From: Verrucomicrobiia bacterium
GTDB lineage: Bacteria; Verrucomicrobiota; Verrucomicrobiia; Limisphaerales; JAEYXS01
Length of the DNA: 64,000 bases
Assembly: GCA_036405135.1 (NCBI GenBank)
Contig: DASWYF010000048.1
Coordinates: 62,001 to 126,000, forward strand
Reading direction: 5' to 3'
Shown: piece after piece, positions 1-64,000 of the stretch
Layout of the letters: every line of letters begins with the position of its first letter
Numbering within the stretch: position 1 is the stretch's first letter
Translations under genes and position numbers: made by a program
Notes under the pieces: model-generated
Database searches by the model: none
The model's input: the letters and a program-made list of their open reading frames with translations, nothing else
Told to the model about the DNA's origin: nothing

Positions 1-414
1 GGTGCGTTCATTGATCCTCACACCATTGAGCAGATCCAGGCTTTCATCCAAAACGGCGGCGATCTCGCCACCCTCACAGGGCCTCACGCCGATCATATCC
101 GGAACACCATCGCTGCATTGCAACAATACAAGCCCGAGTTGCTCGCTGCCAAAACCGTGAGCGTGGAACAAATCGAGATCGCCTACCTCCTCGGTAACGC
201 GGAGCTGAACAAATACATCGTCTCCATCAGCATCGGTGCCGTCTTCTTCGGAGCGAACACCTACATCGGCAACGGTCCAAATTTCATGGTCAAAGCCATC
301 GCGGATCAGCAAAAGGTCCACACCCCGAGTTTCCTCGGCTACGTCTTCAAATACAGCCTGCCCATCATGTTCCCGATGCTGCTGATCGTCTGGTTTTTCT
401 TTTTTCGGAAATGA
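1..414 (+). CDS. Ion (probably Na+/H+) antiporter, C-terminal part
   Basis: The frame is open from the first base of the window and ends at a TGA after 137 residues, so the N-terminus lies outside. The visible part has a polar stretch, then a hydrophobic stretch with the run GANTYIGNGPNFMVKAIA, then a last membrane segment that ends FPMLLIVWFFFF just before the stop. The N-G-P-N motif next to a re-entrant-like glycine-rich segment is typical of the ion-transporter superfamily, which includes NhaD-type and pfam07399-type putative sodium:proton antiporters. The role in sodium or proton exchange across the inner membrane is inferred from that resemblance. A different anion or citrate carrier of the same superfamily cannot be excluded from the tail alone. 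Confidence 0.7.
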   Translation, partial: GAFIDPHTIEQIQAFIQNGGDLATLTGPHADHIRNTIAALQQYKPELLAAKTVSVEQIEIAYLLGNAELNKYIVSISIGAVFFGANTYIGNGPNFMVKAIADQQKVHTPSFLGYVFKYSLPIMFPMLLIVWFFFFRK

Positions 415-494
415 CCGCATTTACCCCCTGGATGAGTTGTCAGATTGCACACTAAGTGCAAAGTGCTCTATCATCCCGCTTGCAAACTCCTCAG

Positions 495-517
495 TTAATG
501 ATACTGAGTCTCATTAA
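495..517. promoter_or_regulatory. Fur-box-like palindrome before the AraC regulator
   Basis: A 23-bp near-perfect inverted repeat: arms TTAATGA and TCATTAA around a TACTGAGTC centre, with one mismatched base pair besides the central base. It ends 11 bp before the ATG at 529. AT-rich interrupted palindromes with TGA.A/T.TCA half sites are the usual look of Fur operators. Position and symmetry are seen directly; the identity of the bound protein is inferred. Confidence 0.5.
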
Positions 518-528
518 CGAAATCGTTG

Positions 529-1503
529 ATGGCTAAGAACGGTACCAGCGCCAGTGAAGGAAATCCCGCCAAGGGAGGCCCTGTCGTGTTTGCCGAAGCC
601 ACCGCATGGCGGCCTGTAGGTTCAGGTTGGCAACCGCTCTTCGGCAGCTTCCAAGGCCTTGGTTTCAGTGTAGAATGGCATGATTTCACTAACAAAGAGG
701 AACTGGACTGGTCTGCTAGTTTTCATCCGGATTGCATAGAGCTTTGCTTGAACTTGAGCGGCGAAGGTTTCGTCGAAGGCGGGGGTACGCGCTCTGACAT
801 CGCACCCCTGAGCGTGGCGTTTTACCGGCAAGGTGAGGAGAGATTGATCGGTCGTCGTCTGGCCGGACAGCAACATCAGTTCCTTACAATTGAATTTTCC
901 CGCACGTTCCTGCAAACGCACTTGGATGCTTTGGGGAAAAAATTGCATCCGCTCGTGCGGGCGTTCGTGGATGGCAAACCTTCACCTGTCGGTCCTGCCT
1001 TTCCGCAGCGGCTCACAGCGGCGCAGCAACAACTCGTGGAAGTCTTGCGCCAGCCGCCCGTCTTCGCTGCCGCGCAACCGCTCTGGTATCAGTGCAAGGT
1101 GCTGGAGATGGCGCTCACATTCTTCATGCAAGTGGTGGAGGAAAAAGAGCAGCCTGCCTCGCGTCAAAGCCGTACTGCGCAAGAACGCGTGGAGCAAGTC
1201 ATCTTCCTGTTACGCCAAGATTTGTGCGAGCCGCCTTCGCTCGAAGAACTCGGCAAGAAAATCGGCTGCAGCCCATTCTATCTCAGCCGCACTTTCTCCC
1301 AGGTCACCAGCCAGACCATCCCGCAATATCTCCGCCGTCTGCGCATGGAGAAGGCCGCAGAACTCCTGCAATCCGGTGAATACAACGTGACCGAGGCAGC
1401 GATGGAAGTGGGCTACAACAGCCCCAGCCATTTCAGCCAGGCCTTCCACGAAACCTACGGCTGCTGCCCGGGTCTTTATCCCCTCGGCGCCCGCCGCAAG
1501 TAG
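529..1503 (+). CDS. AraC-family transcriptional regulator
   Basis: A 324-residue cytoplasmic transcription factor. Residues about 25-140 form a sensory domain rich in beta strands. Residues about 220-320 hold the AraC double helix-turn-helix: the first around PSLEELGKKIGCSPFYLSRTF, the second ending in the family signature GYNSPSHFSQAFHETYG near 296-311. The N-terminal domain, with a WSASFHPDC...NLSGEG stretch, recalls PchR-type siderophore-responsive regulators, but ligand binding cannot be read from sequence. An upstream TTG at 526 is directly followed by the ATG at 529, which was preferred. The Fur-like palindrome 12 bp upstream suggests iron control of the regulator itself. Possible targets are the small genes downstream on the same strand. 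AraC membership is certain, the signal is not. Confidence 0.88.
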   Translation: MAKNGTSASEGNPAKGGPVVFAEATAWRPVGSGWQPLFGSFQGLGFSVEWHDFTNKEELDWSASFHPDCIELCLNLSGEGFVEGGGTRSDIAPLSVAFYRQGEERLIGRRLAGQQHQFLTIEFSRTFLQTHLDALGKKLHPLVRAFVDGKPSPVGPAFPQRLTAAQQQLVEVLRQPPVFAAAQPLWYQCKVLEMALTFFMQVVEEKEQPASRQSRTAQERVEQVIFLLRQDLCEPPSLEELGKKIGCSPFYLSRTFSQVTSQTIPQYLRRLRMEKAAELLQSGEYNVTEAAMEVGYNSPSHFSQAFHETYGCCPGLYPLGARRK

Positions 1504-1509
1504 CGGAGC

Positions 1510-1552
1510 GTGCCCGCCTGCCCCGTACCAGTAGGTCGGGGTCCTCGGGCAC
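1510..1552. repeat. Stem-loop with GTGCCCG/CGGGCAC arms
   Basis: Outer arms GTGCCCG (1510-1516) and CGGGCAC (1546-1552) enclose inner arms CCCCG (1521-1525) and CGGGG (1537-1541). It lies just after the stop of the AraC gene but has no T-run, so it is not a classical terminator. Confidence 0.5.
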
Positions 1553-1662
1553 AGCAACTTTCATTAGCAAAGGCGGCTCACTTATCGCCTGAATCTCCGC
1601 GCGAAACCTCTTTGCGTCTGCCTCAACAATTCTGAAAGCCGACTAAACCATTTCACCTTGCT

Positions 1663-1679
1663 GTGCCCGGGACGGGCAC
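1663..1679. repeat. Second GTGCCCG/CGGGCAC hairpin
   Basis: A perfect 7-bp stem with a GGA loop, using the same arm sequence as the stem-loop at 1510-1552. The gene-free stretch 1504-1758 otherwise shows nothing recognisable. Confidence 0.5.
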
Positions 1680-1758
1680 TCTCCACCCCGCAACCTCCCG
1701 ACGATTTTTGTCAACGCCGGGGCAGCGCGTTTTCCCCTGATGCGCTTTCTTATGTCTC

Positions 1759-2067
1759 ATGTATTGCGTCAATCTGAATACCGGTGAGACGACCTTCCGC
1801 ACCGTCCGGCCCAAGGCCGGACATGTGGAACTCGTCGTCATGCCGGAGCATCAACCCTCCCTGCGCGTAGGCATGGAACTGCGCGATGGCGTCTGGGAGA
1901 CAGAAACGCATCTGCCCGCCGGCTGGCTCTTCTACGCCTTCGAAGTCGATGGCCGTCTCGACTGGGATCGCGACGCCAGCCGCCTTCGCACCCGCAGTGG
2001 CACGCGTTGTAGCCTTGCTCTCATCGCCTCGGTGAAACGTAAAACCCTCAACCCCGTTCTCGCATGA
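1759..2067 (+). CDS. Small CBM48/isoamylase-early-set-like protein
   Basis: A 102-residue protein without signal peptide. Its layout, with V-E-L-V-V followed about 30 residues later by the segment HLPAGWLFYAFEVDGRLDWD, matches the immunoglobulin-like glycogen-recognition fold of AMPK-beta and isoamylase N-termini (LPpGxYxYkFxVDG..WxxD). That fold normally binds alpha-glucans or acts as a protein-protein module; here it stands alone with no catalytic domain. The stop codon overlaps the ATG of the next gene (ATGA), so the two are probably translationally coupled. An overlapping ATG at 1752 leads only to a short closed frame and was rejected. Assignment rests on the pattern alone. Confidence 0.55.
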   Translation: MYCVNLNTGETTFRTVRPKAGHVELVVMPEHQPSLRVGMELRDGVWETETHLPAGWLFYAFEVDGRLDWDRDASRLRTRSGTRCSLALIASVKRKTLNPVLA

Positions 2068-2456
2068 AAAATGATGACTCCCTTTTCCTCGCTGAAACAT
2101 TGCCGCAGACCATCATGACTGCTCTGGGCGAAACACCCAAGCGCCTCATCTTTCGCAACGATTGCGTCCAACTTGTGCTAGTAGGCTTGCGCGCGGGTCA
2201 GGAGTTGAAAGAGTTCTCCCCCGGCGCGCCTTTGCTCATGGTCGTGACGTATGGGCGAGTGGCTGTCCGCACCGGCAACCGCACGTACAAACTGCTGGAA
2301 GGCGAACAATACCAGGTGCTGCCTTCAGGCAGTTACGAAGTGCGCGCACTGGACACTACCGACCTTCTCTTCTTCATCCCCGCCAGACAGCAGACGCAAG
2401 CCGCCTTGCCCGCGACGTTCACTGCGCATCCGGAGCCAGTGCTCGCCGCCGCGTGA
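2064..2456 (+). CDS. Cupin-like small beta-barrel protein
   Basis: A 130-residue cytoplasmic protein, coupled by a 4-base overlap to the preceding CBM48-like gene. Residues about 28-110 alternate short hydrophobic strands with glycines (VLVGLRAGQELKEF, GRVAVRTGNRTYKLLEGEQYQVLPSGSYEVRALD), the typical run of a cupin-2 barrel. The histidines that usually bind metal in enzymatic cupins are absent from this barrel, so a sensing or binding role is more likely than catalysis. Position downstream of the AraC regulator suggests it may belong to the same response. No specific function can be named. Confidence 0.6.
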   Translation: MKNDDSLFLAETLPQTIMTALGETPKRLIFRNDCVQLVLVGLRAGQELKEFSPGAPLLMVVTYGRVAVRTGNRTYKLLEGEQYQVLPSGSYEVRALDTTDLLFFIPARQQTQAALPATFTAHPEPVLAAA

Positions 2457-2699
2457 TATGGCGGCATAGGTCGGCTGCGGTGCTAGCCACCGTCGCATGA
2501 GAGTTCCACTCGGGCTTTCAGGGCAACGAATTGAAGCGGAACTTTACTGTCGCAGATGTCTGTTGCCACAATCGAGAGAACCCCGATGCCCATGGCCAAA
2601 TGCTGTAGTGAAAAACACTTTTTAGAAGGGTGAACACAATTCATCATTCTCGGCATAAACCGTTTGCGCTCCGCCTGTTCCTCCCGCATCTTCCTGCGC

Positions 2700-3077
2700 A
2701 TGCCGACATTGATCGCCCACCCGGCCCGCATCAAAGCAGCGGGAAATCGCCCCAAGATCATCGAGGAATTTATCGGTAATGTGAATTCGCAGGAATCCCG
2801 TCTCAGCATCGCCCGCATGATGAGTCTCTCCGGCTGGACTGAGCCCGGCCAGACACCGGAGTTCGATGAATTCACCATCGTGCTGAAAGGCATGCTGCGC
2901 GTGCTGCACAAGGATGGATACATCGATGTCACCGCCGGACAGGCGGTTATCACCAAAGCGGGTGAATGGGTGCAATACAGCACGCCGGGAGCAGAGGGTG
3001 CGGAGTATATCGCTGTATGTCTGCCAGGCTTTACGCCGAATAGCGTCCACCGCGATCCGCCGGAAACGACCGCATAG
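2700..3077 (+). CDS. Cupin-domain protein
   Basis: A 125-residue protein if translation starts at the ATG at 2700; a TTG at 2664 would add 12 unconvincing residues. Residues about 30-110 form a single cupin barrel: a strand with SLSGWTEPGQTPEFDEFTIVLKG, then GYIDVTAGQAVITKAGEWVQYS and an ending AEYIAVCLPGFTPNSVHRD. The motif E-F-D-E-F...G replaces the usual G(X)5HXH(X)3-4E(X)6G, so some metal ligands are acidic; this resembles EutQ-like and other non-oxygenase cupins. It stands alone 64 bp before a glycosyltransferase on the same strand. Substrate unknown. Confidence 0.65.
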   Translation: MPTLIAHPARIKAAGNRPKIIEEFIGNVNSQESRLSIARMMSLSGWTEPGQTPEFDEFTIVLKGMLRVLHKDGYIDVTAGQAVITKAGEWVQYSTPGAEGAEYIAVCLPGFTPNSVHRDPPETTA

Positions 3078-3141
3078 GCAGTCTTCCTGCAAAGTGCATT
3101 CTGCCACTGGACACACGCCTCTCAGCGGATAAATTGGGCGC

Positions 3142-4452
3142 GTGAACATCGTGCAGATCACACCGGGTGCCGGTGGCATGTATTGCGGAAATTGTTTCCG
3201 CGATAACGCCATGGTGGCTGCCTGGCGGAAGCAGGGGCATAACACCCTGATGATCCCGCTCTATCTGCCGATGACGCTGGATGAGGAGGATCAGAGCAAA
3301 GGTGTGCCGACCTTCTTCAACGGCGTGAACGTCTATCTGGAGCAGCAATCCGCCTGGTATCGCAGTGCCCCGAAGTGGCTACACAAAATCCTCGCTTCGC
3401 CCATTCTTTTGAAGCTGGCTTCCGGCCGGGCGGCCAAGACGCAAGCGACGGATGTGGTGGACATCGCCATCTCCATGCTCAAGGGAGAAGAAGGCAATCA
3501 GGCGCGCGAACTGGAAGAACTTATCGCCTACCTAAAGCCACAGAACCACCCGGATGCCATCAGCCTTTCCAATGCTATGCTCATCGGCCTCGCGCGCCGT
3601 ATGAAGCAAGAGCTTAAATCTTCGGTGGTCTGCATGTTGCAGGGCGAGGATGCGTTCATTGATTCCATGCCGGAAGAAGGCAGCAACGCCATGTGGCGAT
3701 TGCTGGCGGAGCGCGCCAAGGAAGTGGACTTGTTCATCGCGCCGAGCCGTTATTTCGGCGAGCGAATGATGGCGAAGATGCAGATCCCGGCGAATAAATT
3801 GAAGGTCGTTTACAATGGCATCAACCTCGCAGGCTATCCGACGACTGTGCCGCCGATCAGCACAAATACGGCACCCGTCATCGGTTTTTTCGCCCGCATG
3901 TGCAAGGACAAGGGGCTGGATTCCGTGGTGGAGGCGTTTCTTTCGCTCAAGCAGCGCAATCGTGTTCCGGGATTGAAACTCAAAATCGGCGGTGGTTGTG
4001 GACCTTCTGATGAACCGTTCGTTGAACAATTGAAAATGCGGTTACAGCGGGCGGGTTTCATTGGTGATGTCTCGTTCCACCCAAATCTGAGCCGTGAGGA
4101 GAAACTGGAATTTTTCCAAGGGCTCAGCGTTTTCACCGTGCCTGCACTTTATGGTGAGGCATTCGGTCTGTATGTGATCGAGTCATTGGCTTCTGGTGTT
4201 CCTGTGGTGCAGCCTCGCGTGGCGTCTTTTCCAGAACTGGTCGAGACGACTGGCGGCGGTGCGCTGTATGAGCCGGGCAGTCCCGGTGCGCTGGCCAATG
4301 CACTGGAAGCGACGCTCATCGATACACGGCATCTGCGCACGATGGCCGAGACGGGGCATAGGATGGTGCATTCGCGCTTTAGTATCGAGTCCATGGCGGA
4401 GCATATGGCCAAGGCGTTTGCGGAGTTGAAGCAACCAACCGTTTCGCGCTAA
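3142..4452 (+). CDS. GT4-family glycosyltransferase
   Basis: A 436-residue enzyme expected to transfer a sugar from a nucleotide-sugar donor at the cytoplasmic side of the membrane. The N-terminal Rossmann domain starts with ITPGAGGMYCGNCFRDN (residues 6-22), a motif of a subgroup of GT4 enzymes. The C-terminal domain begins near PVIGFFARMCKDKGLD (246-260) and carries the donor-binding E-x7-E stretch EAFGLYVIESLASG (339-352), ending with the GALYEPGSPGALANAL segment common in GT4. No signal peptide or clear membrane helix. The start is a GTG at 3142; it fits the position of the first strand. The thioesterase gene follows 12 bp later, so the two may be co-transcribed. Acceptor not predictable. 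Confidence 0.88.
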   Translation: MNIVQITPGAGGMYCGNCFRDNAMVAAWRKQGHNTLMIPLYLPMTLDEEDQSKGVPTFFNGVNVYLEQQSAWYRSAPKWLHKILASPILLKLASGRAAKTQATDVVDIAISMLKGEEGNQARELEELIAYLKPQNHPDAISLSNAMLIGLARRMKQELKSSVVCMLQGEDAFIDSMPEEGSNAMWRLLAERAKEVDLFIAPSRYFGERMMAKMQIPANKLKVVYNGINLAGYPTTVPPISTNTAPVIGFFARMCKDKGLDSVVEAFLSLKQRNRVPGLKLKIGGGCGPSDEPFVEQLKMRLQRAGFIGDVSFHPNLSREEKLEFFQGLSVFTVPALYGEAFGLYVIESLASGVPVVQPRVASFPELVETTGGGALYEPGSPGALANALEATLIDTRHLRTMAETGHRMVHSRFSIESMAEHMAKAFAELKQPTVSR

Positions 4453-4464
4453 GTTTATCTCACC

Positions 4465-4923
4465 ATGCCATACGAATTCAAAGTCGTCCGCCGGGTGGAG
4501 TTCTCCGAGACGGACATGGCGGGGATCGTCCACTACTCGAATTTCTTCCGCTACATGGAGACGGCGGAGCACGCCTTCTTCCGCTCGCTGGGCTACTCCA
4601 TTGTCACCAACCAGGTGACCCCGCACGTCGGCTGGCCGCGCGTGCATGCCTCGTGTGATTACAAGCAACCGTTACGTTTTGAGGATGAGGTGGAGATCCA
4701 TCTGCTCGTGTGCGAGAAACGGAGCAAGGCGATCAGCTATTTATTTAGGTTCGTGAAATTGAATGGCGGGCATCCCGGCGAAGTCGCCCGCGGCAAACTG
4801 ACCGTGGTGTGTGTCACGCGCGATGAACATGGCAAGATGGGTGCGACCAACATCCCTGAAGAGATCGCGAGCAAGATCGAAGTGGCACCGTCGGAGCTGT
4901 TGAACAAGCCCGTGCTAAACTAA
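4465..4923 (+). CDS. Acyl-CoA thioesterase, hotdog fold (YbgC/4HBT type)
   Basis: A 152-residue cytoplasmic protein, the usual length for single-domain 4-hydroxybenzoyl-CoA-type thioesterases. The catalytic signature appears as SETDMAGIVHYSNFFRYME at residues 14-32, with the Asp at 17 as the expected catalytic residue. It would hydrolyse acyl-CoA or acyl-ACP esters to free acid and CoA. The remaining strands (EIHLLVCEKRSKAISYLFRF, GKLTVVCV) complete the hotdog fold. It lies 12 bp after the glycosyltransferase on the same strand and ends at a hairpin terminator. Chain-length preference and pathway cannot be inferred. Confidence 0.88.
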   Translation: MPYEFKVVRRVEFSETDMAGIVHYSNFFRYMETAEHAFFRSLGYSIVTNQVTPHVGWPRVHASCDYKQPLRFEDEVEIHLLVCEKRSKAISYLFRFVKLNGGHPGEVARGKLTVVCVTRDEHGKMGATNIPEEIASKIEVAPSELLNKPVLN

Positions 4924-4958
4924 AAAGCGTGAGGTGTTCATGGAACACACTCACGCTT
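4917..4958 (-). terminator. Hairpin terminator between convergent genes
   Basis: Stem AAGCGTGAG (4925-4933) / CTCACGCTT (4950-4958), continued by an inner GTGTTC/GAACAC stem with ATG loop and one bulged base. On the minus strand it is followed by a TTTTTAGTTTAG tract, fitting termination downstream of the gene at 4982-6058; the plus-strand side lacks a T-run but may still stop readthrough. Confidence 0.75.
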
Positions 4959-4981
4959 CTAAAACTAATTTCTAGCCGCGA

Positions 4982-6058
4982 TTACTTCTTCGCCTTCGGA
5001 GCGGCCGGAGTCATCTGGCAGCTCTGGTCATGCGGAACAGCTTCACCCACTTTATCCACCGGGTGCGTGTACAGATAACGCCACACAGGTTCGTGGATGT
5101 ATTTGCCAGCAGCATCTTTCACCGCCGAACCGCCGGGTGTCACGGAGCCGTGAGCCTTGTCCGCATTGCCTTTCACGTCCGCAGCGGTGATGAGGCGGCG
5201 TGAATTACCATAAGGTGCAGCGACTTTATCGACATCCACAATCGGGCCGAACTTTTGCAGGCCGATGAGTTCCCACGAACGGCAGTAGTGATCACCCGTC
5301 CAGCCCCCATCCAGCACGTGGCTGAAACCGAAGTAACGGTTTTCCGGCGTGGCGGAGGGCAATCCTTGCCACGTCTCCAATTGGTCACGCGGTCCGCAGA
5401 GCATCACCACACGATCCACTTTCACCTGTTTGGCGAAACGGGCGGCAGACGTCGCTCCATGAGACGCACCGGAAATGATGACGCGATCCCAGCGCAAACC
5501 TTTCTTGTCATCGGTGAGGAAATATTCCCAGCCGCCTTGCGGATTCTGTTTCGTGAGCCAGGTCACAAATTGGAACGACCGCTCCATCATGCCGTCCGGT
5601 TTCGGGATGTCCACGAGCGGGCTGACGTTCTCACCGGTCAAGGCTTCGAGACGGATATGGCCTAGCAACTGGCCGTCATTGCCCGGAGACATGTTGCCGA
5701 ATTTGCCGAACCAGCCATTCGCGTAATGCACCTGAATGGCATGCAGGCCGTAGCTGTTCAGGCGGTCGAAGAGCTGGCCGTTATGGCCCATGAGCCAGAT
5801 GACGAGCTTGCCCTGCGGCTTCACGCGCGTATCCACCGAGGCCTTCTCGGTATCAGCCGGCTTGCCATCTTTCTCGAAAAGAAAGCTGATCTCGGGATGA
5901 GCCTTGGCACGAGGATCGATCTGGCTCGCGCGGGCGGTGAAGTCATAACGCTTCGGCGTGGGATCTTTGAAAGCAAGCGGAGCATCCGCAGCGGAAACGT
6001 GGCTGACGACAGCGCCAGCGAGAGCGAAACAAAACGCAGAGAGACGGGCGAATTTCAT
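4982..6058 (-). CDS. Secreted alpha/beta-hydrolase-like protein
   Basis: A 358-residue protein with an N-terminal signal peptide ending near VVSHVSA-A (residues 1-24). A nucleophile elbow G-A-S-H-G sits at 197-201 after a hydrophobic strand (RVIISGASHGATSAARF), and a central strand KLVIWLMGHNG precedes it, as expected of an alpha/beta hydrolase with Ser199 as nucleophile. The C-terminal part contains DHYCRSWELIGL and a His-containing DKAHGSV segment. It resembles the uncharacterised BPSS1187-type hydrolase-like family, but this is from memory and the substrate is unknown. It is the last gene of a minus-strand run and ends at a hairpin. Confidence 0.7.
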   Translation of the reverse strand: MKFARLSAFCFALAGAVVSHVSAADAPLAFKDPTPKRYDFTARASQIDPRAKAHPEISFLFEKDGKPADTEKASVDTRVKPQGKLVIWLMGHNGQLFDRLNSYGLHAIQVHYANGWFGKFGNMSPGNDGQLLGHIRLEALTGENVSPLVDIPKPDGMMERSFQFVTWLTKQNPQGGWEYFLTDDKKGLRWDRVIISGASHGATSAARFAKQVKVDRVVMLCGPRDQLETWQGLPSATPENRYFGFSHVLDGGWTGDHYCRSWELIGLQKFGPIVDVDKVAAPYGNSRRLITAADVKGNADKAHGSVTPGGSAVKDAAGKYIHEPVWRYLYTHPVDKVGEAVPHDQSCQMTPAAPKAKK

Positions 6059-6132
6059 ATGGGAGAATTGTTACTACATGCTTTACCGATGAACACTTGA
6101 AAATTGGACTAATCTAAACGGACAGGGCTTCA

Positions 6133-6729
6133 TTATTCTTTCGGCAACCACTGGATCGCATCTGCGATCACATACTTTCCTTCCGTGCCTTCATTGGAGA
6201 TGCGCACCCAGCCGTTGGTCCCGGCCTTGAAACGGAATGTGCCCAGCGTAGTGAAGAGCTTGTCATGTTCGGAAGGTGTTTGCTCATTCACGCGGATGAG
6301 CTTTTCGCCATCTGCGTGATGGATGGTCACGGGAGCATTTGTGGCGCGACGGATGTTGTAGCAATGCGCGAGGCGCACTTCGTAGAGGCCATCCTTGGCC
6401 AAGTTTGGCGTGAAGGTCACGGACTTCTCGCCTTTGCCGGTGTTTTGGTCATGCAGATAACCGAGACCTACGTAGGGCGGCGTGTGGGTGGAGTATTGCC
6501 ATTTGCCGACAAGGGTAGCACTAGTGTCATCCACGACGATACCGGGCAAGGTGGCTGGATCGGCGACGATGAAAGGAACTAGCACGGGGTTATCGACTTC
6601 ACCTGCGGCATGTGTGTTTGGAAGGGCGGCCGGATGCGGTTTGAGCTTGTTGACAGCGGGGGCAGCCAAGACCACCACGGGGATCAATGCGGTGATGAGG
6701 ATGAAGCGCGTGGATAGTTTGTAGCGCAT
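6133..6729 (-). CDS. Exported golvesin/xanthan-lyase C-terminal-like domain protein
   Basis: A 198-residue protein. Residues about 5-25 are a signal peptide or membrane anchor (ITALIPVVVLAAPA). The rest is a beta-sandwich of the golvesin C-terminal/Xly CBD-like type: IVVDDTSATLVGKWQ at the start, a central GLYEVRLAHCYNIRRATNAPVTI, and the closing YVIADAIQWLP. Such domains usually sit on secreted polysaccharide-active enzymes or amidases and are thought to bind carbohydrate; here it stands alone. Its gene starts 25 bp after the sigma-factor gene on the same strand, so the two are probably one transcript. Binding partner unknown. Confidence 0.7.
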   Translation of the reverse strand: MRYKLSTRFILITALIPVVVLAAPAVNKLKPHPAALPNTHAAGEVDNPVLVPFIVADPATLPGIVVDDTSATLVGKWQYSTHTPPYVGLGYLHDQNTGKGEKSVTFTPNLAKDGLYEVRLAHCYNIRRATNAPVTIHHADGEKLIRVNEQTPSEHDKLFTTLGTFRFKAGTNGWVRISNEGTEGKYVIADAIQWLPKE

Positions 6730-6754
6730 GGGTTTTGCGTAAATGAAAATGGCG

Positions 6755-7501
6755 TCAACTTAGTGCCGTGAACAGATGTCGTAATTCTTCTTCCACTTCC
6801 GCGGGGGAATCGACGGTTTCAGCGATCTCCGCGCGCAGCAATTCGCGATAGCGCTGGCGCAGGCGATGGACGGTCACCTTCACGTTGCTTTCGGTCATGC
6901 CCATTTGCGTGGCAAGCTCGGTGTAAGGCACGGAAGCGCGATCGCCGAGCAGGCAGACTTTCAAGGACTCGAACTGCTTTCCTTTTCCGGCAGCGATCTG
7001 CTCTTCCTGCAAGCGAAGCAGGACACGATCAAGCAAGAGCATCGCCCACCGGCGTTCATAGATCTTGTCTGCGGAGATGACATCGCGGGGTTCGAGGCTG
7101 TAGCGGGTCTCGGCATCATGCGCATCCAGATGGATGATCTCTTTGCCGCCACCACGCTTTTGGGCGCGAGCCTTATCCCATTCGTTCGCGAGAAAGTGTT
7201 TCAGTGAGGCGAGCAGGAAGGAGCGAAAGCGGCCTTTGTCCCGGTTCACCGCCGAGAGATAATTTTTCTCCAGCAAACGGGCGAAGAACTCTTGGGTGAG
7301 GTCTTGGGCATCATGGGCGTTGTGGCCTTGCCGCCGCACGTACGCGTAGAGCGGATACCAATAGGCCTGACACAATTGCGCGAGTGCCTCGCCTGAACGC
7401 GGCGATGCCGAACCTGCGGCCATGACGACGCTCCAGCGCGTAGTGGCGAACTCACGGGCGGCTCCGAGTACCGTCTCGGCTTTGTCATGCGTGCTGGTCA
7501 T
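6755..7501 (-). CDS. Sigma-70 family RNA polymerase sigma factor (ECF-like)
   Basis: A 248-residue sigma factor with region 2 and region 4 only. It opens with FATTRWSVVMAAG, a hallmark of a sigma subgroup abundant in planctomycetes and verrucomicrobia. Region 2 includes LCQAYWYPLYAYVRRQGH...DAQDLTQEFFARLLEK (about residues 43-80); region 4 includes PYTELATQMGMTESNVKVTVHRLRQRYRELL (about 196-226) with the helix-turn-helix. It would direct core RNA polymerase to a set of promoters. No anti-sigma factor gene is adjacent: the downstream gene encodes a golvesin-like exported protein, so control of activity is not evident. Confidence in the family is high, targets are unknown. Confidence 0.9.
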   Translation of the reverse strand: MTSTHDKAETVLGAAREFATTRWSVVMAAGSASPRSGEALAQLCQAYWYPLYAYVRRQGHNAHDAQDLTQEFFARLLEKNYLSAVNRDKGRFRSFLLASLKHFLANEWDKARAQKRGGGKEIIHLDAHDAETRYSLEPRDVISADKIYERRWAMLLLDRVLLRLQEEQIAAGKGKQFESLKVCLLGDRASVPYTELATQMGMTESNVKVTVHRLRQRYRELLRAEIAETVDSPAEVEEELRHLFTALS

Positions 7502-7584
7502 GGGTCCGTTAGTGATGCCGACGTGAGGTGCCTCTAACTGTATCAGATTGAAACAAGAGCCTCGTCACCTCGGCTGCTACGAAT

Positions 7585-8643
7585 TTAGGGTGCAATCTTC
7601 AAAATCCGGTCATTGTAACTATCTGTGATATAAAGCTCCCCTGTCTTCGGATGAATCGTGACTCCGTGTGGTCGTGCCAGTTGCGCTTTCGTGGGATCAC
7701 CACCGAGACCTGCGGCACCTTTCACACCGGTTCCCGCGATGCGCGTGATCTTCCCATCCTTTGGCTGATATCGCCGCACCAGATGACTCTCCGCATCCGC
7801 GATGATCACGCTATTGTCGCGGTCGATGCAGATATATTTCGGGCCGTTCATGGTGGCTTCGAGAGCGGGACCGCCATCGCCTGTGCCGCCTTTCTTGCCG
7901 CTGGCGTTCACCACGGTTTTGATCTTTCCGTCCTTATCCACCACGCGCAGGGCATTGCCGCCGCGTTCGAGGATATAGACATTACCGAGGCGATCGGCCG
8001 CTGCTGCACGGGGATCGACCAACGGGGCTTCCGTGGCCACCGCGCCATCCGCTGGCACGCCCTTCTGCCCATTACCCGCCACGACTTTGCTTTTGCCCGT
8101 CTTGAGATCGAGCGCATGTACCTGGCGCAAGTCCGCGATGTAGAGTTTCGTGCCGCTGAAGTCCAGACTGATGCAGTAAGGCCCGAGGCTCTTGGCCTTC
8201 TGGTTCGGCACGTTGAAGCCGTCGAGGCTGGAAACCTTGCTGGTCTTAATGTCCACTTTGCGGATGCGGCCGTTCCACGTATCACCGATGAGCACGTTGT
8301 CATCCGGCAGAACCATCAGATTATGCGGGCCATTGAACTGGGCATGAAGTGCCGGGCCACCATCACCGGAATCACCTGCCTTCAATTGCCCGGCCACGTG
8401 AGAGAGCACACCTTTGCCATCCACGCGGAGCAGGCGGTTTCCCGAGGCCATCTCCACGATGTACATATTACCCTTGCTATCGAACTCCGTGCCGAAAGGC
8501 TCTTTGAGCTTTGCTTCCAGCGCCGGGATGTTCACGGCGTCATTTGTGCCGCCAGCGACAAGGATGAGCCGCTCAGCTTGGACGGCCAAAGAAAAGACCG
8601 TCAGAAATCCGGCCAGCAGAAAACGTGTCAGAGTGGTGGTCAT
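7585..8643 (-). CDS. Exported NHL-repeat beta-propeller protein
   Basis: A 352-residue protein when started at the ATG at 8643, which places a clean signal peptide (TRFLLAGFLTVFSLAVQA) at the N-terminus; the longer frame would add 25 residues with no such signal. The mature part is a six-bladed NHL-type propeller with repeated G-x-l-Y/V-I-x-D/E patterns: LKEPFGTEFDSKGNMYIVE, GPHNLMVLPDDNVLIGDT, PRAAAADRLGNVYILE, GPKYICIDRDNSVIIAD, and the closing RPHGVTIHPKTGELYITD. Such propellers bind ligands or act as lyases outside the cell; no catalytic residues are evident. It is divergent from icd. Confidence 0.85.
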   Translation of the reverse strand: MTTTLTRFLLAGFLTVFSLAVQAERLILVAGGTNDAVNIPALEAKLKEPFGTEFDSKGNMYIVEMASGNRLLRVDGKGVLSHVAGQLKAGDSGDGGPALHAQFNGPHNLMVLPDDNVLIGDTWNGRIRKVDIKTSKVSSLDGFNVPNQKAKSLGPYCISLDFSGTKLYIADLRQVHALDLKTGKSKVVAGNGQKGVPADGAVATEAPLVDPRAAAADRLGNVYILERGGNALRVVDKDGKIKTVVNASGKKGGTGDGGPALEATMNGPKYICIDRDNSVIIADAESHLVRRYQPKDGKITRIAGTGVKGAAGLGGDPTKAQLARPHGVTIHPKTGELYITDSYNDRILKIAP

Positions 8644-8788
8644 GCAGGGGATATTTAAACCCTCTGGCCTTGAGAATAAACAAGAAATCTGCCCTCTAAG
8701 CGTAAAGACTGTTCGCAATCCGCTTGCGGCAATCGCCCGGAGCCGTTAAACCGTCCTACGCATTTTTTAACGCTAACGAATCAAGCAC

Positions 8789-10144
8789 ATGGCCTACACG
8801 ACCTGCACTGTCCCCGCTGGCGAGAAGATCTCCATCAGCAAGGGTGTCCTCCAAGTCCCCAACAACCCCATCATCCCGTTCATCCGCGGTGACGGCACGG
8901 GGCCGGATATTTGGGCCTCCAGCGTCCGCGTCTTTGATGCCGCGGTGGAAAAAGCCTACGGCGGCCAGAAGAAGATCTCCTGGATGGAAGTATCCGCCGG
9001 GGAAGCCTCGTTCAAGCAATACAACAACTGGTTGCCGGATGACACCGTGGAAGCCTTCAAGGAATTCCTCGTCGGCATCAAGGGACCGCTCACTACGCCT
9101 GTCGGTGGTGGTATCCGTTCTTTGAACGTCGCGCTGCGCCAGATGCTGGACCTCTACGTCTGCCTGCGCCCCGTGCAATATTTCACCGGCGTTCCCAGCC
9201 CGGTGAAGGCTCCGGAAAAGGTGGACATGGTCATCTTCCGCGAGAATACCGAAGACATCTACGCCGGTATCGAATTCAAAGGTGGCACGCCGGAAGCGGC
9301 GAAGGTGCTCGATTTCCTCGCCAAGGAATTCCCGAAAGATTTCGCCAAGATCCGTTTCGGCACGCAGGAGAAGATCGCTGAATACATGGCGCAAGCCTCC
9401 GGCGGTCACGGCGCTCCGCCGGTCGAAGTCGGTCTTGGCATCAAGCCGGTGTCCGCCGTCGGCACGATCCGCCTCATGAAGTCCGCTGTGGAATACGCGA
9501 TCAAGAACAAGCGCAAGAGCGTCACGATCGTCCATAAGGGCAACATCATGAAGTTCACGGAAGGTGCCTTCCGCGATTGGGCTTATGGTGCCTCCAAGCG
9601 CATCTTCGGAGACAAGGTCTATACGTGGGCCCAGTGGGAAGCCACGAAGAAGGAAAAGGGCGAAGAAGCCGCGAACGCCGAACAGAAGGCCGCGCTCGCC
9701 GGTGGGGCCATCCTCATCAAGGACGCCATTGCGGACATCGCCCTGCAACAGGTGCTCACGCGCCCGGAAGACTTCGACGTCATCGCCACATTGAACTTGA
9801 ACGGTGACTACCTCTCCGACGCTCTTGCTGCGCAAGTCGGTGGCATCGGCATCGCTCCTGGTGGTAACATCAACTACGTCAGCGGCCACGCCATCTTCGA
9901 AGCCACGCACGGCACCGCGCCGAAGTATGCGGGCAAAGACATGGTGAACCCTGGCTCCGTCGTCCTCTCCGGCGAAATGATGCTCCGCTATATGGGTTGG
10001 ACCGAAGCGGCCGATCTCATCCTCAAGGGCCTGAACGGCGCCATCGCCAGCAAGCGCGTGACGTATGACTTCGCGCGCCTCATGGAAGGCGGCACGCAGA
10101 TCAAGTGCTCCGAGTTCGGTGATAACATCATCAAGCACATGTAA
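8789..10144 (+). CDS. icd: Isocitrate dehydrogenase (NADP-type, homodimeric)
   Basis: A 451-residue TCA-cycle enzyme that oxidatively decarboxylates isocitrate to 2-oxoglutarate. Length and motifs match the E. coli-type enzyme: [13 protein letters not shown] near 30-42, the substrate-binding and regulatory loop [10 protein letters not shown] (109-118) with Ser111 at the place of the phosphorylated serine of E. coli, [13 protein letters not shown], and the decarboxylating-dehydrogenase signature around [21 protein letters not shown] preference is inferred from family resemblance. It is transcribed alone, divergent from the NHL protein, and ends at a strong hairpin terminator. No kinase/phosphatase gene (aceK) is visible nearby. 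Confidence 0.97.
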
Positions 10145-10173
10145 GCACGGGTGATCGAAGTTTAAGCTAGTGA

Positions 10174-10207
10174 CAAGCGGCTCAGAGAAATCTGAGCCGC
10201 TTGTTTA
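10174..10207 (+). terminator. Rho-independent terminator after icd
   Basis: Perfect 13-bp stem CAAGCGGCTCAGA / TCTGAGCCGCTTG with a GAAA loop (10174-10203), followed by TTTAT, 29 bp after the icd stop codon. Confidence 0.9.
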
Positions 10208-10327
10208 TGCTGTGATTTCTCCGCTTTGAAGCAGAATGGTTACACCATTGAGATCATTACACAACACGAGACGTTTTGCTGTGCAGGACTTCTCCAAGCC
10301 AGGAGTTTGGGCCGCCAGAAACCGCTT

Positions 10328-11005
10328 CTACGCATTTGGTTTGGTTCCGGCCTGCGCTTCGCGCCGCACATGTTCCACCGCCGCCTTGTAGCCCGGCTCC
10401 AACTCATCCAGACTGCTGATGCTCATCTCCAGATCGCGCACCAAGCCGTCCTTCAAACTGTAGATCCAGCCGTGTACGGTCAGTTCCTGTCCGCGCGCCC
10501 AAGCGTCTTGAACGATGGTCGTGCGACAGACATGGCAGGCTTGCTCGATGGCGTTCAACTCACACAGACGTTCCGCGCGAGCTTGCGGATCGGCCACCGT
10601 ATCGAGCAATGCCTGATGACGATCCCGCACGTCTTGCAAATGACGCAGCCAGTTATCGATGAGGCCGAAACGCATGTTGGTCATGGCCGCCCAAACACCG
10701 CCACAGCCGTGATGACCGCACACGATGATGTGCTTAACCTTCAGCACATCGATGGCGTATTGCATCACTGAAACGCAGTTAAGGTCCGTGGTGATGACGA
10801 GGTTGGCGACGTTGCGATGGACGAATACCTCGCCCGGCAGCAGGCCCACGATCTGATTGGCCGGCACGCGGCTGTCCGAGCAACCGATCCAAAGATATTG
10901 TGGGGATTGCTGGGTCGCGAGACGGGTGAAGAAATCTGGGTCTTTGTCCCGTACCCCTTCCGCCCAGTTGCGGTTACTGGCGAGTAATTCGTCTAGTCGG
11001 CGCAT
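10328..11005 (-). CDS. can: Beta-class carbonic anhydrase
   Basis: A 225-residue zinc enzyme interconverting CO2 and bicarbonate in the cytoplasm. All active-site residues are present: Cys42, Asp44 and Arg46 in GCSDSRVPANQ, and His98 and Cys101 in CGHHGCGGV. The stretch GEVFVHRNVANLV follows as in E. coli Can, which it resembles along its full length, including the C-terminal WIYSLKDGLVRDL segment. It is a single gene convergent with icd; both TCA flux and carboxylation need bicarbonate but a regulatory link is not shown by the sequence. Confidence 0.96.
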   Translation of the reverse strand: MRRLDELLASNRNWAEGVRDKDPDFFTRLATQQSPQYLWIGCSDSRVPANQIVGLLPGEVFVHRNVANLVITTDLNCVSVMQYAIDVLKVKHIIVCGHHGCGGVWAAMTNMRFGLIDNWLRHLQDVRDRHQALLDTVADPQARAERLCELNAIEQACHVCRTTIVQDAWARGQELTVHGWIYSLKDGLVRDLEMSISSLDELEPGYKAAVEHVRREAQAGTKPNA

Positions 11006-11079
11006 GTTCTCCCGATTCTAGCGAAACCTCACGATTTGCAAACCCCGAAAATCAAACCCGCCTGGAACTGATCGTGCCG

Positions 11080-11114
11080 AAAAAAGCTAACGGCGGCTTG
11101 AAAAGCCGCCGTTA
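11080..11114 (-). terminator. Terminator of the dienelactone hydrolase gene
   Basis: A perfect 12-bp stem TAACGGCGGCTT / AAGCCGCCGTTA (11088-11099, 11103-11114) with a 3-base loop. On the minus strand it is followed by GCTTTTTTCGG, so it fits intrinsic termination downstream of the gene at 11165-11953. The same GGCGGCTT/AAGCCGCC core occurs in the hairpin train near 50.3 kb. Confidence 0.8.
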
Positions 11115-11123
11115 CGAATGCCT

Positions 11124-11140
11124 CGTGTCATCAGGACACG
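11124..11140. repeat. CGTGTC/GACACG stem-loop
   Basis: A 6-bp stem with ATCAG loop placed 9 bp after the terminator hairpin. The order GCCGCC-hairpin, short spacer GAATnnC/T, CGTGnC-hairpin is the same as at 50301-50348. Confidence 0.6.
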
Positions 11141-11164
11141 GGAAAATATCAGTGTTCTTTTCCG

Positions 11165-11953
11165 TTACTTCCCAAAAATCTCCGCAAAGAACGCCTTCAT
11201 CGCCTCCCAGGAACGCTTGTCAGCCTTCTCGTTGTAAGCCGCTCCCTTGGAGTTGTCACTGCCCGCATCCCAGTGCGTGAAGCTGTGTACGGCGTTGCCG
11301 TAAGAGACGAGTTGCCAGTCAATCTTCGCATCGCGCATCTCTTTCTCGAAACCGGCGACCTCGGCGGGAGGAACATGCGGGTCATCGGCGCCATGGAGGG
11401 CGAGGACTTTGCCGCGGATCTTGCGCGCATCATCCGGCGTGGGCGTGCTCAGGCCGCCGTGGAAGCTCACCACACCATTCACCGTGGCGCCGTTACGAGC
11501 AAGCTCCAGCACCGTCGTACCGCCGAAGCAATAGCCGATCGCTGCTACCTTGTTCGCATCGGTGAACTCGCTCTTGTTCAGCACGGAGAGGCCGGCATCC
11601 ACGCGCTTGCGCAGCAGTGCGCGATCACTCTTGTATTTGCCCGCCATGGCACCCGCATCTTTCGGATCGCTCGGGCGGATGCCCTTGCCATAGATATCCA
11701 CGCAGAAAACATTGTAGCCGAGCTGCGCCAGCATCTCCGCGCGTTTCTTCTCATAATCGCCCAGGCCCTTCCACTGATGCACCACCAGCACACCGGGGCG
11801 CTTGCCCTTCACGGCATCGTCATAAACGTGCCAGCCTTCGAGGGTGGTGCTGCCTTCCTTATATTCCACGGCCTTCGCCTGAATGGCGGCGGATGCGCTC
11901 CAGCTAACGGCCAAGAGAGACGAAAATGCTACGAGAAGTGTGTTGATCTTCAT
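11165..11953 (-). CDS. Exported dienelactone hydrolase family protein
   Basis: A 262-residue alpha/beta hydrolase. Started at the ATG at 11953 it has a signal peptide (LLVAFSSLLAVSWSASA); the longer frame adds 15 residues without merit. The catalytic triad typical of the family is visible: Cys142 in AAIGYCFGG, Asp191 in LALHGADDPHVP, and His223 in YGNAVHSFTH. Family members cleave ester or lactone bonds; an exported form is common in verrucomicrobia and its substrate is not known. It lies alone, followed by its own terminator. Confidence 0.88.
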   Translation of the reverse strand: MKINTLLVAFSSLLAVSWSASAAIQAKAVEYKEGSTTLEGWHVYDDAVKGKRPGVLVVHQWKGLGDYEKKRAEMLAQLGYNVFCVDIYGKGIRPSDPKDAGAMAGKYKSDRALLRKRVDAGLSVLNKSEFTDANKVAAIGYCFGGTTVLELARNGATVNGVVSFHGGLSTPTPDDARKIRGKVLALHGADDPHVPPAEVAGFEKEMRDAKIDWQLVSYGNAVHSFTHWDAGSDNSKGAAYNEKADKRSWEAMKAFFAEIFGK

Positions 11954-12032
11954 GGGAACCACAATACTCCAAGACCGGTATGGGTCAATGGAAGGCATTG
12001 ACGCAAATCCCAGTGCGTGAGAGTTTTATTTC

Positions 12033-12293
12033 ATGAGTGCAACCGCTGTGCGGGAAAAAAGGGAGACGACGATTCCGGCTGATGTCGCCGAAGCGGCTGG
12101 CATCCATCCTGGTGACCAAGTGGACTGGCGCTTTGAAGGCGGAGAGATTCGCGTCCGTAAAATCGTGATGGAACAGCCCGAAACTTTGGGCATGACAGAC
12201 ATTGATCCGGTCACGCTGCTTCCCAAGGCAGGAACCATCACCCGTGAGAGTATAGTGGCCGCTATTCGTGCTGACCGGAATGGTAAATCATGA
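12033..12293 (+). CDS. AbrB/MazE-type antitoxin
   Basis: An 86-residue protein whose first 45 residues form a swapped-hairpin AbrB DNA-binding domain: KRETTIPADVAEAAGIHPGDQVDWRFEGGEIRVRKI. The C-terminal 40 residues (TRESIVAAIRADRNGKS at the end) are likely to wrap around the toxin. It overlaps the PIN-domain gene by 4 bases (ATGA), the usual layout of VapBC modules, and would repress its own operon and neutralise the toxin. The N-terminal VREKRETTIP resembles the promoter-binding hairpin of this family. Confidence 0.8.
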   Translation: MSATAVREKRETTIPADVAEAAGIHPGDQVDWRFEGGEIRVRKIVMEQPETLGMTDIDPVTLLPKAGTITRESIVAAIRADRNGKS

Positions 12294-12703
12294 AGATATA
12301 TTGGGATTCCTCAGCATTGATCTGGTTTTACTCCCGTAAGCGGCTGGTTGAAATCAAAGGCGTCACACGCACGCACACCTTGGCAGAAGTTTTCTCCGCA
12401 CTCACTGGTCGCGGTATCATGCTACAGATGGATGACGGCACCCAGCGCCCACGGAAATATTCTCCTGAAATTGCAACTGCGGTAGTGGAACAGATGTATC
12501 AACGACTCGAGTTTGTGGACATCTCCGCAGCGGAAACTATAAAATCATTTTCTCTTACCCACACTCAAGGCGTACAAGGCGGACGCATCCATGATTACCT
12601 CCATGTAAAAGCTGCGGAGATGGCAAGAGCTGATGAGCTATGGACTGCCGATGAGAACGATTTAAGCGGCCTTGGGAAGGTAACCGTCCGCATTTTGACC
12701 TAA
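12290..12703 (+). CDS. PIN-domain toxin (VapC-like ribonuclease)
   Basis: A 137-residue PIN-domain protein. The acidic residues expected to hold Mg2+ are present: Asp6 in YWDSSALIW, Glu in THTLAEVFSAL (about residue 34), and aspartates in the C-terminal ELWTADENDL. The YLHVKAAEMARADELWT stretch is typical of the last helix and strand. It would cleave RNA when released from the antitoxin encoded just upstream. The central part is longer than in many short VapC proteins, but no key residue seems lost. Confidence 0.8.
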   Translation: MKIYWDSSALIWFYSRKRLVEIKGVTRTHTLAEVFSALTGRGIMLQMDDGTQRPRKYSPEIATAVVEQMYQRLEFVDISAAETIKSFSLTHTQGVQGGRIHDYLHVKAAEMARADELWTADENDLSGLGKVTVRILT

Positions 12704-12734
12704 CTCGTCTGTAGAAAGTAACGCTCCAAAGCCA

Positions 12735-12754
12735 CGCCGATTCAGAGATCGGCG
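12735..12754. repeat. CGCCGAT/ATCGGCG stem-loop
   Basis: Perfect 7-bp stem with TCAGAG loop in the 88-bp gap between the PIN-domain gene and the convergent alpha-E gene. There is no T-run on either side, so it resembles the other intergenic stem-loops more than a terminator. Confidence 0.5.
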
Positions 12755-12791
12755 CTCCACCGTCCTTCGCCCCGCTCACCTCGCCTTTGAA

Positions 12792-13802
12792 CTATTGCAC
12801 CTGCACTTGTTGCTGCTGCACCGGCTCAGGCGAGATGATGATCTCCGGCTCCGGATGATAGATGTAGGTGGAGTAAAACTCCGCGCTGATCTGGTTGAAG
12901 CGGATCTGCAGATCATCCATCGCCTTGTGCAGGCCCTTGCTGTATATCTCGTCGATGCGGCTGAAGGTGAGCTCGGAAAGGAAACGTCCGCTCAATTGCT
13001 CCGCGCGATTCGAGAAACGTCCCGGGGCCACGCCCGAGATACGGCGCAGCGAATCATCCGCATGTCGCATGCAGAAAAGCACCGAGCGCGGCAGATCCGC
13101 ATTCAACAGGAGCAGTTCGGCGACCTTCACCGGTTGCACGCCTGCGCCATAGATGCGCTGATACGTTTGTCGAGCGCTGCACATACGCAAAACCGAGAGC
13201 CATTGCAACAGGCTGTCACCGGTATTCTTGCCGCATTGTTTCATCAGATGGAATTCGGCGTCGAGTATACGCGTGGTCTTGTCCGCGCGTTCCAGGTGCT
13301 TGCCCATCTGAATGAAATCCCACGCTTCACCGTGCAGCATCGTCGTGTTCGTGATGCCGCCGAAGAGTTGCATCGTCTGGATGATGCGTTGGAAGAAATC
13401 GTACTGATTGCGCTCGAAGGCCTGGCGTGCGCTCTTGCTCGTGAGCCAGAGATACGTGCGGTTCAGTTCCTCCCACATCTCCGTGGTGATCTGTTCGCGG
13501 ATGGTGCGCGCGTTCTCGCGTGCTTCGCAGAGACTGCCCACGACGGAGTTCGTGTGGCTGCGATCGAACACGATGAAATCGATCACATCCTGCACTTCGG
13601 CATTCGCGTGTTTCTTGCGGAACTCCGCTTCATCACCAAAGCACGCGACGATGGGCAGCCAGTTCTTCGACATCAGCGCGGCCTGTTGCGCGGGCGCATC
13701 CAGCATCAGTTGCAGGTTGATGTCCACGAGGCGCGCGACGTTTTCGGCGCGTTCCACGTAGCGACCCATCCAGTAAAGACCATCGGCAACTCGGCTTAAC
13801 AT
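12792..13802 (-). CDS. Alpha-E domain-containing protein (DUF403)
   Basis: A 336-residue, all-helical protein that opens with the family hallmark MLSRVADGLYWMGRYVERAENVARLVD. Alpha-E proteins are nearly always encoded beside a circularly permuted ATP-grasp protein and are thought to take part in an uncharacterised peptide- or amide-forming reaction together with it. Here that partner is encoded upstream on the same strand, 205 bp away. The C-terminus is unusual in ending with a proline/glutamine tail (PEPVQQQQVQVQ). Function in the cell is inferred from the pairing only. Confidence 0.9.
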   Translation of the reverse strand: MLSRVADGLYWMGRYVERAENVARLVDINLQLMLDAPAQQAALMSKNWLPIVACFGDEAEFRKKHANAEVQDVIDFIVFDRSHTNSVVGSLCEARENARTIREQITTEMWEELNRTYLWLTSKSARQAFERNQYDFFQRIIQTMQLFGGITNTTMLHGEAWDFIQMGKHLERADKTTRILDAEFHLMKQCGKNTGDSLLQWLSVLRMCSARQTYQRIYGAGVQPVKVAELLLLNADLPRSVLFCMRHADDSLRRISGVAPGRFSNRAEQLSGRFLSELTFSRIDEIYSKGLHKAMDDLQIRFNQISAEFYSTYIYHPEPEIIISPEPVQQQQVQVQ

Positions 13803-13834
13803 ACGCGAAAATTAGGCTTTTCTGCTTTCTTCCT

Positions 13835-13950
13835 TCGCCCCTCGGAGGGGAGAAGGATTGAGGATGAGGGGTGCCCTCTCTCAAAAACGGTATTAACAAT
13901 CCGAACCCGGCACCCCTCACCCCGGCCCTCTCCCCTCCGAGGGGCGAGGG
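13835..13950. repeat. Inverted pair of GC-rich CCCCTCGGAGGGG repeats
   Basis: Left arm 13835-13873 reads CGCCCCTCGGAGGGGAGAAG...GAGGGGTGC; right arm 13909-13950 is close to its reverse complement and ends CTCCGAGGGGCGAGGG. Each arm contains its own small CCCCTC/GAGGGG palindrome. The same unit occurs at 27538-27580, 53878-53922 and, degenerate, at 34934-34973. It fills the gap between the ATP-grasp and alpha-E genes. Confidence 0.8.
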
Positions 13951-14007
13951 TGGTTTGGGCTCTGAACCTTTCCCACACGTTATGCCGTTCGATGCTCATG
14001 GCACGTT

Positions 14008-15453
14008 CTACTCGTCTCCATCCAGCACCCACGTGTCTTTGCTACCGCCGCCCTGTGAAGAGTTCACCACCAGCGAACCCTTCTTCAACGCCACGCGCGT
14101 CAATCCGCCCGGGATGATGCTCACCTTCTCACCGTAGAGCACATACGGACGCAGATCGATGTGACGGCCCTCGAAGTTTCCATCCACCCAGCATGGGCTG
14201 CGCGAGAGGCCGAGTGTCGGCTGCGCGATGTAATTGCGCGGATCGGCCTTCACCAGCTTGCGGAATTTCTCGATCGTCTTCGTATCAGAATGCGGACCCA
14301 CCATCATGCCGTAACCGCCCGCTTCATTCGCGGCCTTCACCACGAGCTTCGGGAGATTATCCATGATGTACTTCATGTCCTCCGGTTCGCTCGCGAGATA
14401 CGTCGGCACGTTCGGCAGGATCGGATCTTGGTCGAGGTAATACTTGATCATGCGCGGCACGAAGTAATACATCACCTTGTCATCCGCCACGCCCGTGCCG
14501 ATGGCATTCGCCAACGAAACATTGCCCGCACGATAAGCTCCCACGATGCCCGGCACACCCAGCATGGAATCGCGACGGAACACTTGTGGATCGAGGAAAT
14601 CATCATCAATACGGCGATAGATCACATCCACCGCTTGCAGACCTTTCGTCGTGCGCATGAAGACGTGATTATCGCGAACGACGAGGTCGCGGCCTTCCAC
14701 GATTTCCACGCCCATCTGCCGCGCGAGGAATGAGTGCTCGAAATACGCGCTGTTGTAGATACCTGGTGTGAGCACGGCCACCGTGGGATTCGGCTTCCCG
14801 TGCGGCGCGATGTATTGCAGCAGCTTGAGCAACTCTTCCGTGTATTGCTCCACGGGTCGCACGCTGTACGTCTCGAAAAGATTCGGGAACACGCGCTTGA
14901 GCGTCTGGCGATTCTCCAAGACGTAGGAGACACCGCTCGGGCAACGGCCGTTATCTTCCAGCACCAGGTATTGGCCGGAATCATCACGCACCAAGTCCGT
15001 ACCGCAGATGTGGATGTAGATATTGCGCGGCACATCGAAGCCCATCAGCTCTGGGCGGAAGTGCTTCGCGTTCTCCACGAAATGCCGCGGGATCACGCCA
15101 TCCTTCAGGATCATCTGGCCGTGATAGATATCATGCAGGAACAGGTTCAGCGCGGTGATGCGTTGCACGAGGCCCAGCTCGATGCGTTCCCATTCCTTGC
15201 CCGGGATGATGCGCGGCACGAGATCGAAGGGGAAGATGCGCTCCGTGCCCTGATTGTCACTGTAAACGGTGAAGGTGATGCCTTGGTTCAGGAAGGAGAG
15301 ATCGGCCATCTGGCGGCGCTGCTCCATATCCTCGTTGGTGAGCTTCTGGAACCGCTCCTGCAACCGGCGGTAATGCGGGCGCACGCGATGCGGCGCGGAG
15401 AACATTTCATCGAAGAACCCGTCGAGCTGGTATTGGCCAAAGGAAAGCTTCAT
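14008..15453 (-). CDS. Circularly permuted type 2 ATP-grasp protein
   Basis: A 481-residue enzyme of the DUF404/DUF407 type, expected to couple ATP hydrolysis to formation of an amide or peptide bond. Visible family landmarks are [19 protein letters not shown], the ATP-grasp stretch [34 protein letters not shown] and the C-terminal [17 protein letters not shown]. The length is normal for the stand-alone form. It is upstream of the alpha-E gene on the same strand, the standard pairing; the transglutaminase-like or proteasome-like gene that often completes the cluster is absent here. Substrate unknown. Confidence 0.9.
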
Positions 15454-15640
15454 GCGCGTGGCGTCTCAAGCGGCTGCACAACAGACTGTATTGGCGATAT
15501 GCTGCCGAACACGTCGCTACCCTAACGGTTTGCCACGGAACGTCAAAGGCAGTTTCAGCCATTTAAGGCATGAATGATATTCATTGAAATGCGTCCATGG
15601 ATGAACATCGGGCCATCTAAAATTCTGTACGTGCCAAGCT

Positions 15641-15678
15641 CAAAGAAAAAAGCGGCGAGCCGGTAAGCTCGCCGCTTT
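15641..15678 (-). terminator. Terminator of the pseudopilin operon
   Basis: 12-bp stem AAAGCGGCGAGC / GCTCGCCGCTTT (15649-15660, 15667-15678) with a 6-base loop; on the minus strand it is followed by TTTTCTTTG. It lies 32 bp after the stop of the pseudopilin gene. Confidence 0.85.
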
Positions 15679-15710
15679 GAGATTCCTGCCCAAGCGAATA
15701 GTCTGCGAAA

Positions 15711-16700
15711 TCAATCCTTCGGATTGATTGTCCATTCTCCCGTGCTCAATGCTGTATTGATATTTGTGTTCCCCAATGTGGCTGTCTTGTCTTTGATCTC
15801 AGCGTGACCATCCAGGTACAGGTAGTTGAACATTCCGTTGCCATGATGAGTACCATCTGCGTAGCCCTGAGAGTATTGGAGATGACCACCATCGGCTGTG
15901 GGTTGACGTGGCCAATCGATGATAGAGTGACCGGTGTTTCCCAACAGGTTATCGATGGTCAATTTTTCCGTGAGCATCATCGTTGCGGTCTTGTCCTGGA
16001 TTAATTGGTCATAGATGGCGGCTTGACGGCGGGCATAGAGTCTCGGATCGCCAGTTGTTGAGGCCCGGTCGCCGTCCGCCGTGTTCCAAGCACTGGCGTG
16101 CTGTTCGCCGGAAGTCCACCAAAGACCAATGCCAGAGTTGCTGTAGGGATTTGGCGGCCAGTGATTTCCACGACCACCATGATTGTGGTCCATGCTATGA
16201 GATGGCATAGAATAGCTTCGTTTATTTCCGCCATAGCGCTGGGTGGTCGGATCTTGCAAATTACCGGGCCAGTCGATTTTATCGGCCGGACATACAAACT
16301 GTTTGAGAATAGGTTTTGAAACCGGCGGTGAGGCCTGTTTATCCCAAGCTATTCGCCAATTGGTTTGTCCATCGCCAATGGTATAGGGAGCACCCAAATA
16401 CCCCATGATCAGATCATCCCATGAGTAGTGTTGAGCGGCAGCCGCAGCTACCGATTGCAGCGTGCCGTAGGGAAGCTTTTGCTTGTTGTCACCCGAGTAC
16501 ATCATCATGCCCACGCCCTGTTGTTTCAGGTTGGTCAGACAATTGTTGGCAATCGCGCGTTGCTTGGCCTTGGCCAAGGCAGGCAAAAGCATGCCGGCCA
16601 GAATGGCGATAATGGCAATGACCACCAACAGTTCAATCAATGTGAAAGCCGCTTTAAAGCGAGGCTCGGTCAACACAGGTAAAGGATATGATCTTTTCAT
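15711..16700 (-). CDS. Type II secretion/type IV pilin-like protein (pseudopilin, DUF1559-like)
   Basis: A 329-residue protein when started at the ATG at 16700; this leaves 11 bp after the upstream lipoprotein gene. Residues 18-40 are the prepilin N-terminal cleavage/methylation motif and helix ([25 protein letters not shown]), with Glu at +5 after the cleavage site. The C-terminal part has the motif YLYLDGHAE, the H-x9-DG-type feature of the large verrucomicrobial/planctomycetal pseudopilin family. These proteins occur in many paralogues per genome and are presumed parts or substrates of a pseudopilus-like export system. Specific role unknown. Confidence 0.9.
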
Positions 16701-16711
16701 AGGTTGGATGG

Positions 16712-17152
16712 TTATTGATCTACGAGGGAGACTTTCCATTTGGCGGAATCGTATGCCCATTTTTTCCCGGCAGGCGGAGTGGGGATTCTCCGTAAAAATC
16801 CTTTGGTCACCAAGACATCAAGGCTGGGAATAGCCGGCGCACCCAACCCGTCGACCCCTACGGCGTAGGCATCAACCACCGCTTGCAACGCCTCCAAGTC
16901 CGTTTTCGTTGTCCCGGTGGCCGCGTCAACCTTTATGGACTCAAAAGGATCTGGTGCTGTTGTCGGAGGTGCTGTCGCCACAGGAGGCGCGGAGACTGTC
17001 GGTGTCGGAGTCAGAGGTGCCGTAGCTTCTATTGCCGGCCCCGGAGCTGGAGAGGGAGCTGCTGGGGGCATGGCTTCCTCCCCCCCGCCTCCGCAGCCCA
17101 TCAAAAACAAGAAACTCGCCATTGAAAGTAATAGAAAAAACGGCCTCATCAT
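16712..17152 (-). CDS. Proline/alanine-rich lipoprotein
   Basis: A 146-residue protein if started at the ATG at 17152 (another ATG follows at 17149); a TTG 33 bp further upstream would only add basic residues. The lipobox FLFLMGC puts the lipidated cysteine at residue 20. A flexible linker rich in Pro, Ala and Thr (about 25-75) leads to a small C-terminal domain ending [18 protein letters not shown]. The domain has [11 protein letters not shown] and [14 protein letters not shown], a pattern often seen in small verrucomicrobial secretion-associated proteins. It is directly upstream of the pseudopilin gene (11 bp), so both are probably co-expressed and act at the envelope. Confidence 0.75.
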
Positions 17153-17451
17153 AGGATAGAAAAAGTTCTTTGGGCGACGCTTCAATCATTGGATTAACTT
17201 TGCTTAAATGACCATAGGCACTTTGGGTGGTTTTTGCTAAGGGTTAGGTGTATTTTTAGCCATGAACCACGGTAGCATAATACATATTCATTGGAGATTT
17301 GGCCGCCACTGAAACACCGGCTTCCCCTATTAGTTTCTCTACCTGGGGCAGTTTTAAGAAAAAACGGGACTTTTTATTCCGCAATACGACCGGCCCAATC
17401 TCATCTCCCCATGGTTGCCTCGCCTTCAATCTCCTCTTAAAATTCTGGCCG

Positions 17452-17901
17452 ATGATGTTACTGCGCTGGATTCCTCCTGCACTTTGGATGACCCTGATTT
17501 TCCTCGTCTCCACGGGTGCTGGGTCTGCGAAGAACACTTCCCGTATCATCGGCCCGCTGTTGCGCTGGTTTTTCGGCAACATAAGTGATGAGACGGTGTG
17601 GGGCATACAATTTTATATCCGCAAGACTGGGCACGCCGTGGGCTACGCCATCCTGGCCATCCTCTGTTGGCGGGCATTGGGACCGCAGCCAGTCCGCTGG
17701 ATACGGGAACACTGGCACACGCGCACCGCATTCATCGCGTGGCTGATCGCCAGCCTCTATGCCATCACGGATGAAGTCCACCAATCCTTCATCCCTTCGC
17801 GCCAAGGTTCCGCGTGGGATGTGTTGCTGGATTCCTTTGGCGCATGGCTGGGAATGATGCTGGTGCGGGCGATCTGCCTGCGCAAGCAGAAGAGTTCCTA
17901 G
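17452..17901 (+). CDS. VanZ-family membrane protein
   Basis: A 149-residue integral membrane protein when started at the ATG at 17452, which puts the first helix (WIPPALWMTLIFLVSTG) at the N-terminus; the longer frame has 51 unlikely residues ahead. The VanZ signature is clear: YAITDEVHQSFIPSRQGSAWDVLLDSFGAWLGMML, with acidic, His and Arg residues in the usual order, and an earlier KTGHAVGYAILAILCW helix. VanZ-like proteins are small four-helix membrane proteins of unknown enzymatic role; one confers slight teicoplanin resistance. No resistance genes are nearby. Confidence 0.88.
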   Translation: MMLLRWIPPALWMTLIFLVSTGAGSAKNTSRIIGPLLRWFFGNISDETVWGIQFYIRKTGHAVGYAILAILCWRALGPQPVRWIREHWHTRTAFIAWLIASLYAITDEVHQSFIPSRQGSAWDVLLDSFGAWLGMMLVRAICLRKQKSS

Positions 17902-18072
17902 CTGTGGGTTTCCAGTTGAGCCGCCAGAAACACTCCCCGCCGATTTTGGCAGGGATTTATGAATCGATTGGAGACGAAAAACGCGTGAAGGACGGACTCG
18001 CGAAAAAGCTGGCAAAAAAGGGTGATAAATTGGGCGTTTCCTTTGTTACGGTTTTGTGTCATCGTCTCTGGC

Positions 18073-19200
18073 ATGAGTTCCCTCAATCCGTTTTCCGGCG
18101 AGCCGGAGGATCCTTTCTATGAACTGGACACGGTGGAGAATGCGCCCCGTGCGACGGTCATGGAATTGCTCCAGCGGCGGAATGTATCGGTAGCGCATCC
18201 GGATGAGCTGACGGAGAATTCCCTGACGGCAAAACTGTGGGAGATCATCTATGCGCTGGCGGCGAACCGCATCTTTTTCCACAGCAGCGATCATCTGAGC
18301 GATCGGGAATTTTATGCAGTTTTGCTGGAGAAGGTGCTGCCGGAGGTGACGAGCGATCTCTCGCATCATTACGGCACGAACTGTCATTTCGATCTGCTGG
18401 AGTTCGCAGGTGAGAAGCAGAATTATCTGTACCTTAAATATTACGCAGACCAGGCGGACAAGGCATTGTGGCAGCGCGGAACGGATGTGCAGGACATGCC
18501 GGAGCATGCGGATCTGCCGTATGCCCGGGACCGGTATCTGCCGCAGCCGTGCCCGCCGAATCCGCACTCGGGCCGCGTGAAGGCGGACTTCGATTTCTCG
18601 GAAGAAAAGATCGTGCTGCTCGGTGGCGCGGATGAAGAGGAAGATCCGCTGGGCCTGAACGACGTGGAGCAGGAGATACGCATCCATCGGCTGGAACAGG
18701 AGATCGAGGACATCACGGGACAGAAATTCACGAGCCTGAAATCACCGAACTGTCCGCCGGATTTGGAAGAGGCGTTTCTGGAAAACGTTAAACGCGTGGA
18801 GTCTGAGGGTTGGATCAAGCCGTTCGATAAGTTGGTGGCCAAGGGATTTAAACTGCCGGAGGCGGAGACGATGGATGACGCGACGCTCACGGCGAAGTTA
18901 AGCGAGTTGATCCAAGCGCTCGGCAAGCGCGGGTTCTTTCTGCATAACACGAATCACCTGAGCGATCGCGAGCTCTACACGTATCTCTGGGAAGATGGAT
19001 TGCGCGAGGAGATCATCCCAGGTGGCGCGTGGCATCTGGATGTGGTGGGCAGCGGGAGCGAGGAAGATGTGCAGATGTGGCTTCGATATTATGCAAGCGA
19101 AGAGGAACGCAGCAAATGGGCGCAGGAATGGCCGAAAGATACGATTCCCGTGCGCGAGGTGCCAAAGCATGACCGGGATGGGAAGCTGCCGAGGGGGTAA
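18073..19200 (+). CDS. Protein of unknown function with a duplicated HLSDRE domain
   Basis: A 375-residue acidic, soluble-looking protein; the ATG at 18073 was preferred to one 51 bp upstream that would prepend a hydrophobic stretch of doubtful value. Two copies of an about 85-residue unit are visible: residues 50-135 (LTAKLWEIIYALA, SSDHLSDREFYAVLLEKVLPE, YLYLKYYA) and 271-350 (LTAKLSELIQALG, NTNHLSDRELYTYLWEDGLRE, MWLRYYA). An acidic, coiled-coil-like middle (LNDVEQEIRIHRLEQEIEDITG) joins them. The unit is known to me only as part of uncharacterised planctomycete/verrucomicrobial proteins. No signal peptide, no catalytic motif, no operon partner. Confidence 0.75.
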   Translation: MSSLNPFSGEPEDPFYELDTVENAPRATVMELLQRRNVSVAHPDELTENSLTAKLWEIIYALAANRIFFHSSDHLSDREFYAVLLEKVLPEVTSDLSHHYGTNCHFDLLEFAGEKQNYLYLKYYADQADKALWQRGTDVQDMPEHADLPYARDRYLPQPCPPNPHSGRVKADFDFSEEKIVLLGGADEEEDPLGLNDVEQEIRIHRLEQEIEDITGQKFTSLKSPNCPPDLEEAFLENVKRVESEGWIKPFDKLVAKGFKLPEAETMDDATLTAKLSELIQALGKRGFFLHNTNHLSDRELYTYLWEDGLREEIIPGGAWHLDVVGSGSEEDVQMWLRYYASEEERSKWAQEWPKDTIPVREVPKHDRDGKLPRG

Positions 19201-19802
19201 ATCACCAGGAGCCTGTCATGAACAAATCTGAAGGAAGGCTGTAGAAATTGCTGATTGATGGCACGTGATGACAGCGCCGGGACGGCTACTTGTCTTTCCC
19301 CGATTTCTGACATAGTCGCGAGTGTATTCGTGGGTGCTATATCCCCGAACTTCTATCCTCTAAAGCCCATAACTGGCTCTCGAGACGGTTAGAGCGGTTT
19401 AACAAATCCTGTAGCCTGGTGGCTGAAGAATGAGAAGGGCGGTCTTTTTGGGTTCTGGCTTCGTTTCGGCTCAGTCACAGGGTCCATGGAACCTTCGCCA
19501 AAGCCTCGCCAGAACCCAAAAATCCTCGCTCCACCCGGCTACATCCTTTTTTTAACCGCTCTAAGTTTCGTAACCTTCACAACATCCAGAGTTGGGCAGA
19601 CCGGTTTGCTCCGGCATCATCACGTCCAAATGGTGCCCTCGCCCTTCTTTGTCCCTTGCCCGCTTTCCTTCACTCAGGCTTAATCAACAGACGCATTTTG
19701 CCCAAAGTTTGAATGGCCGTCCGCCGGTGTCGTCTGAAAATGACCGACACAGAAGAAGGACGGATATCCATTTTGTCTCTTTGGGAACATTTTATCTATC
19801 GC
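19201..19802. other. 602-bp gene-free stretch
   Basis: It holds the long-hairpin element at 19390-19563. The flanks (19201-19389 and 19564-19802) show no convincing gene, RNA or terminator; small open frames across it translate the element or have no coding character. Confidence 0.6.
19390..19563. mobile_element. MITE-like long-hairpin element, copy 1
   Basis: A 174-bp unit that begins TAGAGCGGTTTAACAAATCC and ends with TTTAACCGCTCTA, its inverted complement. The arms keep pairing inward: GTAGCC(T/G)GGTGG and TTTTTGGGTTCTGGC occur on both sides, so almost the whole unit is one imperfect palindrome. A second copy lies at 34999-35178. No transposase frame is present. Ends in TA, which could represent a TA target duplication as made by IS630/Tc1-type transposases. 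Confidence 0.75.
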
Positions 19803-22800
19803 ATGAAACTGACGAAAACATTCGCCGCATTGCTGGCTGTGGGAGCGGCCTTGCTTATCGGCGCCAGCGCCGTAAGCGCGCAATCCTTTGAATTGAAAGA
19901 TGGAGACCGTGTGGTCTTCCTCGGTGACACGTTCATCGAGCGGGAACAGCACTATGGCTGGATCGAGCTGATGCTCACCACCCGTTTCCCGGATCGTAAT
20001 GTGACCTTCCGCAACATCGGCTGGTCCGCCGATACGCCGGTGGGTGATTCCCGTTTCGGCCTGAGTTTGCTGCAAGCCGGTCTGGAACCCGCCGATGAAG
20101 GCTGGCGCCTGCTGCAAAAGCAGATCGAGGAGACGAAGCCTACAGTGGTGTTCCTGGGTTACGGCATGGCCAATTCCTTCGATGGCGAGGCGGGCTTGGC
20201 GAAGTTCAAGACGGATTACAACCAATTGCTCGACACGATTCAAAAGCTTTCGCCCGGTGCGAGGTTTGTTTTCCTGGGCCCGATCAGCCATGAGCAATTG
20301 TCCGCTCCGTGGCCAAATGCAGCAGCGCACAATGCTCAGATCAAGGCTTACTCGGCTGCCATCGCGGAAATCGCAAAAACGAAGCAGGCACCGTTCGTCG
20401 CGCTGGATTCGCTCAAGGCAGCCAAGGCTTCCGAGCGTCTGACGGAGGACGGCATCATCCTTACTAAGGACGGCTATCTGAGCGCGGCTCAGGCGATCGA
20501 GAAATCGTTGCTCGGCAGCAATGGTACGTGGACTTCCAACAAAGCCGCTGAGCCCCTGCGCCAAGTCATCCTGCGCAAGAACGAGTGGTATTTCCACCGC
20601 TCACGCCCGGCAAACATGGCTTACATCTTCGGTTTCCGTAAGAAGGAACAGGGCCGCAATGCCGTGGAGATTCCGCAGTTCGATCCCTTGATCGAAACGG
20701 AAGAAAAGAAGATCGCCGCGCTGCGCAAGCTGACGATCCCGAATCCGCCAGCCGACCTCCAGGCGGCCAAGCCGCGTGAAGGTGCGGCGGCTGCGAAGTT
20801 CACGCCGCAACCGCATCCGCAATTCACCCTCGCGGACAATGTCGAGGTGACGCTTTGGGCGGAGAATCCGCAGATGCACAAGCCCATCCAGATGAATTTC
20901 GATTCGCAAGGCCGCCTCTGGGTCGTTAGCTCGGAAGTGTATCCGCAGATCGAACCCGGTCAGGCCGCGACGGACAAGGTCATCGTGTTGGAAGATACGA
21001 ACAAGGACGGCAAGGCCGACAAATCCACGGTGTTCGCTGATGGTCTGCTCATCCCGACTGGCCTCGAGCCCGGTGATGGCGGCGTCTATGTCGCGCAAAG
21101 CACGGAACTGTTGCACTTCAAGGATACGGATGGCGATGGCAAATCGGACCAGAAGCGCATCGTGCTCTCCAGCTTCGGCACGGAAGATACGCATCACAAT
21201 CTGCACACGTTGCACTGGGGTCACGATGGTCGCCTCTACATGAGCCAGTCCATCTACACGCGTTCTGATGTGGAGACGCCGCACGGGGTCGTGCGCCTGA
21301 AGAGCGGTGGCGTGTTCCAACTGGATACGCGCAACTTGCACATGGATGTCCTCTTCCGTGGTTGGGTGAATACGTGGGGTCATCAATTCGATGCTTACGG
21401 CCAGTCCTTCCTCACGGATGGTGCCGGCGGTCAGGGCATCAACTACGGTGTGCCGGACGCGATGTATTTCACCTACGCCCGCGCCCGCCGCATCCTCGGC
21501 AGTGTAAGCCCCGGCAATTATCCGAAGTTCGCCGGTCTGGAAGTGGTGCACAGCGAGCATTTCCCGGCGGATTGGCAGGGTAACATGATCACGTGCGATT
21601 TCCGCGCGCATCGCATCGTGCGTTTCAGCATCAGCGATCAAGGTGCCGGTTACGTGACGAAAGAGATGCCGGACGTGATGCGCACGACGGCCGATTCCTT
21701 CCGCCCCATCGATGTGAAGATGGGCCCGGATGGCGCGATCTACATCGCCGACTGGTCGAACCCGATCATCCAGCACGGTGAAGTGGATTTCCGCGATCCT
21801 CGCCGCGACCGCTCCCATGGCCGCATCTGGCGCGTGAGCTACAAGGGCAGCAAGCCGCTCAAGCTCCCGAACCTCGCGAAGGCGAGCAACACGGAGCTGT
21901 TCGAACAAACGCTCTCACCGAACAATTTCAACCAAGAACAAGCCCGTCGCGTGCTCGCCGAACGTGGCGCCGACAAGGTCACGAAAGATCTGACCGCGTG
22001 GACGAAGAAGCAAAAGGACGAGAAGGCTTTGCTGCAAGCGCTCTGGCTGCATCAGACGTTCAATCTCACCAATCGCGACCTGCTGGAGAAGATGCTCGCA
22101 GCGAAGGATGGCCGCATCCGCGCGGCCGCCACACGCGTTTTGGTCGAGTGGGTGGAGTTGAAGCAATCCGGTGGTGATACGGCGAAAGACCTCGCGTTGA
22201 TCGAGAAGCTGGTGACGGATGAATATCCGCGCGTGCGTATGGAAGCAGTCCGCGCGCTCAGCCAGTTCCCCGGCGCGCGTTCCGCCGATCTCGCGCTCAG
22301 CGTGTTGACGAAGCCGATGGACCCGTTCCTCGAGTACGCGCTCTGGCTCACGATCAATGATCTCGCGAAGCCTTGGCTCGCGGAAGTGAAGTCTGGCAAC
22401 TGGAAGGTGGAAGGTCGCGAAGCGCAGCTCGAATACGGTCTCAAAGCTGTCGAGCCCGCACTCGCCACCGACGTGCTGGCCGGTCTGTTCGCGAACAAGC
22501 CGCTCCCGCACAATGGCAGCGGTCCATGGATTGAGCTCATCGGCCAGGCCGGTGGTCCGGCGGAACTGCGCCGCATGTTCGACCAGTTGTTGAAGGGTGA
22601 ATTCGTGGAACCCGCTGCGTTGCGCGTGTTCCAATCGCTCGGTGAAGCCGCCCGTCTGCGCAATGTGCGCCCGAGTGGTGACCTCGCGGGTTTCGCGCCG
22701 ATGCTGAAAGCCACGGATAACAAAGTACGTGCCGCCGCGCTCAAGCTCGCAGGCACCTGGAAGATCGGTGCCTTCGTGCCGCAGTTGCTGCAAGCCGCTG

Positions 22801-24116
22801 GTGATGCGAAAGCTCCGGTGGACGTGCGCAATGCCGCCTTTGATGCACTGCGCGACATGGGCGCGCAAGGGCCAGTGGTGAACGGTTTGAAAGAACTCAC
22901 TGCGGCTTCGCAACCGGCGGAGATCCGCCGTCAGGCCGTCGTGGTGTTCGCCGGATTGAGCTTTAATAATGCACAGCCAGCCATCATCGAAGCGCTCAAG
23001 GCGACGACGAATGATGCGGAGGCGCAATCGCTCTGGCGTTCATTGCTGGGTATCCGCGATGCGGGCAACAAGCTCGCGGCGGCGTTGGGCAATGTGGACT
23101 TGCCGAAGAACACCGCGCTCGTCGGTCTGCGCGTGGCGCGTGAAGGCGCTCAAAATCAGGCCCTCGTTCCGGTGCTCTTGCAGAAGGCCGGGTTGACGCT
23201 CTCCGACAAGGAACTGACCACGGCAGAGTTGCAAGCCATCGCTGCCGAAGCCTTGCAAAAGGGTGATGCCGCACGCGGTGAGCGCATCTATCGCCGAGCG
23301 GAACTGGCCTGCGCGGCCTGCCACGCCATCGGTGGTGCGGGTGGCAAGGTCGGTCCAGACATGACGAGCATCGGTGCGAGTGCGCCGGCGGATTATCTCG
23401 TCGAGTCCCTGCTTTACCCGAATCGCAAGATCAAGGAAGGCTACCACTCCATCCTCATCACCACGAAGGATGAACAGGAGTTTAGCGGCATTCTCGTGCG
23501 CGAGACAGATCGCGAAGTCATCGTGCGCAACGCGGCGAACCAGGAAGTCTCCGTGGCCAAGAACAACATCGCGCAACGCCGCAATGGTGCCTCCCTCATG
23601 CCGAGCGGCTTGGTGGATGGCCTGTTGCCTGAGGAGCGGTTGGACTTGATCAAGTTCCTCTCCATGCTGGGCAAGCCGGGCGAATACGATGCTTCCAAGG
23701 GCAGCTCCCCGCGTCTCTGGCGCATCTACACGGTCACCAGCCCGAACCAGCATATTGGCGTGGAGCCGGTGGTGAAGGGTGACTTCACGCTCGCGGATTG
23801 GGTGCCGGTCTTTGCCCGCGTGAGCGGTGCTTTGCCGAAGGAAGACATCGATGCGGCGATGACGTGGAAGCGCAACACGCGCGGTGTGTTCGCGGCCACG
23901 CAATTCTCCTCCGCCAAGGGCGGTGCCGCGACGTTCACTCTGAACGGCGGTCCGATCACCGATGGCTGGCTGAACGGCAAGCAAATCAAAATCGGCAAGG
24001 AACTGCGCCTCACGCTGCAACCGGGCGTGAATACGCTCGTGCTGCAAGTGAGCGAGAGCGAGCTGCCGAATGTGATCCAGCTCAATTCGACGGATGTTTC
24101 GTTCGTGGCGAATTGA
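19803..24116 (+). CDS. PVC-type membrane-bound dehydrogenase / haem-binding CxxCH protein with SGNH domain
   Basis: A 1437-residue exported protein; the ATG at 19803 gives a clean signal peptide ending VSAQS (about residue 26). Order of domains: an SGNH/GDSL-like domain about 30-260 (VVFLGDTFIE, FRNIGWSADTPVGDS, FLGYGMANSFDG); the PVC N-terminal dehydrogenase-type propeller about 340-690 (FTLADNVEVTLWAENPQM, GDGGVYVAQSTELLHFKDTDGDGKSD, YIADWSNPIIQHGEVDFRDP); HEAT-like helical repeats about 700-1130; a cytochrome-c-like domain with Cys1170, Cys1173 and His1174 (CAACH) followed by GKVGPDMTSIG; and a C-terminal beta domain about 1290-1437. Such proteins are expected to oxidise carbohydrates or alcohols outside the cytoplasm and pass electrons to the haem. 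Substrate unknown. Single gene with its own terminator. Confidence 0.9.
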   Translation: MKLTKTFAALLAVGAALLIGASAVSAQSFELKDGDRVVFLGDTFIEREQHYGWIELMLTTRFPDRNVTFRNIGWSADTPVGDSRFGLSLLQAGLEPADEGWRLLQKQIEETKPTVVFLGYGMANSFDGEAGLAKFKTDYNQLLDTIQKLSPGARFVFLGPISHEQLSAPWPNAAAHNAQIKAYSAAIAEIAKTKQAPFVALDSLKAAKASERLTEDGIILTKDGYLSAAQAIEKSLLGSNGTWTSNKAAEPLRQVILRKNEWYFHRSRPANMAYIFGFRKKEQGRNAVEIPQFDPLIETEEKKIAALRKLTIPNPPADLQAAKPREGAAAAKFTPQPHPQFTLADNVEVTLWAENPQMHKPIQMNFDSQGRLWVVSSEVYPQIEPGQAATDKVIVLEDTNKDGKADKSTVFADGLLIPTGLEPGDGGVYVAQSTELLHFKDTDGDGKSDQKRIVLSSFGTEDTHHNLHTLHWGHDGRLYMSQSIYTRSDVETPHGVVRLKSGGVFQLDTRNLHMDVLFRGWVNTWGHQFDAYGQSFLTDGAGGQGINYGVPDAMYFTYARARRILGSVSPGNYPKFAGLEVVHSEHFPADWQGNMITCDFRAHRIVRFSISDQGAGYVTKEMPDVMRTTADSFRPIDVKMGPDGAIYIADWSNPIIQHGEVDFRDPRRDRSHGRIWRVSYKGSKPLKLPNLAKASNTELFEQTLSPNNFNQEQARRVLAERGADKVTKDLTAWTKKQKDEKALLQALWLHQTFNLTNRDLLEKMLAAKDGRIRAAATRVLVEWVELKQSGGDTAKDLALIEKLVTDEYPRVRMEAVRALSQFPGARSADLALSVLTKPMDPFLEYALWLTINDLAKPWLAEVKSGNWKVEGREAQLEYGLKAVEPALATDVLAGLFANKPLPHNGSGPWIELIGQAGGPAELRRMFDQLLKGEFVEPAALRVFQSLGEAARLRNVRPSGDLAGFAPMLKATDNKVRAAALKLAGTWKIGAFVPQLLQAAGDAKAPVDVRNAAFDALRDMGAQGPVVNGLKELTAASQPAEIRRQAVVVFAGLSFNNAQPAIIEALKATTNDAEAQSLWRSLLGIRDAGNKLAAALGNVDLPKNTALVGLRVAREGAQNQALVPVLLQKAGLTLSDKELTTAELQAIAAEALQKGDAARGERIYRRAELACAACHAIGGAGGKVGPDMTSIGASAPADYLVESLLYPNRKIKEGYHSILITTKDEQEFSGILVRETDREVIVRNAANQEVSVAKNNIAQRRNGASLMPSGLVDGLLPEERLDLIKFLSMLGKPGEYDASKGSSPRLWRIYTVTSPNQHIGVEPVVKGDFTLADWVPVFARVSGALPKEDIDAAMTWKRNTRGVFAATQFSSAKGGAATFTLNGGPITDGWLNGKQIKIGKELRLTLQPGVNTLVLQVSESELPNVIQLNSTDVSFVAN

Positions 24117-24136
24117 GCTGAACTAAAATAGTCATG

Positions 24137-24170
24137 AAAGCGCCGGTCTTCGGACCGGCGCTTTTTGTTT
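24137..24170 (+). terminator. Rho-independent terminator after the cytochrome gene
   Basis: Perfect 12-bp stem AAAGCGCCGGTC / GACCGGCGCTTT with the stable TTCG tetraloop (24137-24164) followed by TTGTTT, 20 bp after the stop codon. Confidence 0.92.
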
Positions 24171-24233
24171 GGCCGAAAAACCGTAAAACCTCCGATTGGC
24201 AATTTGCTTCCGGCAGGGTAGTTTGCTCCCGAC

Positions 24234-24635
24234 ATGTCCCAGTCGCCACAAATCTTGTATTGCCATTGCCAGTACGCGCAGATTGTCCCGAAAGAAGTGA
24301 AGGACGCCGTGCTGCGCAAGCTGTGCGAATCCGGCGTACCCTTCGAAGCGGTGGCGGATCTGTGCGAGATGTCAGCCCGCCGTGACCCTGCTCTGCAACG
24401 TCTCACGCAAGGCAATGCCATCAAAGTCGCGGCCTGCTATCCGCGTGCGGTGAAATGGCTCTTTGCGGCGGCGAATGCGCCTCTGCCACTCGATAAAACG
24501 GAAGTGGTGAATCTGCGTGTCGAGACCGCTGAGAATGCCGCTGCCAGCTTGTTGAGTCTGGAGCTGAAGCCCAATGTGCCCACCGGGAAAGTAACCGCTT
24601 CGGATGCACCCTCTGCTGAAACCGCCAACGCTTAA
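24234..24635 (+). CDS. Small Cys-rich protein, possible Fe-S/redox partner
   Basis: A 133-residue protein without signal peptide. Cysteines are at residues 10 and 12 (LYCHCQYA), 31, 44 and 68 (KVAACYPRAVKWLF). The closing VAACYPR segment resembles the cysteine-bearing V-A-A-C-S-P-R motif of HdrA-like electron-transfer subunits, and C-x-C plus later cysteines could hold a cluster, but no standard ferredoxin spacing is present. The last 35 residues are low-complexity. Its gene ends 5 bp before the ferredoxin gene, so the two are very probably one operon, with the DUF116-prenyl synthase gene further downstream. Function not recognised. Confidence 0.6.
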   Translation: MSQSPQILYCHCQYAQIVPKEVKDAVLRKLCESGVPFEAVADLCEMSARRDPALQRLTQGNAIKVAACYPRAVKWLFAAANAPLPLDKTEVVNLRVETAENAAASLLSLELKPNVPTGKVTASDAPSAETANA

Positions 24636-24640
24636 CTTAC

Positions 24641-25501
24641 ATGGCCTTAGCTGATCAATCCACTCTGCGCATCGTCCTCTATGAGGGAAATGGTGCGACC
24701 ACGCTGGCAGCGGAAGAACGCTACTCCGTCCTGAGCACGTTGCTGGGACAGGGCTATGCTGTCACCCGTGCAGGCAGTGAACGCGCTGTGTCGCCAGCGG
24801 ATAAAAGCTCCGTTTTGGTCCTCGGCCGCTTTGGTGCTGAAAAGCCGGAGACGACGACCGATTCCAGCGGCCAAGTTGCCGTGCGCTTTGAGAACCTTGA
24901 GGATACCGCGCCGGAACAAGTCATCGCGAAGGTCGATGGTATCCGCACCTCAACTGGCGCGGTGAAGCAAGGGGATTGGAAGCCGTGGTTCCCGGTCATT
25001 GATTACGACCGCTGCACGAATTGCATGCAGTGCCTGAGCTTCTGCCTCTTCGGTGTGTATGGCGTGGATAACGGCCAGCGCATCCAGGTGCAGAACAATG
25101 ATAACTGCAAGACGAACTGCCCCGCCTGCTCGCGCGTCTGTCCAGAAGCTGCCATCATGTTCCCGAAGTACAAGGCGGGTCCGATCAATGGCGATATCGT
25201 CAGTGATAAAGACCTGAACCGCGAGAAGATGAAGATCGATATCTCTGCCCTGCTCGGCGGCGATGTCTATCACATGCTCCGAGAACGCAGTGAGAAGGCT
25301 CAATCCCGCTTCAGCAAGGAACGCGATGCCGACAAGGCCTTGAGCGAACGCCAAAAGTGCCTCGTGAAGCTGGCTCAATCCGGTGACATTCCCGCCGAAG
25401 TCCTCATGTCCCTGCCATCACCTGAAGAGATCGCCCGCCGGGCGGAGGAAGCTAAGGCCAAGGCGAATGCGGCATTGGCGGCGCAGGAGCCGAAAGCTTA
25501 G
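24641..25501 (+). CDS. Ferredoxin-like protein with two [4Fe-4S] motifs
   Basis: A 286-residue cytoplasmic protein. The N-terminal about 115 residues form an unassigned domain (STLRIVLYEGNG at the start). The ferredoxin core has Cys125, 128, 131 and 135 (CTNCMQCLSFC) and Cys156, 160, 163 and 167 (CKTNCPACSRVC), enough for two [4Fe-4S] clusters; the second set has C-x3-C instead of C-x2-C at its start. The C-terminal about 80 residues are charged and helical, ending in an Ala/Lys/Glu-rich tail. It lies between the Cys-rich small gene (5 bp gap) and the DUF116-prenyl synthase fusion (141 bp gap), pointing to an electron-transfer role in a shared process. Confidence 0.8.
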   Translation: MALADQSTLRIVLYEGNGATTLAAEERYSVLSTLLGQGYAVTRAGSERAVSPADKSSVLVLGRFGAEKPETTTDSSGQVAVRFENLEDTAPEQVIAKVDGIRTSTGAVKQGDWKPWFPVIDYDRCTNCMQCLSFCLFGVYGVDNGQRIQVQNNDNCKTNCPACSRVCPEAAIMFPKYKAGPINGDIVSDKDLNREKMKIDISALLGGDVYHMLRERSEKAQSRFSKERDADKALSERQKCLVKLAQSGDIPAEVLMSLPSPEEIARRAEEAKAKANAALAAQEPKA

Positions 25502-25642
25502 CCTTGTATGCCCCCTTTGGCACACATTAAAGGCTCGACCCGTCGCATCTCTCCTCTGATATTAACCAAAAGCCTAAAACCTGCTCCATTTCGGAAAAAT
25601 GGTTGAACCGAAGAACGGGTCTGGGCGTCTGAATTGACGGTC

Positions 25643-27376
25643 ATGCAAACCGCGCCACTTACCATACCGCGTCCGGTGCCGCTTCAGCGGATTCGTCCGC
25701 CGAAGAAGAACATCCCGCAGACGAAGATCCAGCGCGACCATGTCCAGAAGGCCGTCCGGCAATATGTGGCCGAGACCCAATTCGTCCCGCCAGTGCCCAT
25801 GGAGGATCTCAAAGTCCATGCGGATACGCTGATCGCTCGGCTCAAGCTCGATCCCATTTACCGCGATTACATCGGTGTCTTGTTGAATAACGAGGTCTGG
25901 CGCGAAACCCTAGCGACCATCCCTTACGAGCGCCGCCTCCTACTCCTGCCCAAGTGCCTGCGCGTGGAGAGCAAGTGCCCCGCGCCCTTCGATGAATTTG
26001 GCCTGCTCTGCAAGCAGTGCGGTCTGTGCACGATTCAAGATCTGCAATCTGAAGCGGAACGCCTCGGTTACGCGGTACTGGTGGCGGAAGGTTCCGCCAT
26101 CGTCATGTCGCTCATCCAGACGGGCAAGATTGACGCCATCGTGGGTGTCAGTTGCCTGAGCGTGCTGGAACGCGCCTTCCCTTACATGGAAGCCGCCGCC
26201 GTTCCCGGCATCGCGATTCCGCTTTTGCAGGATGATTGCATCGATACCACGGTGGATATCGACTGGGTCTGGGACGTCATCCATCTCACGAGCGATGACA
26301 AGACTCGCCGCCTTGATCTCACTGCGTTGCGCAATGATGTCGATACGTGGTTCTCGACCGATTCGCTCATGTCCATCATGGGACCGGCGGAAGGCGAGAC
26401 CGAACGCATCGCCCGCGAATGGCTTGGCCGCGCAGGTAAACGCTGGCGCCCGTTCCTCGCCGTTTCTGCTTATCAAGCTTTGCGCGAAGAGACGACTGCG
26501 CCCTTGCCGGAAGATCTCAAGAAAATCGCTGTCGCCGTAGAATGCTTCCACAAAGCCTCGCTCATCCACGATGACATCGAGGACAACGACGCGATTCGTT
26601 ATGGCGAGAAGACTTTGCACGAGGAACACGGCACCGCCATCGCTCTGAACGTCGGCGATCTCCTCATCGGCGAAGGCTATCGCCTTATCGGTGCGTGCAG
26701 TGCCAGTGCCGCGCAAAAGGTTGAGATGCTCATAGTGGCCTCCGAAGGTCAGCGCCAGCTCTGCCAAGGTCAAGGTGCCGAACTCTGCTGGACGCGCAAT
26801 CCCGGCCCGCTGAAATCCACCGAAGTCCTCGATATATTCCGTCGCAAGACCGCACCTGCGTTTGAAGTCGCCCTGCGACTTGGTGCCGTTTACGCGAACA
26901 ATCACGAACCTTTCCGCGATGCCATCGGCAAATACAGCGAAGCCCTCGGCATCGCCTATCAGATCCGCGATGACTTGAGCGATCTCGGTGCCACTGGCGA
27001 AACGAACGACATCGAAGGCATACGTCCCAGCTTGCTCCTCGCCGTCGCCAGCGAACGCGCGAAAGGCGAAGCCGCTGCTCAACTGGAATCTTGGTGGAAA
27101 CGCCAGCCGTTAGCAGGTGTTACTGCCCAGCGCATCGAAGCGCTGTATCGCGAACTCAAGGCAGATGACCGCGCGAACACGCTCCTTGAGACGTATCAGG
27201 AAGAAGCCATCCGCGCCCTGCGTGACGTGGAGAATGCGAACCTGAAGGGCCTGCTCCGCCGCGTCATCGGCAAGATTTTCAACGAAGCCGAAGTGCAAGG
27301 CTGGTGCAGCGAGTTTGAGGAGAAGAATCTCGCCCGCCTAAACCTGTCGCTCCCAATCATCACCCCGAAGGCGTAA
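25643..27376 (+). CDS. Fusion: DUF116-like Cys-rich domain + polyprenyl diphosphate synthase
   Basis: A 577-residue protein; an in-frame TTG three codons upstream was rejected for the ATG at 25643. Residues about 80-215 form a DUF116-type domain with cysteines at 105, 112, 123, 126 and 129 (LPKCLR, SKCPAPF, LLCKQCGLC), a likely Fe-S site. Residues about 250-575 form a complete trans-prenyltransferase: GKRWRPFL, the first Asp-rich motif HDDIED (310-314) and the second DDLSD (443-447). A small residue (Ala) five positions before the first motif predicts a long-chain product, as in octaprenyl/solanesyl synthases. It would condense isopentenyl diphosphate units in the cytoplasm. The link between an Fe-S domain and prenyl elongation is unusual; the upstream ferredoxin supports a redox role. 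Confidence 0.85.
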   Translation: MQTAPLTIPRPVPLQRIRPPKKNIPQTKIQRDHVQKAVRQYVAETQFVPPVPMEDLKVHADTLIARLKLDPIYRDYIGVLLNNEVWRETLATIPYERRLLLLPKCLRVESKCPAPFDEFGLLCKQCGLCTIQDLQSEAERLGYAVLVAEGSAIVMSLIQTGKIDAIVGVSCLSVLERAFPYMEAAAVPGIAIPLLQDDCIDTTVDIDWVWDVIHLTSDDKTRRLDLTALRNDVDTWFSTDSLMSIMGPAEGETERIAREWLGRAGKRWRPFLAVSAYQALREETTAPLPEDLKKIAVAVECFHKASLIHDDIEDNDAIRYGEKTLHEEHGTAIALNVGDLLIGEGYRLIGACSASAAQKVEMLIVASEGQRQLCQGQGAELCWTRNPGPLKSTEVLDIFRRKTAPAFEVALRLGAVYANNHEPFRDAIGKYSEALGIAYQIRDDLSDLGATGETNDIEGIRPSLLLAVASERAKGEAAAQLESWWKRQPLAGVTAQRIEALYRELKADDRANTLLETYQEEAIRALRDVENANLKGLLRRVIGKIFNEAEVQGWCSEFEEKNLARLNLSLPIITPKA

Positions 27377-27388
27377 AGACGAAGCCCG

Positions 27389-27424
27389 CTGCCCGTGCCC
27401 CGACACAGGTGTCGGGGCCGGCAG
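27389..27424. repeat. GCCCCGACAC/GTGTCGGGGC stem-loop
   Basis: A perfect 10-bp stem with AG loop (27397-27418), flanked by CTGCC/GGCAG outer arms, 12 bp after the prenyl-synthase stop. No T-run follows. Its CCCCG core recalls the stem-loop at 1510-1552. Confidence 0.55.
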
Positions 27425-27537
27425 TCCGCGACTTCCGCCGCAACACACGCCCCCTATACCTTTAAAATCAAACCAGGCCGCCGAAGCCGAAACTTTTCGC
27501 ACGCCAGCGACTCTATAACGACGAGGGATACCAACTC

Positions 27538-27580
27538 CCTCGCCCCTCGGAGGGGAGAGGGCCGGGGTGAGGGGTGCCGG
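27538..27580. repeat. GC-rich CCCCTCGGAGGGG repeat
   Basis: One copy of the dispersed unit described at 13835-13950, in the orientation that reads CGCCCCTCGGAGGGGAGAGG then GGGGTGAGGGGTGCC. It separates the convergent prenyl-synthase and CobW genes. Confidence 0.8.
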
Positions 27581-27602
27581 TCCCCTCAATTAAACCCGTT
27601 AT

Positions 27603-28718
27603 CTACACATCCCGATGCGTCGGCTGCGGCTTGCCCGGCTTGAACGCCTCCAGATGCTCCTGTTTCGCCGTCAATCCCGGGAATGCCACCAGCGTTTCCG
27701 AAACCGCATCCGCCAATAATTTCTGCAAATCTTCCGGAGCCGCTTCGGCCCGCATGTTCACCGTCAGATGTGCATCTGTGAACGGCTCTTCCAACTCCAT
27801 CGAAAGCTCCGGCACATAATCATTTCGCACTAGATTCAGCACGGCCAGATCGCCCAAGCTATCCTCCGGTTCCAACGTCATCTTGAAGTGAGCAACCTCA
27901 CTGCCGTGAGCGGTGAGCTTGCGTCGCACCGATTCCGCCAGTTGGCGCAGAAACTCATTTGCGTCCGTTTGCTTCTCGGTCTGCAGGGTGTAAGCGGCAT
28001 TTAACCAGCCCAGCAGTGCCTCGCCATCCGCATACACTTCATAATCCACCTCCATCACCGCACGTGGCTTCTGGGTCGTCTCGGTCAATTCCTTGAACCA
28101 CTCCTCCAACCCTTCACCTGTGCGTGCGGAAACCGTCATGATCTTGGCGAGCGGGAAACTCTTCGCCAAGGCCGCTTGCAGTTCGGTCAGTTTCTCCGGC
28201 GAGAGCATATCTCGCTTGTTGATCACGATGATGTCCGCCTCTTCGAGCTGCTTGCGGTAGATATACTCCACCTTCTCGGAGAAACGGCTGCCCTGTTCCA
28301 ATCCCAGAACACGTGCCGCTCGGATCGGGTCCACCAAAACACTGAGCGGCGCAATCGTGTAGGACTCCCCATACATGCGGCGCAGCGGATATGTCACCGT
28401 TGCTACCAAATCCGTGCAACTCCCCACCGGTTCCGCGATGAACACTTCAGGCAAGGTGCGTTTGTTCAAGCGGTCCGCCGCTTCCACCAAGGAATTGAAG
28501 CGGCAGCAAAAGCACCCGCCGGAAATCTCTTCCACTTCGTAATCGTGAGAGGCCAGCAAGGCGGTATCCACGAGCTGACTGCCTTGGTCATTATCGATCA
28601 ACCCCACGCGCAGACCGTGTGTGTCATCCAGCCAATGCGCCAGCTTGAGCACCGAGGTCGTCTTGCCAGCGCCGAGAAAGCCGCCGATCATGATGTAACG
28701 GGCCGGGGTCGTTTCCAT
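27603..28718 (-). CDS. CobW/COG0523-type G3E GTPase (metallochaperone-like)
   Basis: A 371-residue cytoplasmic GTPase. Walker A GGFLGAGKTT lies at 12-21, the metal-binding C-x-C-C motif of the family at 69-72 (GGCFCC), and the guanine-specificity motif NKRD at about 167-170. COG0523 proteins use GTP to deliver Zn, Co or other metals to target proteins. The C-terminal domain lacks the histidine-rich insert of many Zn-responsive members. It is divergent from an ArsR-family regulator whose C-terminus holds a cysteine cluster, so metal-dependent control by that neighbour is likely. Which metal is involved cannot be told. Confidence 0.88.
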   Translation of the reverse strand: METTPARYIMIGGFLGAGKTTSVLKLAHWLDDTHGLRVGLIDNDQGSQLVDTALLASHDYEVEEISGGCFCCRFNSLVEAADRLNKRTLPEVFIAEPVGSCTDLVATVTYPLRRMYGESYTIAPLSVLVDPIRAARVLGLEQGSRFSEKVEYIYRKQLEEADIIVINKRDMLSPEKLTELQAALAKSFPLAKIMTVSARTGEGLEEWFKELTETTQKPRAVMEVDYEVYADGEALLGWLNAAYTLQTEKQTDANEFLRQLAESVRRKLTAHGSEVAHFKMTLEPEDSLGDLAVLNLVRNDYVPELSMELEEPFTDAHLTVNMRAEAAPEDLQKLLADAVSETLVAFPGLTAKQEHLEAFKPGKPQPTHRDV

Positions 28719-28857
28719 AAAAGCAAATCAGCCTTAGCGATTGTGTGTTGAGACGGTCTGGCGAACAGAGTAATTCAGCCTTATCCGAGATTCAACCGCT
28801 CTGACGTTATTCGCCAAGATATTTGCCTCGCTGTGCAAACTCATATAAACTTTCCCT

Positions 28858-29178
28858 GTGGGTAAGGAAAAAACCAGCCCGACAGAGTGTGTGCCTTGGC
28901 TCAAAGCGCTGGCTGATGAGACGCGATTCGCGATCATGCAGCAGCTGATCAACCGTCCCCTCAGTGTGGGCGAAGTGGCGAAGGCGCTCGGCCTGACGCA
29001 TTACAACGCCTCCAAACACCTTCGCATCCTGCGCGAAGCCGGCCTGATCGAGCAAAAGATCCAAGGGCGGGTGCATGAATACACGGTCACGCCTGATTTT
29101 CGCCGCCGCATGTCATCCGAGAAGACGTGCCTAGACCTGGGTTGCTGCTCCTTCCAGTTCGAGCAAAAGAAAGATTAG
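28858..29178 (+). CDS. ArsR-family metal-type repressor
   Basis: A 106-residue winged-helix protein starting at a GTG at 28858. The helix-turn-helix is LSVGEVAKALGLTHYNASKHLRILREAGLI (35-64), followed by the beta-wing QGRVHEYTV. Cysteines at 11, 91, 96 and 97 (KTCLDLGCC near the C-terminus) could form a metal or thiol sensor site, as in several ArsR/SmtB proteins, though the classical ELCVC site on the recognition helix is absent. The start lies 139 bp from the divergent CobW GTPase gene, so the shared gap probably holds its operator. Confidence 0.85.
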   Translation: MGKEKTSPTECVPWLKALADETRFAIMQQLINRPLSVGEVAKALGLTHYNASKHLRILREAGLIEQKIQGRVHEYTVTPDFRRRMSSEKTCLDLGCCSFQFEQKKD

Positions 29179-29264
29179 TTTTGGTGCATTTCACCAAGCT
29201 GCTTGCCCGCTTTACCAAGGCATAGAGGTTTGCCTTTCTTCAGTGGATTTAGTTTCCTAGCAAC

Positions 29265-30479
29265 ATGTCCACCATCGCCGTCTTGGGAACGTTTGACACC
29301 AAAGGTATTGAGCATGCCTATGTAGCAGAGCAAATCCGTCATCAAGGGCACACGCCTCTGCTCATCAATGTCGGCGCTTTGGAGGCATCACAGATTCCGG
29401 CGGATATCACTTGTGAACAAGTGGCGGCGGTCGGCGGAGTCGATCTTGTAGCTTTGAAAGCCCGTAAAGATCGCGGTGAAACAGTAGCTGCGATGGCCAA
29501 GGCGGCAGCGATGATGATGCAAAAGCTGGTGGCGGATGGAAAGATCGATGGTGTGATCTCTTTGGGAGGCGGTGGCGGTACGGCCATAGGCACGGCGGCC
29601 ATGCGGGCTTTACCCATCGGGTTTCCCAAGCTGATGGTGTCAACCTTGGCGAGCGGTAACACGGCGCAATACGTTGGCTCGAAAGATATCGTGATGTTCC
29701 CGAGCATTGTGGATGTGGCGGGGTTGAACCGCATCTCACGGCAAATCCTGACTCATGCAGCGGGTGCGATTTGTGGCATGGTGAGCACACGCGCACCCAA
29801 GGCGGAGGACAAACCCATCATCGTGGCGAGCATGTTCGGCAATACGACGATAGCGGTGAATCATGCGAAGGGGATTTTGGAACAAGCAGGATATGAAGTG
29901 CTGGTATTTCATTCCACAGGCACAGGCGGGCGCACGATGGAATCGCTCATCGAATCCGGCATGGTGAGCGGCGTGCTGGATATCACCACGACGGAGTGGG
30001 CGGATGAAGTGGCGGGTGGGTTTCTTACGGCAGGGCCGACACGCCTCGAAGCGGCGGCCCGCAAAGGTGTGCCTGCGATCGTCGCGCCGGGTTGCTTGGA
30101 CATGGTGAATTTCCACGGGCCTGACACTGTTCCGGCAAAATACCAAGGGCGTAAATTTTATCAGCACAATCCGCAGGTGACGCTCATGCGTACCAATGCG
30201 GAAGAGAACCGCACGATGGGACGGATGATTGCAGAACGGTTGAACCTTTCGACTGGGCCGGTCACGGTGTTATTGCCTCTGAAAGGGTTCAGTGTGATCG
30301 CGGCTCCGGGCGGTTCATTCCATGACGCGGCGGCGGATGAAGCGTTTTGTGGTGAATTGAAGAAAGGTCTGCGCAAGGACATCCCGGTGATCGAGATGGA
30401 TTGTGTGGTGAATGATCTGGCATTTGCGGATCGTTGCGCGCGGACGTTGTTGCAGCAGATCGAAGCCGCGAAGAAATAA
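29265..30479 (+). CDS. Tm-1-like ATP-binding domain protein (UPF0261)
   Basis: A 404-residue cytoplasmic protein of the Tm-1/UPF0261 family. The N-terminus IAVLGTFDTKGIEHAYVAEQI and the glycine-rich GVISLGGGGGTAIGTAAMRALPIGFPKLMVST are family landmarks of the ATP-binding half; the second half has LVFHSTGTGGRTMESLIESG and the C-terminal VIAAPGGSFHDAAADEAF. Plant Tm-1 inhibits a viral replication protein, but the bacterial members have no settled enzymatic role. The gene follows the ArsR gene by 86 bp and ends right at a hairpin. Confidence 0.9.
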   Translation: MSTIAVLGTFDTKGIEHAYVAEQIRHQGHTPLLINVGALEASQIPADITCEQVAAVGGVDLVALKARKDRGETVAAMAKAAAMMMQKLVADGKIDGVISLGGGGGTAIGTAAMRALPIGFPKLMVSTLASGNTAQYVGSKDIVMFPSIVDVAGLNRISRQILTHAAGAICGMVSTRAPKAEDKPIIVASMFGNTTIAVNHAKGILEQAGYEVLVFHSTGTGGRTMESLIESGMVSGVLDITTTEWADEVAGGFLTAGPTRLEAAARKGVPAIVAPGCLDMVNFHGPDTVPAKYQGRKFYQHNPQVTLMRTNAEENRTMGRMIAERLNLSTGPVTVLLPLKGFSVIAAPGGSFHDAAADEAFCGELKKGLRKDIPVIEMDCVVNDLAFADRCARTLLQQIEAAKK

Positions 30480-30508
30480 AAAGGCGCGTGAGGTCATCAC
30501 GCGCCTTT
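30480..30508. terminator. Hairpin terminator between convergent genes
   Basis: 12-bp stem AAAGGCGCGTGA / TCACGCGCCTTT with GGTCA loop, starting at the last base of the upstream stop codon region. Short T-rich tracts follow on both strands (CTTTCG on plus, TTATTTCTTC on minus), so it could serve both genes. Confidence 0.75.
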
Positions 30509-30526
30509 CGTAAAAATACAGTCCGA

Positions 30527-31414
30527 CTACTTAGCTTCCGGGCGTATGCTTACCTTTTCCGCAGTCGGGAAATCTTTCGGAACAGGAATCGTCACTTTGC
30601 CGGTAGCAGCCCATTCGGTACCGCGCTGGAAAGTTGCGATGAAGCCTACGCATTCCATGGCGACTTTGCCTTCCGGACGCGCATGACCGAGCGTCGTGTG
30701 GAAGACGCGGCCCTTGTTCCAGTTCAGCACCATCAGCATGGGTTCGTGCTTGCCGGAGCCGCCTTTTTGCGGATCAGCAAAGGCGGTGGCAAGCACGGTG
30801 AGATTTTCCGCAGGTCCGCGCAGACGGTCGTAGAGTTCATCTTTTGCGTGCAACCATTTTGACGGAATGTCCTTCATGATCGGGTGGCTCGATTCGCGAG
30901 TTTCCACCACGAACTCATGCTGTGCTCCGTGGCTGCCACCGCGACCTGGTGTCAGGTCCTTGATGATCTTGCCTTCCCAGTAGTTTACGTATGGACCGCT
31001 CTTCTCCGAGCGATTACCCCAACCGCCGATGCCGATCATCTCGTTGTAAGCTTTCCATTCAGGAAAAGAATTATCCGCTGCGTGCACAGCCACGAAACCA
31101 CCGCCTTTCTTCACGAAATCCTCGAAAGCCGCTTTCGTGGCATCAGTCCACGGCTCGCCATTGTAGTTGGAGACGACGACATCGTATTTGGAGAAGTCGG
31201 GTTTGAATTGCGACATGTCACCTTTACCCGGAGGTGTGGTGGCGGTTTCCACGGTGAACTTGCCGGTTTCTTCGAGCAATTTCTTGAGCCAGGGCGTGGT
31301 GCCTTTCCAATCGTGATTGTTTTGGCCATCGACGATAAGAACCTTGATCGGAGCCGCCGTGGCCGAAGCCAGCATGACGACGAGCAATGAAAGCGTGAGC
31401 AGCAGTTTTTTCAT
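30527..31414 (-). CDS. Exported ThuA-domain protein
   Basis: A 295-residue protein with a signal peptide ([17 protein letters not shown]) and a single ThuA domain, a class I glutamine-amidotransferase-like fold found in many secreted verrucomicrobial and planctomycetal proteins. Seen landmarks are [13 protein letters not shown] at the start of the fold, [21 protein letters not shown], and [11 protein letters not shown] near the C-terminus. The family is named for trehalose utilisation but its activity is not settled; a role in sugar breakdown outside the cytoplasm is inferred. It lies in front of a Tat-exported sugar isomerase-like gene on the same strand but 268 bp away. Confidence 0.88.
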
Positions 31415-31464
31415 GGTGAATGAGGAAAGTTTAGGGAAGCACTTGCAAAAGTCGAGCGGGCAAA

Positions 31465-31490
31465 GTGCTGCCGGATTCCAGCCGGCAGTT
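31465..31490. repeat. 26-bp CTGCCGG palindrome, copy 1
   Basis: Reads GTGCTGCCGGATTCCAGCCGGCAGTT; stem CTGCCGG/CCGGCAG with 7-base loop. An inverted second copy lies at 31580-31605 and a third at 47686-47711, all intergenic. Unit shown here in full is described by its arms elsewhere. Confidence 0.75.
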
Positions 31491-31579
31491 GAAGTGCATT
31501 AACAAGCCTCGAGATAAATGAATGGAAGCAAACGGAGCGTTCTCCGGCAGGAGTGGATTATGTTACATCGATCGCGTTG

Positions 31580-31605
31580 AACTGCCGGCTGGAATCCGGC
31601 AGCAC
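31580..31605. repeat. 26-bp CTGCCGG palindrome, copy 2 (inverted)
   Basis: Exact reverse complement of the unit at 31465-31490; together they bracket 89 bp of the gap between the ThuA and TIM-barrel genes. Confidence 0.75.
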
Positions 31606-31625
31606 GGGCTTTGGGCTTCTTCACC

Positions 31626-31664
31626 TAAAAAGAAAGCCGGACAGACCTGAATCTGTCCGGCTTT
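31626..31664 (-). terminator. Terminator of the TIM-barrel gene
   Basis: Perfect 13-bp stem AAAGCCGGACAGA / TCTGTCCGGCTTT (31633-31645, 31652-31664) with a 6-base loop, followed on the minus strand by TCTTTTTAGG. It lies 18 bp after the stop of the gene at 31683-32633. Confidence 0.88.
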
Positions 31665-31682
31665 TTGGAAAAATTTTGCAGA

Positions 31683-32633
31683 TCAGGCAAACGCGGCGCG
31701 CAATTCTTCGAGATGCTTCGGAATCGCGTCATACGGGTCCGGCTTGGCTTCGTATTCGAGGGCGACGAAGCCCTGATAGTTCGCGTCCTTCATGATCTTC
31801 ATCAGCTTCTTGAGGTCTGAATGCACCTTCTCGGCTTTCGGGCCGAACTGGATCTCCACCTTCACCTGCACGTTCACAGCGTAGGGCGCGCACTTGGCGA
31901 GATCACCATACGGGTCTTCCGTACGGAAGTTTCCGGTATCGAGATTGATGCCGAGCCATGGGCTCTTCACGGCTTTCACCATGTTCAGCAACTGGTCGGG
32001 CAGGGTCACGATGCCGCCGTGGTTTTCCATGCCGAGGATGATGCCTTTCTTACCGGCGTAATCGCAGCACTCTTCGAGCGCTTCGATGCAGTTCTTCAGG
32101 GCGACGGCTTCTTCTACGCCTTTAGCCTGTTGACCGGCGAAGACACGGATGTGCGGTGCGCCCAGCACAGAGGCCTGGTCGATCCACTTCTTCACATCGG
32201 CGATCTCGGCGTCCAGTTCCGGACCTTTCACGCGGGCGAAGTTATTGCCCACGGCGCTGCCGCTGATGATGACGCCGCGCAGGAAGGCGTGGCGGCGCAG
32301 CTTCAGGAGGTCATCAGTGGTGGTCTTGGGGTCGAAGAAATAGCTCGTCAGTTCAGCGCCTTCGCAATTGTGGTCAGCGCAGTAATCCACGAACTTGAAC
32401 ATGTCCATCTGCTTGCTGGCATCAGCGATGGTCTTTTGCTTGCCACGCATCCACGGGAAGTAATCGCGGAAGCCGTAAGCGGCGAGGCTGAGCATGAAAC
32501 GCGGCTTGCCTGCGCGATTGATGGGCTCGATGGCCAAGGCAGAAGGCGTGAGCCCGACAGAACCAGCACCGGCGGCCAGCAAGGCCGAGCCAGCGGAGAG
32601 ACGAAGGAAAGAGCGGCGGCTGAGAGTATTCAT
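31683..32633 (-). CDS. Tat-exported sugar phosphate isomerase/epimerase-like protein
   Basis: A 316-residue protein when started at the ATG at 32633, which puts the twin-arginine motif SRRSFLRLSAG at residues 5-15; the longer frame adds 13 residues ahead of it. The mature part is an AP-endonuclease-2/xylose-isomerase-like TIM barrel: KFVDYCADHNCEGAELTSYFF, PHIRVFAGQQ, ILGMENHGGIVTLPDQLLNMV (with the metal-binding Glu), LGINLDTGNF, and the final GFVALEYEAKPDPYDAI. The enzyme should isomerise or epimerise a sugar-like substrate after export in folded form. The ThuA gene downstream may act in the same pathway. Confidence 0.9.
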   Translation of the reverse strand: MNTLSRRSFLRLSAGSALLAAGAGSVGLTPSALAIEPINRAGKPRFMLSLAAYGFRDYFPWMRGKQKTIADASKQMDMFKFVDYCADHNCEGAELTSYFFDPKTTTDDLLKLRRHAFLRGVIISGSAVGNNFARVKGPELDAEIADVKKWIDQASVLGAPHIRVFAGQQAKGVEEAVALKNCIEALEECCDYAGKKGIILGMENHGGIVTLPDQLLNMVKAVKSPWLGINLDTGNFRTEDPYGDLAKCAPYAVNVQVKVEIQFGPKAEKVHSDLKKLMKIMKDANYQGFVALEYEAKPDPYDAIPKHLEELRAAFA

Positions 32634-32774
32634 AGCTGATGTCCCTGAGTTAGGACGAACCAGCGAAGGCACACAATCAAAAATCTGCGGGGAATAATAT
32701 ATTACATGAGGGAGGGCAGGAAGTGGCGTGTGTAGGTGTAAATATCTTCTTTAGGTGACCGAACCTGTTCACGC

Positions 32775-33179
32775 TTATGAACGGTCTTTGAAAAGTTGGT
32801 TCCAGCCTTCGCCATGACAGAAATTACATTCTTTTTCGTCATGCTGACCAGTTCCCTGACAAGGAATGCATATGCATGCTTGGGCATGGATTTCCCATTT
32901 TTCTCCTACTAGGCGGAGTTGGTAACGTTGACGCATTTGAATCGTTCCCACCCGATGGACAGTGTACATCTTGGCGACGGGCCCATGAACCTCGGACCTT
33001 TCAAATTTTTCGATATCCTTCGCCGCCCGCCACGCTTCGGTGCGCTCGATATATCCAGCCGAAAAGAACTTGGCCTGCATAGGCAGCGACGTCTGGTGAT
33101 AGGCCGCTTCCAAAGCCGCTTTCTCGGCCAGAAACTCTTCGAAAAATTCTTGCGCTGTTGGATTCATCCCCTCGCTCAT
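32775..33179 (-). CDS. Unknown protein with a DnaJ-type zinc-finger tail
   Basis: A 134-residue protein. Residues 1-95 look like a small alpha+beta domain (QEFFEEFLAEKAALEAAY, then RQRYQLRLVGEKWEIH) with the flavour of an NTF2-like fold. The tail carries two CxxCxGxG units as in the DnaJ central zinc finger: CIPCQGTG at 104-111 and CNFCHGEG at 118-125, enough for one zinc ion. No J-domain is present. A second ATG at 33167 is possible. It sits between the TIM-barrel gene and a membrane-protein gene on the same strand, 64 bp after the latter. Function not recognised. Confidence 0.65.
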   Translation of the reverse strand: MSEGMNPTAQEFFEEFLAEKAALEAAYHQTSLPMQAKFFSAGYIERTEAWRAAKDIEKFERSEVHGPVAKMYTVHRVGTIQMRQRYQLRLVGEKWEIHAQACICIPCQGTGQHDEKECNFCHGEGWNQLFKDRS

Positions 33180-33243
33180 AAACTGTTCCTTTCCTCTTTG
33201 CCTTCAGCCATTCCAGCGATAAATGGGCACGATTGTCACTTCA

Positions 33244-34713
33244 TTAACTTCCTCCACAGCCGCCGCAACCACCACCACCGCACCCGCTGCTACCTCCTCC
33301 ACAGCCGCTTGTGCCACAGCTAGAACCGCCCTCGCCCCCTTGGTTAGGTGGTGCCAATGTCTTACGCAGATCCGCCATGCCTAAACTCGGTAAAGCAGCG
33401 ATGCCCATGCCTGCAATGATCAAAGTCACCATCGCGGGATCGTGGATCAAACCCTTGCCTACGGCCTCTTCAGAGCGGGATTTGGTCACGCTTAACACTT
33501 CATTTCCCAAAGAGGTCCGGCGGCTCAACTTAAGAACATAATAGAAGGACAGCAGGCCTGTGATCAAAGTGAGCAAGACCAGGAAAAACACCGGTTTTCC
33601 CCGCGAAGCGCCCACCAAGATTTTTATGAACCCCATCGTCACCAGTGCGCTCAGAATTCCGGCCACGATTCCACGCATGCGTTGATACTGTCCATCTGTC
33701 AGCCACAGATGCCGGTCTTCCAGTTCATTGACGAGCATGGCGGTTTGAAGTTCCGCTGCCTTGCACAGTGCAGCGGGAGAGCAGCCTCTGCCCATGGTTA
33801 AAGCATGTTCGTGCAGGCGCATCTCCAGAGGATGGCCATTCACGACATAGGCCCGGTCCGCTGATAAGGTATCGCTCCCAGAATCGCGGCGAAGTTTGCC
33901 TTCATTGAAGAGCTTGGCGATGGCGGCGAACACGGCCAGCTTCGGCCCGCCGTTCAAGCAGGCCAGCACATAAGGATCTAGGATGGATGGATCAGGTGTA
34001 TGCACCGGAGCTTCCACACCTCGCAGCTTCGAGACGAGGGCCAAGACGAACACGAACAACACAAAAGCCGTGGAGATATAAAAGCCCAGAAAGTCACGGC
34101 TTTTCAGGTTCAGCAATGAATCGCCAGTGACCAAGGCGCCGATCGCCATCAGCCCGCCGAAAGTGCATATCCACAGGCAGATCAAAAAAGCAACGGCCTT
34201 CACCGAACTCTTTTCCACCACCCAATTTTCCGCGTGGTTCACCCGTGTGTAATGGGGTTTGGACACTTCGACCGTTTTGGGTAAAGGCCAGATGTCTATC
34301 GGTGGCTGCTGTCCGAACAGGCGGACGTAACTTTCCAAAGTGCGATCATACCAGCGGGCGAATTTCTCTGTTTCCTCCTCACCGCCTTTGGTGGGTTGAT
34401 GGGACAATGTTTTACCCAGCACCTCGGCGTTGAAATCGTCCCAATAGGAATCAGAGTAAAGTTGGTGGAGATGCCAGGCTTGATCGACGGCATCCGATGG
34501 GGAAACCGGATGACCTGCCGTGACGGCGAGAAAGGCGAAGCGCCGATACTCTTCCACCACGCGCAAAGCATAGCCCAGGTTCCAGCCATTTTCTTTGGCC
34601 AACCGTTCAGTGAAAGGATACGCCGCCTTGGGGTCATCGAAGGAATAATGACTTACTTTTTCCCAGAGTTCCCTCTGGTTCGGCGTCATCTGGCCGTGTA
34701 GCACTCCTCCCAT
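33244..34713 (-). CDS. TIGR04222-type membrane protein with Gly/Cys-rich tail
   Basis: A 489-residue membrane protein. Residues about 10-140 form a cytoplasmic helical domain with SPSDAVDQAWHLHQLYSDSYW, a motif shared with glycine-rich-domain proteins. Membrane segments follow near VAFLICLWICTFGGLMAIGAL, GFYISTAFVLFVFVLALVS, GIVAGILSALVTMGFIKILV, PVFFLVLLTLITGLLSFYYVL. A soluble domain between helices 2 and 3 carries FAAIAKLFNEGKLRR. The last 30 residues are almost only Gly, Ser and Cys (GCGGGG, GGCGG), the odd C-terminus of the TIGR04222 family. Two alternative starts exist (34713, 34689). Function of the family is unknown; a structural or metal-binding tail is possible. Confidence 0.75.
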   Translation of the reverse strand: MGGVLHGQMTPNQRELWEKVSHYSFDDPKAAYPFTERLAKENGWNLGYALRVVEEYRRFAFLAVTAGHPVSPSDAVDQAWHLHQLYSDSYWDDFNAEVLGKTLSHQPTKGGEEETEKFARWYDRTLESYVRLFGQQPPIDIWPLPKTVEVSKPHYTRVNHAENWVVEKSSVKAVAFLICLWICTFGGLMAIGALVTGDSLLNLKSRDFLGFYISTAFVLFVFVLALVSKLRGVEAPVHTPDPSILDPYVLACLNGGPKLAVFAAIAKLFNEGKLRRDSGSDTLSADRAYVVNGHPLEMRLHEHALTMGRGCSPAALCKAAELQTAMLVNELEDRHLWLTDGQYQRMRGIVAGILSALVTMGFIKILVGASRGKPVFFLVLLTLITGLLSFYYVLKLSRRTSLGNEVLSVTKSRSEEAVGKGLIHDPAMVTLIIAGMGIAALPSLGMADLRKTLAPPNQGGEGGSSCGTSGCGGGSSGCGGGGCGGCGGS

Positions 34714-34933
34714 AGCGTTAACATATGGTGGCCTTTTTTGTGGTTTTGGTCAACTACAACGGCTGCTTGAATTTGGAACTGGGCGTGTCTTGGGCACTGT
34801 TTCCGTAGAGGGGGAAGAAAAAGAGAATGGGGAAGTCCGGCACCCCTCCCCCTTGGAGCTATGCATTACCCATAAGTTTTGAACGGAGAGGGCAAGAACG
34901 TATGGAAGGTGAACTTTGCTTAGGCGAGGTTCC

Positions 34934-34973
34934 TTACCCCTCATCCCGGCCTTCTCCCCGAGGAGAAGGAGGA
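34934..34973. repeat. Degenerate GC-rich repeat
   Basis: Reads TTACCCCTCATCCCGGCCTT then CTCCCCGAGGAGAAGGAGG; same order of blocks as the unit at 53878-53922 but with several changes. Confidence 0.65.
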
Positions 34974-34998
34974 ACATTTGCCGCTCAGTTTACCAGTT

Positions 34999-35178
34999 TA
35001 GAGCGGTCTAAAAAATCCTGTAGCCTGGTGGCTGAAGAATGAGAAGGGCGGTCTTTTTGGGTTCTGGCTTCGTTTCGGCTCAGTCACAGGGTCTTGGGAA
35101 CCTGCTCCTTCGCCAAAGTCTCGCCAGAACCCAAATATCCTCGCTGCACCCGGCTACATCCTTTTTTAAACCGCTCTA
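34999..35178. mobile_element. MITE-like long-hairpin element, copy 2
   Basis: A 180-bp unit beginning TAGAGCGGTCTAAAAAATCC and ending TTTTTTAAACCGCTCTA. It matches the unit at 19390-19563 nearly base for base, including AATGAGAAGGGCGGTC and GGTTCTGGCTTCGTTTCGGC; the main difference is a 6-base insertion around GGGAACCTGCTCC and scattered changes. Flanking bases differ between copies, apart from the terminal TA. Same orientation as copy 1. Confidence 0.75.
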
Positions 35179-35294
35179 ACGCTGTTTTGTTTGCGCTGTG
35201 AGTTGTAGGTAATGACCAGTCCCCCGAGGGGAGAGGGTGATGTTCATCCGCATCTTTTAAAGTCCAATTCCTCATCTAAGTGCTGGGTCGGCTT

Positions 35295-37388
35295 TTAGCG
35301 GAAGGTGGCCTTCACGTCGGGTTGTAACAAAACCGCCAAGGCCCAGATGCCAGCGAACAGGCCGAACACGTTGGCGGGTGATATCAGGATGGTGAGGATG
35401 GCGGTGGCGAGGGCGAAGTTATAGGACTTGGCGTAGCGCATCCGGATGGCTCCCCAAGTGATGAGCGCTGACGCACCCATCAGTATTAAACCCGCGAAGG
35501 AAGCCGCCATGATCAGGGGAAATTGGAATCGGTGATAAAACGCTTCCGCTGGCGAAGGGTCGCGGAAGCCGATTTGATTTTCGCGGAACATGGCGAAGTA
35601 TAGCATGGCCACTCCGCCGAAGACGAGCAGCACCCATTGCAGGACCACGGAGACCAGCAGGGCCATCGATGGACCTTTTAGCTTCGCCAAGGCCTGTTCT
35701 TCCTCTGGCTTGCGTTTGCCTTCCAGTTTCCGGGCGATATTGAGACGGGCGAAACTGTTCGCGAAAACTGGCAGAATGATGGAAGGAATCATCAGGGCCA
35801 TGGTGATCCAGTGCATCCAGGGACTGCTCAGGCGGCGGAACAAGTTGACGGCAGCAGCATCGGATTCATTGCCGCCCATGGCATGAGCACCAAAGGCCAC
35901 GCCACCGCCTGCATAGTATCCGGCCGCCATGCCGCCCATGGCGATACCACCGATCGCAGCGCCGCCGTATGCGAAGAGCAAACCGAGGGCGATGCCAGCG
36001 AAGGATATGAGTCCGATGCCCACACCGCCAACGGCCAGCAGCCCCAAGGCCACGCCGCCAAAGGCGAACACACCTGTCGCCACACCACCGAAAGCGAATA
36101 TACCTTTGGCGATATCTCCAATGGCGATAATGCCGCGCGCGATGCGCTTTTTCCCGGTGGCCGCATCTGTTCCCCACGCGATGTGAACCAAGGGCAGATC
36201 GCCGATCGTCATCTCGGAGCGGTATTCACCGCCCATGGCGTAGCGCATGGAGGGTGGCAGTTTTTCCACCAGGCCGGAGATGGATTCCACATCACTGCGC
36301 ACGTCGCTCACCTGTTGATAACGGCGGGCAGGCTCGCTTTCCAAAGTGCGCAACACCACTTCATCCAAGCGAACATCTACCTGCACTTTCTGTGAAGGAG
36401 GTGAGAAGCGGCCGATGGGCAATTCACCGGTGAGCATCTCGTAGAAGACTACGCCGAGGGAATAGATGTCCGCGCGGTGATCGACGGTCAGCGGATTGTT
36501 CATCTGCTCCGGAGCCATGTAATGCGGCGTCCCCATCACGATGTTCGATTGTGTGAGATGCGCCTCGCCCTCTTTCTTGCCCAGCAGCTTGGCGAGCCCG
36601 AAGTCCGCGATCTTCACGCGGCCTTTTTTATCGATGAGGATGTTGCCGGGCTTGATATCCCGATGCACCACGCCTTCATCGTGCGCGTACTGGAGGGCAT
36701 CGCAGATTTTCGGGATGATGTTGATGGCCTGTTCAGGAGTGAAGCGTTGGGTCTGCTCCATCTGGCGGAGATTCACGCCATCCACAAACTCCATGATGAA
36801 CCAGCAGTAGTTCGTGGTCTGGCCGAAGTCATGTACGCCCACGATGTTCGGATGATTCAGCTTGGCAAGAGCGCGGGCTTCACGGGCGAAGCGTTCCGCG
36901 AACGCAGGATCACCTGAAGCACGAACGGGAAGGAGTTTCAGCGCGACGAAGCGATCAAGTTGCGTCTGGCGCGCCTTGTAAACCATGCCCATGCCGCCTT
37001 GGCCGAGCAGTTCGAGGATCTCCAGTTGCGGAAAATGCGTGGCGAGATCTTCAGGCAAAGGCGGGTTCTTATCAGCGAAACCGGAATCGGTTCCGGGCGC
37101 GGTGGTGAAGGCACCTTTCATCAGACAGCTCGGGCAGAGCCCTTGCGGAGCGTTGGTCTCCAGCGTCCGGCCGCATTTGGGGCAAAGTTGGACGGTGACG
37201 GAAAGCGGCACGGCGGGCGGGCGGGGTGGAATCGGCGTTACATCGAGCGACTTCTTACGATTACTGGCGACCACCGCCGCAATGATCACGATGACGATAG
37301 CAGTCATCACCCCCAAAACTACCAGAATGACGATGATCTCGATCACCCCTATGGCGAACGCCAACGTCGGATATGGAACAATATTCAT
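35295..37388 (-). CDS. Membrane Ser/Thr protein kinase with zinc ribbon and Gly-rich repeats
   Basis: A 697-residue protein if started at the ATG at 37388, just ahead of the first membrane helix (residues 8-41); ATG 37406 and GTG 37421 are alternatives. A zinc ribbon follows (Cys69, 72, 85, 88). The Hanks-type kinase domain spans about 122-380: LGQGGMG (129-135), the ATP-anchoring Lys151, catalytic HRDIKPGN (242-249), DFG (262-264) and APE (292-294), all intact. About 420-505 is a run of short repeats of the type GVFAFGGVALGLLAVGG. Four further membrane helices close the protein. It would phosphorylate Ser/Thr of unknown targets. Convergent or overlapping genes give no hint to the pathway. 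Confidence 0.92.
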   Translation of the reverse strand: MNIVPYPTLAFAIGVIEIIVILVVLGVMTAIVIVIIAAVVASNRKKSLDVTPIPPRPPAVPLSVTVQLCPKCGRTLETNAPQGLCPSCLMKGAFTTAPGTDSGFADKNPPLPEDLATHFPQLEILELLGQGGMGMVYKARQTQLDRFVALKLLPVRASGDPAFAERFAREARALAKLNHPNIVGVHDFGQTTNYCWFIMEFVDGVNLRQMEQTQRFTPEQAINIIPKICDALQYAHDEGVVHRDIKPGNILIDKKGRVKIADFGLAKLLGKKEGEAHLTQSNIVMGTPHYMAPEQMNNPLTVDHRADIYSLGVVFYEMLTGELPIGRFSPPSQKVQVDVRLDEVVLRTLESEPARRYQQVSDVRSDVESISGLVEKLPPSMRYAMGGEYRSEMTIGDLPLVHIAWGTDAATGKKRIARGIIAIGDIAKGIFAFGGVATGVFAFGGVALGLLAVGGVGIGLISFAGIALGLLFAYGGAAIGGIAMGGMAAGYYAGGGVAFGAHAMGGNESDAAAVNLFRRLSSPWMHWITMALMIPSIILPVFANSFARLNIARKLEGKRKPEEEQALAKLKGPSMALLVSVVLQWVLLVFGGVAMLYFAMFRENQIGFRDPSPAEAFYHRFQFPLIMAASFAGLILMGASALITWGAIRMRYAKSYNFALATAILTILISPANVFGLFAGIWALAVLLQPDVKATFR

Positions 37389-37566
37389 ATTAGTGTCGCC
37401 GGGCATACAACCCAACTTCACCCGTTACAGAAGATTTCTAGGAATAAGGTTACAGAGAAAAATTTCACATGCAAAGAACCTGTCGGAATCATACTTCGAG
37501 ATTGAATCCCCCAGGAATCATTGCCAGTTTTTAAGCCATAGGATACAACAACCCGCCACTGATTCC

Positions 37567-38067
37567 ATGTACCAACCCTATCCGCTGGAAAAGTTCCAGA
37601 AGTTGCCGCCGGACTGGCTGTTTCAAGAGCTGGCGGCACACATAGCGCCACAAGCGGAATCTCAGCCCTATGTCACGGACTTGACGCGCGTAGTCCGGAT
37701 TCCCGTTGAAGTCGCCACGATTTATTTCCTATGGAATTTCTACTGTGAAGCCGGTGGTGGTGGAATCGAAGTGTTTTTGCTCAACAGCAGGGGCAACCAG
37801 ACACCCTCTGTTCATAAAGCACTCCAAGAGATCGGCGCTGACGAGGTGATTGAACGGCTTGAAGCCGGAATACCTCATGCCTTGGAAACTGGGTGTGCGG
37901 AGTTTAGTGCCGGACCGGAAGTGAACTGGTTCGAGCAATTCCCTAAAAACCCCCGCTATCCGACGTTGCAATCAGTCGATGTAGATATCTACGAGATGGT
38001 GAATGATGGCATCATGCATAAATGCAATGCTTACATCAGAAAACACCAAGGCATTTTCGTAGCTTAA
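37567..38067 (+). CDS. DUF4375-like protein
   Basis: A 166-residue soluble protein. The frame is open further upstream but that part is antisense to the kinase gene, so the ATG at 37567 was taken. The core FLWNFYCEAGGGGIEVFLLNSRG followed by ALQEIGADEVIERLEAGI fits the DUF4375/DMP19 pattern (N/G-rich turn, then a helix with IGA). The C-terminus has VDVDIYEMVNDGI. Function of the family is not settled. It ends 3 bp before the stop of the convergent large hydrolase gene, with no terminator between them. Confidence 0.65.
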   Translation: MYQPYPLEKFQKLPPDWLFQELAAHIAPQAESQPYVTDLTRVVRIPVEVATIYFLWNFYCEAGGGGIEVFLLNSRGNQTPSVHKALQEIGADEVIERLEAGIPHALETGCAEFSAGPEVNWFEQFPKNPRYPTLQSVDVDIYEMVNDGIMHKCNAYIRKHQGIFVA

Positions 38068-38070
38068 TCC

Positions 38071-40095
38071 TTACTTCCTCGGCGGCAACTCCCAGCGCTC
38101 GCCGAAGAAGCCTGCTTCCACGATACCACCGGGCCACCGTGATGTGGCAGGCTTGCTGATATCCACCACGGCCCAGTCTGGCAGCTTGGGTGTCTGGCGC
38201 GCGTTATTCAGATAATCGTATTCGCGATAGGTGAAGCTGCTATTGATGACCACATACTTTTTGGGATTTAAGGGATTCGGATAAATCAGCACGGGCACGT
38301 GTGTCTCCGCTGAATGATTGAGCGCACCTGCCCACAAGCCTTGCTTCGTCCATTTGATGGGGAGTTTGTCGGCGATCTTGGCGAGGAGGGCGTTGCTTTG
38401 CGGATCGCCCCAGAGGACGAGATTGTGCTGGGCGATGTCGGCATCCGTGATCTCCGTGTCTTTCTTCAGACGCGCATCGCCGCGGAACTGTTGACGCCAG
38501 TGCGTCACGGCGTGATCGAGTTCACTCTTCACCCACTGATCTACTTTCGCATTCATCGCCGTTCCGCTTGGCTGCACGAACATGAAGGAATCCATGAAGG
38601 CGTCATCGATGGGGCCTTGCAGCCCATGTTTCTTCACTAGGCCACTGGCAGCTTCTGTGATGAGTTTCCAGCGTTTGCCATCCTTGCGGAAGCTGGCGGA
38701 GAAGCTGCGATCGGAGAATGCTTTTGGCGTTTCGATCGTCTGGCCGTCCAATATCACTCTCGCGGGGCGCGTGATGTTCAGCGGATATTCGCCAGCATCG
38801 AAAGAGACGGTCAGTGCGGTCAGATTTTTGGTATCCACCTTGATCCAGCTTTCGCCGGTTTCGAATTCTGCATCTACGAAGCCTCGCTCCCAATGCTGTT
38901 CCAAGCCATCGATGGTGATCCAGAAGGCTTTGTTGTAGCGCAAAGTGAACGTCGCATACTTCACCTGACGTGGCACTGGATTGCGACCGCGCGCGGCGAT
39001 GGCGTCCATGCGTTTCTCGACTTCGAGTTTCGCGTTGGGCTCGAACTTGTGCTCTGTGTTCGGCCCGATGATGTGCGTGAGGCGGATGCCTTCTTTCGCG
39101 GCGAATTGCTCCATGAGATCCGCTGCCTGCTTCTGCTTATCCTTTTCCCCGCTGTAGGCGACGGTAGGAACGTTGAAGAGATTGATGGCGTGTTCCGTAG
39201 CATCGTGCCAGCGCCAGAGTTTGCTTTCCCAAGGATAGGGTTTCAGCGTTTCACTTTGGAAGAAGCGCAGGAACTCAGCAGCTTCGGAAAAGCCAGCGCC
39301 CGGTTGTGCACCTGCCCAGAGATCAGGATGATGCACGGCGAAATTCCAGCACGAAGCGCCACCCATGGAGAAGCCGCGCACGAGGATGCGGTTCTCGTCG
39401 ATTGCGTAAAACTTCTTAACATGTGCAAGTGCTTCAAAGACATCTGTCTCACCGGCGAAACGGGCGGGATTGCAGTAGCGGTTGTAAACGTGCAGCACGA
39501 TGGTGTTCGGGGGGGTGAACTGGCCGGCATTGCGCTGGCGGTCATTGATGAAATTCATCTCGTTGAGGACTTCACCGCGTCCATGGAACCAGATGTCGAG
39601 ACGCAGAGGCAGACCGGTCTTGGCCGCTTCGGGGACAACGAGACCGTATGGTTGTACGGAACCATCGATGCGGGATTCAAACGAGCGTACCACCAATCCC
39701 GTGGCATTCGTCCATGTCGGCTTACCTTCGCGCAATTGCTTGGCGCGATTGGTGCCTTGCTGGAGGAGTTGTTTGGCGAGGGCGATCTCGTTCGTCTTGT
39801 GGACCTCTTGATAGGTGAGGGCGTAACGGACGGCTTTGTGGTAGATTTGCACATCCGGCAGCAAGGCGAGAAGTTCGGGCTTCTTCGCCAACGCCTGCTT
39901 GGTGCCATCAATCTCCTTGGCGAGGGTATCGAGGCCTTGCTGGATTTCCTGCCTGTCCTTATCCGGGACTTGAATGCCGATGGGCGGTACGCGGCGGACA
40001 TTTGTCTCGATATTATCCGCCGGACCATCTGCCTGAGCTGTCAGCAGAGCGGCCAAACAGAAAGAAAAAGAGAACGGCAACAGCAAGTTTTTCAT
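38071..40095 (-). CDS. Large secreted alpha/beta hydrolase (prolyl-oligopeptidase-like), paralogue A
   Basis: A 674-residue protein started at the ATG at 40095, which gives the signal peptide LLLPFSFSFCLAALLTAQA. A helical N-terminal domain (about 35-130) precedes an alpha/beta-hydrolase core with the oxyanion-hole strand LDIWFHGRG (167-174) and the nucleophile elbow GFSMGGA (Ser243 in ILVRGFSMGGASCW). A His-containing HIIGPNTEHKFEP segment is placed where the triad histidine would lie. The C-terminal about 200 residues form extra domains, ending KYVVINSSFTYREYDY. The protein at 50427-52460 has the same layout and many identical blocks. Substrate unknown; an esterase or peptidase acting on polymers outside the cell is inferred. 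Confidence 0.85.
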   Translation of the reverse strand: MKNLLLPFSFSFCLAALLTAQADGPADNIETNVRRVPPIGIQVPDKDRQEIQQGLDTLAKEIDGTKQALAKKPELLALLPDVQIYHKAVRYALTYQEVHKTNEIALAKQLLQQGTNRAKQLREGKPTWTNATGLVVRSFESRIDGSVQPYGLVVPEAAKTGLPLRLDIWFHGRGEVLNEMNFINDRQRNAGQFTPPNTIVLHVYNRYCNPARFAGETDVFEALAHVKKFYAIDENRILVRGFSMGGASCWNFAVHHPDLWAGAQPGAGFSEAAEFLRFFQSETLKPYPWESKLWRWHDATEHAINLFNVPTVAYSGEKDKQKQAADLMEQFAAKEGIRLTHIIGPNTEHKFEPNAKLEVEKRMDAIAARGRNPVPRQVKYATFTLRYNKAFWITIDGLEQHWERGFVDAEFETGESWIKVDTKNLTALTVSFDAGEYPLNITRPARVILDGQTIETPKAFSDRSFSASFRKDGKRWKLITEAASGLVKKHGLQGPIDDAFMDSFMFVQPSGTAMNAKVDQWVKSELDHAVTHWRQQFRGDARLKKDTEITDADIAQHNLVLWGDPQSNALLAKIADKLPIKWTKQGLWAGALNHSAETHVPVLIYPNPLNPKKYVVINSSFTYREYDYLNNARQTPKLPDWAVVDISKPATSRWPGGIVEAGFFGERWELPPRK

Positions 40096-40256
40096 GAGTC
40101 GGTAAAAGGCAACTCTACTGTGGAGCGGATAGCAATGGAAAATCGCGGTTCGCCCGGTTTCATCGTCAAGGCTCAGCAAATCAGGAAGTTAAGTGGCAGC
40201 TTTTCTTTGGCCTGTCATGACCTCAGCTTTATAGCTGATGCAGTGCCGCAAATTTA

Positions 40257-40274
40257 TTAAGTAAAGCTACTTAA
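40257..40274. promoter_or_regulatory. TTAAGTA-AAGC-TACTTAA palindrome
   Basis: A perfect 7-bp inverted repeat with a 4-base centre, 107 bp before the DUF6600 gene and 161 bp before the divergent hydrolase gene. The AT-rich perfect symmetry suggests a regulator site; no family can be named. The rest of the 286-bp gap shows nothing else. Confidence 0.35.
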
Positions 40275-40381
40275 TGCGAATAGCACGACTGATGTTCCGT
40301 TGAATAATACGTAAACGGAGTAAGTCAGATATGGTATGGTTGAAGAGGGGAATCGCAACACTTCCCCACTGACCGATAAAT

Positions 40382-42898
40382 ATGAAACAGAGTCTTTTAC
40401 AGTTTACCCGGACAGGGGTGTTAGGTCTTGCCTTGGCAGGATTTGCCGCCATCCCGGGGGCGGCTGATTCGGTGAGAGTGGTGAACGCCGCTGAAGATGA
40501 GACGGCTGAGCAAAAGGCCAAGCTGAAAGCGGTGGAGAATGCTCCTGCTGCTCCGACCGCGCCTGAGGCACCCGCCATGGATGGCGCGCCGGGTGAAGTG
40601 AAGCAGCAATTACCGGCCACCATCCCAGAACTTTCCCCGGGTTTGGCCGAAATCGTCCGGCTGGCGCAAGCCAAAGTAGGCGAGGATGTTTTGCTCGCTT
40701 ACGTGGAGCGTTCCACGCACGCGTATAATCCTTCCACCGAAGAAATCATCTATCTCCATGACTTGGGTGTGTCGGACAAGGTGATCGCCGAGTTGGTGAA
40801 GCGGTCGCCGAACCCGGAGAAGATGGCAGAAGCGAAAGCGGCCGTGACCAAAGAGCCGTTGAACATACCGGAAGTGAAAGCGCCGACGGCGCCAGCGCTT
40901 ACGCCTTTGGTTTCAACCAATCCAGCTCCGGCAACTGAAGTGGTGGTGCAACAGCAGCCGGTGGTGGTCCAACAACCGGTGATCGTGCAGCAGCCCGTAG
41001 TGATCCAACAGGCTCCGGCGGATGTGCAGTATTTTTATTCTTCCCTTTCACCTTACGGTTCCTGGGTGGATGTGGATGGTTATGGCTGGTGCTGGCAACC
41101 GACTGTGGCGGTGACGTATGTGGGCTGGCGTCCTTATCAGCATGGTGGCCGTTGGCTCTACACGGATAGCGGGTGGTACTGGCAGTCCGATTATTCCTGG
41201 GGCTGGGCTCCGTTTCATTATGGCCGCTGGTTCAATCACCCGCGCCGTGGGTGGTGCTGGACGCCTGACCGCGTCTGGGGACCTGCGTGGGTGAGCTGGA
41301 GAAATTCATCGAGCTATTGCGGCTGGGCGCCGTTGCCTCCGGCAGCGCGTTATCACAGTGGCATCGGCTTCACTTACCGGAACAGTCATGTGGGTGTGAG
41401 CTTTGAATTCGGTTTGGGCGCGAGCGATTATGTGTTCGTGGGCCACAACCACTTCTATTCTCACAATCCGTATCGCCATTGTGTGCCGGCCACACAAGTG
41501 ACGCGGGTTTACAATCAGACGGTGGTGAACAACGTGATCGTGCAAGGCAACAATAATAACGTGGTGATCAACCAGGGCGGTGCGCCGGTGACGCAGATCA
41601 GCAAGGCCACGCGCACGGAGATCCAAAAAGTCAGCGTGAGGGAAACGCCTGCGGCCCAACGCGCGAGTGTGCAACCGGATCGTGTAGTGCGTGATGGCGG
41701 CAGCCTCGCGGTGTATCGCCCGAGCGGCCCTTCGGAAGCTCCGCGCACGCGGACTGAGGTGAGCAAATCGGATGCGAGCGGAATTTCCGGACGTCCGAGC
41801 GGCAGCCGCGTGCCAGTAAATCAGGCTCCGGCGAATCTGCAGCCGCAGTTGGGCACGGTATCTTCCGGTAACAGCCGGGCGACAGCGCCGAACACGGCTT
41901 TGCAACGGTATGAAGCGCCCAAGCCTACAGCGTTGCCGAAGCTGACCCGCCCGCAAACGCAAACGGTGGGCACGCAAGGCACCGAGCCTTCACGCAGTCT
42001 GGGCACGCCGACACATCCGGCGGGCACGGGCATTGATCGTGCGCCTTCACCGCAACGTCCGGTGGAACCGGCACGGCCTACGGCGACACGCGGCATGGGG
42101 TATACCTCCCCTGGCTTTCGCACGGTTGAGCCTTCGCGCCCGATCTCGACACCTGAGCCGGTGCGCGGGCCGACGGTCACGCCTTCCGCACCACAGCCGG
42201 TGAACGGCCCTGCTGTCACACTATCGCAGCCGAAACCAGTGTCAGGTTCGCCCGCGATTCCCTCGGCGGGGCGTCCGGTGACTCCGGCCACGCCTGAACA
42301 GGTGCGCACGACGCCACAAACGCCGGTGTCTTCTTACCAAGCACCGCCGACGGCCGCGCAACGGTTTGAGCCGACACGTCCGTCCACCTCCGTGATCCAA
42401 AAGCCAGGTGGGTACACGCAACGGCCTTCGGTGCAGCCGACGTACGGCAACAACAATAACAACAGTAGCGTCAGCACGCTGCCGCGCACGGAGACACCGA
42501 GAAATCGTGAGCTGCCGCGGACAGAGCTGCCGCGCAGTTACAGCCCGCCGTCAGGCAGCTATGCTGCGCCGAGTTACTCGCAGCCGAGCACTCCGGGCTA
42601 TACGGCTCCCAGTACGCCGTCTTACACACCGCCGTCGCAATCGCAACGTCCGGAAAGAAACAACACGCCTTCGCCGGGCCGGAGCTATGAAGCGCCGCGC
42701 CCGAGCTATAGTGCGCCTGCTGCTCCGCGCCCGAGTTACACGCCGCCCGCCGCTTCGCCGGCACCGCGTCAATCAGCTCCGCAACAAGTGACGTTGCCGA
42801 GATCTTCGGTGCCTTCGAGTCCGGCGCCTTCGTCTGGTGGCGGCGGATCACGCCCTTCACCGGGCCGGGATAACAACAACGGCCGCCCGGGCCGTTAA
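40382..42898 (+). CDS. DUF6600-domain protein with long Pro-rich tail
   Basis: An 838-residue exported protein; residues 1-30 resemble a signal peptide (GVLGLALAGFAAIPGAADS). A helical region about 75-145 (AEIVRLAQAKVGEDVLLAYVE) is followed by a Gln/Val repeat linker (VVVQQPVIVQQPVVIQQ). Residues about 215-330 form the aromatic-rich DUF6600 domain: FYSSLSPYGSWVDVDGYGWC, then WRPYQHGGRWLYTDSGWYW and WAPFHYGRW. The remaining about 450 residues are a disordered Pro/Ser/Thr/Arg tail. Such proteins are probably exposed on the cell surface or in the periplasm; no catalytic role is evident. Transcribed toward the next two exported-protein genes. Confidence 0.8.
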   Translation: MKQSLLQFTRTGVLGLALAGFAAIPGAADSVRVVNAAEDETAEQKAKLKAVENAPAAPTAPEAPAMDGAPGEVKQQLPATIPELSPGLAEIVRLAQAKVGEDVLLAYVERSTHAYNPSTEEIIYLHDLGVSDKVIAELVKRSPNPEKMAEAKAAVTKEPLNIPEVKAPTAPALTPLVSTNPAPATEVVVQQQPVVVQQPVIVQQPVVIQQAPADVQYFYSSLSPYGSWVDVDGYGWCWQPTVAVTYVGWRPYQHGGRWLYTDSGWYWQSDYSWGWAPFHYGRWFNHPRRGWCWTPDRVWGPAWVSWRNSSSYCGWAPLPPAARYHSGIGFTYRNSHVGVSFEFGLGASDYVFVGHNHFYSHNPYRHCVPATQVTRVYNQTVVNNVIVQGNNNNVVINQGGAPVTQISKATRTEIQKVSVRETPAAQRASVQPDRVVRDGGSLAVYRPSGPSEAPRTRTEVSKSDASGISGRPSGSRVPVNQAPANLQPQLGTVSSGNSRATAPNTALQRYEAPKPTALPKLTRPQTQTVGTQGTEPSRSLGTPTHPAGTGIDRAPSPQRPVEPARPTATRGMGYTSPGFRTVEPSRPISTPEPVRGPTVTPSAPQPVNGPAVTLSQPKPVSGSPAIPSAGRPVTPATPEQVRTTPQTPVSSYQAPPTAAQRFEPTRPSTSVIQKPGGYTQRPSVQPTYGNNNNNSSVSTLPRTETPRNRELPRTELPRSYSPPSGSYAAPSYSQPSTPGYTAPSTPSYTPPSQSQRPERNNTPSPGRSYEAPRPSYSAPAAPRPSYTPPAASPAPRQSAPQQVTLPRSSVPSSPAPSSGGGGSRPSPGRDNNNGRPGR

Positions 42899-42919
42899 TC
42901 ATCCAAGGAGAATAAGAAG

Positions 42920-43876
42920 ATGAAAACATTCATCCATAGGTGGATCGTGCCCGTAATCTGCGCGTGTGTGCTCGTTTTGAATGCTCGGGCAGCCGCTCCC
43001 ACCGTGATTTACAGCACGGGTTTTGAAAGCAGCGAAGGGTTCAACCTCAATGCCGACCTGGCGGGACAGAACGGATGGGAAGGCTTTGGCAGTGATGCGC
43101 AGGCGTGGAACGGGTTGATTGACGGGCTGTTCGCCGGATATGGTCAGCAGGCTTATATCGGCTATGACGCGCCACCGGAAGTGGAAGCCGTGGTGCTGAG
43201 TGTTTGGAAGGGGAACTTGCCGACGGTGCCGGCGAACCAGCCATTGGTGAAGTTCACGACGTTGATGGCGATCATGGACTCGACGACAGAACATTATGAT
43301 GACTTCCGCTGGACGGTTTACAACCAGGACGTGGAGAGGTTGTTCACGCTGGATTTCGACAATCATGCATTGGAGATAAACTACGCCTTGGACAACAACG
43401 CCGGTTACATCTCCACGGGCAAGACGTTTGAGCCCAACCGGATCTACGAGCTGACCATCGTGATGGATGCTGCGCGGAACCGGTGGAGCGCGTGGCTGGA
43501 TGATGTCGCCCTGGTGGTTGAACAACCGATGACCACCCAAGGATCATCGCTGGCTTTGGGTGATGTGGATGCCGTGTGGTCGATCCGGGATGAGCTTTAT
43601 CCCGGAGACAACTACATGGCTTTCGACGATTACTCGCTGGTCGCCTATTCGAATGCCATTCCCCCGACATTGGAAAACGTGGCCCGCCAGCCGGATGGTT
43701 CGAACTTGCTGCGGCTGACCGGGGAAGCCAACCGGCAATATGTGATCGAGGTTTCCACGAATCTGCAGACGTGGACGCCGGTGAAGACGAACACGCCGCC
43801 GGACGGTATCTTTGAATATCTGGATAAAGGTGCCGCCGGACAGGCGCGTCGCTTTTATCGTGCCCGTACCGACTGA
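42920..43876 (+). CDS. Exported protein of unknown function (LamG-like + C-terminal verrucomicrobial domain)
   Basis: A 318-residue protein with a signal peptide (VPVICACVLVLNARA) and a good ribosome-binding site (AAGGAG, 9 bp before the ATG). The body is beta-rich with ADLAGQNGWEGFGSDAQAW and YELTIVMDAARNRWSAWLDDV, as in concanavalin/LamG-like jelly rolls. The last 60 residues (RQYVIEVSTNLQTWTPV ... GQARRFYRARTD) match a small C-terminal beta domain common on secreted verrucomicrobial proteins. The gene starts 21 bp after the DUF6600 gene and may share its transcript. No enzymatic motif. Confidence 0.7.
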   Translation: MKTFIHRWIVPVICACVLVLNARAAAPTVIYSTGFESSEGFNLNADLAGQNGWEGFGSDAQAWNGLIDGLFAGYGQQAYIGYDAPPEVEAVVLSVWKGNLPTVPANQPLVKFTTLMAIMDSTTEHYDDFRWTVYNQDVERLFTLDFDNHALEINYALDNNAGYISTGKTFEPNRIYELTIVMDAARNRWSAWLDDVALVVEQPMTTQGSSLALGDVDAVWSIRDELYPGDNYMAFDDYSLVAYSNAIPPTLENVARQPDGSNLLRLTGEANRQYVIEVSTNLQTWTPVKTNTPPDGIFEYLDKGAAGQARRFYRARTD

Positions 43877-44058
43877 TGGTTTTGGTGATCAAGGAGGCGT
43901 AAATCCATCCGTATTTTGCTCGAAAACGCGCTGGATTGGGCGATTTGAAAGGAAAAGATTGCTGGGCACGGGGTTTCTTGCGAAAACCTGTGTGTCCCTA
44001 AACTCGGCAAAAGCGCATCCGGTGGGGCGGAGCATTACCGGGAAGGAGACGAAGAAGC

Positions 44059-44895
44059 ATGAGCGTCGCCCAGGAACTCAAGTGCGCGTGTCCGCACTGT
44101 AACGGTCGTATCGCCTATCCCGCCACGGCGGGTGGTTCCACGATTCAATGTCCGCATTGCGCCAAGCCGGTGGCCCTTCCTGCCACGGTGGCGCCAGTTG
44201 CTGCTGCGCCGGTTCCGGTCGCCAGCCAGCCGAATCTGAAATGTGCCTGTCGTCATTGCAATGGCCGCATCTCTTTCCCTGCCAATGCTGCGGGTTCAGC
44301 CATCCCCTGTCCGCATTGCGGCAAGGAAACGCCTTTGATCGCTCCCGGCGTCAGTGCAGCGGCAGCGCCCATCGCAGCCACGGCGGCGGCACCGCATGCG
44401 CCTGCCCCGGCTGCACCTGTTGCGGCACGGCCAAAAGTTGCCACACCGCCGGTGCCTACGGAGGAAGAGCTGGCCGAAGCGCCTGCAAAGAAGAGCGGCG
44501 GCGGCAAGAAGGTGATGATGATCGTGGGCATCGTGCTCGCGGTTGCCATACTGGCGGGCGGTGCCATGGTGGTTCTGAAAAAGAAAGGCAGTGGCGGCGG
44601 CGGTCTCAGCCTGTTGGGGGCCAAGGAAGACCTGCAGGTGGTGAACTACGAATTGCAGAAAAACCAGGGGACGAGCCTGGTGTATGTGACCGGCAAGCTC
44701 AAGAATAACACGGAGGCCCAGCACACTTCCGTGCGCGTGGATTTCAAGCTGTTCGATTCTGCCGGAAAACAAATCGGCATCGCCGGTGATTACATCATGA
44801 TCCTGGAACCCAAGAGCGAATGGGAGTTCAAAGCGCTCGTCGTCGAGCCCGAGGTTACAAAAGTCGAAGTGGACAAGATCACATCCTCGAAATAA
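44059..44895 (+). CDS. Membrane protein with duplicated zinc ribbon and FxLYD-like domain
   Basis: A 278-residue protein with ribosome-binding site GGAAGGAG 10 bp before the ATG. Two near-identical zinc ribbons stand in tandem: Cys9/11/14/31/34 and Cys62/64/67/84/87, each reading LKCAC.HCNGRI...CPHC. An Ala/Pro-rich linker (95-140) leads to one membrane helix (about 152-172). The outer part (about 185-278) contains GTSLVYVTGKLKNNTEAQH...VDFKLFDSAGKQIG, the pattern of an FxLYD beta-sandwich domain. The zinc ribbons should be cytoplasmic and the FxLYD part outside. Role unknown; the tandem ribbons look like a recent internal duplication. Confidence 0.8.
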   Translation: MSVAQELKCACPHCNGRIAYPATAGGSTIQCPHCAKPVALPATVAPVAAAPVPVASQPNLKCACRHCNGRISFPANAAGSAIPCPHCGKETPLIAPGVSAAAAPIAATAAAPHAPAPAAPVAARPKVATPPVPTEEELAEAPAKKSGGGKKVMMIVGIVLAVAILAGGAMVVLKKKGSGGGGLSLLGAKEDLQVVNYELQKNQGTSLVYVTGKLKNNTEAQHTSVRVDFKLFDSAGKQIGIAGDYIMILEPKSEWEFKALVVEPEVTKVEVDKITSSK

Positions 44896-44939
44896 AGCCG
44901 GTTTCCGGGTGTCAGTTAAATCTTTAGAACGGAATTCCT

Positions 44940-45920
44940 ATGCTGCCATTGAACCGTCGTGAAATGCTCAAGCGTTCCAGCCTCGCCGCCTTGGGGCTGT
45001 CGTTCGCTGGATTAAACTCCTGGGCCGAGCCTACCAAAGGACCGAAGCGCAAGATCCTGTTCTTCACCAAGTCCTCCGGCTTCGAGCACTCCGCCATCAA
45101 GCGCAATAACGGCAAGCCCAGCTTTGCCGAGCAAACGCTCGCGGAGATCGGGCCGAAGTATAATTTCGAGTTCACCTTCAGCAAGGACGGCAGCCTGTTC
45201 ACGCCGGAGTATCTGGCGCAGTTCGACGCCTTTTTCTTCTACACCACGGGCGACCTGACCACTGAGGGCACGGACAAGAATCCGCCGATGACGAAAGCGG
45301 GCAAGCAGGCGTTCATTGATGCGGTGAAGAACGGCAAGGGTTTCATCGGTTCGCACAGCGGTGCGGATACGTTCCATACGTTGCCGGATGCCCAGGACAA
45401 ATCGGATCGTTATCAGACGAATGGCGATAAATCCGATCCATACATCCTCATGCTCGGTGGCGAGTTCATCAAGCATGGCCGCCAGCAGAAGGCGAAGATG
45501 CGCGTGGTGGAGAACAAGTTTCCGGGCTTCGAAAAAGCGGGCAGCTCGTTCGATATGAACGAGGAATGGTACTCGCTGAAAGAGTTTCAGCCGAATCTTC
45601 ACGTCTTGCTCGTGCAAGAAACCGAAGGCATGCAGGACAACGAATACAAGCGCTCTCCCTATCCAGCCACATGGGCGCGCATGTATGGCAAGGGCCGCGT
45701 GTTCTACACGAGCATGGGCCATCGCGAGGACGTTTGGACGAATCCGCTCTTCCAAGACATTTTGATGGGTGGCGTTTCCTGGGCGGTAAAGAATGAGGAT
45801 GCGGACGTCACGCCGAACCTGACAGAAGTGACGCCGAAACACGCGGACATCCCGCCGAAGACTCCGCCACCGGCTCCGAAGAGCGATAAGAAAGCGGAGA
45901 AGAAGGAAGAGAAGAAATAG
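44940..45920 (+). CDS. Tat-exported ThuA-domain protein
   Basis: A 326-residue protein with an N-terminal RREMLKRSSLAALGLSFAG, a Tat-like signal. The ThuA domain spans about 35-280: KRKILFFTKSSGFEHSAI, FDAFFFYTTGDLTTEG, VKNGKGFIGSHSGADTFH, and GRVFYTSMGHREDVW. It is of the longer ThuA type, different from the one at 30527-31414. The C-terminal 40 residues are a Pro/Lys/Glu-rich tail ending KKAEKKEEKK. As with other exported ThuA proteins a role in carbohydrate turnover is inferred, not shown. It follows the zinc-ribbon gene by 44 bp and ends at a terminator. Confidence 0.87.
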   Translation: MLPLNRREMLKRSSLAALGLSFAGLNSWAEPTKGPKRKILFFTKSSGFEHSAIKRNNGKPSFAEQTLAEIGPKYNFEFTFSKDGSLFTPEYLAQFDAFFFYTTGDLTTEGTDKNPPMTKAGKQAFIDAVKNGKGFIGSHSGADTFHTLPDAQDKSDRYQTNGDKSDPYILMLGGEFIKHGRQQKAKMRVVENKFPGFEKAGSSFDMNEEWYSLKEFQPNLHVLLVQETEGMQDNEYKRSPYPATWARMYGKGRVFYTSMGHREDVWTNPLFQDILMGGVSWAVKNEDADVTPNLTEVTPKHADIPPKTPPPAPKSDKKAEKKEEKK

Positions 45921-45944
45921 ACCGCCTTCAGAAGCAAAATTTCA

Positions 45945-45954
45945 CCCCCCCCCC
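45945..45954. repeat. C10 homopolymer run
   Basis: Ten consecutive C bases at the foot of the terminator hairpin, outside any gene. The longest mononucleotide run noticed in this window. Confidence 0.8.
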
Positions 45955-45985
45955 ATCGGTCTAAGGCCGGTGGGGCTTTCGTTTT
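45951..45985 (+). terminator. Terminator of the second ThuA gene
   Basis: 9-bp stem CCCCATCGG / CCGGTGGGG (one G-T pair) with a 7-base loop, followed by CTTTCGTTTT; 30 bp after the ThuA stop codon and in front of a convergent small gene. Confidence 0.75.
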
Positions 45986-45992
45986 ACCGGAC

Positions 45993-46310
45993 TTAGGGTG
46001 AACTTATGTCTCCTGAATTTCTGCCAAGCCCTTTATCTTTCTCCCTCTCCAATCTATCCCGCTCGTTAAACTCCCGATAAAGTTCTTGGTATTCTATCTC
46101 AGTCAATTGAAACGGTTCCCACCTCGAAGGAATCAATCCATCATTGCCTCTGCCTAGGCTCAAAAATTTGTTGAGAGAAATGAGATTTGGGAAGCGCTTG
46201 CCAGCTTCATACGCCAGAAACCAATCCTCTTGCAAAAGAAACGCCGATAACTCCACATCATACTCTTCGGGTTCCCTAAGAAACACCATGCGTTTGTATT
46301 TGATCCTCAT
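45993..46310 (-). CDS. Small hypothetical protein
   Basis: A 105-residue protein that I do not recognise. It is rich in charged and aromatic residues (EEYDVELSAFLLQEDWFLAYEAG, LTEIEYQELYREFNERDRLE) and ends in a charged Lys/Glu/Asp segment. No signal peptide, membrane helix or metal motif. Base composition is more AT-rich than the neighbours, which may point to later arrival. It lies between the convergent ThuA gene and the sialidase-like gene on the same strand. A real gene is likely because the frame is open in an AT-richer stretch where chance frames are shorter, but this is weak evidence. Confidence 0.45.
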   Translation of the reverse strand: MRIKYKRMVFLREPEEYDVELSAFLLQEDWFLAYEAGKRFPNLISLNKFLSLGRGNDGLIPSRWEPFQLTEIEYQELYREFNERDRLEREKDKGLGRNSGDISSP

Positions 46311-46393
46311 ATTTTCCCTTTGGGCATCATGTTCAACAAAGGAATCATAAGAACATTATACGGAACCTGAACCGATTGATGTGAACACTGCTA

Positions 46394-47506
46394 CTACAAA
46401 TCTTTCAACAGCACACGCTTGATCCGCAGCCGGTTCAAGCCGCCCACTTTTGGATCACCCGCGCAATACGCCAACAGCACAGCATCCTTTGTGTAGTGCA
46501 TGGCGGTGTAGCAATACCAGCCGTCTGGGTCTTCTTCCAAGGCTTGGTGATTTACCCAAGTCTTGCCGCCATCGGATGAGAGAGCGGAGGTTAGCGGGGT
46601 GCGTTTGCCTTTGGTGAAGGGGAATTTACCGGAGTGATCGTTGTAGATGGCTAGCAGTTTATCTGAATTGGGTAAGCGTTTGATGCTCGCGGGAGAGACA
46701 GGTGACGCTAGTTCGCTAGGAGCAGGTGGCGTCCATGTTTTGCCCTGATCTAGCGAGCGGAAGATGAATTGGCTGCCGCCGTCAGTGCGTGACCAGCTCA
46801 GCAGCGAGCCATCGGTTAATTCGACCACGCCGGGCTCTTGCAAGCCGCTGCGCGTGTTCTGTGGCATGGCCCACCAAGAATCGGCTTCACGCCAAGTTTT
46901 GCCTTCGTCATCGGAGAGGATCCACATCGTGATGGCGCGGCCATCGAAGGACTTGCTCGTCTTGGGATCGTTGGCTTTCGCGCGGTGAAAAGCTAGCGGT
47001 GCGACGAGGCGACCAGTGGTTAGCTGAATGACGCGGTCGTTGTTCATCACGAAGTAACCCGGGGCGGCCAGCATCAGGATGGGTTCGGACCATGTCTTCG
47101 TTTCGTCATCGGAGAAACGCACGTAGGGGCGGCAATCGAGCCAGTGATTCTTCAACAGATAGAACAAGGCGATGCGACCGCTCTTCAATCGCAGGAGCGA
47201 AACGCTCATCACGTTCTCACCGCCGATGTTCTTCACGATGACTTCCGGCTGTTTGGACCACGTTTTGCCTTCGTCATCGGAGTGGATGGAAACGATGTGG
47301 GCCGGGCTGTTATCGGCGGCACCGCCGTAGAACTGCGTGTAGTAGAATACGATGCGACCTGAGGAGAGGGTGACAAAGGCGCCTTCCGAACTGCGCGGGT
47401 TTTCTTTGGTGGGTTCGATGTTCAACACGGTTTCGCCGATGGTGGCGGATGAAAGGGAGAACGTCAGGCCCAGTAAGCAGCAGAACAACAGCAGGTTTCG
47501 TTTCAT
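46394..47506 (-). CDS. Exported sialidase-like (BNR/Asp-box) protein
   Basis: A 370-residue protein with a signal peptide (NLLLFCCLLGLTFSLSSA). It has a six-bladed propeller marked by Asp boxes S-x-D-x-G-x-T-W: SDDEGKTW (76-83), SDDETKTW, SDDEGKTW, SLDQGKTW and SSDGGKTW. The beginning RSSEGAFVTLSSGRIVFYYTQFYGG is typical of the secreted BNR_2-type proteins of verrucomicrobia. Members cleave sialic-acid or other terminal sugars, but many have no proven sialidase activity, and the conserved arginine triad cannot be assigned with confidence here. Single gene. Confidence 0.85.
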   Translation of the reverse strand: MKRNLLLFCCLLGLTFSLSSATIGETVLNIEPTKENPRSSEGAFVTLSSGRIVFYYTQFYGGAADNSPAHIVSIHSDDEGKTWSKQPEVIVKNIGGENVMSVSLLRLKSGRIALFYLLKNHWLDCRPYVRFSDDETKTWSEPILMLAAPGYFVMNNDRVIQLTTGRLVAPLAFHRAKANDPKTSKSFDGRAITMWILSDDEGKTWREADSWWAMPQNTRSGLQEPGVVELTDGSLLSWSRTDGGSQFIFRSLDQGKTWTPPAPSELASPVSPASIKRLPNSDKLLAIYNDHSGKFPFTKGKRTPLTSALSSDGGKTWVNHQALEEDPDGWYCYTAMHYTKDAVLLAYCAGDPKVGGLNRLRIKRVLLKDL

Positions 47507-47810
47507 CGTGTGTGAAAAGATTTTTAGCAGGATGATGGAGATTTACGATTCGGGCGAACAAATAGAAGGGATTTACGATTTTGGAATTACGATTTACGAG
47601 GTGCTAGTGTTTCCATGTTCCTGCTCAAGGTGTGCGAGAGCTTTAAGGGGGGGCTGGTTAGAGCCGCGGTGGCGGCTGAGGAAGGAACTGCCGGCTGGAA
47701 TCCGGCAGCACATTGCTTTGTGGTATTCCCGTGTCGCCTGAAGAAAGCCGTGTTCTTACCGGGTTCCGCAGAACCTTTACTATTTGGCGGGCACAGCCTA
47801 GAGTGCTCTT
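47507..47810. other. 304-bp gene-free stretch
   Basis: Holds direct repeats of ATTTACGATT (47541-47550, 47571-47580 and a partial ATTACGATTTACG at about 47586) and the CTGCCGG palindrome at 47686-47711. No gene, RNA or terminator was recognised. Confidence 0.6.
47686..47711. repeat. 26-bp CTGCCGG palindrome, copy 3
   Basis: Identical to the unit at 31580-31605 and to the reverse complement of 31465-31490. Confidence 0.75.
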
Positions 47811-48275
47811 ATGAAGAAAGACGTGGTGCCCGTGTCCATCCGTGGGATTTTGCCCACCAACACCGGGTGCGCCATCTTCCTGGGGAACGATGACAAGGTC
47901 TTCGTGATCCAGGTGGATAACAGCATGGCCGAAGTGATCATGAAGTTCGTGCAGAACGCGCCGAAGGAACGGCCGTTGACGCATGATCTCATGCTGAACG
48001 TCTTCAAGGGTTTCAACCTCACGGTGGAGCGCATCATCATCACGGAGATCAAGAACTCCACCTATTTCGCGCGGCTCACGCTCTTGCAGGAAAATGAGCT
48101 AGGTAAAAAGATCGTGGAGATTGATGCCCGCCCCAGCGATTGTCTGGCACTGGCAGCGGCGTTGAAGAAAGAGATTTACGTTTCCGCCCCGCTCTTCGCG
48201 CAAGTCGAAGACATGACGGAGCACTTGCAGCGCATCCAGAGCGAAGGTGAAGGCGAAGAGGAACCGGGAACCTGA
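47811..48275 (+). CDS. Bifunctional nuclease family protein (DUF151/BFN)
   Basis: A 154-residue cytoplasmic protein of the BFN family: NTGCAIFLGNDDKVFVIQVD at the start of the fold, RPLTHDLMLNVFKGFNLTVERIIITE in the middle and the hallmark IDARPSDCLALAAALKKEIYVS near 115-140. Plant and Thermotoga members have been linked to DNase/RNase activity, but the bacterial function is not settled. An acidic tail (EGEGEEEPG) ends the protein. The holA gene starts 18 bp later, so both are probably in one transcript. Confidence 0.9.
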   Translation: MKKDVVPVSIRGILPTNTGCAIFLGNDDKVFVIQVDNSMAEVIMKFVQNAPKERPLTHDLMLNVFKGFNLTVERIIITEIKNSTYFARLTLLQENELGKKIVEIDARPSDCLALAAALKKEIYVSAPLFAQVEDMTEHLQRIQSEGEGEEEPGT

Positions 48276-48293
48276 GCGGATCGGAGCATCATC

Positions 48294-49463
48294 ATGGCGC
48301 GCGCTGCTACTTCCACGACCCCGAACCCCGTCGCCCTCATCTGCGGTGAGGATGAGTACGCCGTCAAACAACGCGCGAAACAGCTCTATGATGCTTGGTG
48401 CGCTGAGGTCGGCGGCATGGATCACGAACTCGTCGATGCGACCGTGGGCAATGCCGGTGAAGCAGAAAAGGCCATCGGCAAATTGCGCGAGGCATTGCAG
48501 ACGCTGCCTTTCTTCGGCGGTGGCAAGGTGGTGTGGTTGAAGGATTGCAATTTCCTCGGAGACGAACGCACGGCTTCGTCCTCCGTCGTTACCAATACAC
48601 TGAATGACCTCGCGCAGCAGTTGAAAGATTTTCGCTGGGACAATGTCCGGCTCATCATCAGCGCGGGCAAGGTGGACAAGCGCAAGACGTTCTTTAAAAC
48701 GCTTGATAAGATCGGGCAGGTGGAGAACTTCGCCGGGCTTTCAACCGATGATAAAGAGTGGGCGGCGAAGGCGGAGTCCATGGCGGAAGGGCATTTCAAG
48801 GCGGCGGGCAAACGCATAGCGGATAACGCGCTGGCGGAATTCGTCGCGTGCATCGGGCCTTACCCACGCCAGCTGGGCAGTGAAGCGGAGAAGCTTTCCC
48901 TGTACGTCGGTGATCGAGAGACCATCACGCAGGATGACGTGGATGCGATCGTGACTAAAAATAAACAGTCGCGTGCGTTTGCCCTCGCTGATGCTTTGGG
49001 TGATCGCGATCTGGTGAAGGTTTTACGCACGTTGGACGAAGACTTGTGGATGACTAAATTCGACAAGGACAAGTCCGAGATCGGTTTGCTTTACGGATTG
49101 ATCAGTAAAGTGCGCGTGTTGCTGTTCTTGAAGGAAGCCATTCGCGTGGGGTGGCTGAAACAGGTGAGTGACTACAACCGTTTTAAAAGCCAGTTGGAGG
49201 GCATACCGGCGGATGCCTTGCCGGATGACAAGAAGTTGAATCCACTCACGATGCATCCGTTTGTGCTGTTCCGCTCCGTGTCGCAGTGCGGGAATTACTC
49301 CATTGATGAACTGGTAAAAGCGATGGAATTGCTGCTTACCTGTAATTTGCAGCTCGTTTCCAGCCAGACGGATAAGGCGCTGGTGCTGCAGCAAACGCTG
49401 GTGGAAATCGTTGGGCAGCCGCAACCTAAGGCGAAAAGGCCCGCTCCGGCCCGTTCCTGGTGA
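48294..49463 (+). CDS. holA: DNA polymerase III subunit delta
   Basis: A 389-residue clamp-loader subunit that opens the sliding clamp during replication. The family pattern is complete: an N-terminal ALICGEDEYAVKQRAKQLYD, QTLPFFGGGKVVWLKDCNF (the clamp-binding strand-helix, with hydrophobic Leu-Pro-Phe-Phe), LAEFVACIGPYPRQLGSEAEKLSLYV in the second domain, and the C-terminal helical collar domain around HPFVLFRSVSQCGNYSIDELVKAMELL. The N-terminal ATP-site residues are lacking, as is normal for delta. It is the second gene after the BFN protein (18 bp); the STAS gene follows after 105 bp. Confidence 0.93.
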   Translation: MARAATSTTPNPVALICGEDEYAVKQRAKQLYDAWCAEVGGMDHELVDATVGNAGEAEKAIGKLREALQTLPFFGGGKVVWLKDCNFLGDERTASSSVVTNTLNDLAQQLKDFRWDNVRLIISAGKVDKRKTFFKTLDKIGQVENFAGLSTDDKEWAAKAESMAEGHFKAAGKRIADNALAEFVACIGPYPRQLGSEAEKLSLYVGDRETITQDDVDAIVTKNKQSRAFALADALGDRDLVKVLRTLDEDLWMTKFDKDKSEIGLLYGLISKVRVLLFLKEAIRVGWLKQVSDYNRFKSQLEGIPADALPDDKKLNPLTMHPFVLFRSVSQCGNYSIDELVKAMELLLTCNLQLVSSQTDKALVLQQTLVEIVGQPQPKAKRPAPARSW

Positions 49464-49568
49464 TATTACGTATGCGGATGTATTTTCAGTTAAACCAGCC
49501 GCAGACCTTGACCCTGCGGCAAACGAAATTCATATTGGGAGGAGGCTGCTGATAGCCAATTAAGTCGT

Positions 49569-50105
49569 ATGGGCGCAACACCCACCAATATTCTTGTCTC
49601 GGTGGTAGACCCGGTGGCCTGCATCAAAGTCACTGGCCGGGCGAATTTTTCCGTGAGCGTGGATTTCAAGACTCTGCTCTACGAGCTGCATGACCGTGGC
49701 TTCCGTCTGTTCCTGCTGGATCTCTCGGAGTGCGTGATCATGGACAGCACGTTCCTTGGCATCCTCTCCGGCTTCTCCTCGAAACTTTCGGAAGAATCCA
49801 AGAACTCCAAGACGCCGTGTGTGCAGATGCTCAACACGAATGATCGCGTGAAGGCGCTCATCGAAAATCTGGGCGTCGAGCAGTTGTTCAAATTCCGCAC
49901 GGGCGCGAATCCTTTCAATCCGAACTTCGAGGAAGTGAAGCAGAATCCGGATCAGGCGAAGTCGGATGTCACGCGCACCTGCCTGCTGGCGCATGAGACG
50001 TTGATGCTCATCAATCCGAACAATGTGCCGAAGTTCAAGGATGTGACGAAGTTCCTCGCGGAAGATCTGAAGAAAGAGGAGTCGTCCGAGTCTTCACAGA
50101 AGTAA
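49569..50105 (+). CDS. STAS-domain protein (anti-anti-sigma type)
   Basis: A 178-residue protein whose first about 115 residues form a STAS domain: VACIKVTGRANFSVSVDF, GFRLFLLDLSECVIMDSTFLGIL with Ser60 at the position phosphorylated in SpoIIAA-type proteins, and VQMLNTNDRVKALIENLGVEQLF. The C-terminal 60 residues (about 120-178) are an extra helical, Lys/Glu-rich segment. Anti-anti-sigma proteins free a sigma factor by binding an anti-sigma kinase; no such kinase is encoded nearby, so partners are unknown. A hairpin (GCCGCAG/CTGCGGC, 49498-49520) lies before the gene but without a T-run. Confidence 0.85.
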   Translation: MGATPTNILVSVVDPVACIKVTGRANFSVSVDFKTLLYELHDRGFRLFLLDLSECVIMDSTFLGILSGFSSKLSEESKNSKTPCVQMLNTNDRVKALIENLGVEQLFKFRTGANPFNPNFEEVKQNPDQAKSDVTRTCLLAHETLMLINPNNVPKFKDVTKFLAEDLKKEESSESSQK

Positions 50106-50190
50106 AAAGGTTCTTCTCTCAGTCATCCCTAACCTGTCCTGTTCATAATAGGACATTCTTGGTTGGCCCATAGGGCCAGAAGATTCCTAG

Positions 50191-50348
50191 CAGCGACTTT
50201 CAAGTCGCTGTGTACCTGATGTAAACACGGTCACGTAGTGACCGAAGAAAGAGATAACATCTTGCGTCGCTAATGCGACGCTGGATCAGGGAAATCAAGA
50301 CGGCGGCTTTAAAGCCGCCGCTAAGAATCTTGCGTGCCTAACGGCACG
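50191..50348. repeat. Train of five unrelated stem-loops
   Basis: In the 321-bp gap after the STAS gene five perfect stems follow each other: CAGCGACTT/AAGTCGCTG (50191-50210), GGTCAC/GTGACC (50229-50243), GCGTCGC/GCGACGC (50264-50281), CGGCGGCTTT/AAAGCCGCCG (50301-50320) and CGTGCC/GGCACG (50333-50348). Stem sequences differ, loops are 0-4 bases, spacers are 12-20 bases. The last two repeat the layout at 11088-11140. No other feature is seen in the gap. Confidence 0.75.
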
Positions 50349-50426
50349 AAACAAATTCCATTCCTGTACAGCATTCAGGCGGCAAAGGCTGTTTGCCGCC
50401 TGATGCGAGTTTGATTGTCTGGCAGA

Positions 50427-52460
50427 CTATTTCCGCGCGGAGGTCAGTTCCCATTGCTCGCCGAAGAACGCGGCATCTACGATGCCTTTGCCGGCGATGC
50501 GATCGCCGGAGGGCACGCTCATATCCACCACGGCCCAGTCGGGCAGCTTGGGTGTCTGCTGGGAGTTTGTGCCAGAGCTGTATTGCGGAAAAGTGAAGCC
50601 GCAGTTGATCACCACATACTTGGATGGGTTCAACGGATTCGGATAGATGAGCACTGGAGCATTCTTTGTGGCATCGTAGGTTTTGTCGCCGACCTTCACG
50701 CCTGTGGCCGTCCACTTGATGGGCAGCTTGTCCGCGATCTTCGCGAGGACTTTGTTGCTGGCCGAATCGCCCCAGAGAATGAGGTTGTTGTTCTTGATGT
50801 CGTCATCAGAAATCGCGGCGTCATCCTTCACTTGCGCTGCGCCACGGAATTGGCGGCGCCATTGGAAGAGCGCCTCCTTCATTTCCGCTTGAGCCCATTT
50901 GCCTGCTTGAGCGTTCAGAGGCTGGCCGGTTGGCTTTACCATGATGAAGGAGCTCATGAAGGCGTCGTCGATGGGGCCTTGGAGGTTGGGTTGTTTGGCG
51001 AGAGGAGCAGAAGAAGTTTTGCCTGATTTCCATTTGCCATCCGATTTATGAAAATCACCCACACCAATCGCGCCAACACTTTGGCCATCGATCGTCACAT
51101 TGCCTTTGGCGTTGGCCGGATTGAGTGAAAAGGCGGTGATGTTCTTTGTTTTTACGGTGACGCCACTGCCGCTCGCATCGGCTTCAATCCGCGCCTCTTC
51201 CCAATGTTTCTCCAACGCATTCAATGTTACCCAATGCATCTTGTTCCATTTCAAAGTATGCGTCACGAGCAAGACCTTCTTCGGTACGGTCACACCTTTT
51301 GCTGCGGCTTCATCGACCAGTGCCGCCACTTTCTTCTTCGTTTCGGGTTCGTATTTATGGCCAGTCTTGGGCCCGATGAGATGCGTCATCTTCGTGCCTT
51401 CTTTGGCCAGCGCAGCTTCCATCAGATCTGCCGCTGCTTTCTGTCCATCTTCCTCGCCGCTGTAAGCTACCAGTGTGCTGTTGTTCAGATTGATCGGGGC
51501 GGCCAAGGGATCATACATGGCCCAGAGCTTTTGCTCATACCAAGGAACTGCGTTCAATTTTTCGCCCTCAAGCTTCTGGTAATTCTTCACATCCACGAAA
51601 CCCGCGCCAGGGTTGATGGCTGCCCATTGGTCCGCATGATGCACGCCAAGATGCCATGTGCCTGCGCCGCCCATGGAGAAGCCGCGCATTGAGACGCGTT
51701 TCGCATCAATCGGGTAATGCTTCATCGCATGGGCCAAGCCTTCGAACACATCCACCTCACCGGCGAACTTGAAGGCGTTCATGAAGCGCCCGTAAGGATG
51801 CAGCACGAAGGTATTCTCTGGGGCGAACTCGCCCACGGATTTTTGACGGCCTTCGATGAAAGAGATTTCGTTCAGGGTGTCACCACGACCATGCAGCCAG
51901 AAATCCAAGCGCATCGGCGGATTGCCCGGCTTGAAGGATGGCGGCACCACCAATCCGTATGGCTGCACGGAGCCATCCAGCTTCGACACAAAGCCGCGCA
52001 CCACCAGACCGGTGGCAGTGGTCCATGGGGCTTGCCCGGCCTTCAACTGTGCGGCGCGATCCATCCCTTGCTTCACCATTGCCAGCGCGGACTTTGTCTG
52101 GTTCGTGGAGTAGAAAATATCATCCTCCACAGCATACGCTGCTGCATTCCGATAGATCTGCACATCCGGCAACAGCTCCAGCAATTTCGGCTGGCTCTTC
52201 AACGACGATTTCAGTCCCAAGATTTCCTGATCCAGTGCTGCCACTCCTTTCATGATCTCTGCTTTCGCTTCGGCTGGAACCGTGAAACCCGGTGGTGGTG
52301 AAAGTTTTTTGGGATTGGGCGGCAAAGCCTGCTTGGCTTTTGCCTTGGCGGCCGCGGGTTGTGGCGCGGCTTTCTTGGCTTCGGCGGCGAAGCTGGTGGA
52401 TACACTGGCGATGAGCAGGGCGCTCAGAATCGCACGACTTTTAATGCGGGCGGGAAACAT
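50427..52460 (-). CDS. Large secreted alpha/beta hydrolase (prolyl-oligopeptidase-like), paralogue B
   Basis: A 677-residue protein started at the ATG at 52460, giving a signal peptide (ILSALLIASVSTSFAAEA); the longer frame adds 37 residues lacking a signal. After an Ala/Lys/Pro-rich linker comes the same helical domain as in paralogue A, then LDFWLHGRG (185-193) and the nucleophile elbow GFSMGGA (Ser262). HLIGPKTGHKYEP offers the candidate histidine. The C-terminal domains match those of 38071-40095 block by block (LQGPIDDAFM, ALFQWRRQFRG, ILWGDSASN, PNPLNPSKYVVIN). Function as for paralogue A: an exported esterase or peptidase, substrate unknown. Confidence 0.85.
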   Translation of the reverse strand: MFPARIKSRAILSALLIASVSTSFAAEAKKAAPQPAAAKAKAKQALPPNPKKLSPPPGFTVPAEAKAEIMKGVAALDQEILGLKSSLKSQPKLLELLPDVQIYRNAAAYAVEDDIFYSTNQTKSALAMVKQGMDRAAQLKAGQAPWTTATGLVVRGFVSKLDGSVQPYGLVVPPSFKPGNPPMRLDFWLHGRGDTLNEISFIEGRQKSVGEFAPENTFVLHPYGRFMNAFKFAGEVDVFEGLAHAMKHYPIDAKRVSMRGFSMGGAGTWHLGVHHADQWAAINPGAGFVDVKNYQKLEGEKLNAVPWYEQKLWAMYDPLAAPINLNNSTLVAYSGEEDGQKAAADLMEAALAKEGTKMTHLIGPKTGHKYEPETKKKVAALVDEAAAKGVTVPKKVLLVTHTLKWNKMHWVTLNALEKHWEEARIEADASGSGVTVKTKNITAFSLNPANAKGNVTIDGQSVGAIGVGDFHKSDGKWKSGKTSSAPLAKQPNLQGPIDDAFMSSFIMVKPTGQPLNAQAGKWAQAEMKEALFQWRRQFRGAAQVKDDAAISDDDIKNNNLILWGDSASNKVLAKIADKLPIKWTATGVKVGDKTYDATKNAPVLIYPNPLNPSKYVVINCGFTFPQYSSGTNSQQTPKLPDWAVVDMSVPSGDRIAGKGIVDAAFFGEQWELTSARK

Positions 52461-52696
52461 GAGGGGATTGAAAACAATCGGAGGAATTGGCGAAAGGAGA
52501 ATTTCAGACCGGTTGCACCGCGGGCCAATGAGAAGACATGGATTTGATAAACCACAGAATACGCAGAACACACGGAAAGGGAGAAATCCCTTGGCGGCAG
52601 GCAGCTACAAAAAGCCGGGTTGCGTTAAGGTGCCAACCACGCTTCACTCAAGGCAAGGGATTCAGAGTTCGCCGTAGCAACCAGACGGAGGAGCAC

Positions 52697-53557
52697 ATGA
52701 AAGGATTTTGGAAAAATTTCAGGGGTATGTTCGGCGGGGCGAAGCCATTGCTCACGCCGGAGGAGTTCACCGACAAGTATGTGGAGACGCTGCGTGAAGC
52801 GGCCTCAGAACTGAAAGTTGAGATACTGAAAGACTTGGAACTCAAGATCACCATGCCGAATGGAAAAGATTCCACGGCGTTGCTCTATAATGCCTACGAG
52901 ATCTATCAGCGGGCGCCCAAGGAACTCGAAGAGATCATCTCGCGCTACATAGTTTCCAGCATGGATACCTTTGGTGGCATGGACAATGAGGTGGATCGCC
53001 AGCGCATCGTGCCCATCATCAAAGACCGGGCCTGGCTGGAAGAGACGCAGAAAGCGATGCGGGACCGGGGCTCGGAAAAGCCTTTCGAGCAAGTGTTCGA
53101 AGATTTCAGTCCGGATCTGGTGATCGTCTATGCGGAAGATCTGCCCCGGAACATCCGTTATCTGACGCCCGGCAATCTCAAAGAGTTGAACTTGGACCTG
53201 AAGGAGTTGCGTGCCCTAGCGTGTGAGAACTTGCGGCAGATCATCCCTTCTATCGAGTGCAAGGGCGCTGAGGGTCTGTACATGATCACGGCAGGTGGAG
53301 ATTATGAGGCGAGCCTTTTGGCGGTGGACAAGATCTGGGCGAGCGGACAATTCGAGGTGAAGGGCGACATCGTGGTGGCAGTGCCAACACGCGATTTGTT
53401 GCTGGTGACGGGCAGTGAGAACGCCGAGGGGATCAAGAAGCTGCGAACGATTGCTGAAGATGCTCATCAGAATGGCAGCTATCGGCTGACGCCGAAGCTG
53501 TTCGTTTATCGTAATGGGAAGTTCGAGTGGTTCGGGCCAGATGCGGCACTGAATTGA
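52697..53557 (+). CDS. DUF1444 family protein
   Basis: A 286-residue cytoplasmic protein. The start at 52697 is supported by GGAGG 5 bp upstream (52687-52691) and by the conserved beginning; the frame runs 159 bp further back without merit. The pattern LTPEEFTDKYVETLREAASELKVEI, VIVYAEDLPRNIRYLTPGNLKELNL and GDIVVAVPTRDLLLVTGSEN fits DUF1444 (YtpQ-like), whose function is unknown. The small membrane-protein gene follows after 4 bp, so the two are coupled. Confidence 0.85.
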   Translation: MKGFWKNFRGMFGGAKPLLTPEEFTDKYVETLREAASELKVEILKDLELKITMPNGKDSTALLYNAYEIYQRAPKELEEIISRYIVSSMDTFGGMDNEVDRQRIVPIIKDRAWLEETQKAMRDRGSEKPFEQVFEDFSPDLVIVYAEDLPRNIRYLTPGNLKELNLDLKELRALACENLRQIIPSIECKGAEGLYMITAGGDYEASLLAVDKIWASGQFEVKGDIVVAVPTRDLLLVTGSENAEGIKKLRTIAEDAHQNGSYRLTPKLFVYRNGKFEWFGPDAALN

Positions 53558-53561
53558 TACT

Positions 53562-53819
53562 ATGAAACTCCTGGATTGGATCATCATCGTCGCCATCCTT
53601 GGTTGCGTGGGTGTGCTTTACGGCGGCTATCGTCTGGAGGGTGCATTGGCGCTCGCGGCAGTCGGTATAGTTGCCTCTTGGAGATTTTATGACCGTTCGC
53701 GGGAGAAACACATGGGCGGTGCATCCGGTACCAATGTGCAGGACGCGCCGGATTCCATGGTGGTGAACACTGATTATTCGCATGATTCAGGAAGCAGCGA
53801 TAGCGGTGGAACGGATTGA
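53562..53819 (+). CDS. Small membrane protein
   Basis: An 85-residue protein with two hydrophobic segments (WIIIVAILGCVGVLYGGY at 6-23 and GALALAAVGIVASW at 27-40) forming a helical hairpin, followed by a polar Ser/Asp/Gly-rich tail (HDSGSSDSGGTD). The gene lies 4 bp after the DUF1444 gene, so it is probably co-translated. No family recognised. Confidence 0.65.
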   Translation: MKLLDWIIIVAILGCVGVLYGGYRLEGALALAAVGIVASWRFYDRSREKHMGGASGTNVQDAPDSMVVNTDYSHDSGSSDSGGTD

Positions 53820-53877
53820 ACGCAGGAGCACCTTGATACGGCCTCGTAAACTGGGAGTAAGGAAACGGGGGCAGCCC

Positions 53878-53922
53878 GGCACCCCTCACCCCGGCCCTCT
53901 CCCCTCCGAGGGGCGAGGGAGG
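53878..53922. repeat. GC-rich CCCCTCCGAGGGG repeat
   Basis: Reads GGCACCCCTCACCCCGGCCC then TCTCCCCTCCGAGGGGCGAG; nearly identical to the right arm at 13909-13950 and to the reverse complement of 27538-27580. Confidence 0.8.
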
Positions 53923-54058
53923 TGGAACTTTGTTTTGCTTTCCTGAAGCATTGGTATTTCGGGGGCAGTGCGCGGCTGCGCCCATTGAAAGTCACCTTTT
54001 TTGAATACCCCATCCCGGCGTTGCTTCTGATTTAGGAGAATACTAGACTAGCCTCACC

Positions 54059-55369
54059 ATGAATCTCCGTTGCCTTGCTTTGACTTGCGTTCTCTCGCTC
54101 AGCGCTTTGACCGGTTGGACTGCTGAGACGGCTAACTGGCCGCAATTCCGCGGACCGGACGGCGATGGCCACTCGGCTGCCAAAGGTCTGCCGCGCAAAT
54201 GGAGTGAGACGGAGAACATCAAATGGAAAACGGCGGTGGAAGGGCGCGGCTGGGGTTCACCCGTCATCTGGGGCAAGCAGGTCTGGGTGCCTACGGCTAC
54301 GGAAGACGGCAAGCAACTCTCCGCAGTTTGCCTGGACAAGGATTCGGGCAAGGAGCTTTTCAAGCAGAAGCTGTTCGATGTGGCCGCGCCGCAGTTCGCG
54401 CATAAGTTCAACAGCTACGCTTCGCCCACGCCGGTGATCGAGGATGGACGTATCTATATCACTTTCGGTTCACCCGGCACGGCGTGCATCGATACGAAGA
54501 CTTTCAAGGTGCTGTGGCAACGCACGGACATTGAGTGCAACCACTATCGTGGCGCAGGCTCTTCGCCGATCATCTACAAGGACCTGCTCATCATGAACTA
54601 TGATGGCAGCGATCATCAATTCGTCCTCGCCCTCGATAAGAAGACGGGCAAGACGGTGTGGAATGTGAAGCGCTCCATCGATTTCATGGACTTGAAGGAT
54701 GGCAAACCGGAGGCAGACGGCGATTGGCGCAAGGCTTACGCCACGCCGCACATCGCCATGATCAAGGGCAAGCCGGTGCTGCTGAGCATTGGCGCCAAGG
54801 CGTTCTATGGCTATGATCCGCTGACCGGCAAGGAGCTCTGGCGCGTGGAAGAGCGTGGCCAGCACTCGGCCAGCACGCGTCCAGTCGTGGGCAAGGACAT
54901 GATCTATTATCCGACCGGTTTCGCGAAGGGCCAGCTCTTCGCCATGAAGGCGGATGCGAGTGGTGTATTGACCGCCACGAACATGGTGTGGTCCACCAAA
55001 CGCAGTGTGCCGAACAAGCCTTCGCTGCTGCTCATCGATGACCTGCTCTTCGCGATCGATGATAGCGGCATCGCGAGCTGTCTGGATGCGAAGACGGGCG
55101 AATCCATCTGGAATGAGCGCATCGGCGGGAACTTCTCAGCATCGCCAGTTTACGTCGATGGTATGATTCTCTTCACGAGCGAGCAGGGTAAGTGCACACT
55201 CATCGAGGCGGGGCGCACCTTTAAGGTGATTTCCGAGAACCAGCTCGGTCAGGTCGGTGAACCGCTCAGTGGTTTCATGGCGTCTCCGGCCATCTCGGAC
55301 AGGGCATTCTATCTGCGCTCACGGACGCATGTGTATCGCATTGAGAATGCGGGGCTGGCGGCGAAGTAA
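54059..55369 (+). CDS. Exported PQQ-type beta-propeller protein
   Basis: A 436-residue protein with a signal peptide (LALTCVLSLSALTGWTAE). The mature part starts with NWPQFRGPDGDGHSAAKGLP, the classic entry of secreted PQQ-binding-like propellers in this phylum, and has blades marked by A-x-D-K/A-K-T-G-K-x-x-W patterns: CIDTKTFKVLWQR, ALDKKTGKTVWNV, GYDPLTGKELWRV, CLDAKTGESIWNE. No catalytic residues of alcohol dehydrogenases are evident, so it may be a scaffold or binding protein. The small HAD gene follows 12 bp later on the same strand. Confidence 0.9.
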   Translation: MNLRCLALTCVLSLSALTGWTAETANWPQFRGPDGDGHSAAKGLPRKWSETENIKWKTAVEGRGWGSPVIWGKQVWVPTATEDGKQLSAVCLDKDSGKELFKQKLFDVAAPQFAHKFNSYASPTPVIEDGRIYITFGSPGTACIDTKTFKVLWQRTDIECNHYRGAGSSPIIYKDLLIMNYDGSDHQFVLALDKKTGKTVWNVKRSIDFMDLKDGKPEADGDWRKAYATPHIAMIKGKPVLLSIGAKAFYGYDPLTGKELWRVEERGQHSASTRPVVGKDMIYYPTGFAKGQLFAMKADASGVLTATNMVWSTKRSVPNKPSLLLIDDLLFAIDDSGIASCLDAKTGESIWNERIGGNFSASPVYVDGMILFTSEQGKCTLIEAGRTFKVISENQLGQVGEPLSGFMASPAISDRAFYLRSRTHVYRIENAGLAAK

Positions 55370-55381
55370 GCGCATCATCTT

Positions 55382-55711
55382 ATGAAAAACGCCAACGTGT
55401 TTGTGGATGTGGATCTGACGTTGGTGGATATGAACCAGATGCTGTTGCCGGGTGCCAAGGAATCACTGGAGAAGTTGAAGGCGTCCGGTTGTCATCTGCA
55501 TCTTTGGAGCACAGGTGGGGCGGAGTATGCACTTCGAATCGCCAAGGCGTACAAATTGGAACACCTTTTTGAAGGCTTCTCGGCCAAGCCGGATATCATC
55601 ATCGATGACACACCGGGTTCAACGCATGCGCCGTTTGCTTATGCAGTGACGCCCGATGAACCTTGGCCGGAGGTGGTGGATGGGATCATCCGAAGGCACG
55701 TGGATAAGTAA
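55382..55711 (+). CDS. Small HAD-like phosphatase-type protein
   Basis: A 109-residue cytoplasmic protein. HAD motif I appears as FVDVDLTLVD, with Asp9 and Asp11 and Thr13 (D-x-D-x-T); motif II as LHLWSTGG; motif IV as PDIIIDDTPGS. It lacks any cap domain, so the active site would be open to large substrates. A phosphoryl-transfer role on an unknown substrate is inferred. It follows the propeller gene by 12 bp and probably shares its transcript. Confidence 0.75.
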   Translation: MKNANVFVDVDLTLVDMNQMLLPGAKESLEKLKASGCHLHLWSTGGAEYALRIAKAYKLEHLFEGFSAKPDIIIDDTPGSTHAPFAYAVTPDEPWPEVVDGIIRRHVDK

Positions 55712-55880
55712 GGCAGTTTGAGGAGCGCGGATTGTCCTCAATCTGCAGCAAGTGACATGAGCAAAGGGGGTGCTCAAATTATCCAAGGGGCAAGCCAACT
55801 CTTTAAATGAGCGACACCGCTACCCTATTTCATCCTGTCGGACATGCGTGAGTTGCTGCGGCTCGGAGAGCCGCGCTCCA

Positions 55881-56189
55881 TCAATCTGCTGTCTCGTCTA
55901 CGGCTTCAGCTTTTGCGGGCTTCTTGCGATAGAGGACGATGACATTGCCTACCTGCATGATGAGGTGGCTCTGGCTTTTCTCCACGATCTGCGGGGTCAG
56001 TTCCTTCTTCTGGTCTTTCAAGTCGGCGAACTTCACCTTCACGAGTTCGTGATTGGCGAAGACTTCGTCCAGCGTGCGGTAAAAGCCATCGGACAAGCCG
56101 GACTTGCCGACCTTGACCATCGGTTCGAGCTTCTGGGCGCGGGCTTTAAGGTCGCGCAAAAGTGTATTGGGCAGTTTATCCAATGCCAT
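55881..56189 (-). CDS. yhbY: YhbY/CRM-domain RNA-binding protein
   Basis: A 102-residue protein. The CRM domain starts at LRDLKARAQKLEPMVKVGKSGLSDGF, with the characteristic GxxG loop (GKSG), and runs to SHLIMQVGNVIVLYRKKP. YhbY-type proteins associate with pre-50S ribosomal particles. The same frame is open far upstream because the region is antisense to addB; the ATG at 56189, just before the conserved core, is the true start. It is divergent from the addB gene (117 bp gap). Basic and acidic residues at the very C-terminus are a short tail. Confidence 0.9.
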   Translation of the reverse strand: MALDKLPNTLLRDLKARAQKLEPMVKVGKSGLSDGFYRTLDEVFANHELVKVKFADLKDQKKELTPQIVEKSQSHLIMQVGNVIVLYRKKPAKAEAVDETAD

Positions 56190-56306
56190 GGGACGGTCAG
56201 ACTGCCCTTGTATGGGATGGGTGTCAATGAGGGGGAAACGGTTCATTGCGGCAATCAATCCATAACTTCTTTTCCCGTGCGCGTTCTCCCGCTTAACTAG
56301 GGGGCG

Positions 56307-59300
56307 TTGCAAGCGACTTTCCTTCTCGGCCCGGCCGGCAGCGGCAAGACGTATCGCTGTCTGGCGGAGATCCGGGCGGAGCTTTCGGCCTGGCCCGAAG
56401 GTCCGCCTTTGCTGCTGCTTGCTCCGAAACAGGCGACGTTCCAGTTGGAGCGCCAGTTGCTGGCGGATTCTTCGCTCGCCGGTTACACGCGCTTGCAGAT
56501 TGTGGCGTTCGATCGGCTGGCAGAATTCATTTTGGGCGAACTCGGTGAAACACCACCGCGCATCCTTTCCGAAGAAGGCCGCATCATGGTGCTGCGGGCC
56601 ATCCTTGCGCGTCATCATAAGGAGCTGCGCATCTTTCGCTCCACGGCGCGTCTGCCGGGCTTCGCCCAGCAACTGAGCTTGCTCTTGCGTGAAGTGCAGC
56701 AGCATCGCCTCTCTCCGGCCAAGCTGGCGGAACTGGCTGCGAAGGTACCGGCGGAAGGGCGTTTGGGTGACAAGCTGCATGACATCGGTATCATCCTGCG
56801 CGCCTACAGCGATTGGCTGAAGCAGCACAAGCTGAATGACGTCAGCGCCTTGCTCGATCTGGCGTCCGATGCGCTCAAGCAAGCTGCGCGTGAAGCCGGT
56901 GGCACCTTCCAGCTCGGTGGTTTGTGGATGGATGGCTTCGCCGAGATGACGCCACAGGAGCTGCATCTGCTCGCCACGTTTCTGCCCCTGTGCGAACACG
57001 CCACGCTCGCCTTCTGTCTGGATGGCGAGCCGAAGGAATCTCCCCAGACGTGGCTGAATCAATGGTCCGTAATCGCACAGACCTACAAGCGTTGCCGAAA
57101 TCGCCTGCAGGGTGACGAGGAGATCGAGGTCAAAGTGGAGTGCCTGCCGCGTGTCCGTGAGCGCAGTCGTTTCCAGGAATCGCCGTCGTTGTTCCATCTG
57201 GAGACGAATTGGACCGCGCCGCAGGAATCGGAGGAATGGCAGTTCGCGGGGGATTGGGTGAGGCTCGTGGAATGTTTTGATGCGGAGGCCGAGGTGCTCT
57301 ATGCCGTGCGGACTATTCATCAGCATGTGCGCGCGGGCGGGCGCTATCGTGACGTGGCGGTGCTCATGCGCCGCATCGAAGGTTATCAGGATATCATCCA
57401 GCGCGTCTTCAATCGTCACGGCATCCCCTACTTTCTCGATCGCCGCGAATCCGTCGCGCATCATCCGCTGGCGGAATTGACGCGGAGCGCTTTGCGAATG
57501 GCCGCCTTTGGCTGGCGCAATGAAGATTGGTTTGCGGCGTTGAAGTGCGGCCTGGTCACGGAGGACGACAGTCTCGTGGATGAACTGGAGAACCAGGCGC
57601 TCGCGCGTGGTTGGGAAGGCAATCGCTGGCGTGAACCTTTGGTCATTGAGCGAGAACCGGGTCTGACAAATCGCCTGGAATTCTTCCGGCAAAAGATTGC
57701 ACCGCCATTCATCCGTTTCGTGGATGAGATGAATCACGCCGAGGGTATCAATGGCCAAACTCTTTCGCGTCTCATCCGCAATCTCTGGGTTGATCTGGAG
57801 GTTACGAAAGTGCTGGAGGAGTGGAGCCGTCATCCTGATCCGCAACATCCGGAGTTCGCAGCGATTCACCAGACTGTTTGGGAGCAATTGAACGAGTGGG
57901 ATGAAAGCCTCCAACTCGCGTTTGAGACGGATATCCTCAGCACGCGCGACTGGCTGGCTGTGGTGGATTCCGGTCTCGCGGGCCTGACCATCGGCGTCAT
58001 CCCTCCTGCGCTGGACCAGGTGACTATCGGTGCCATCGACCGCTCGCGTAATCCTGATCTGCAAGTGGCCATCGTGCTGGGTGTGAATGAAGGTGTCTTC
58101 CCTGCTCCGCCTGAGGCACCGGTCATCCTCACCGAAGTGGATCGCAAGGTGCTCGCGGAATTGAAGGACGATCCACAGCAGATCGGCATGACGTCCCAGC
58201 AACGCCTCGCGCATGAACGCTTCTTCGGTTACATCGCCTTCACGCGTGCGCGGCAGAAGCTCATCGTCTGCTGGTCGCGCCAGAACCAGAAGGGAACCGC
58301 ACTGAATCCCTCGCCCTTCATCACGCAACTGGAACAGCTCTTTCCAAATGATGGACGTATCGACTTCAATGGCACGCTGAAGCCGGAAGATGTGCAGACT
58401 TTGCCCGAACTGCTTTCGTTGCCGAACTGGGCGAAGAGTGCGCACAAAGTTGAAGCAGCGCATGAGGGCCAAGTGTTTTGGAATCCTGTCAGCACATTGG
58501 TGAAACAGTTGGAGCGTATCGAAGGAGCGTTGAAGCAACAGCAGCTTTCGGCGGCTGCGGTGACGAAACTGTATGGCGATGAGTTGCCCGGCTCGGTGAG
58601 CAGCTTGGAGAATTATGCGGCCTGCCCGTTCCGGTTCTTTGTGGGGCACGGTTTGAGTGCGGAGGAGCGCAAGGCGTTTGAGGTGGATGTGCGGCAGGAA
58701 GGCAGTTTGCGCCATGACATCCTGGATCGTTTTCACAAAACTGTGCAGGAACAAGATCGACGCTGGCGCGATCTGACACCAACTGAAGCAGGCAATCTTA
58801 TCCGCCAGATCGGTGAGGAAGTTTTGCCGAAATTTGCCGAAGGGCTCTTCGTTCATGACCGTCAGCGCGAATTTCACGGGCGGATGCTCATCCGTCTTTT
58901 GGAGCGCATGATGTCCGTGCTGATCGGCTGGATGGAGCATTACAACTTTGATCCCAAGGCGGTGGAATTCGCCTTCGGCATGAAGGGCGACGGGCCGAAA
59001 GGCTGGCGCTTGGAACTACCCGATGGCCGGGCGTTGGTTCTGCGCGGAAGAATTGATCGCATCGATCTTTGCATCCGGGAAGGCAAGGACGAGGCGCTGG
59101 TGGCGGTGTTCGATTACAAATCCAGCTCCAAATCGCTCGACGATGTGAAGCTACAGCACGGTCTGCAATTGCAGTTGCTGGCCTATCTCGCCTTTCTCAA
59201 GCAATCGCCGGAGGCCCGAGCCTTGCTCGGAGCGAAACAGCTTATTCCGGCGGGTGCCTTCTTCATCAATCTGCGGAGCGACAGCAGTTCCAGCGCGAGC

Positions 59301-59681
59301 CGTGAAGAGGCCAAAGAGACGGCGGAAGAGAAGAATCGCAAGGTCCACCGGCACACGGGCCGCTTTGATGTGCGTTATGTGGACGAGCTGGACACGCGTG
59401 GCACAGGACGGAAAGAAGCGGATCAGTTCAAGAGCACTTCGCGCAGTGCGGATGGTCAGGATGGTGCGGAATTTGAGACGTTGCTGCAAAGCATTGAGCA
59501 ACAGTTGCGACAGATCGGAGTGAATATTTTCGCGGGTGATGTCAGTGTCTCGCCCTATCGCTACAAAAAGGAATGCGCCTGCGAGCGCTGCGTGTATCAG
59601 GGCATCTGCCGTTTCGAGGAGACGCATTCGGAGTATCGCGTGCTGCATGCGGCCAAGAAAGCTAAGGAGGATAAGGCATGA
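56307..59681 (+). CDS. addB: ATP-dependent helicase/nuclease subunit B (AddB-like)
   Basis: A 1124-residue partner of AddA in double-strand-break repair. The start is a TTG at 56307 with a GGGG tract just before it; it places Walker A (GPAGSGKT) at 8-15. The C-terminal half is a PD-(D/E)XK nuclease (RGRIDRIDLC, then VAVFDYKSSSKSL and LQHGLQLQLLAYLAFL). Cysteines 773 (AACPFRFF), 1092, 1095 and 1101 (C-x2-C-x5-C) match the AddB iron-sulfur site. It degrades DNA ends to a recombination signal with AddA; the stop overlaps addA by 4 bases. Confidence 0.92.
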   Translation: MQATFLLGPAGSGKTYRCLAEIRAELSAWPEGPPLLLLAPKQATFQLERQLLADSSLAGYTRLQIVAFDRLAEFILGELGETPPRILSEEGRIMVLRAILARHHKELRIFRSTARLPGFAQQLSLLLREVQQHRLSPAKLAELAAKVPAEGRLGDKLHDIGIILRAYSDWLKQHKLNDVSALLDLASDALKQAAREAGGTFQLGGLWMDGFAEMTPQELHLLATFLPLCEHATLAFCLDGEPKESPQTWLNQWSVIAQTYKRCRNRLQGDEEIEVKVECLPRVRERSRFQESPSLFHLETNWTAPQESEEWQFAGDWVRLVECFDAEAEVLYAVRTIHQHVRAGGRYRDVAVLMRRIEGYQDIIQRVFNRHGIPYFLDRRESVAHHPLAELTRSALRMAAFGWRNEDWFAALKCGLVTEDDSLVDELENQALARGWEGNRWREPLVIEREPGLTNRLEFFRQKIAPPFIRFVDEMNHAEGINGQTLSRLIRNLWVDLEVTKVLEEWSRHPDPQHPEFAAIHQTVWEQLNEWDESLQLAFETDILSTRDWLAVVDSGLAGLTIGVIPPALDQVTIGAIDRSRNPDLQVAIVLGVNEGVFPAPPEAPVILTEVDRKVLAELKDDPQQIGMTSQQRLAHERFFGYIAFTRARQKLIVCWSRQNQKGTALNPSPFITQLEQLFPNDGRIDFNGTLKPEDVQTLPELLSLPNWAKSAHKVEAAHEGQVFWNPVSTLVKQLERIEGALKQQQLSAAAVTKLYGDELPGSVSSLENYAACPFRFFVGHGLSAEERKAFEVDVRQEGSLRHDILDRFHKTVQEQDRRWRDLTPTEAGNLIRQIGEEVLPKFAEGLFVHDRQREFHGRMLIRLLERMMSVLIGWMEHYNFDPKAVEFAFGMKGDGPKGWRLELPDGRALVLRGRIDRIDLCIREGKDEALVAVFDYKSSSKSLDDVKLQHGLQLQLLAYLAFLKQSPEARALLGAKQLIPAGAFFINLRSDSSSSASREEAKETAEEKNRKVHRHTGRFDVRYVDELDTRGTGRKEADQFKSTSRSADGQDGAEFETLLQSIEQQLRQIGVNIFAGDVSVSPYRYKKECACERCVYQGICRFEETHSEYRVLHAAKKAKEDKA

Positions 59682-62600
59682 GCCAGGCCACTCCACAACA
59701 ACAAGCGGCGATCGACGCGCGCGGCAATATCCTGCTCGTGGCGGGTGCTGGCACCGGCAAGACAAGCACGCTGGTGGAGCGTTGCCAGAAGCTCGTGCTG
59801 GAGGAAGGCGTCGGCATTGATCGTCTCTTGATGGTGACTTTCACGGAAGCGGCGGCGGCGGAGATGCGGCATCGCATCCGCCACGCATTGCATGAACGTC
59901 TGGAAGCCGAGCCGGAAAATGTGCGTCTGGCGGAGCAAATGGCATTGCTGGATACAGCCATGATCTCCACGCTGCACGCCTTCTGTCTGCGTTTGTTGAG
60001 GGAGCATTTCCACGAGCTGGCCATCGATCCGCAACTCACCGTGTTGGATGAACAGCAGACCAAGCCGCTCATCGCCGAGGTGCTTGAAGAGATTTTCCAA
60101 GAGGCGTACGCGGATGAATCTGAGCACGGAAAGCAGGCGCGGCATTTGATCGAGCGCTATGGTCGCGGTGGAGATGCGGATTTGCGCCTGCGCGTCAAAC
60201 AACTGCATACATTTCTGCAAACGCTGGCCAATCCGCAGACATGGTTGGCGCAAGCGAAGGAAGTTTATGCCAGCGAGAACGGCTACGAGCATTGGCGTGA
60301 GTTGTTGCTGGTGAGCGGGATCGAGTGGGCGCAGGACTGGCATGAGCTGATCAAGGAATGCAGTGCCCAAGCACCTTTGCTGGCGACATCTGCAGCCGCC
60401 TTGGATGATTTCCTGAAAGCACCGGATCTGCAGCGGCTCACGTCACTGTTGTATCTGCTGAATACGGCCAGCACAACACGGCGACCCAACAAGACGTTCG
60501 ATTACAAGAAGCCGCTGAAGAAATGTTTCGCAGAGGTGGAATCATTGTTGCCGTATCTCGCTGCAGAGGGGCAGGACCCGATCATGGTAGATTGGGAAGC
60601 AGCGCGAGGTCCCATGCTCGCTTTCTTGAATCTCACGGAAACGTTCACGCAGCGGTATCAGGAGGCCAAGCGGGATTTGGGCGGCGTTGACTTTGCTGAT
60701 CTGGAGCAACTTTCCTTGCGCTTGTTGCTGGATGAAGAAGGGCAGCCAACTGCCGTGGCAAAACTCTGGCAGCAGCGGTTTGATCATATCTTCGTGGATG
60801 AGTGCCAGGACATCAATGCAGCGCAAGATGCGCTCATCCGTGCGGTGAGCCGTGAAGGAGCGGCGGCGAACCGTTTCATGGTGGGTGATGTGAAGCAGAG
60901 CATCTACCGCTTCCGGCTCGCTAATCCGCACATCTTCCAAAGTTACGAGCGCGAATGGAAAAAGGCGGGTGCAAATCATCAGGTGCTGCCTTTGACGGAG
61001 AATTTCCGTAGTCGCGAAGGTGTTCTGGCGGTGGTGAATTCCATCTTCCATTTCCTCATGCGGCCCACTACGAGCGGGCTGGCTTATGATGAGGATGCGG
61101 CTTTGCGGTTTGGTGCTGCGGAGGCGCGTGCGGCTTTTTCCCGAGCGGGTGATGAGAGCACACCGCAGACGGGTGTATGGGCTGAACCGGATTTGCGTGC
61201 GGAGCTGCATCTCGTCGTGGATGCGGAGGAGGAGAAAGATTTTGGTGGAGAGACGGAAGCTGAAGACGATGGCTGGGCGGACCTGATGGCATTGGAGCGT
61301 GAAGCCCGCGTGATCGCGCAGCGGTTGCGCGAGCTGTATGACGGCAAGCATCAGATCTGGGATAAGAGTGCCAAAGAGTTTCGCGCGGTGAAGTGGTCGG
61401 ACATGGCGGTGCTGCTGCGCACGGCGGCGAATCGCACGGATGTTTATGCCCGCGCCTCTCGTGAGGCGGGAGTTCCGTTGCTGGCGGAGCAGAAAGGTTT
61501 CTTCGGGGCCATCGAGGTGTTGGACATCGTGAACCTGCTGAAGGTGTTGGATAACCCGTTGCAGGATATCCCGCTGCTCGCAGTGCTGCGTTCGCCGCTG
61601 GTGGGTCTTTCGCTGGATGAGTTGGTGGCGATCCGCACCAAGCGGACGAAGGATTGCTACTGGCTGGCGTTGCATCAGTGGCATCGCGAGCACATGGGCC
61701 ATGACGGCACTTTGGCTACGTGGCAGTTGGTGGATGAGTTTTTCCGGCGTCATGCCGCCTGGCGGGCGTTGATCCGGCAGACATCGCTTTCATGCTGTCT
61801 GGATCGTGTGTTGGGCGAGACGCATTACGAAGCGTTGCTGCTGGCGATGGAGCATGGCGAGGAACGTGTGGCCAATGTGAAACGGCTGCTCGATCTGGCA
61901 CGGAGATATGATCCGTATCAGCGGCAAGGGTTGTTCCGTTTCCTACAATTCATCGAGGCGCAGGAGGAAGTGGAGCATGACTTGGAACCGGCTCCGCCGC
62001 GGCACCCGGATGCGGTGCAACTGATGACGGTGCACAAGAGCAAGGGCCTGGAATTTCCGGTGGTGGTGCTGGCGAATATCAATCGCATTGAGAACGTGCG
62101 CTCGGTAAGTACGGACCTGCTTTGGAGTGAAGGGTTGGGGCTGGCTCCGCGCATCGTGCTGGAAGATACGGATCAACGCTACCCGAGCCTGCCGCACTGG
62201 CTCATCAAGCGGCGCGAGTTACACGAGATGAAGGGCGAGGAGATGCGCCTGCTTTATGTAGCGCTGACGCGTGCGCGGGATACACTGATCCTGACCGGTT
62301 GTGGCACCAAGAAGCTGTTGCAGGATCGGTGGGGTGCGCCAGCGGAATCGGCTGCGCAAATCACGGCTGAGATCAAACGCGGCCGCTCTTTCCTGGACTG
62401 GTTGAAGATTTGGCTGCGTGAGGGTACGACGGATAGTGATTGGCTGGATGATTGCCATGGCAGTACGCCGTTAATCCGATGGCAATTGCACACGGGTGGT
62501 GTGTTCAATGCAACTTCAGCGACGGTGGATGAAACTGTTGAAGTAGATGAAAATGATTCTGCTTTCGCGCCGGAATTGGCGGAGAATTTGCAATGGGCTT

Positions 62601-63292
62601 ATCCGAATCCAGCAGCCACAGCAGAGACGGCCAAGACATCGGTGACGGTGTTGCGGAGGCGGAAGGATGAGGCAGATGAGGAGGCGAAGCCGTTATTGCA
62701 GACGCAGTTTGCGTTCCAGTTCCCGGCACCGAAGCAGGAGGCGGGGTCGCGCTTGAGCGGTTCAGAGGTCGGCAAGGCGCATCATACGTTTCTGCAGTTT
62801 GTGGATCTGACGCAGGCGGGTTCGCTCGAAGGCGCGACGGAAGAGGTGCGGCGATTGGTGGAGATGGGGGTCTTGAAGGAGGATGAGGCGGCGGCGCTGA
62901 ATGTGAAATCGCTGGCGGACTTCTGGGCTTCTAAGATCGGGCAGAGCATCAGTGCACGCGCTCAGGAAGTGCAGCGGGAGATGCCGTTCACGGCACGATT
63001 CTCGACGGCGGATTTGATCCAGTGCGGCGTGGCGGGTGTGAGCCCGAGTCTGCCTGCGGAGGAGTTTGTGATCGTGCAGGGGACGATCGATCTGGCGGTA
63101 ATTTCGCCGAAGGAGATCTGGTTGCTGGATTTTAAATCCGATCGCGTGAAGCTGGAAGAGATGCCGGTGAAGCTAACGATGTATGAGCCGCAGTTGAAGT
63201 TATACGCGCTGGCGTTGGAACGGATTTATCAGCGGCCGGTGAAGCACCGGTGGCTGCATTGGTTGCATCTGGGGAAGACGGTGGAGGTGTGA
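59678..63292 (+). CDS. addA: ATP-dependent helicase/nuclease subunit A (AddA-like)
   Basis: A 1204-residue UvrD/RecB-type helicase-nuclease. It starts at the ATG overlapping the addB stop, with AAGGAGG 7 bp upstream. Helicase motifs are in order: Q-motif TPQQQAAI, Walker A AGAGTGKT (22-29), HIFVDECQDIN (motif II), VGDVKQSIYRFR (motif III), LTENFRSREGVL (motif IV) and TVHKSKGLEFPVV plus YVALTRARD toward the C-terminus. The nuclease domain at the end keeps its residues: GTIDLAV, LLDFKSDR with Asp1151 and Lys1153, and YEPQLKLYALAL. With AddB it replaces RecBCD in end processing. Confidence 0.94.
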   Translation: MSQATPQQQAAIDARGNILLVAGAGTGKTSTLVERCQKLVLEEGVGIDRLLMVTFTEAAAAEMRHRIRHALHERLEAEPENVRLAEQMALLDTAMISTLHAFCLRLLREHFHELAIDPQLTVLDEQQTKPLIAEVLEEIFQEAYADESEHGKQARHLIERYGRGGDADLRLRVKQLHTFLQTLANPQTWLAQAKEVYASENGYEHWRELLLVSGIEWAQDWHELIKECSAQAPLLATSAAALDDFLKAPDLQRLTSLLYLLNTASTTRRPNKTFDYKKPLKKCFAEVESLLPYLAAEGQDPIMVDWEAARGPMLAFLNLTETFTQRYQEAKRDLGGVDFADLEQLSLRLLLDEEGQPTAVAKLWQQRFDHIFVDECQDINAAQDALIRAVSREGAAANRFMVGDVKQSIYRFRLANPHIFQSYEREWKKAGANHQVLPLTENFRSREGVLAVVNSIFHFLMRPTTSGLAYDEDAALRFGAAEARAAFSRAGDESTPQTGVWAEPDLRAELHLVVDAEEEKDFGGETEAEDDGWADLMALEREARVIAQRLRELYDGKHQIWDKSAKEFRAVKWSDMAVLLRTAANRTDVYARASREAGVPLLAEQKGFFGAIEVLDIVNLLKVLDNPLQDIPLLAVLRSPLVGLSLDELVAIRTKRTKDCYWLALHQWHREHMGHDGTLATWQLVDEFFRRHAAWRALIRQTSLSCCLDRVLGETHYEALLLAMEHGEERVANVKRLLDLARRYDPYQRQGLFRFLQFIEAQEEVEHDLEPAPPRHPDAVQLMTVHKSKGLEFPVVVLANINRIENVRSVSTDLLWSEGLGLAPRIVLEDTDQRYPSLPHWLIKRRELHEMKGEEMRLLYVALTRARDTLILTGCGTKKLLQDRWGAPAESAAQITAEIKRGRSFLDWLKIWLREGTTDSDWLDDCHGSTPLIRWQLHTGGVFNATSATVDETVEVDENDSAFAPELAENLQWAYPNPAATAETAKTSVTVLRRRKDEADEEAKPLLQTQFAFQFPAPKQEAGSRLSGSEVGKAHHTFLQFVDLTQAGSLEGATEEVRRLVEMGVLKEDEAAALNVKSLADFWASKIGQSISARAQEVQREMPFTARFSTADLIQCGVAGVSPSLPAEEFVIVQGTIDLAVISPKEIWLLDFKSDRVKLEEMPVKLTMYEPQLKLYALALERIYQRPVKHRWLHWLHLGKTVEV

Positions 63293-63352
63293 TGTTATGG
63301 GCGATCCGGCCAAAACCGTTGACGGGATCTTCGAGCAAGGTTGCGTCAAGCA

Positions 63353-63649
63353 ATGGAGCCGATACGATACAGTGACGGCACGCTGGTGAAGATGGGTGAC
63401 CGTGTCAGAACAAGAATTTTCTTATTTTTCAAAGAGTTCGGTCGTGTAGTGTACATACCCGGCATATCGCCACAGCATGCGATGATGGAGCACAATGGTA
63501 TCAAACGGTTAGGGATAAAAACTGATACAGGCGGCTCAGGCGGATTTTGGATAGACCCCAAGACCAACGTGGTTATCCATACGGTCACGTTCTTGAAAAG
63601 AGACGATAGTGAACCTGGTAAACTTGCTACTACCGAGGAGTGGGATTGA
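63353..63649 (+). CDS. Small hypothetical protein
   Basis: A 98-residue protein if started at the ATG at 63353 (a TTG four codons earlier is possible). It opens with PIRYSDGTLVKMGDRVRTRIFLF, recalling short beta-barrel domains of immunity-type or hypothetical proteins, and has GFWIDPKTNVVIHTVTFLKR. No signal peptide or catalytic motif. It is 60 bp after addA on the same strand but is more AT-rich, so co-transcription is not certain. It ends 3 bp before the convergent HIT gene. Not recognised. Confidence 0.6.
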   Translation: MEPIRYSDGTLVKMGDRVRTRIFLFFKEFGRVVYIPGISPQHAMMEHNGIKRLGIKTDTGGSGGFWIDPKTNVVIHTVTFLKRDDSEPGKLATTEEWD

Positions 63650-63652
63650 CCG

Positions 63653-64000
<348 letters not shown>

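Follow-up and report, generated by a model that had tools for sequence, protein, structure and literature searches.

Described systems closest to the locus

Within the open-access literature searched, the nearest described route to the system reported here is the sesquarterpene (C35) pathway of Bacillus, which comprises HepS/HepT, YtpB, and SqhC (PMC7839719). The two are alike in combining a polyprenyl diphosphate synthase with an SHC-family cyclase and in apparently not needing squalene. However, the Bacillus route is described without Fe-S proteins, radical SAM enzymes, or the domain DUF116, and the present system has an SHC-like protein of 600 aa together with a toroid of 300 aa. The hopanoid pathway consists of HpnC, HpnD, HpnE, SHC, and the radical SAM enzyme HpnH. 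It also has an SHC-family cyclase alongside a radical SAM enzyme, but proteins of the squalene synthase type (PF00494, HpnC/HpnD) were missing from 16 of the 21 genomes in which we found the present system, and the cut-offs of TIGR01507 and TIGR03470 were not met. The sHdr sulfur-oxidation system with LbpA (PMC6067878) resembles the system found in relatives of the genome studied here, as both contain an HdrA-like protein, a GcvH-like lipoyl protein, and a radical SAM gene. It differs in that the present system is tied to a prenyl synthase and cyclases, and neither HdrB nor HdrC was noticed.

Cyclic terpenoid synthesis without squalene is already known; the part involving Fe-S proteins, DUF116, and radical SAM may be new in kind. 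No paper combining DUF116 with radical SAM was found in the open-access literature searched, subscription papers being outside the search. Nothing was found in the open-access literature on the function of DUF116, and the papers that also mention polyprenyl name DUF116 once each.

A three-gene locus encoding Cys-rich proteins and a DUF116-polyprenyl synthase fusion

The window is the whole stretch of DNA analyzed (64,000 nucleotides), taken from a Verrucomicrobiia genome. The trio of genes under study, denoted g1, g2, and g3, and the features around it are as follows.

24140..24170, + strand: stem-loop with a T-run that resembles an intrinsic terminator, lying upstream of g1 and setting it apart from the preceding gene (read by eye)
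24234..24635, + strand: g1, 133 aa, probable HdrA-N-like Fe-S domain protein; Cys10, 12, 44, 68
24641..25501, + strand: g2, 286 aa, 2x[4Fe-4S] ferredoxin with an additional Cys-free N-terminal domain (Pfam Fer4 matches, invariant Cys)
25634..27376, + strand: g3, 580 aa (577 from ATG 25643), DUF116-polyprenyl diphosphate synthase fusion
25847..26281, + strand: DUF116 domain of g3, with seven invariant Cys inside (residues 108-202; Pfam, alignment)
26405..27109, + strand: polyprenyl synthase domain of g3, with two DDxxD motifs at 26570-26584 and 26969-26983
27603..28718, - strand: CobW/COG0523-type GTPase (Pfam cobW), a recurrent neighbor of the trio

The first-pass annotation, made from sequence alone, had described three open reading frames in a row on one strand with gaps of 5 and 141 bp, and this held. 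All three are in tandem on the + strand, g1 and g2 are 5 bp apart, and g3 begins 132 bp after g2 if its earliest possible start codon (TTG 25634) is used, or 141 bp if ATG 25643 is used instead. Because the terminator-like hairpin and T-run separate g1 from the preceding gene, g1 is likely to be the first gene of the transcription unit, although the hairpin was read only by eye. The descriptions of g2 as ferredoxin-like with two tetracysteine motifs, and of g3 as a DUF116 fusion with a complete prenyltransferase, held as well. The two four-Cys motifs of g2 were matched by Pfam Fer4_6 and Fer4_2. In g3, DUF116 (PF01976) spans residues 72-216 (123.7 bits against a cut-off of 25) and polyprenyl_synt (PF00348) spans residues 258-492 (147.1 bits against a cut-off of 27), with both Asp-rich motifs present (DDIED at 313, DDLSD at 446); the signal is far above chance level. 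The structure model of g3 matched polyprenyl synthases in the PDB. No separate fold match was obtained for the DUF116 half in this whole-protein search, which was filled by the synthase half.

The same annotation had proposed likely Fe-S ligands in all three proteins. The proposed ligands were found to be invariant in orthologues, namely Cys10, 12, 44, and 68 of g1 (17 sequences aligned), C125, 128, 131, and 135 together with C156, 160, 163, and 167 of g2 (13 sequences), and C108, 115, 126, 129, 132, 174, and 202 of g3 (14 sequences). The first Asp-rich motif of g3 was also invariant in its alignment (Asp 313, 314, and 317). This invariance shows that the Cys residues are constrained, and the claim was not refuted; the clusters themselves are inferred.

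Residues before the first DDxxD motif of polyprenyl synthases bear on chain-length control. In g3 the context of this motif is ECFHKASLIHDDIED, with Ala at -5, as in the ATLVHDD synthase of the same genome and unlike its TYSLIHDD synthase. This is only a hint that the product chain may be longer than C20, and the product is inferred. The window genome has these two polyprenyl synthases besides g3, which makes a housekeeping role for g3 improbable.

g1 and g2 as a probable HdrA-like module lacking the flavin domain

No Pfam or NCBIfam family matched g1, and PDB searches using only its sequence found no relatives. The link to HdrA was reached by reading the motif, then by fold comparison, and then by a profile match to HdrA-like proteins taken from the same phylum. 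The AlphaFold2 model of g1 had a pLDDT of 90. Foldseek with this model returned nothing under E 0.001, and in VIA-align the HdrA chains of six entries scored Z 6.5-6.8. This is a modest match, with Z under 8 and a fold score that is middling by itself. The profile match of g1 to HdrA N-domains (hhalign) had a probability of 87% and E 4e-6, and each of the four Cys lined up in 20 of 20 sequences. It is likely that g1 is HdrA-N-like, a known kind of electron-transfer domain, with the reservation that the fold score is modest and the function is inferred.

HdrA is composed of an N-terminal Fe-S domain, an FAD domain, and two ferredoxin domains (PMC9012536). An N-terminal Fe-S domain, with the four Cys aligned, and a ferredoxin domain are thus shared with g1 and g2, which are fused as one protein in most other classes. 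However, the FAD-binding thioredoxin-reductase domain of HdrA was absent from g1, from g2, and from the g1+g2 fusions of 202-295 aa. Without this domain, bifurcation by a flavin would not be expected, and g1+g2 would probably function, by inference, as an electron relay rather than a bifurcator. The Cys-free N-terminal domain of g2 might conceivably be a decayed copy of g1, a comparison for which hhalign gave a probability of 8% and E 0.004.

Co-occurrence and gene order in Verrucomicrobiota

The spread of the system was examined in Verrucomicrobiota plus one Omnitrophota-labelled MAG. We found g3 in 21 of 145 Verrucomicrobiota genomes (E 3e-83 or better); the matches ranking next below this set covered only the synthase half. 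Strong matches to the g2 family were present in the same 21 of the 145 genomes. All 21 also encoded an SHC-like cyclase with a DxDD motif, which outside this set was seen as one fragment in 1 of the 124 other genomes, and a prenyltransferase-type toroid of ~300 aa, which was found in 0 of 19 control genomes. A radical SAM orthologue was present in 19 of the 21 and in none of the 19 controls. Fisher p values, which ignore relatedness, were 2e-24 for the cyclase, 8e-12 for the toroid, and 2e-9 for the radical SAM gene. The 21 genomes span 14 families. Because at least six families (f16, f20, f23, f31, f32, and f40) contain both positives and negatives, the gene block is likely to have been gained or lost as a unit, repeatedly. 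Some absences may be gaps in MAGs. Contig labels (for example 'Akkermansia muciniphila' for MAGs from lakes) appeared unreliable and were not used. Five of the g3-positive genomes have PF00494 (squalene/phytoene synthase) proteins, including the window genome, which has two.

The common run in Verrucomicrobiia was found to be NifS (on the - strand), [GcvH-like], CobW, g1, g2, radical SAM, g3, toroid, and SHC-like, where the GcvH-like gene is in brackets. Across 80 named loci, mostly labelled Verrucomicrobia and many of them on short contigs, the counts were 80 for g3, 41 for radical SAM, 37 for g2, 36 for the toroid, 30 for g1, 26 for CobW, about 25 for the GcvH-like gene, 17 for NifS, and 16 for the SHC-like gene. 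In several relatives a radical SAM gene separates g3 from the g1-g2 gene. CobW orthologues at 54-55% identity adjoin the trio in two loci (L094 and L096). The lipoylation Lys is present in every GcvH-like sequence found in relatives; this gene was not found in the scanned part of the window genome (about 0.8 Mb, about 14%).

In the window genome itself, g1-g2-g3 and CobW are together and the remaining genes are scattered. The toroid gene is on the same contig (C48:180247), about 91 kb from the trio and ~54 kb past the window, while the radical SAM gene is on contig C33 and the cyclase gene on contig C27. The trio can also be split, as in G066, with g1-g2 on C9 and g3 on C17.

The neighborhood search did not refute the claim that the trio belongs together, as its genes stay together in many relatives. 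The proposal of the first-pass annotation that an electron-transfer step is tied to isoprenoid synthesis is supported by the neighborhoods, the co-occurrence, and the HdrA-N-like nature of g1, without biochemistry. Three corrections are needed: the core of the system comprises at least six genes (g1, g2, radical SAM, g3, toroid, and cyclase) rather than three, its genes are scattered over contigs in the window genome, and a cyclized or modified isoprenoid is a more likely product than a plain long chain. The claim that the system is undescribed is supported, as no description of such a gene cluster was found in the open-access literature searched.

Associated cyclase, toroid, radical SAM, and stand-alone DUF116 proteins

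The cyclase gene, located outside the window, encodes a protein of ~600 aa with SQHop_cyclase domains (PF13243 and PF13249) and a DxDD motif in 13 of 13 sequences; one toroid row (L084:6377-7285, G004) was left out of this alignment count. By domains and motif it is a class II terpene cyclase of the SHC fold, and its activity is inferred. It scored 94-108 bits against the hopene cyclase model TIGR01507, below the cut-off of 431. Because 16 of the 21 genomes have no squalene/phytoene synthase, the substrate is probably a linear polyprenyl chain and not squalene, an inference made without activity data. The main Pfam match of the toroid is Prenyltrans, and an alignment of 12 sequences showed no conserved Cys or His suited to binding zinc.

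The radical SAM gene, also outside the window, matched PF04055. CxxxCxxC was present in 14 of 14 sequences, together with three further invariant Cys, from which an auxiliary cluster may be inferred as a possibility. The protein reached 39 bits against the HpnH model TIGR03470 (cut-off 225, not met), and all its NCBIfam matches were far below cut-offs. Its subfamily is uninformative on chemistry. G124 and G114 are the two g3-positive genomes without the radical SAM orthologue. Another radical SAM family, with members 49% identical to each other, lies beside the g1-g2 gene in G124 and in the Omnitrophota-labelled MAG, the alternative radical SAM protein in L195 weakly resembles MiaB/RimO, and in G114 a DUF3641-type radical SAM gene lies beside g2. 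Since different radical SAM genes adjoin g1-g2 where the orthologue is missing, a radical SAM step would seem to be needed irrespective of family; for G114 the support is adjacency alone.

Stand-alone DUF116 proteins were found in six genomes, with a marginal seventh match (G094). They have the same domain and Cys pattern as g3 and likewise an isoprenoid gene setting, but are not fused to a polyprenyl synthase. Four of the six lie beside a CrtI-family desaturase (phytoene desaturase; assigned by eye in L223) and one beside IspH, which is an independent link between DUF116 and isoprenoids.

Proposed pathway and alternatives

The genes, domains, invariant motifs, linkage, and co-occurrence are shown. 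We consider it more likely than not that the trio belongs to a pathway, independent of squalene, that leads to an isoprenoid lipid which is polycyclic or modified in another way, and that has an Fe-S electron chain of its own; what the pathway makes, and by which reactions, is inferred. The synthase half of g3 would make a polyprenyl diphosphate, probably longer than C20. Class II cyclases cyclize by protonation, and the DxDD cyclase-like protein together with the ~300-aa toroid would cyclize the polyprenyl chain in this manner. The radical SAM enzyme would modify the same molecule independently of oxygen. g1 and g2 would form a flavin-free HdrA-like [4Fe-4S] relay that feeds electrons of low potential to the radical SAM enzyme, to the DUF116 half, or to both, and the Fe-S site of the DUF116 half would be adjacent to the growing or finished isoprenoid diphosphate. 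Whether DUF116 performs reduction, dephosphorylation, or coupling is a guess. NifS and CobW would help to build the metal centers, and in relatives the GcvH-like lipoyl protein may carry an intermediate.

Several observations count against this pathway. Data on the product, on activity, and on expression are lacking; in the window genome the cyclase and radical SAM genes are on other contigs and the toroid is ~91 kb off; and NifS and CobW are possibly general housekeeping genes. A bolder reading, which we consider only possible, is that DUF116 is an Fe-S redox domain acting directly on allylic isoprenoid diphosphates by reductive removal or coupling. Combined with an HdrA-like relay that lacks flavin, with a lipoyl carrier, and with radical SAM, this would be a new class of terpenoid chemistry in which ring lipids are made or modified without squalene synthase.

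Alternatively, the system could replace squalene synthase, with DUF116, g1/g2, and the radical SAM enzyme reductively coupling a pair of polyprenyl diphosphates in head-to-head fashion to a squalene-like hydrocarbon, which the SHC-like protein would cyclize. The absence of squalene/phytoene synthase from 16 of 21 genomes that retain the cyclase, the fusion of DUF116 to a prenyl synthase, and the phytoene desaturases adjoining stand-alone DUF116 speak for it; phytoene desaturases act on head-to-head products. However, the five g3-positive genomes with PF00494 proteins, the window's own included, and the low cyclase score relative to the squalene-hopene cyclase cut-off speak against it, and to our knowledge no radical or Fe-S enzyme makes squalene. 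We regard this as unlikely. A role in sulfur chemistry, in which NifS and the GcvH-like lipoyl carrier deliver sulfur, g1/g2 handle it, and radical SAM inserts it to give a thio-isoprenoid, appears similarly improbable. It is favored by the GcvH-like and NifS genes in the run, by the pairing of HdrA-like, lipoate-binding, and radical SAM proteins in Hdr-like sulfur oxidation (PMC6067878), and by the MiaB/RimO-like match in L195. However, the GcvH-like gene was not seen in loci from most other classes nor in the ~0.8 Mb of the window genome, NifS may simply serve Fe-S assembly, and HdrB and HdrC went unnoticed. The possibility remains open because the lipoyl carrier and NifS occur in relatives.

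Two further roles were considered, both very unlikely, and set aside. If the synthase only supplied quinone or carrier-lipid chains, the Fe-S genes would be unrelated neighbors. Polyprenyl synthases are universal and the trio is split in G066, but the window genome has two other such synthases, g3 is missing from most of the phylum, and g3 is tightly linked to and co-occurs with g1/g2, the cyclase, and the toroid. If the toroid were instead a protein prenyltransferase, as its Prenyltrans match would allow, the pathway would prenylate proteins; its 12-sequence alignment shows no conserved candidates for zinc ligands, and the linked cyclase-like protein suggests a small-molecule lipid.

Occurrence in a cultured species

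The favored pathway would tie DUF116, a domain of unknown function, and a module resembling HdrA to isoprenoid biosynthesis, and a coherent gene set can be named across Verrucomicrobiota for which an uncharacterized ring lipid is predicted. New cyclic bacterial lipids are also relevant as biomarkers. The core set is present in the cultured Chthoniobacter flavus Ellin428, which makes the idea testable. In this species g3, the toroid, and the cyclase are on one contig (L135), and NifS, GcvH-like, g1, g2, and radical SAM are on another.

Neighbors of the trio genes in other genomes

In many loci of other classes, the gene encoding g1 and g2 as a single protein (g1-g2) was found to be directly adjoined by PQQ_2 (BamB-like) beta-propeller genes (L080:9745-11061; L082:10539-12317). 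Radical SAM genes from other subfamilies adjoin g1-g2 in three loci (L195:8252-9835, L089:5472-7022, and L093:5590-6606). The radical SAM enzyme may have been swapped out in these genomes while its partners were kept.

Six loci carry a stand-alone DUF116 gene. Genes of the phytoene desaturase family (CrtI) adjoin it in four of these (L221, L222, L223, and L225; assigned by eye in L223). The neighbor is IspH in one (L226) and a ketol-acid-reductoisomerase-like gene, identified by eye, in the sixth (L224).

Window genes around the trio

Features of the window:
19713-24116, gene upstream of the trio, encoding a 1467-aa protein that contains a CxxCH motif (CAACHAIGG)
28858-29178, ArsR-family regulator gene, divergent from the CobW gene
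29265-30479, UPF0261 (PRK02399) protein, directly after the ArsR-family regulator gene
54059-55369, distant PQQ_2 (BamB-like) beta-propeller gene, 27 kb from the trio

Judging only by eye, the 1467-aa protein may be one of the PVC cytochrome-c-type dehydrogenases. The g2 protein of Verrucomicrobiia has an N-terminal domain without Cys (24641-24970 in the window), located where relatives have the g1 domain. This domain could be a decayed duplicate.

Beyond the window, a second, distant match to the squalene-hopene cyclase (SHC) family was observed at G000:C16:18962-19795 in the same genome, with 32% identity. It might belong to a separate hopanoid route. Two PF00494 (squalene/phytoene synthase family) proteins are also present in this genome.
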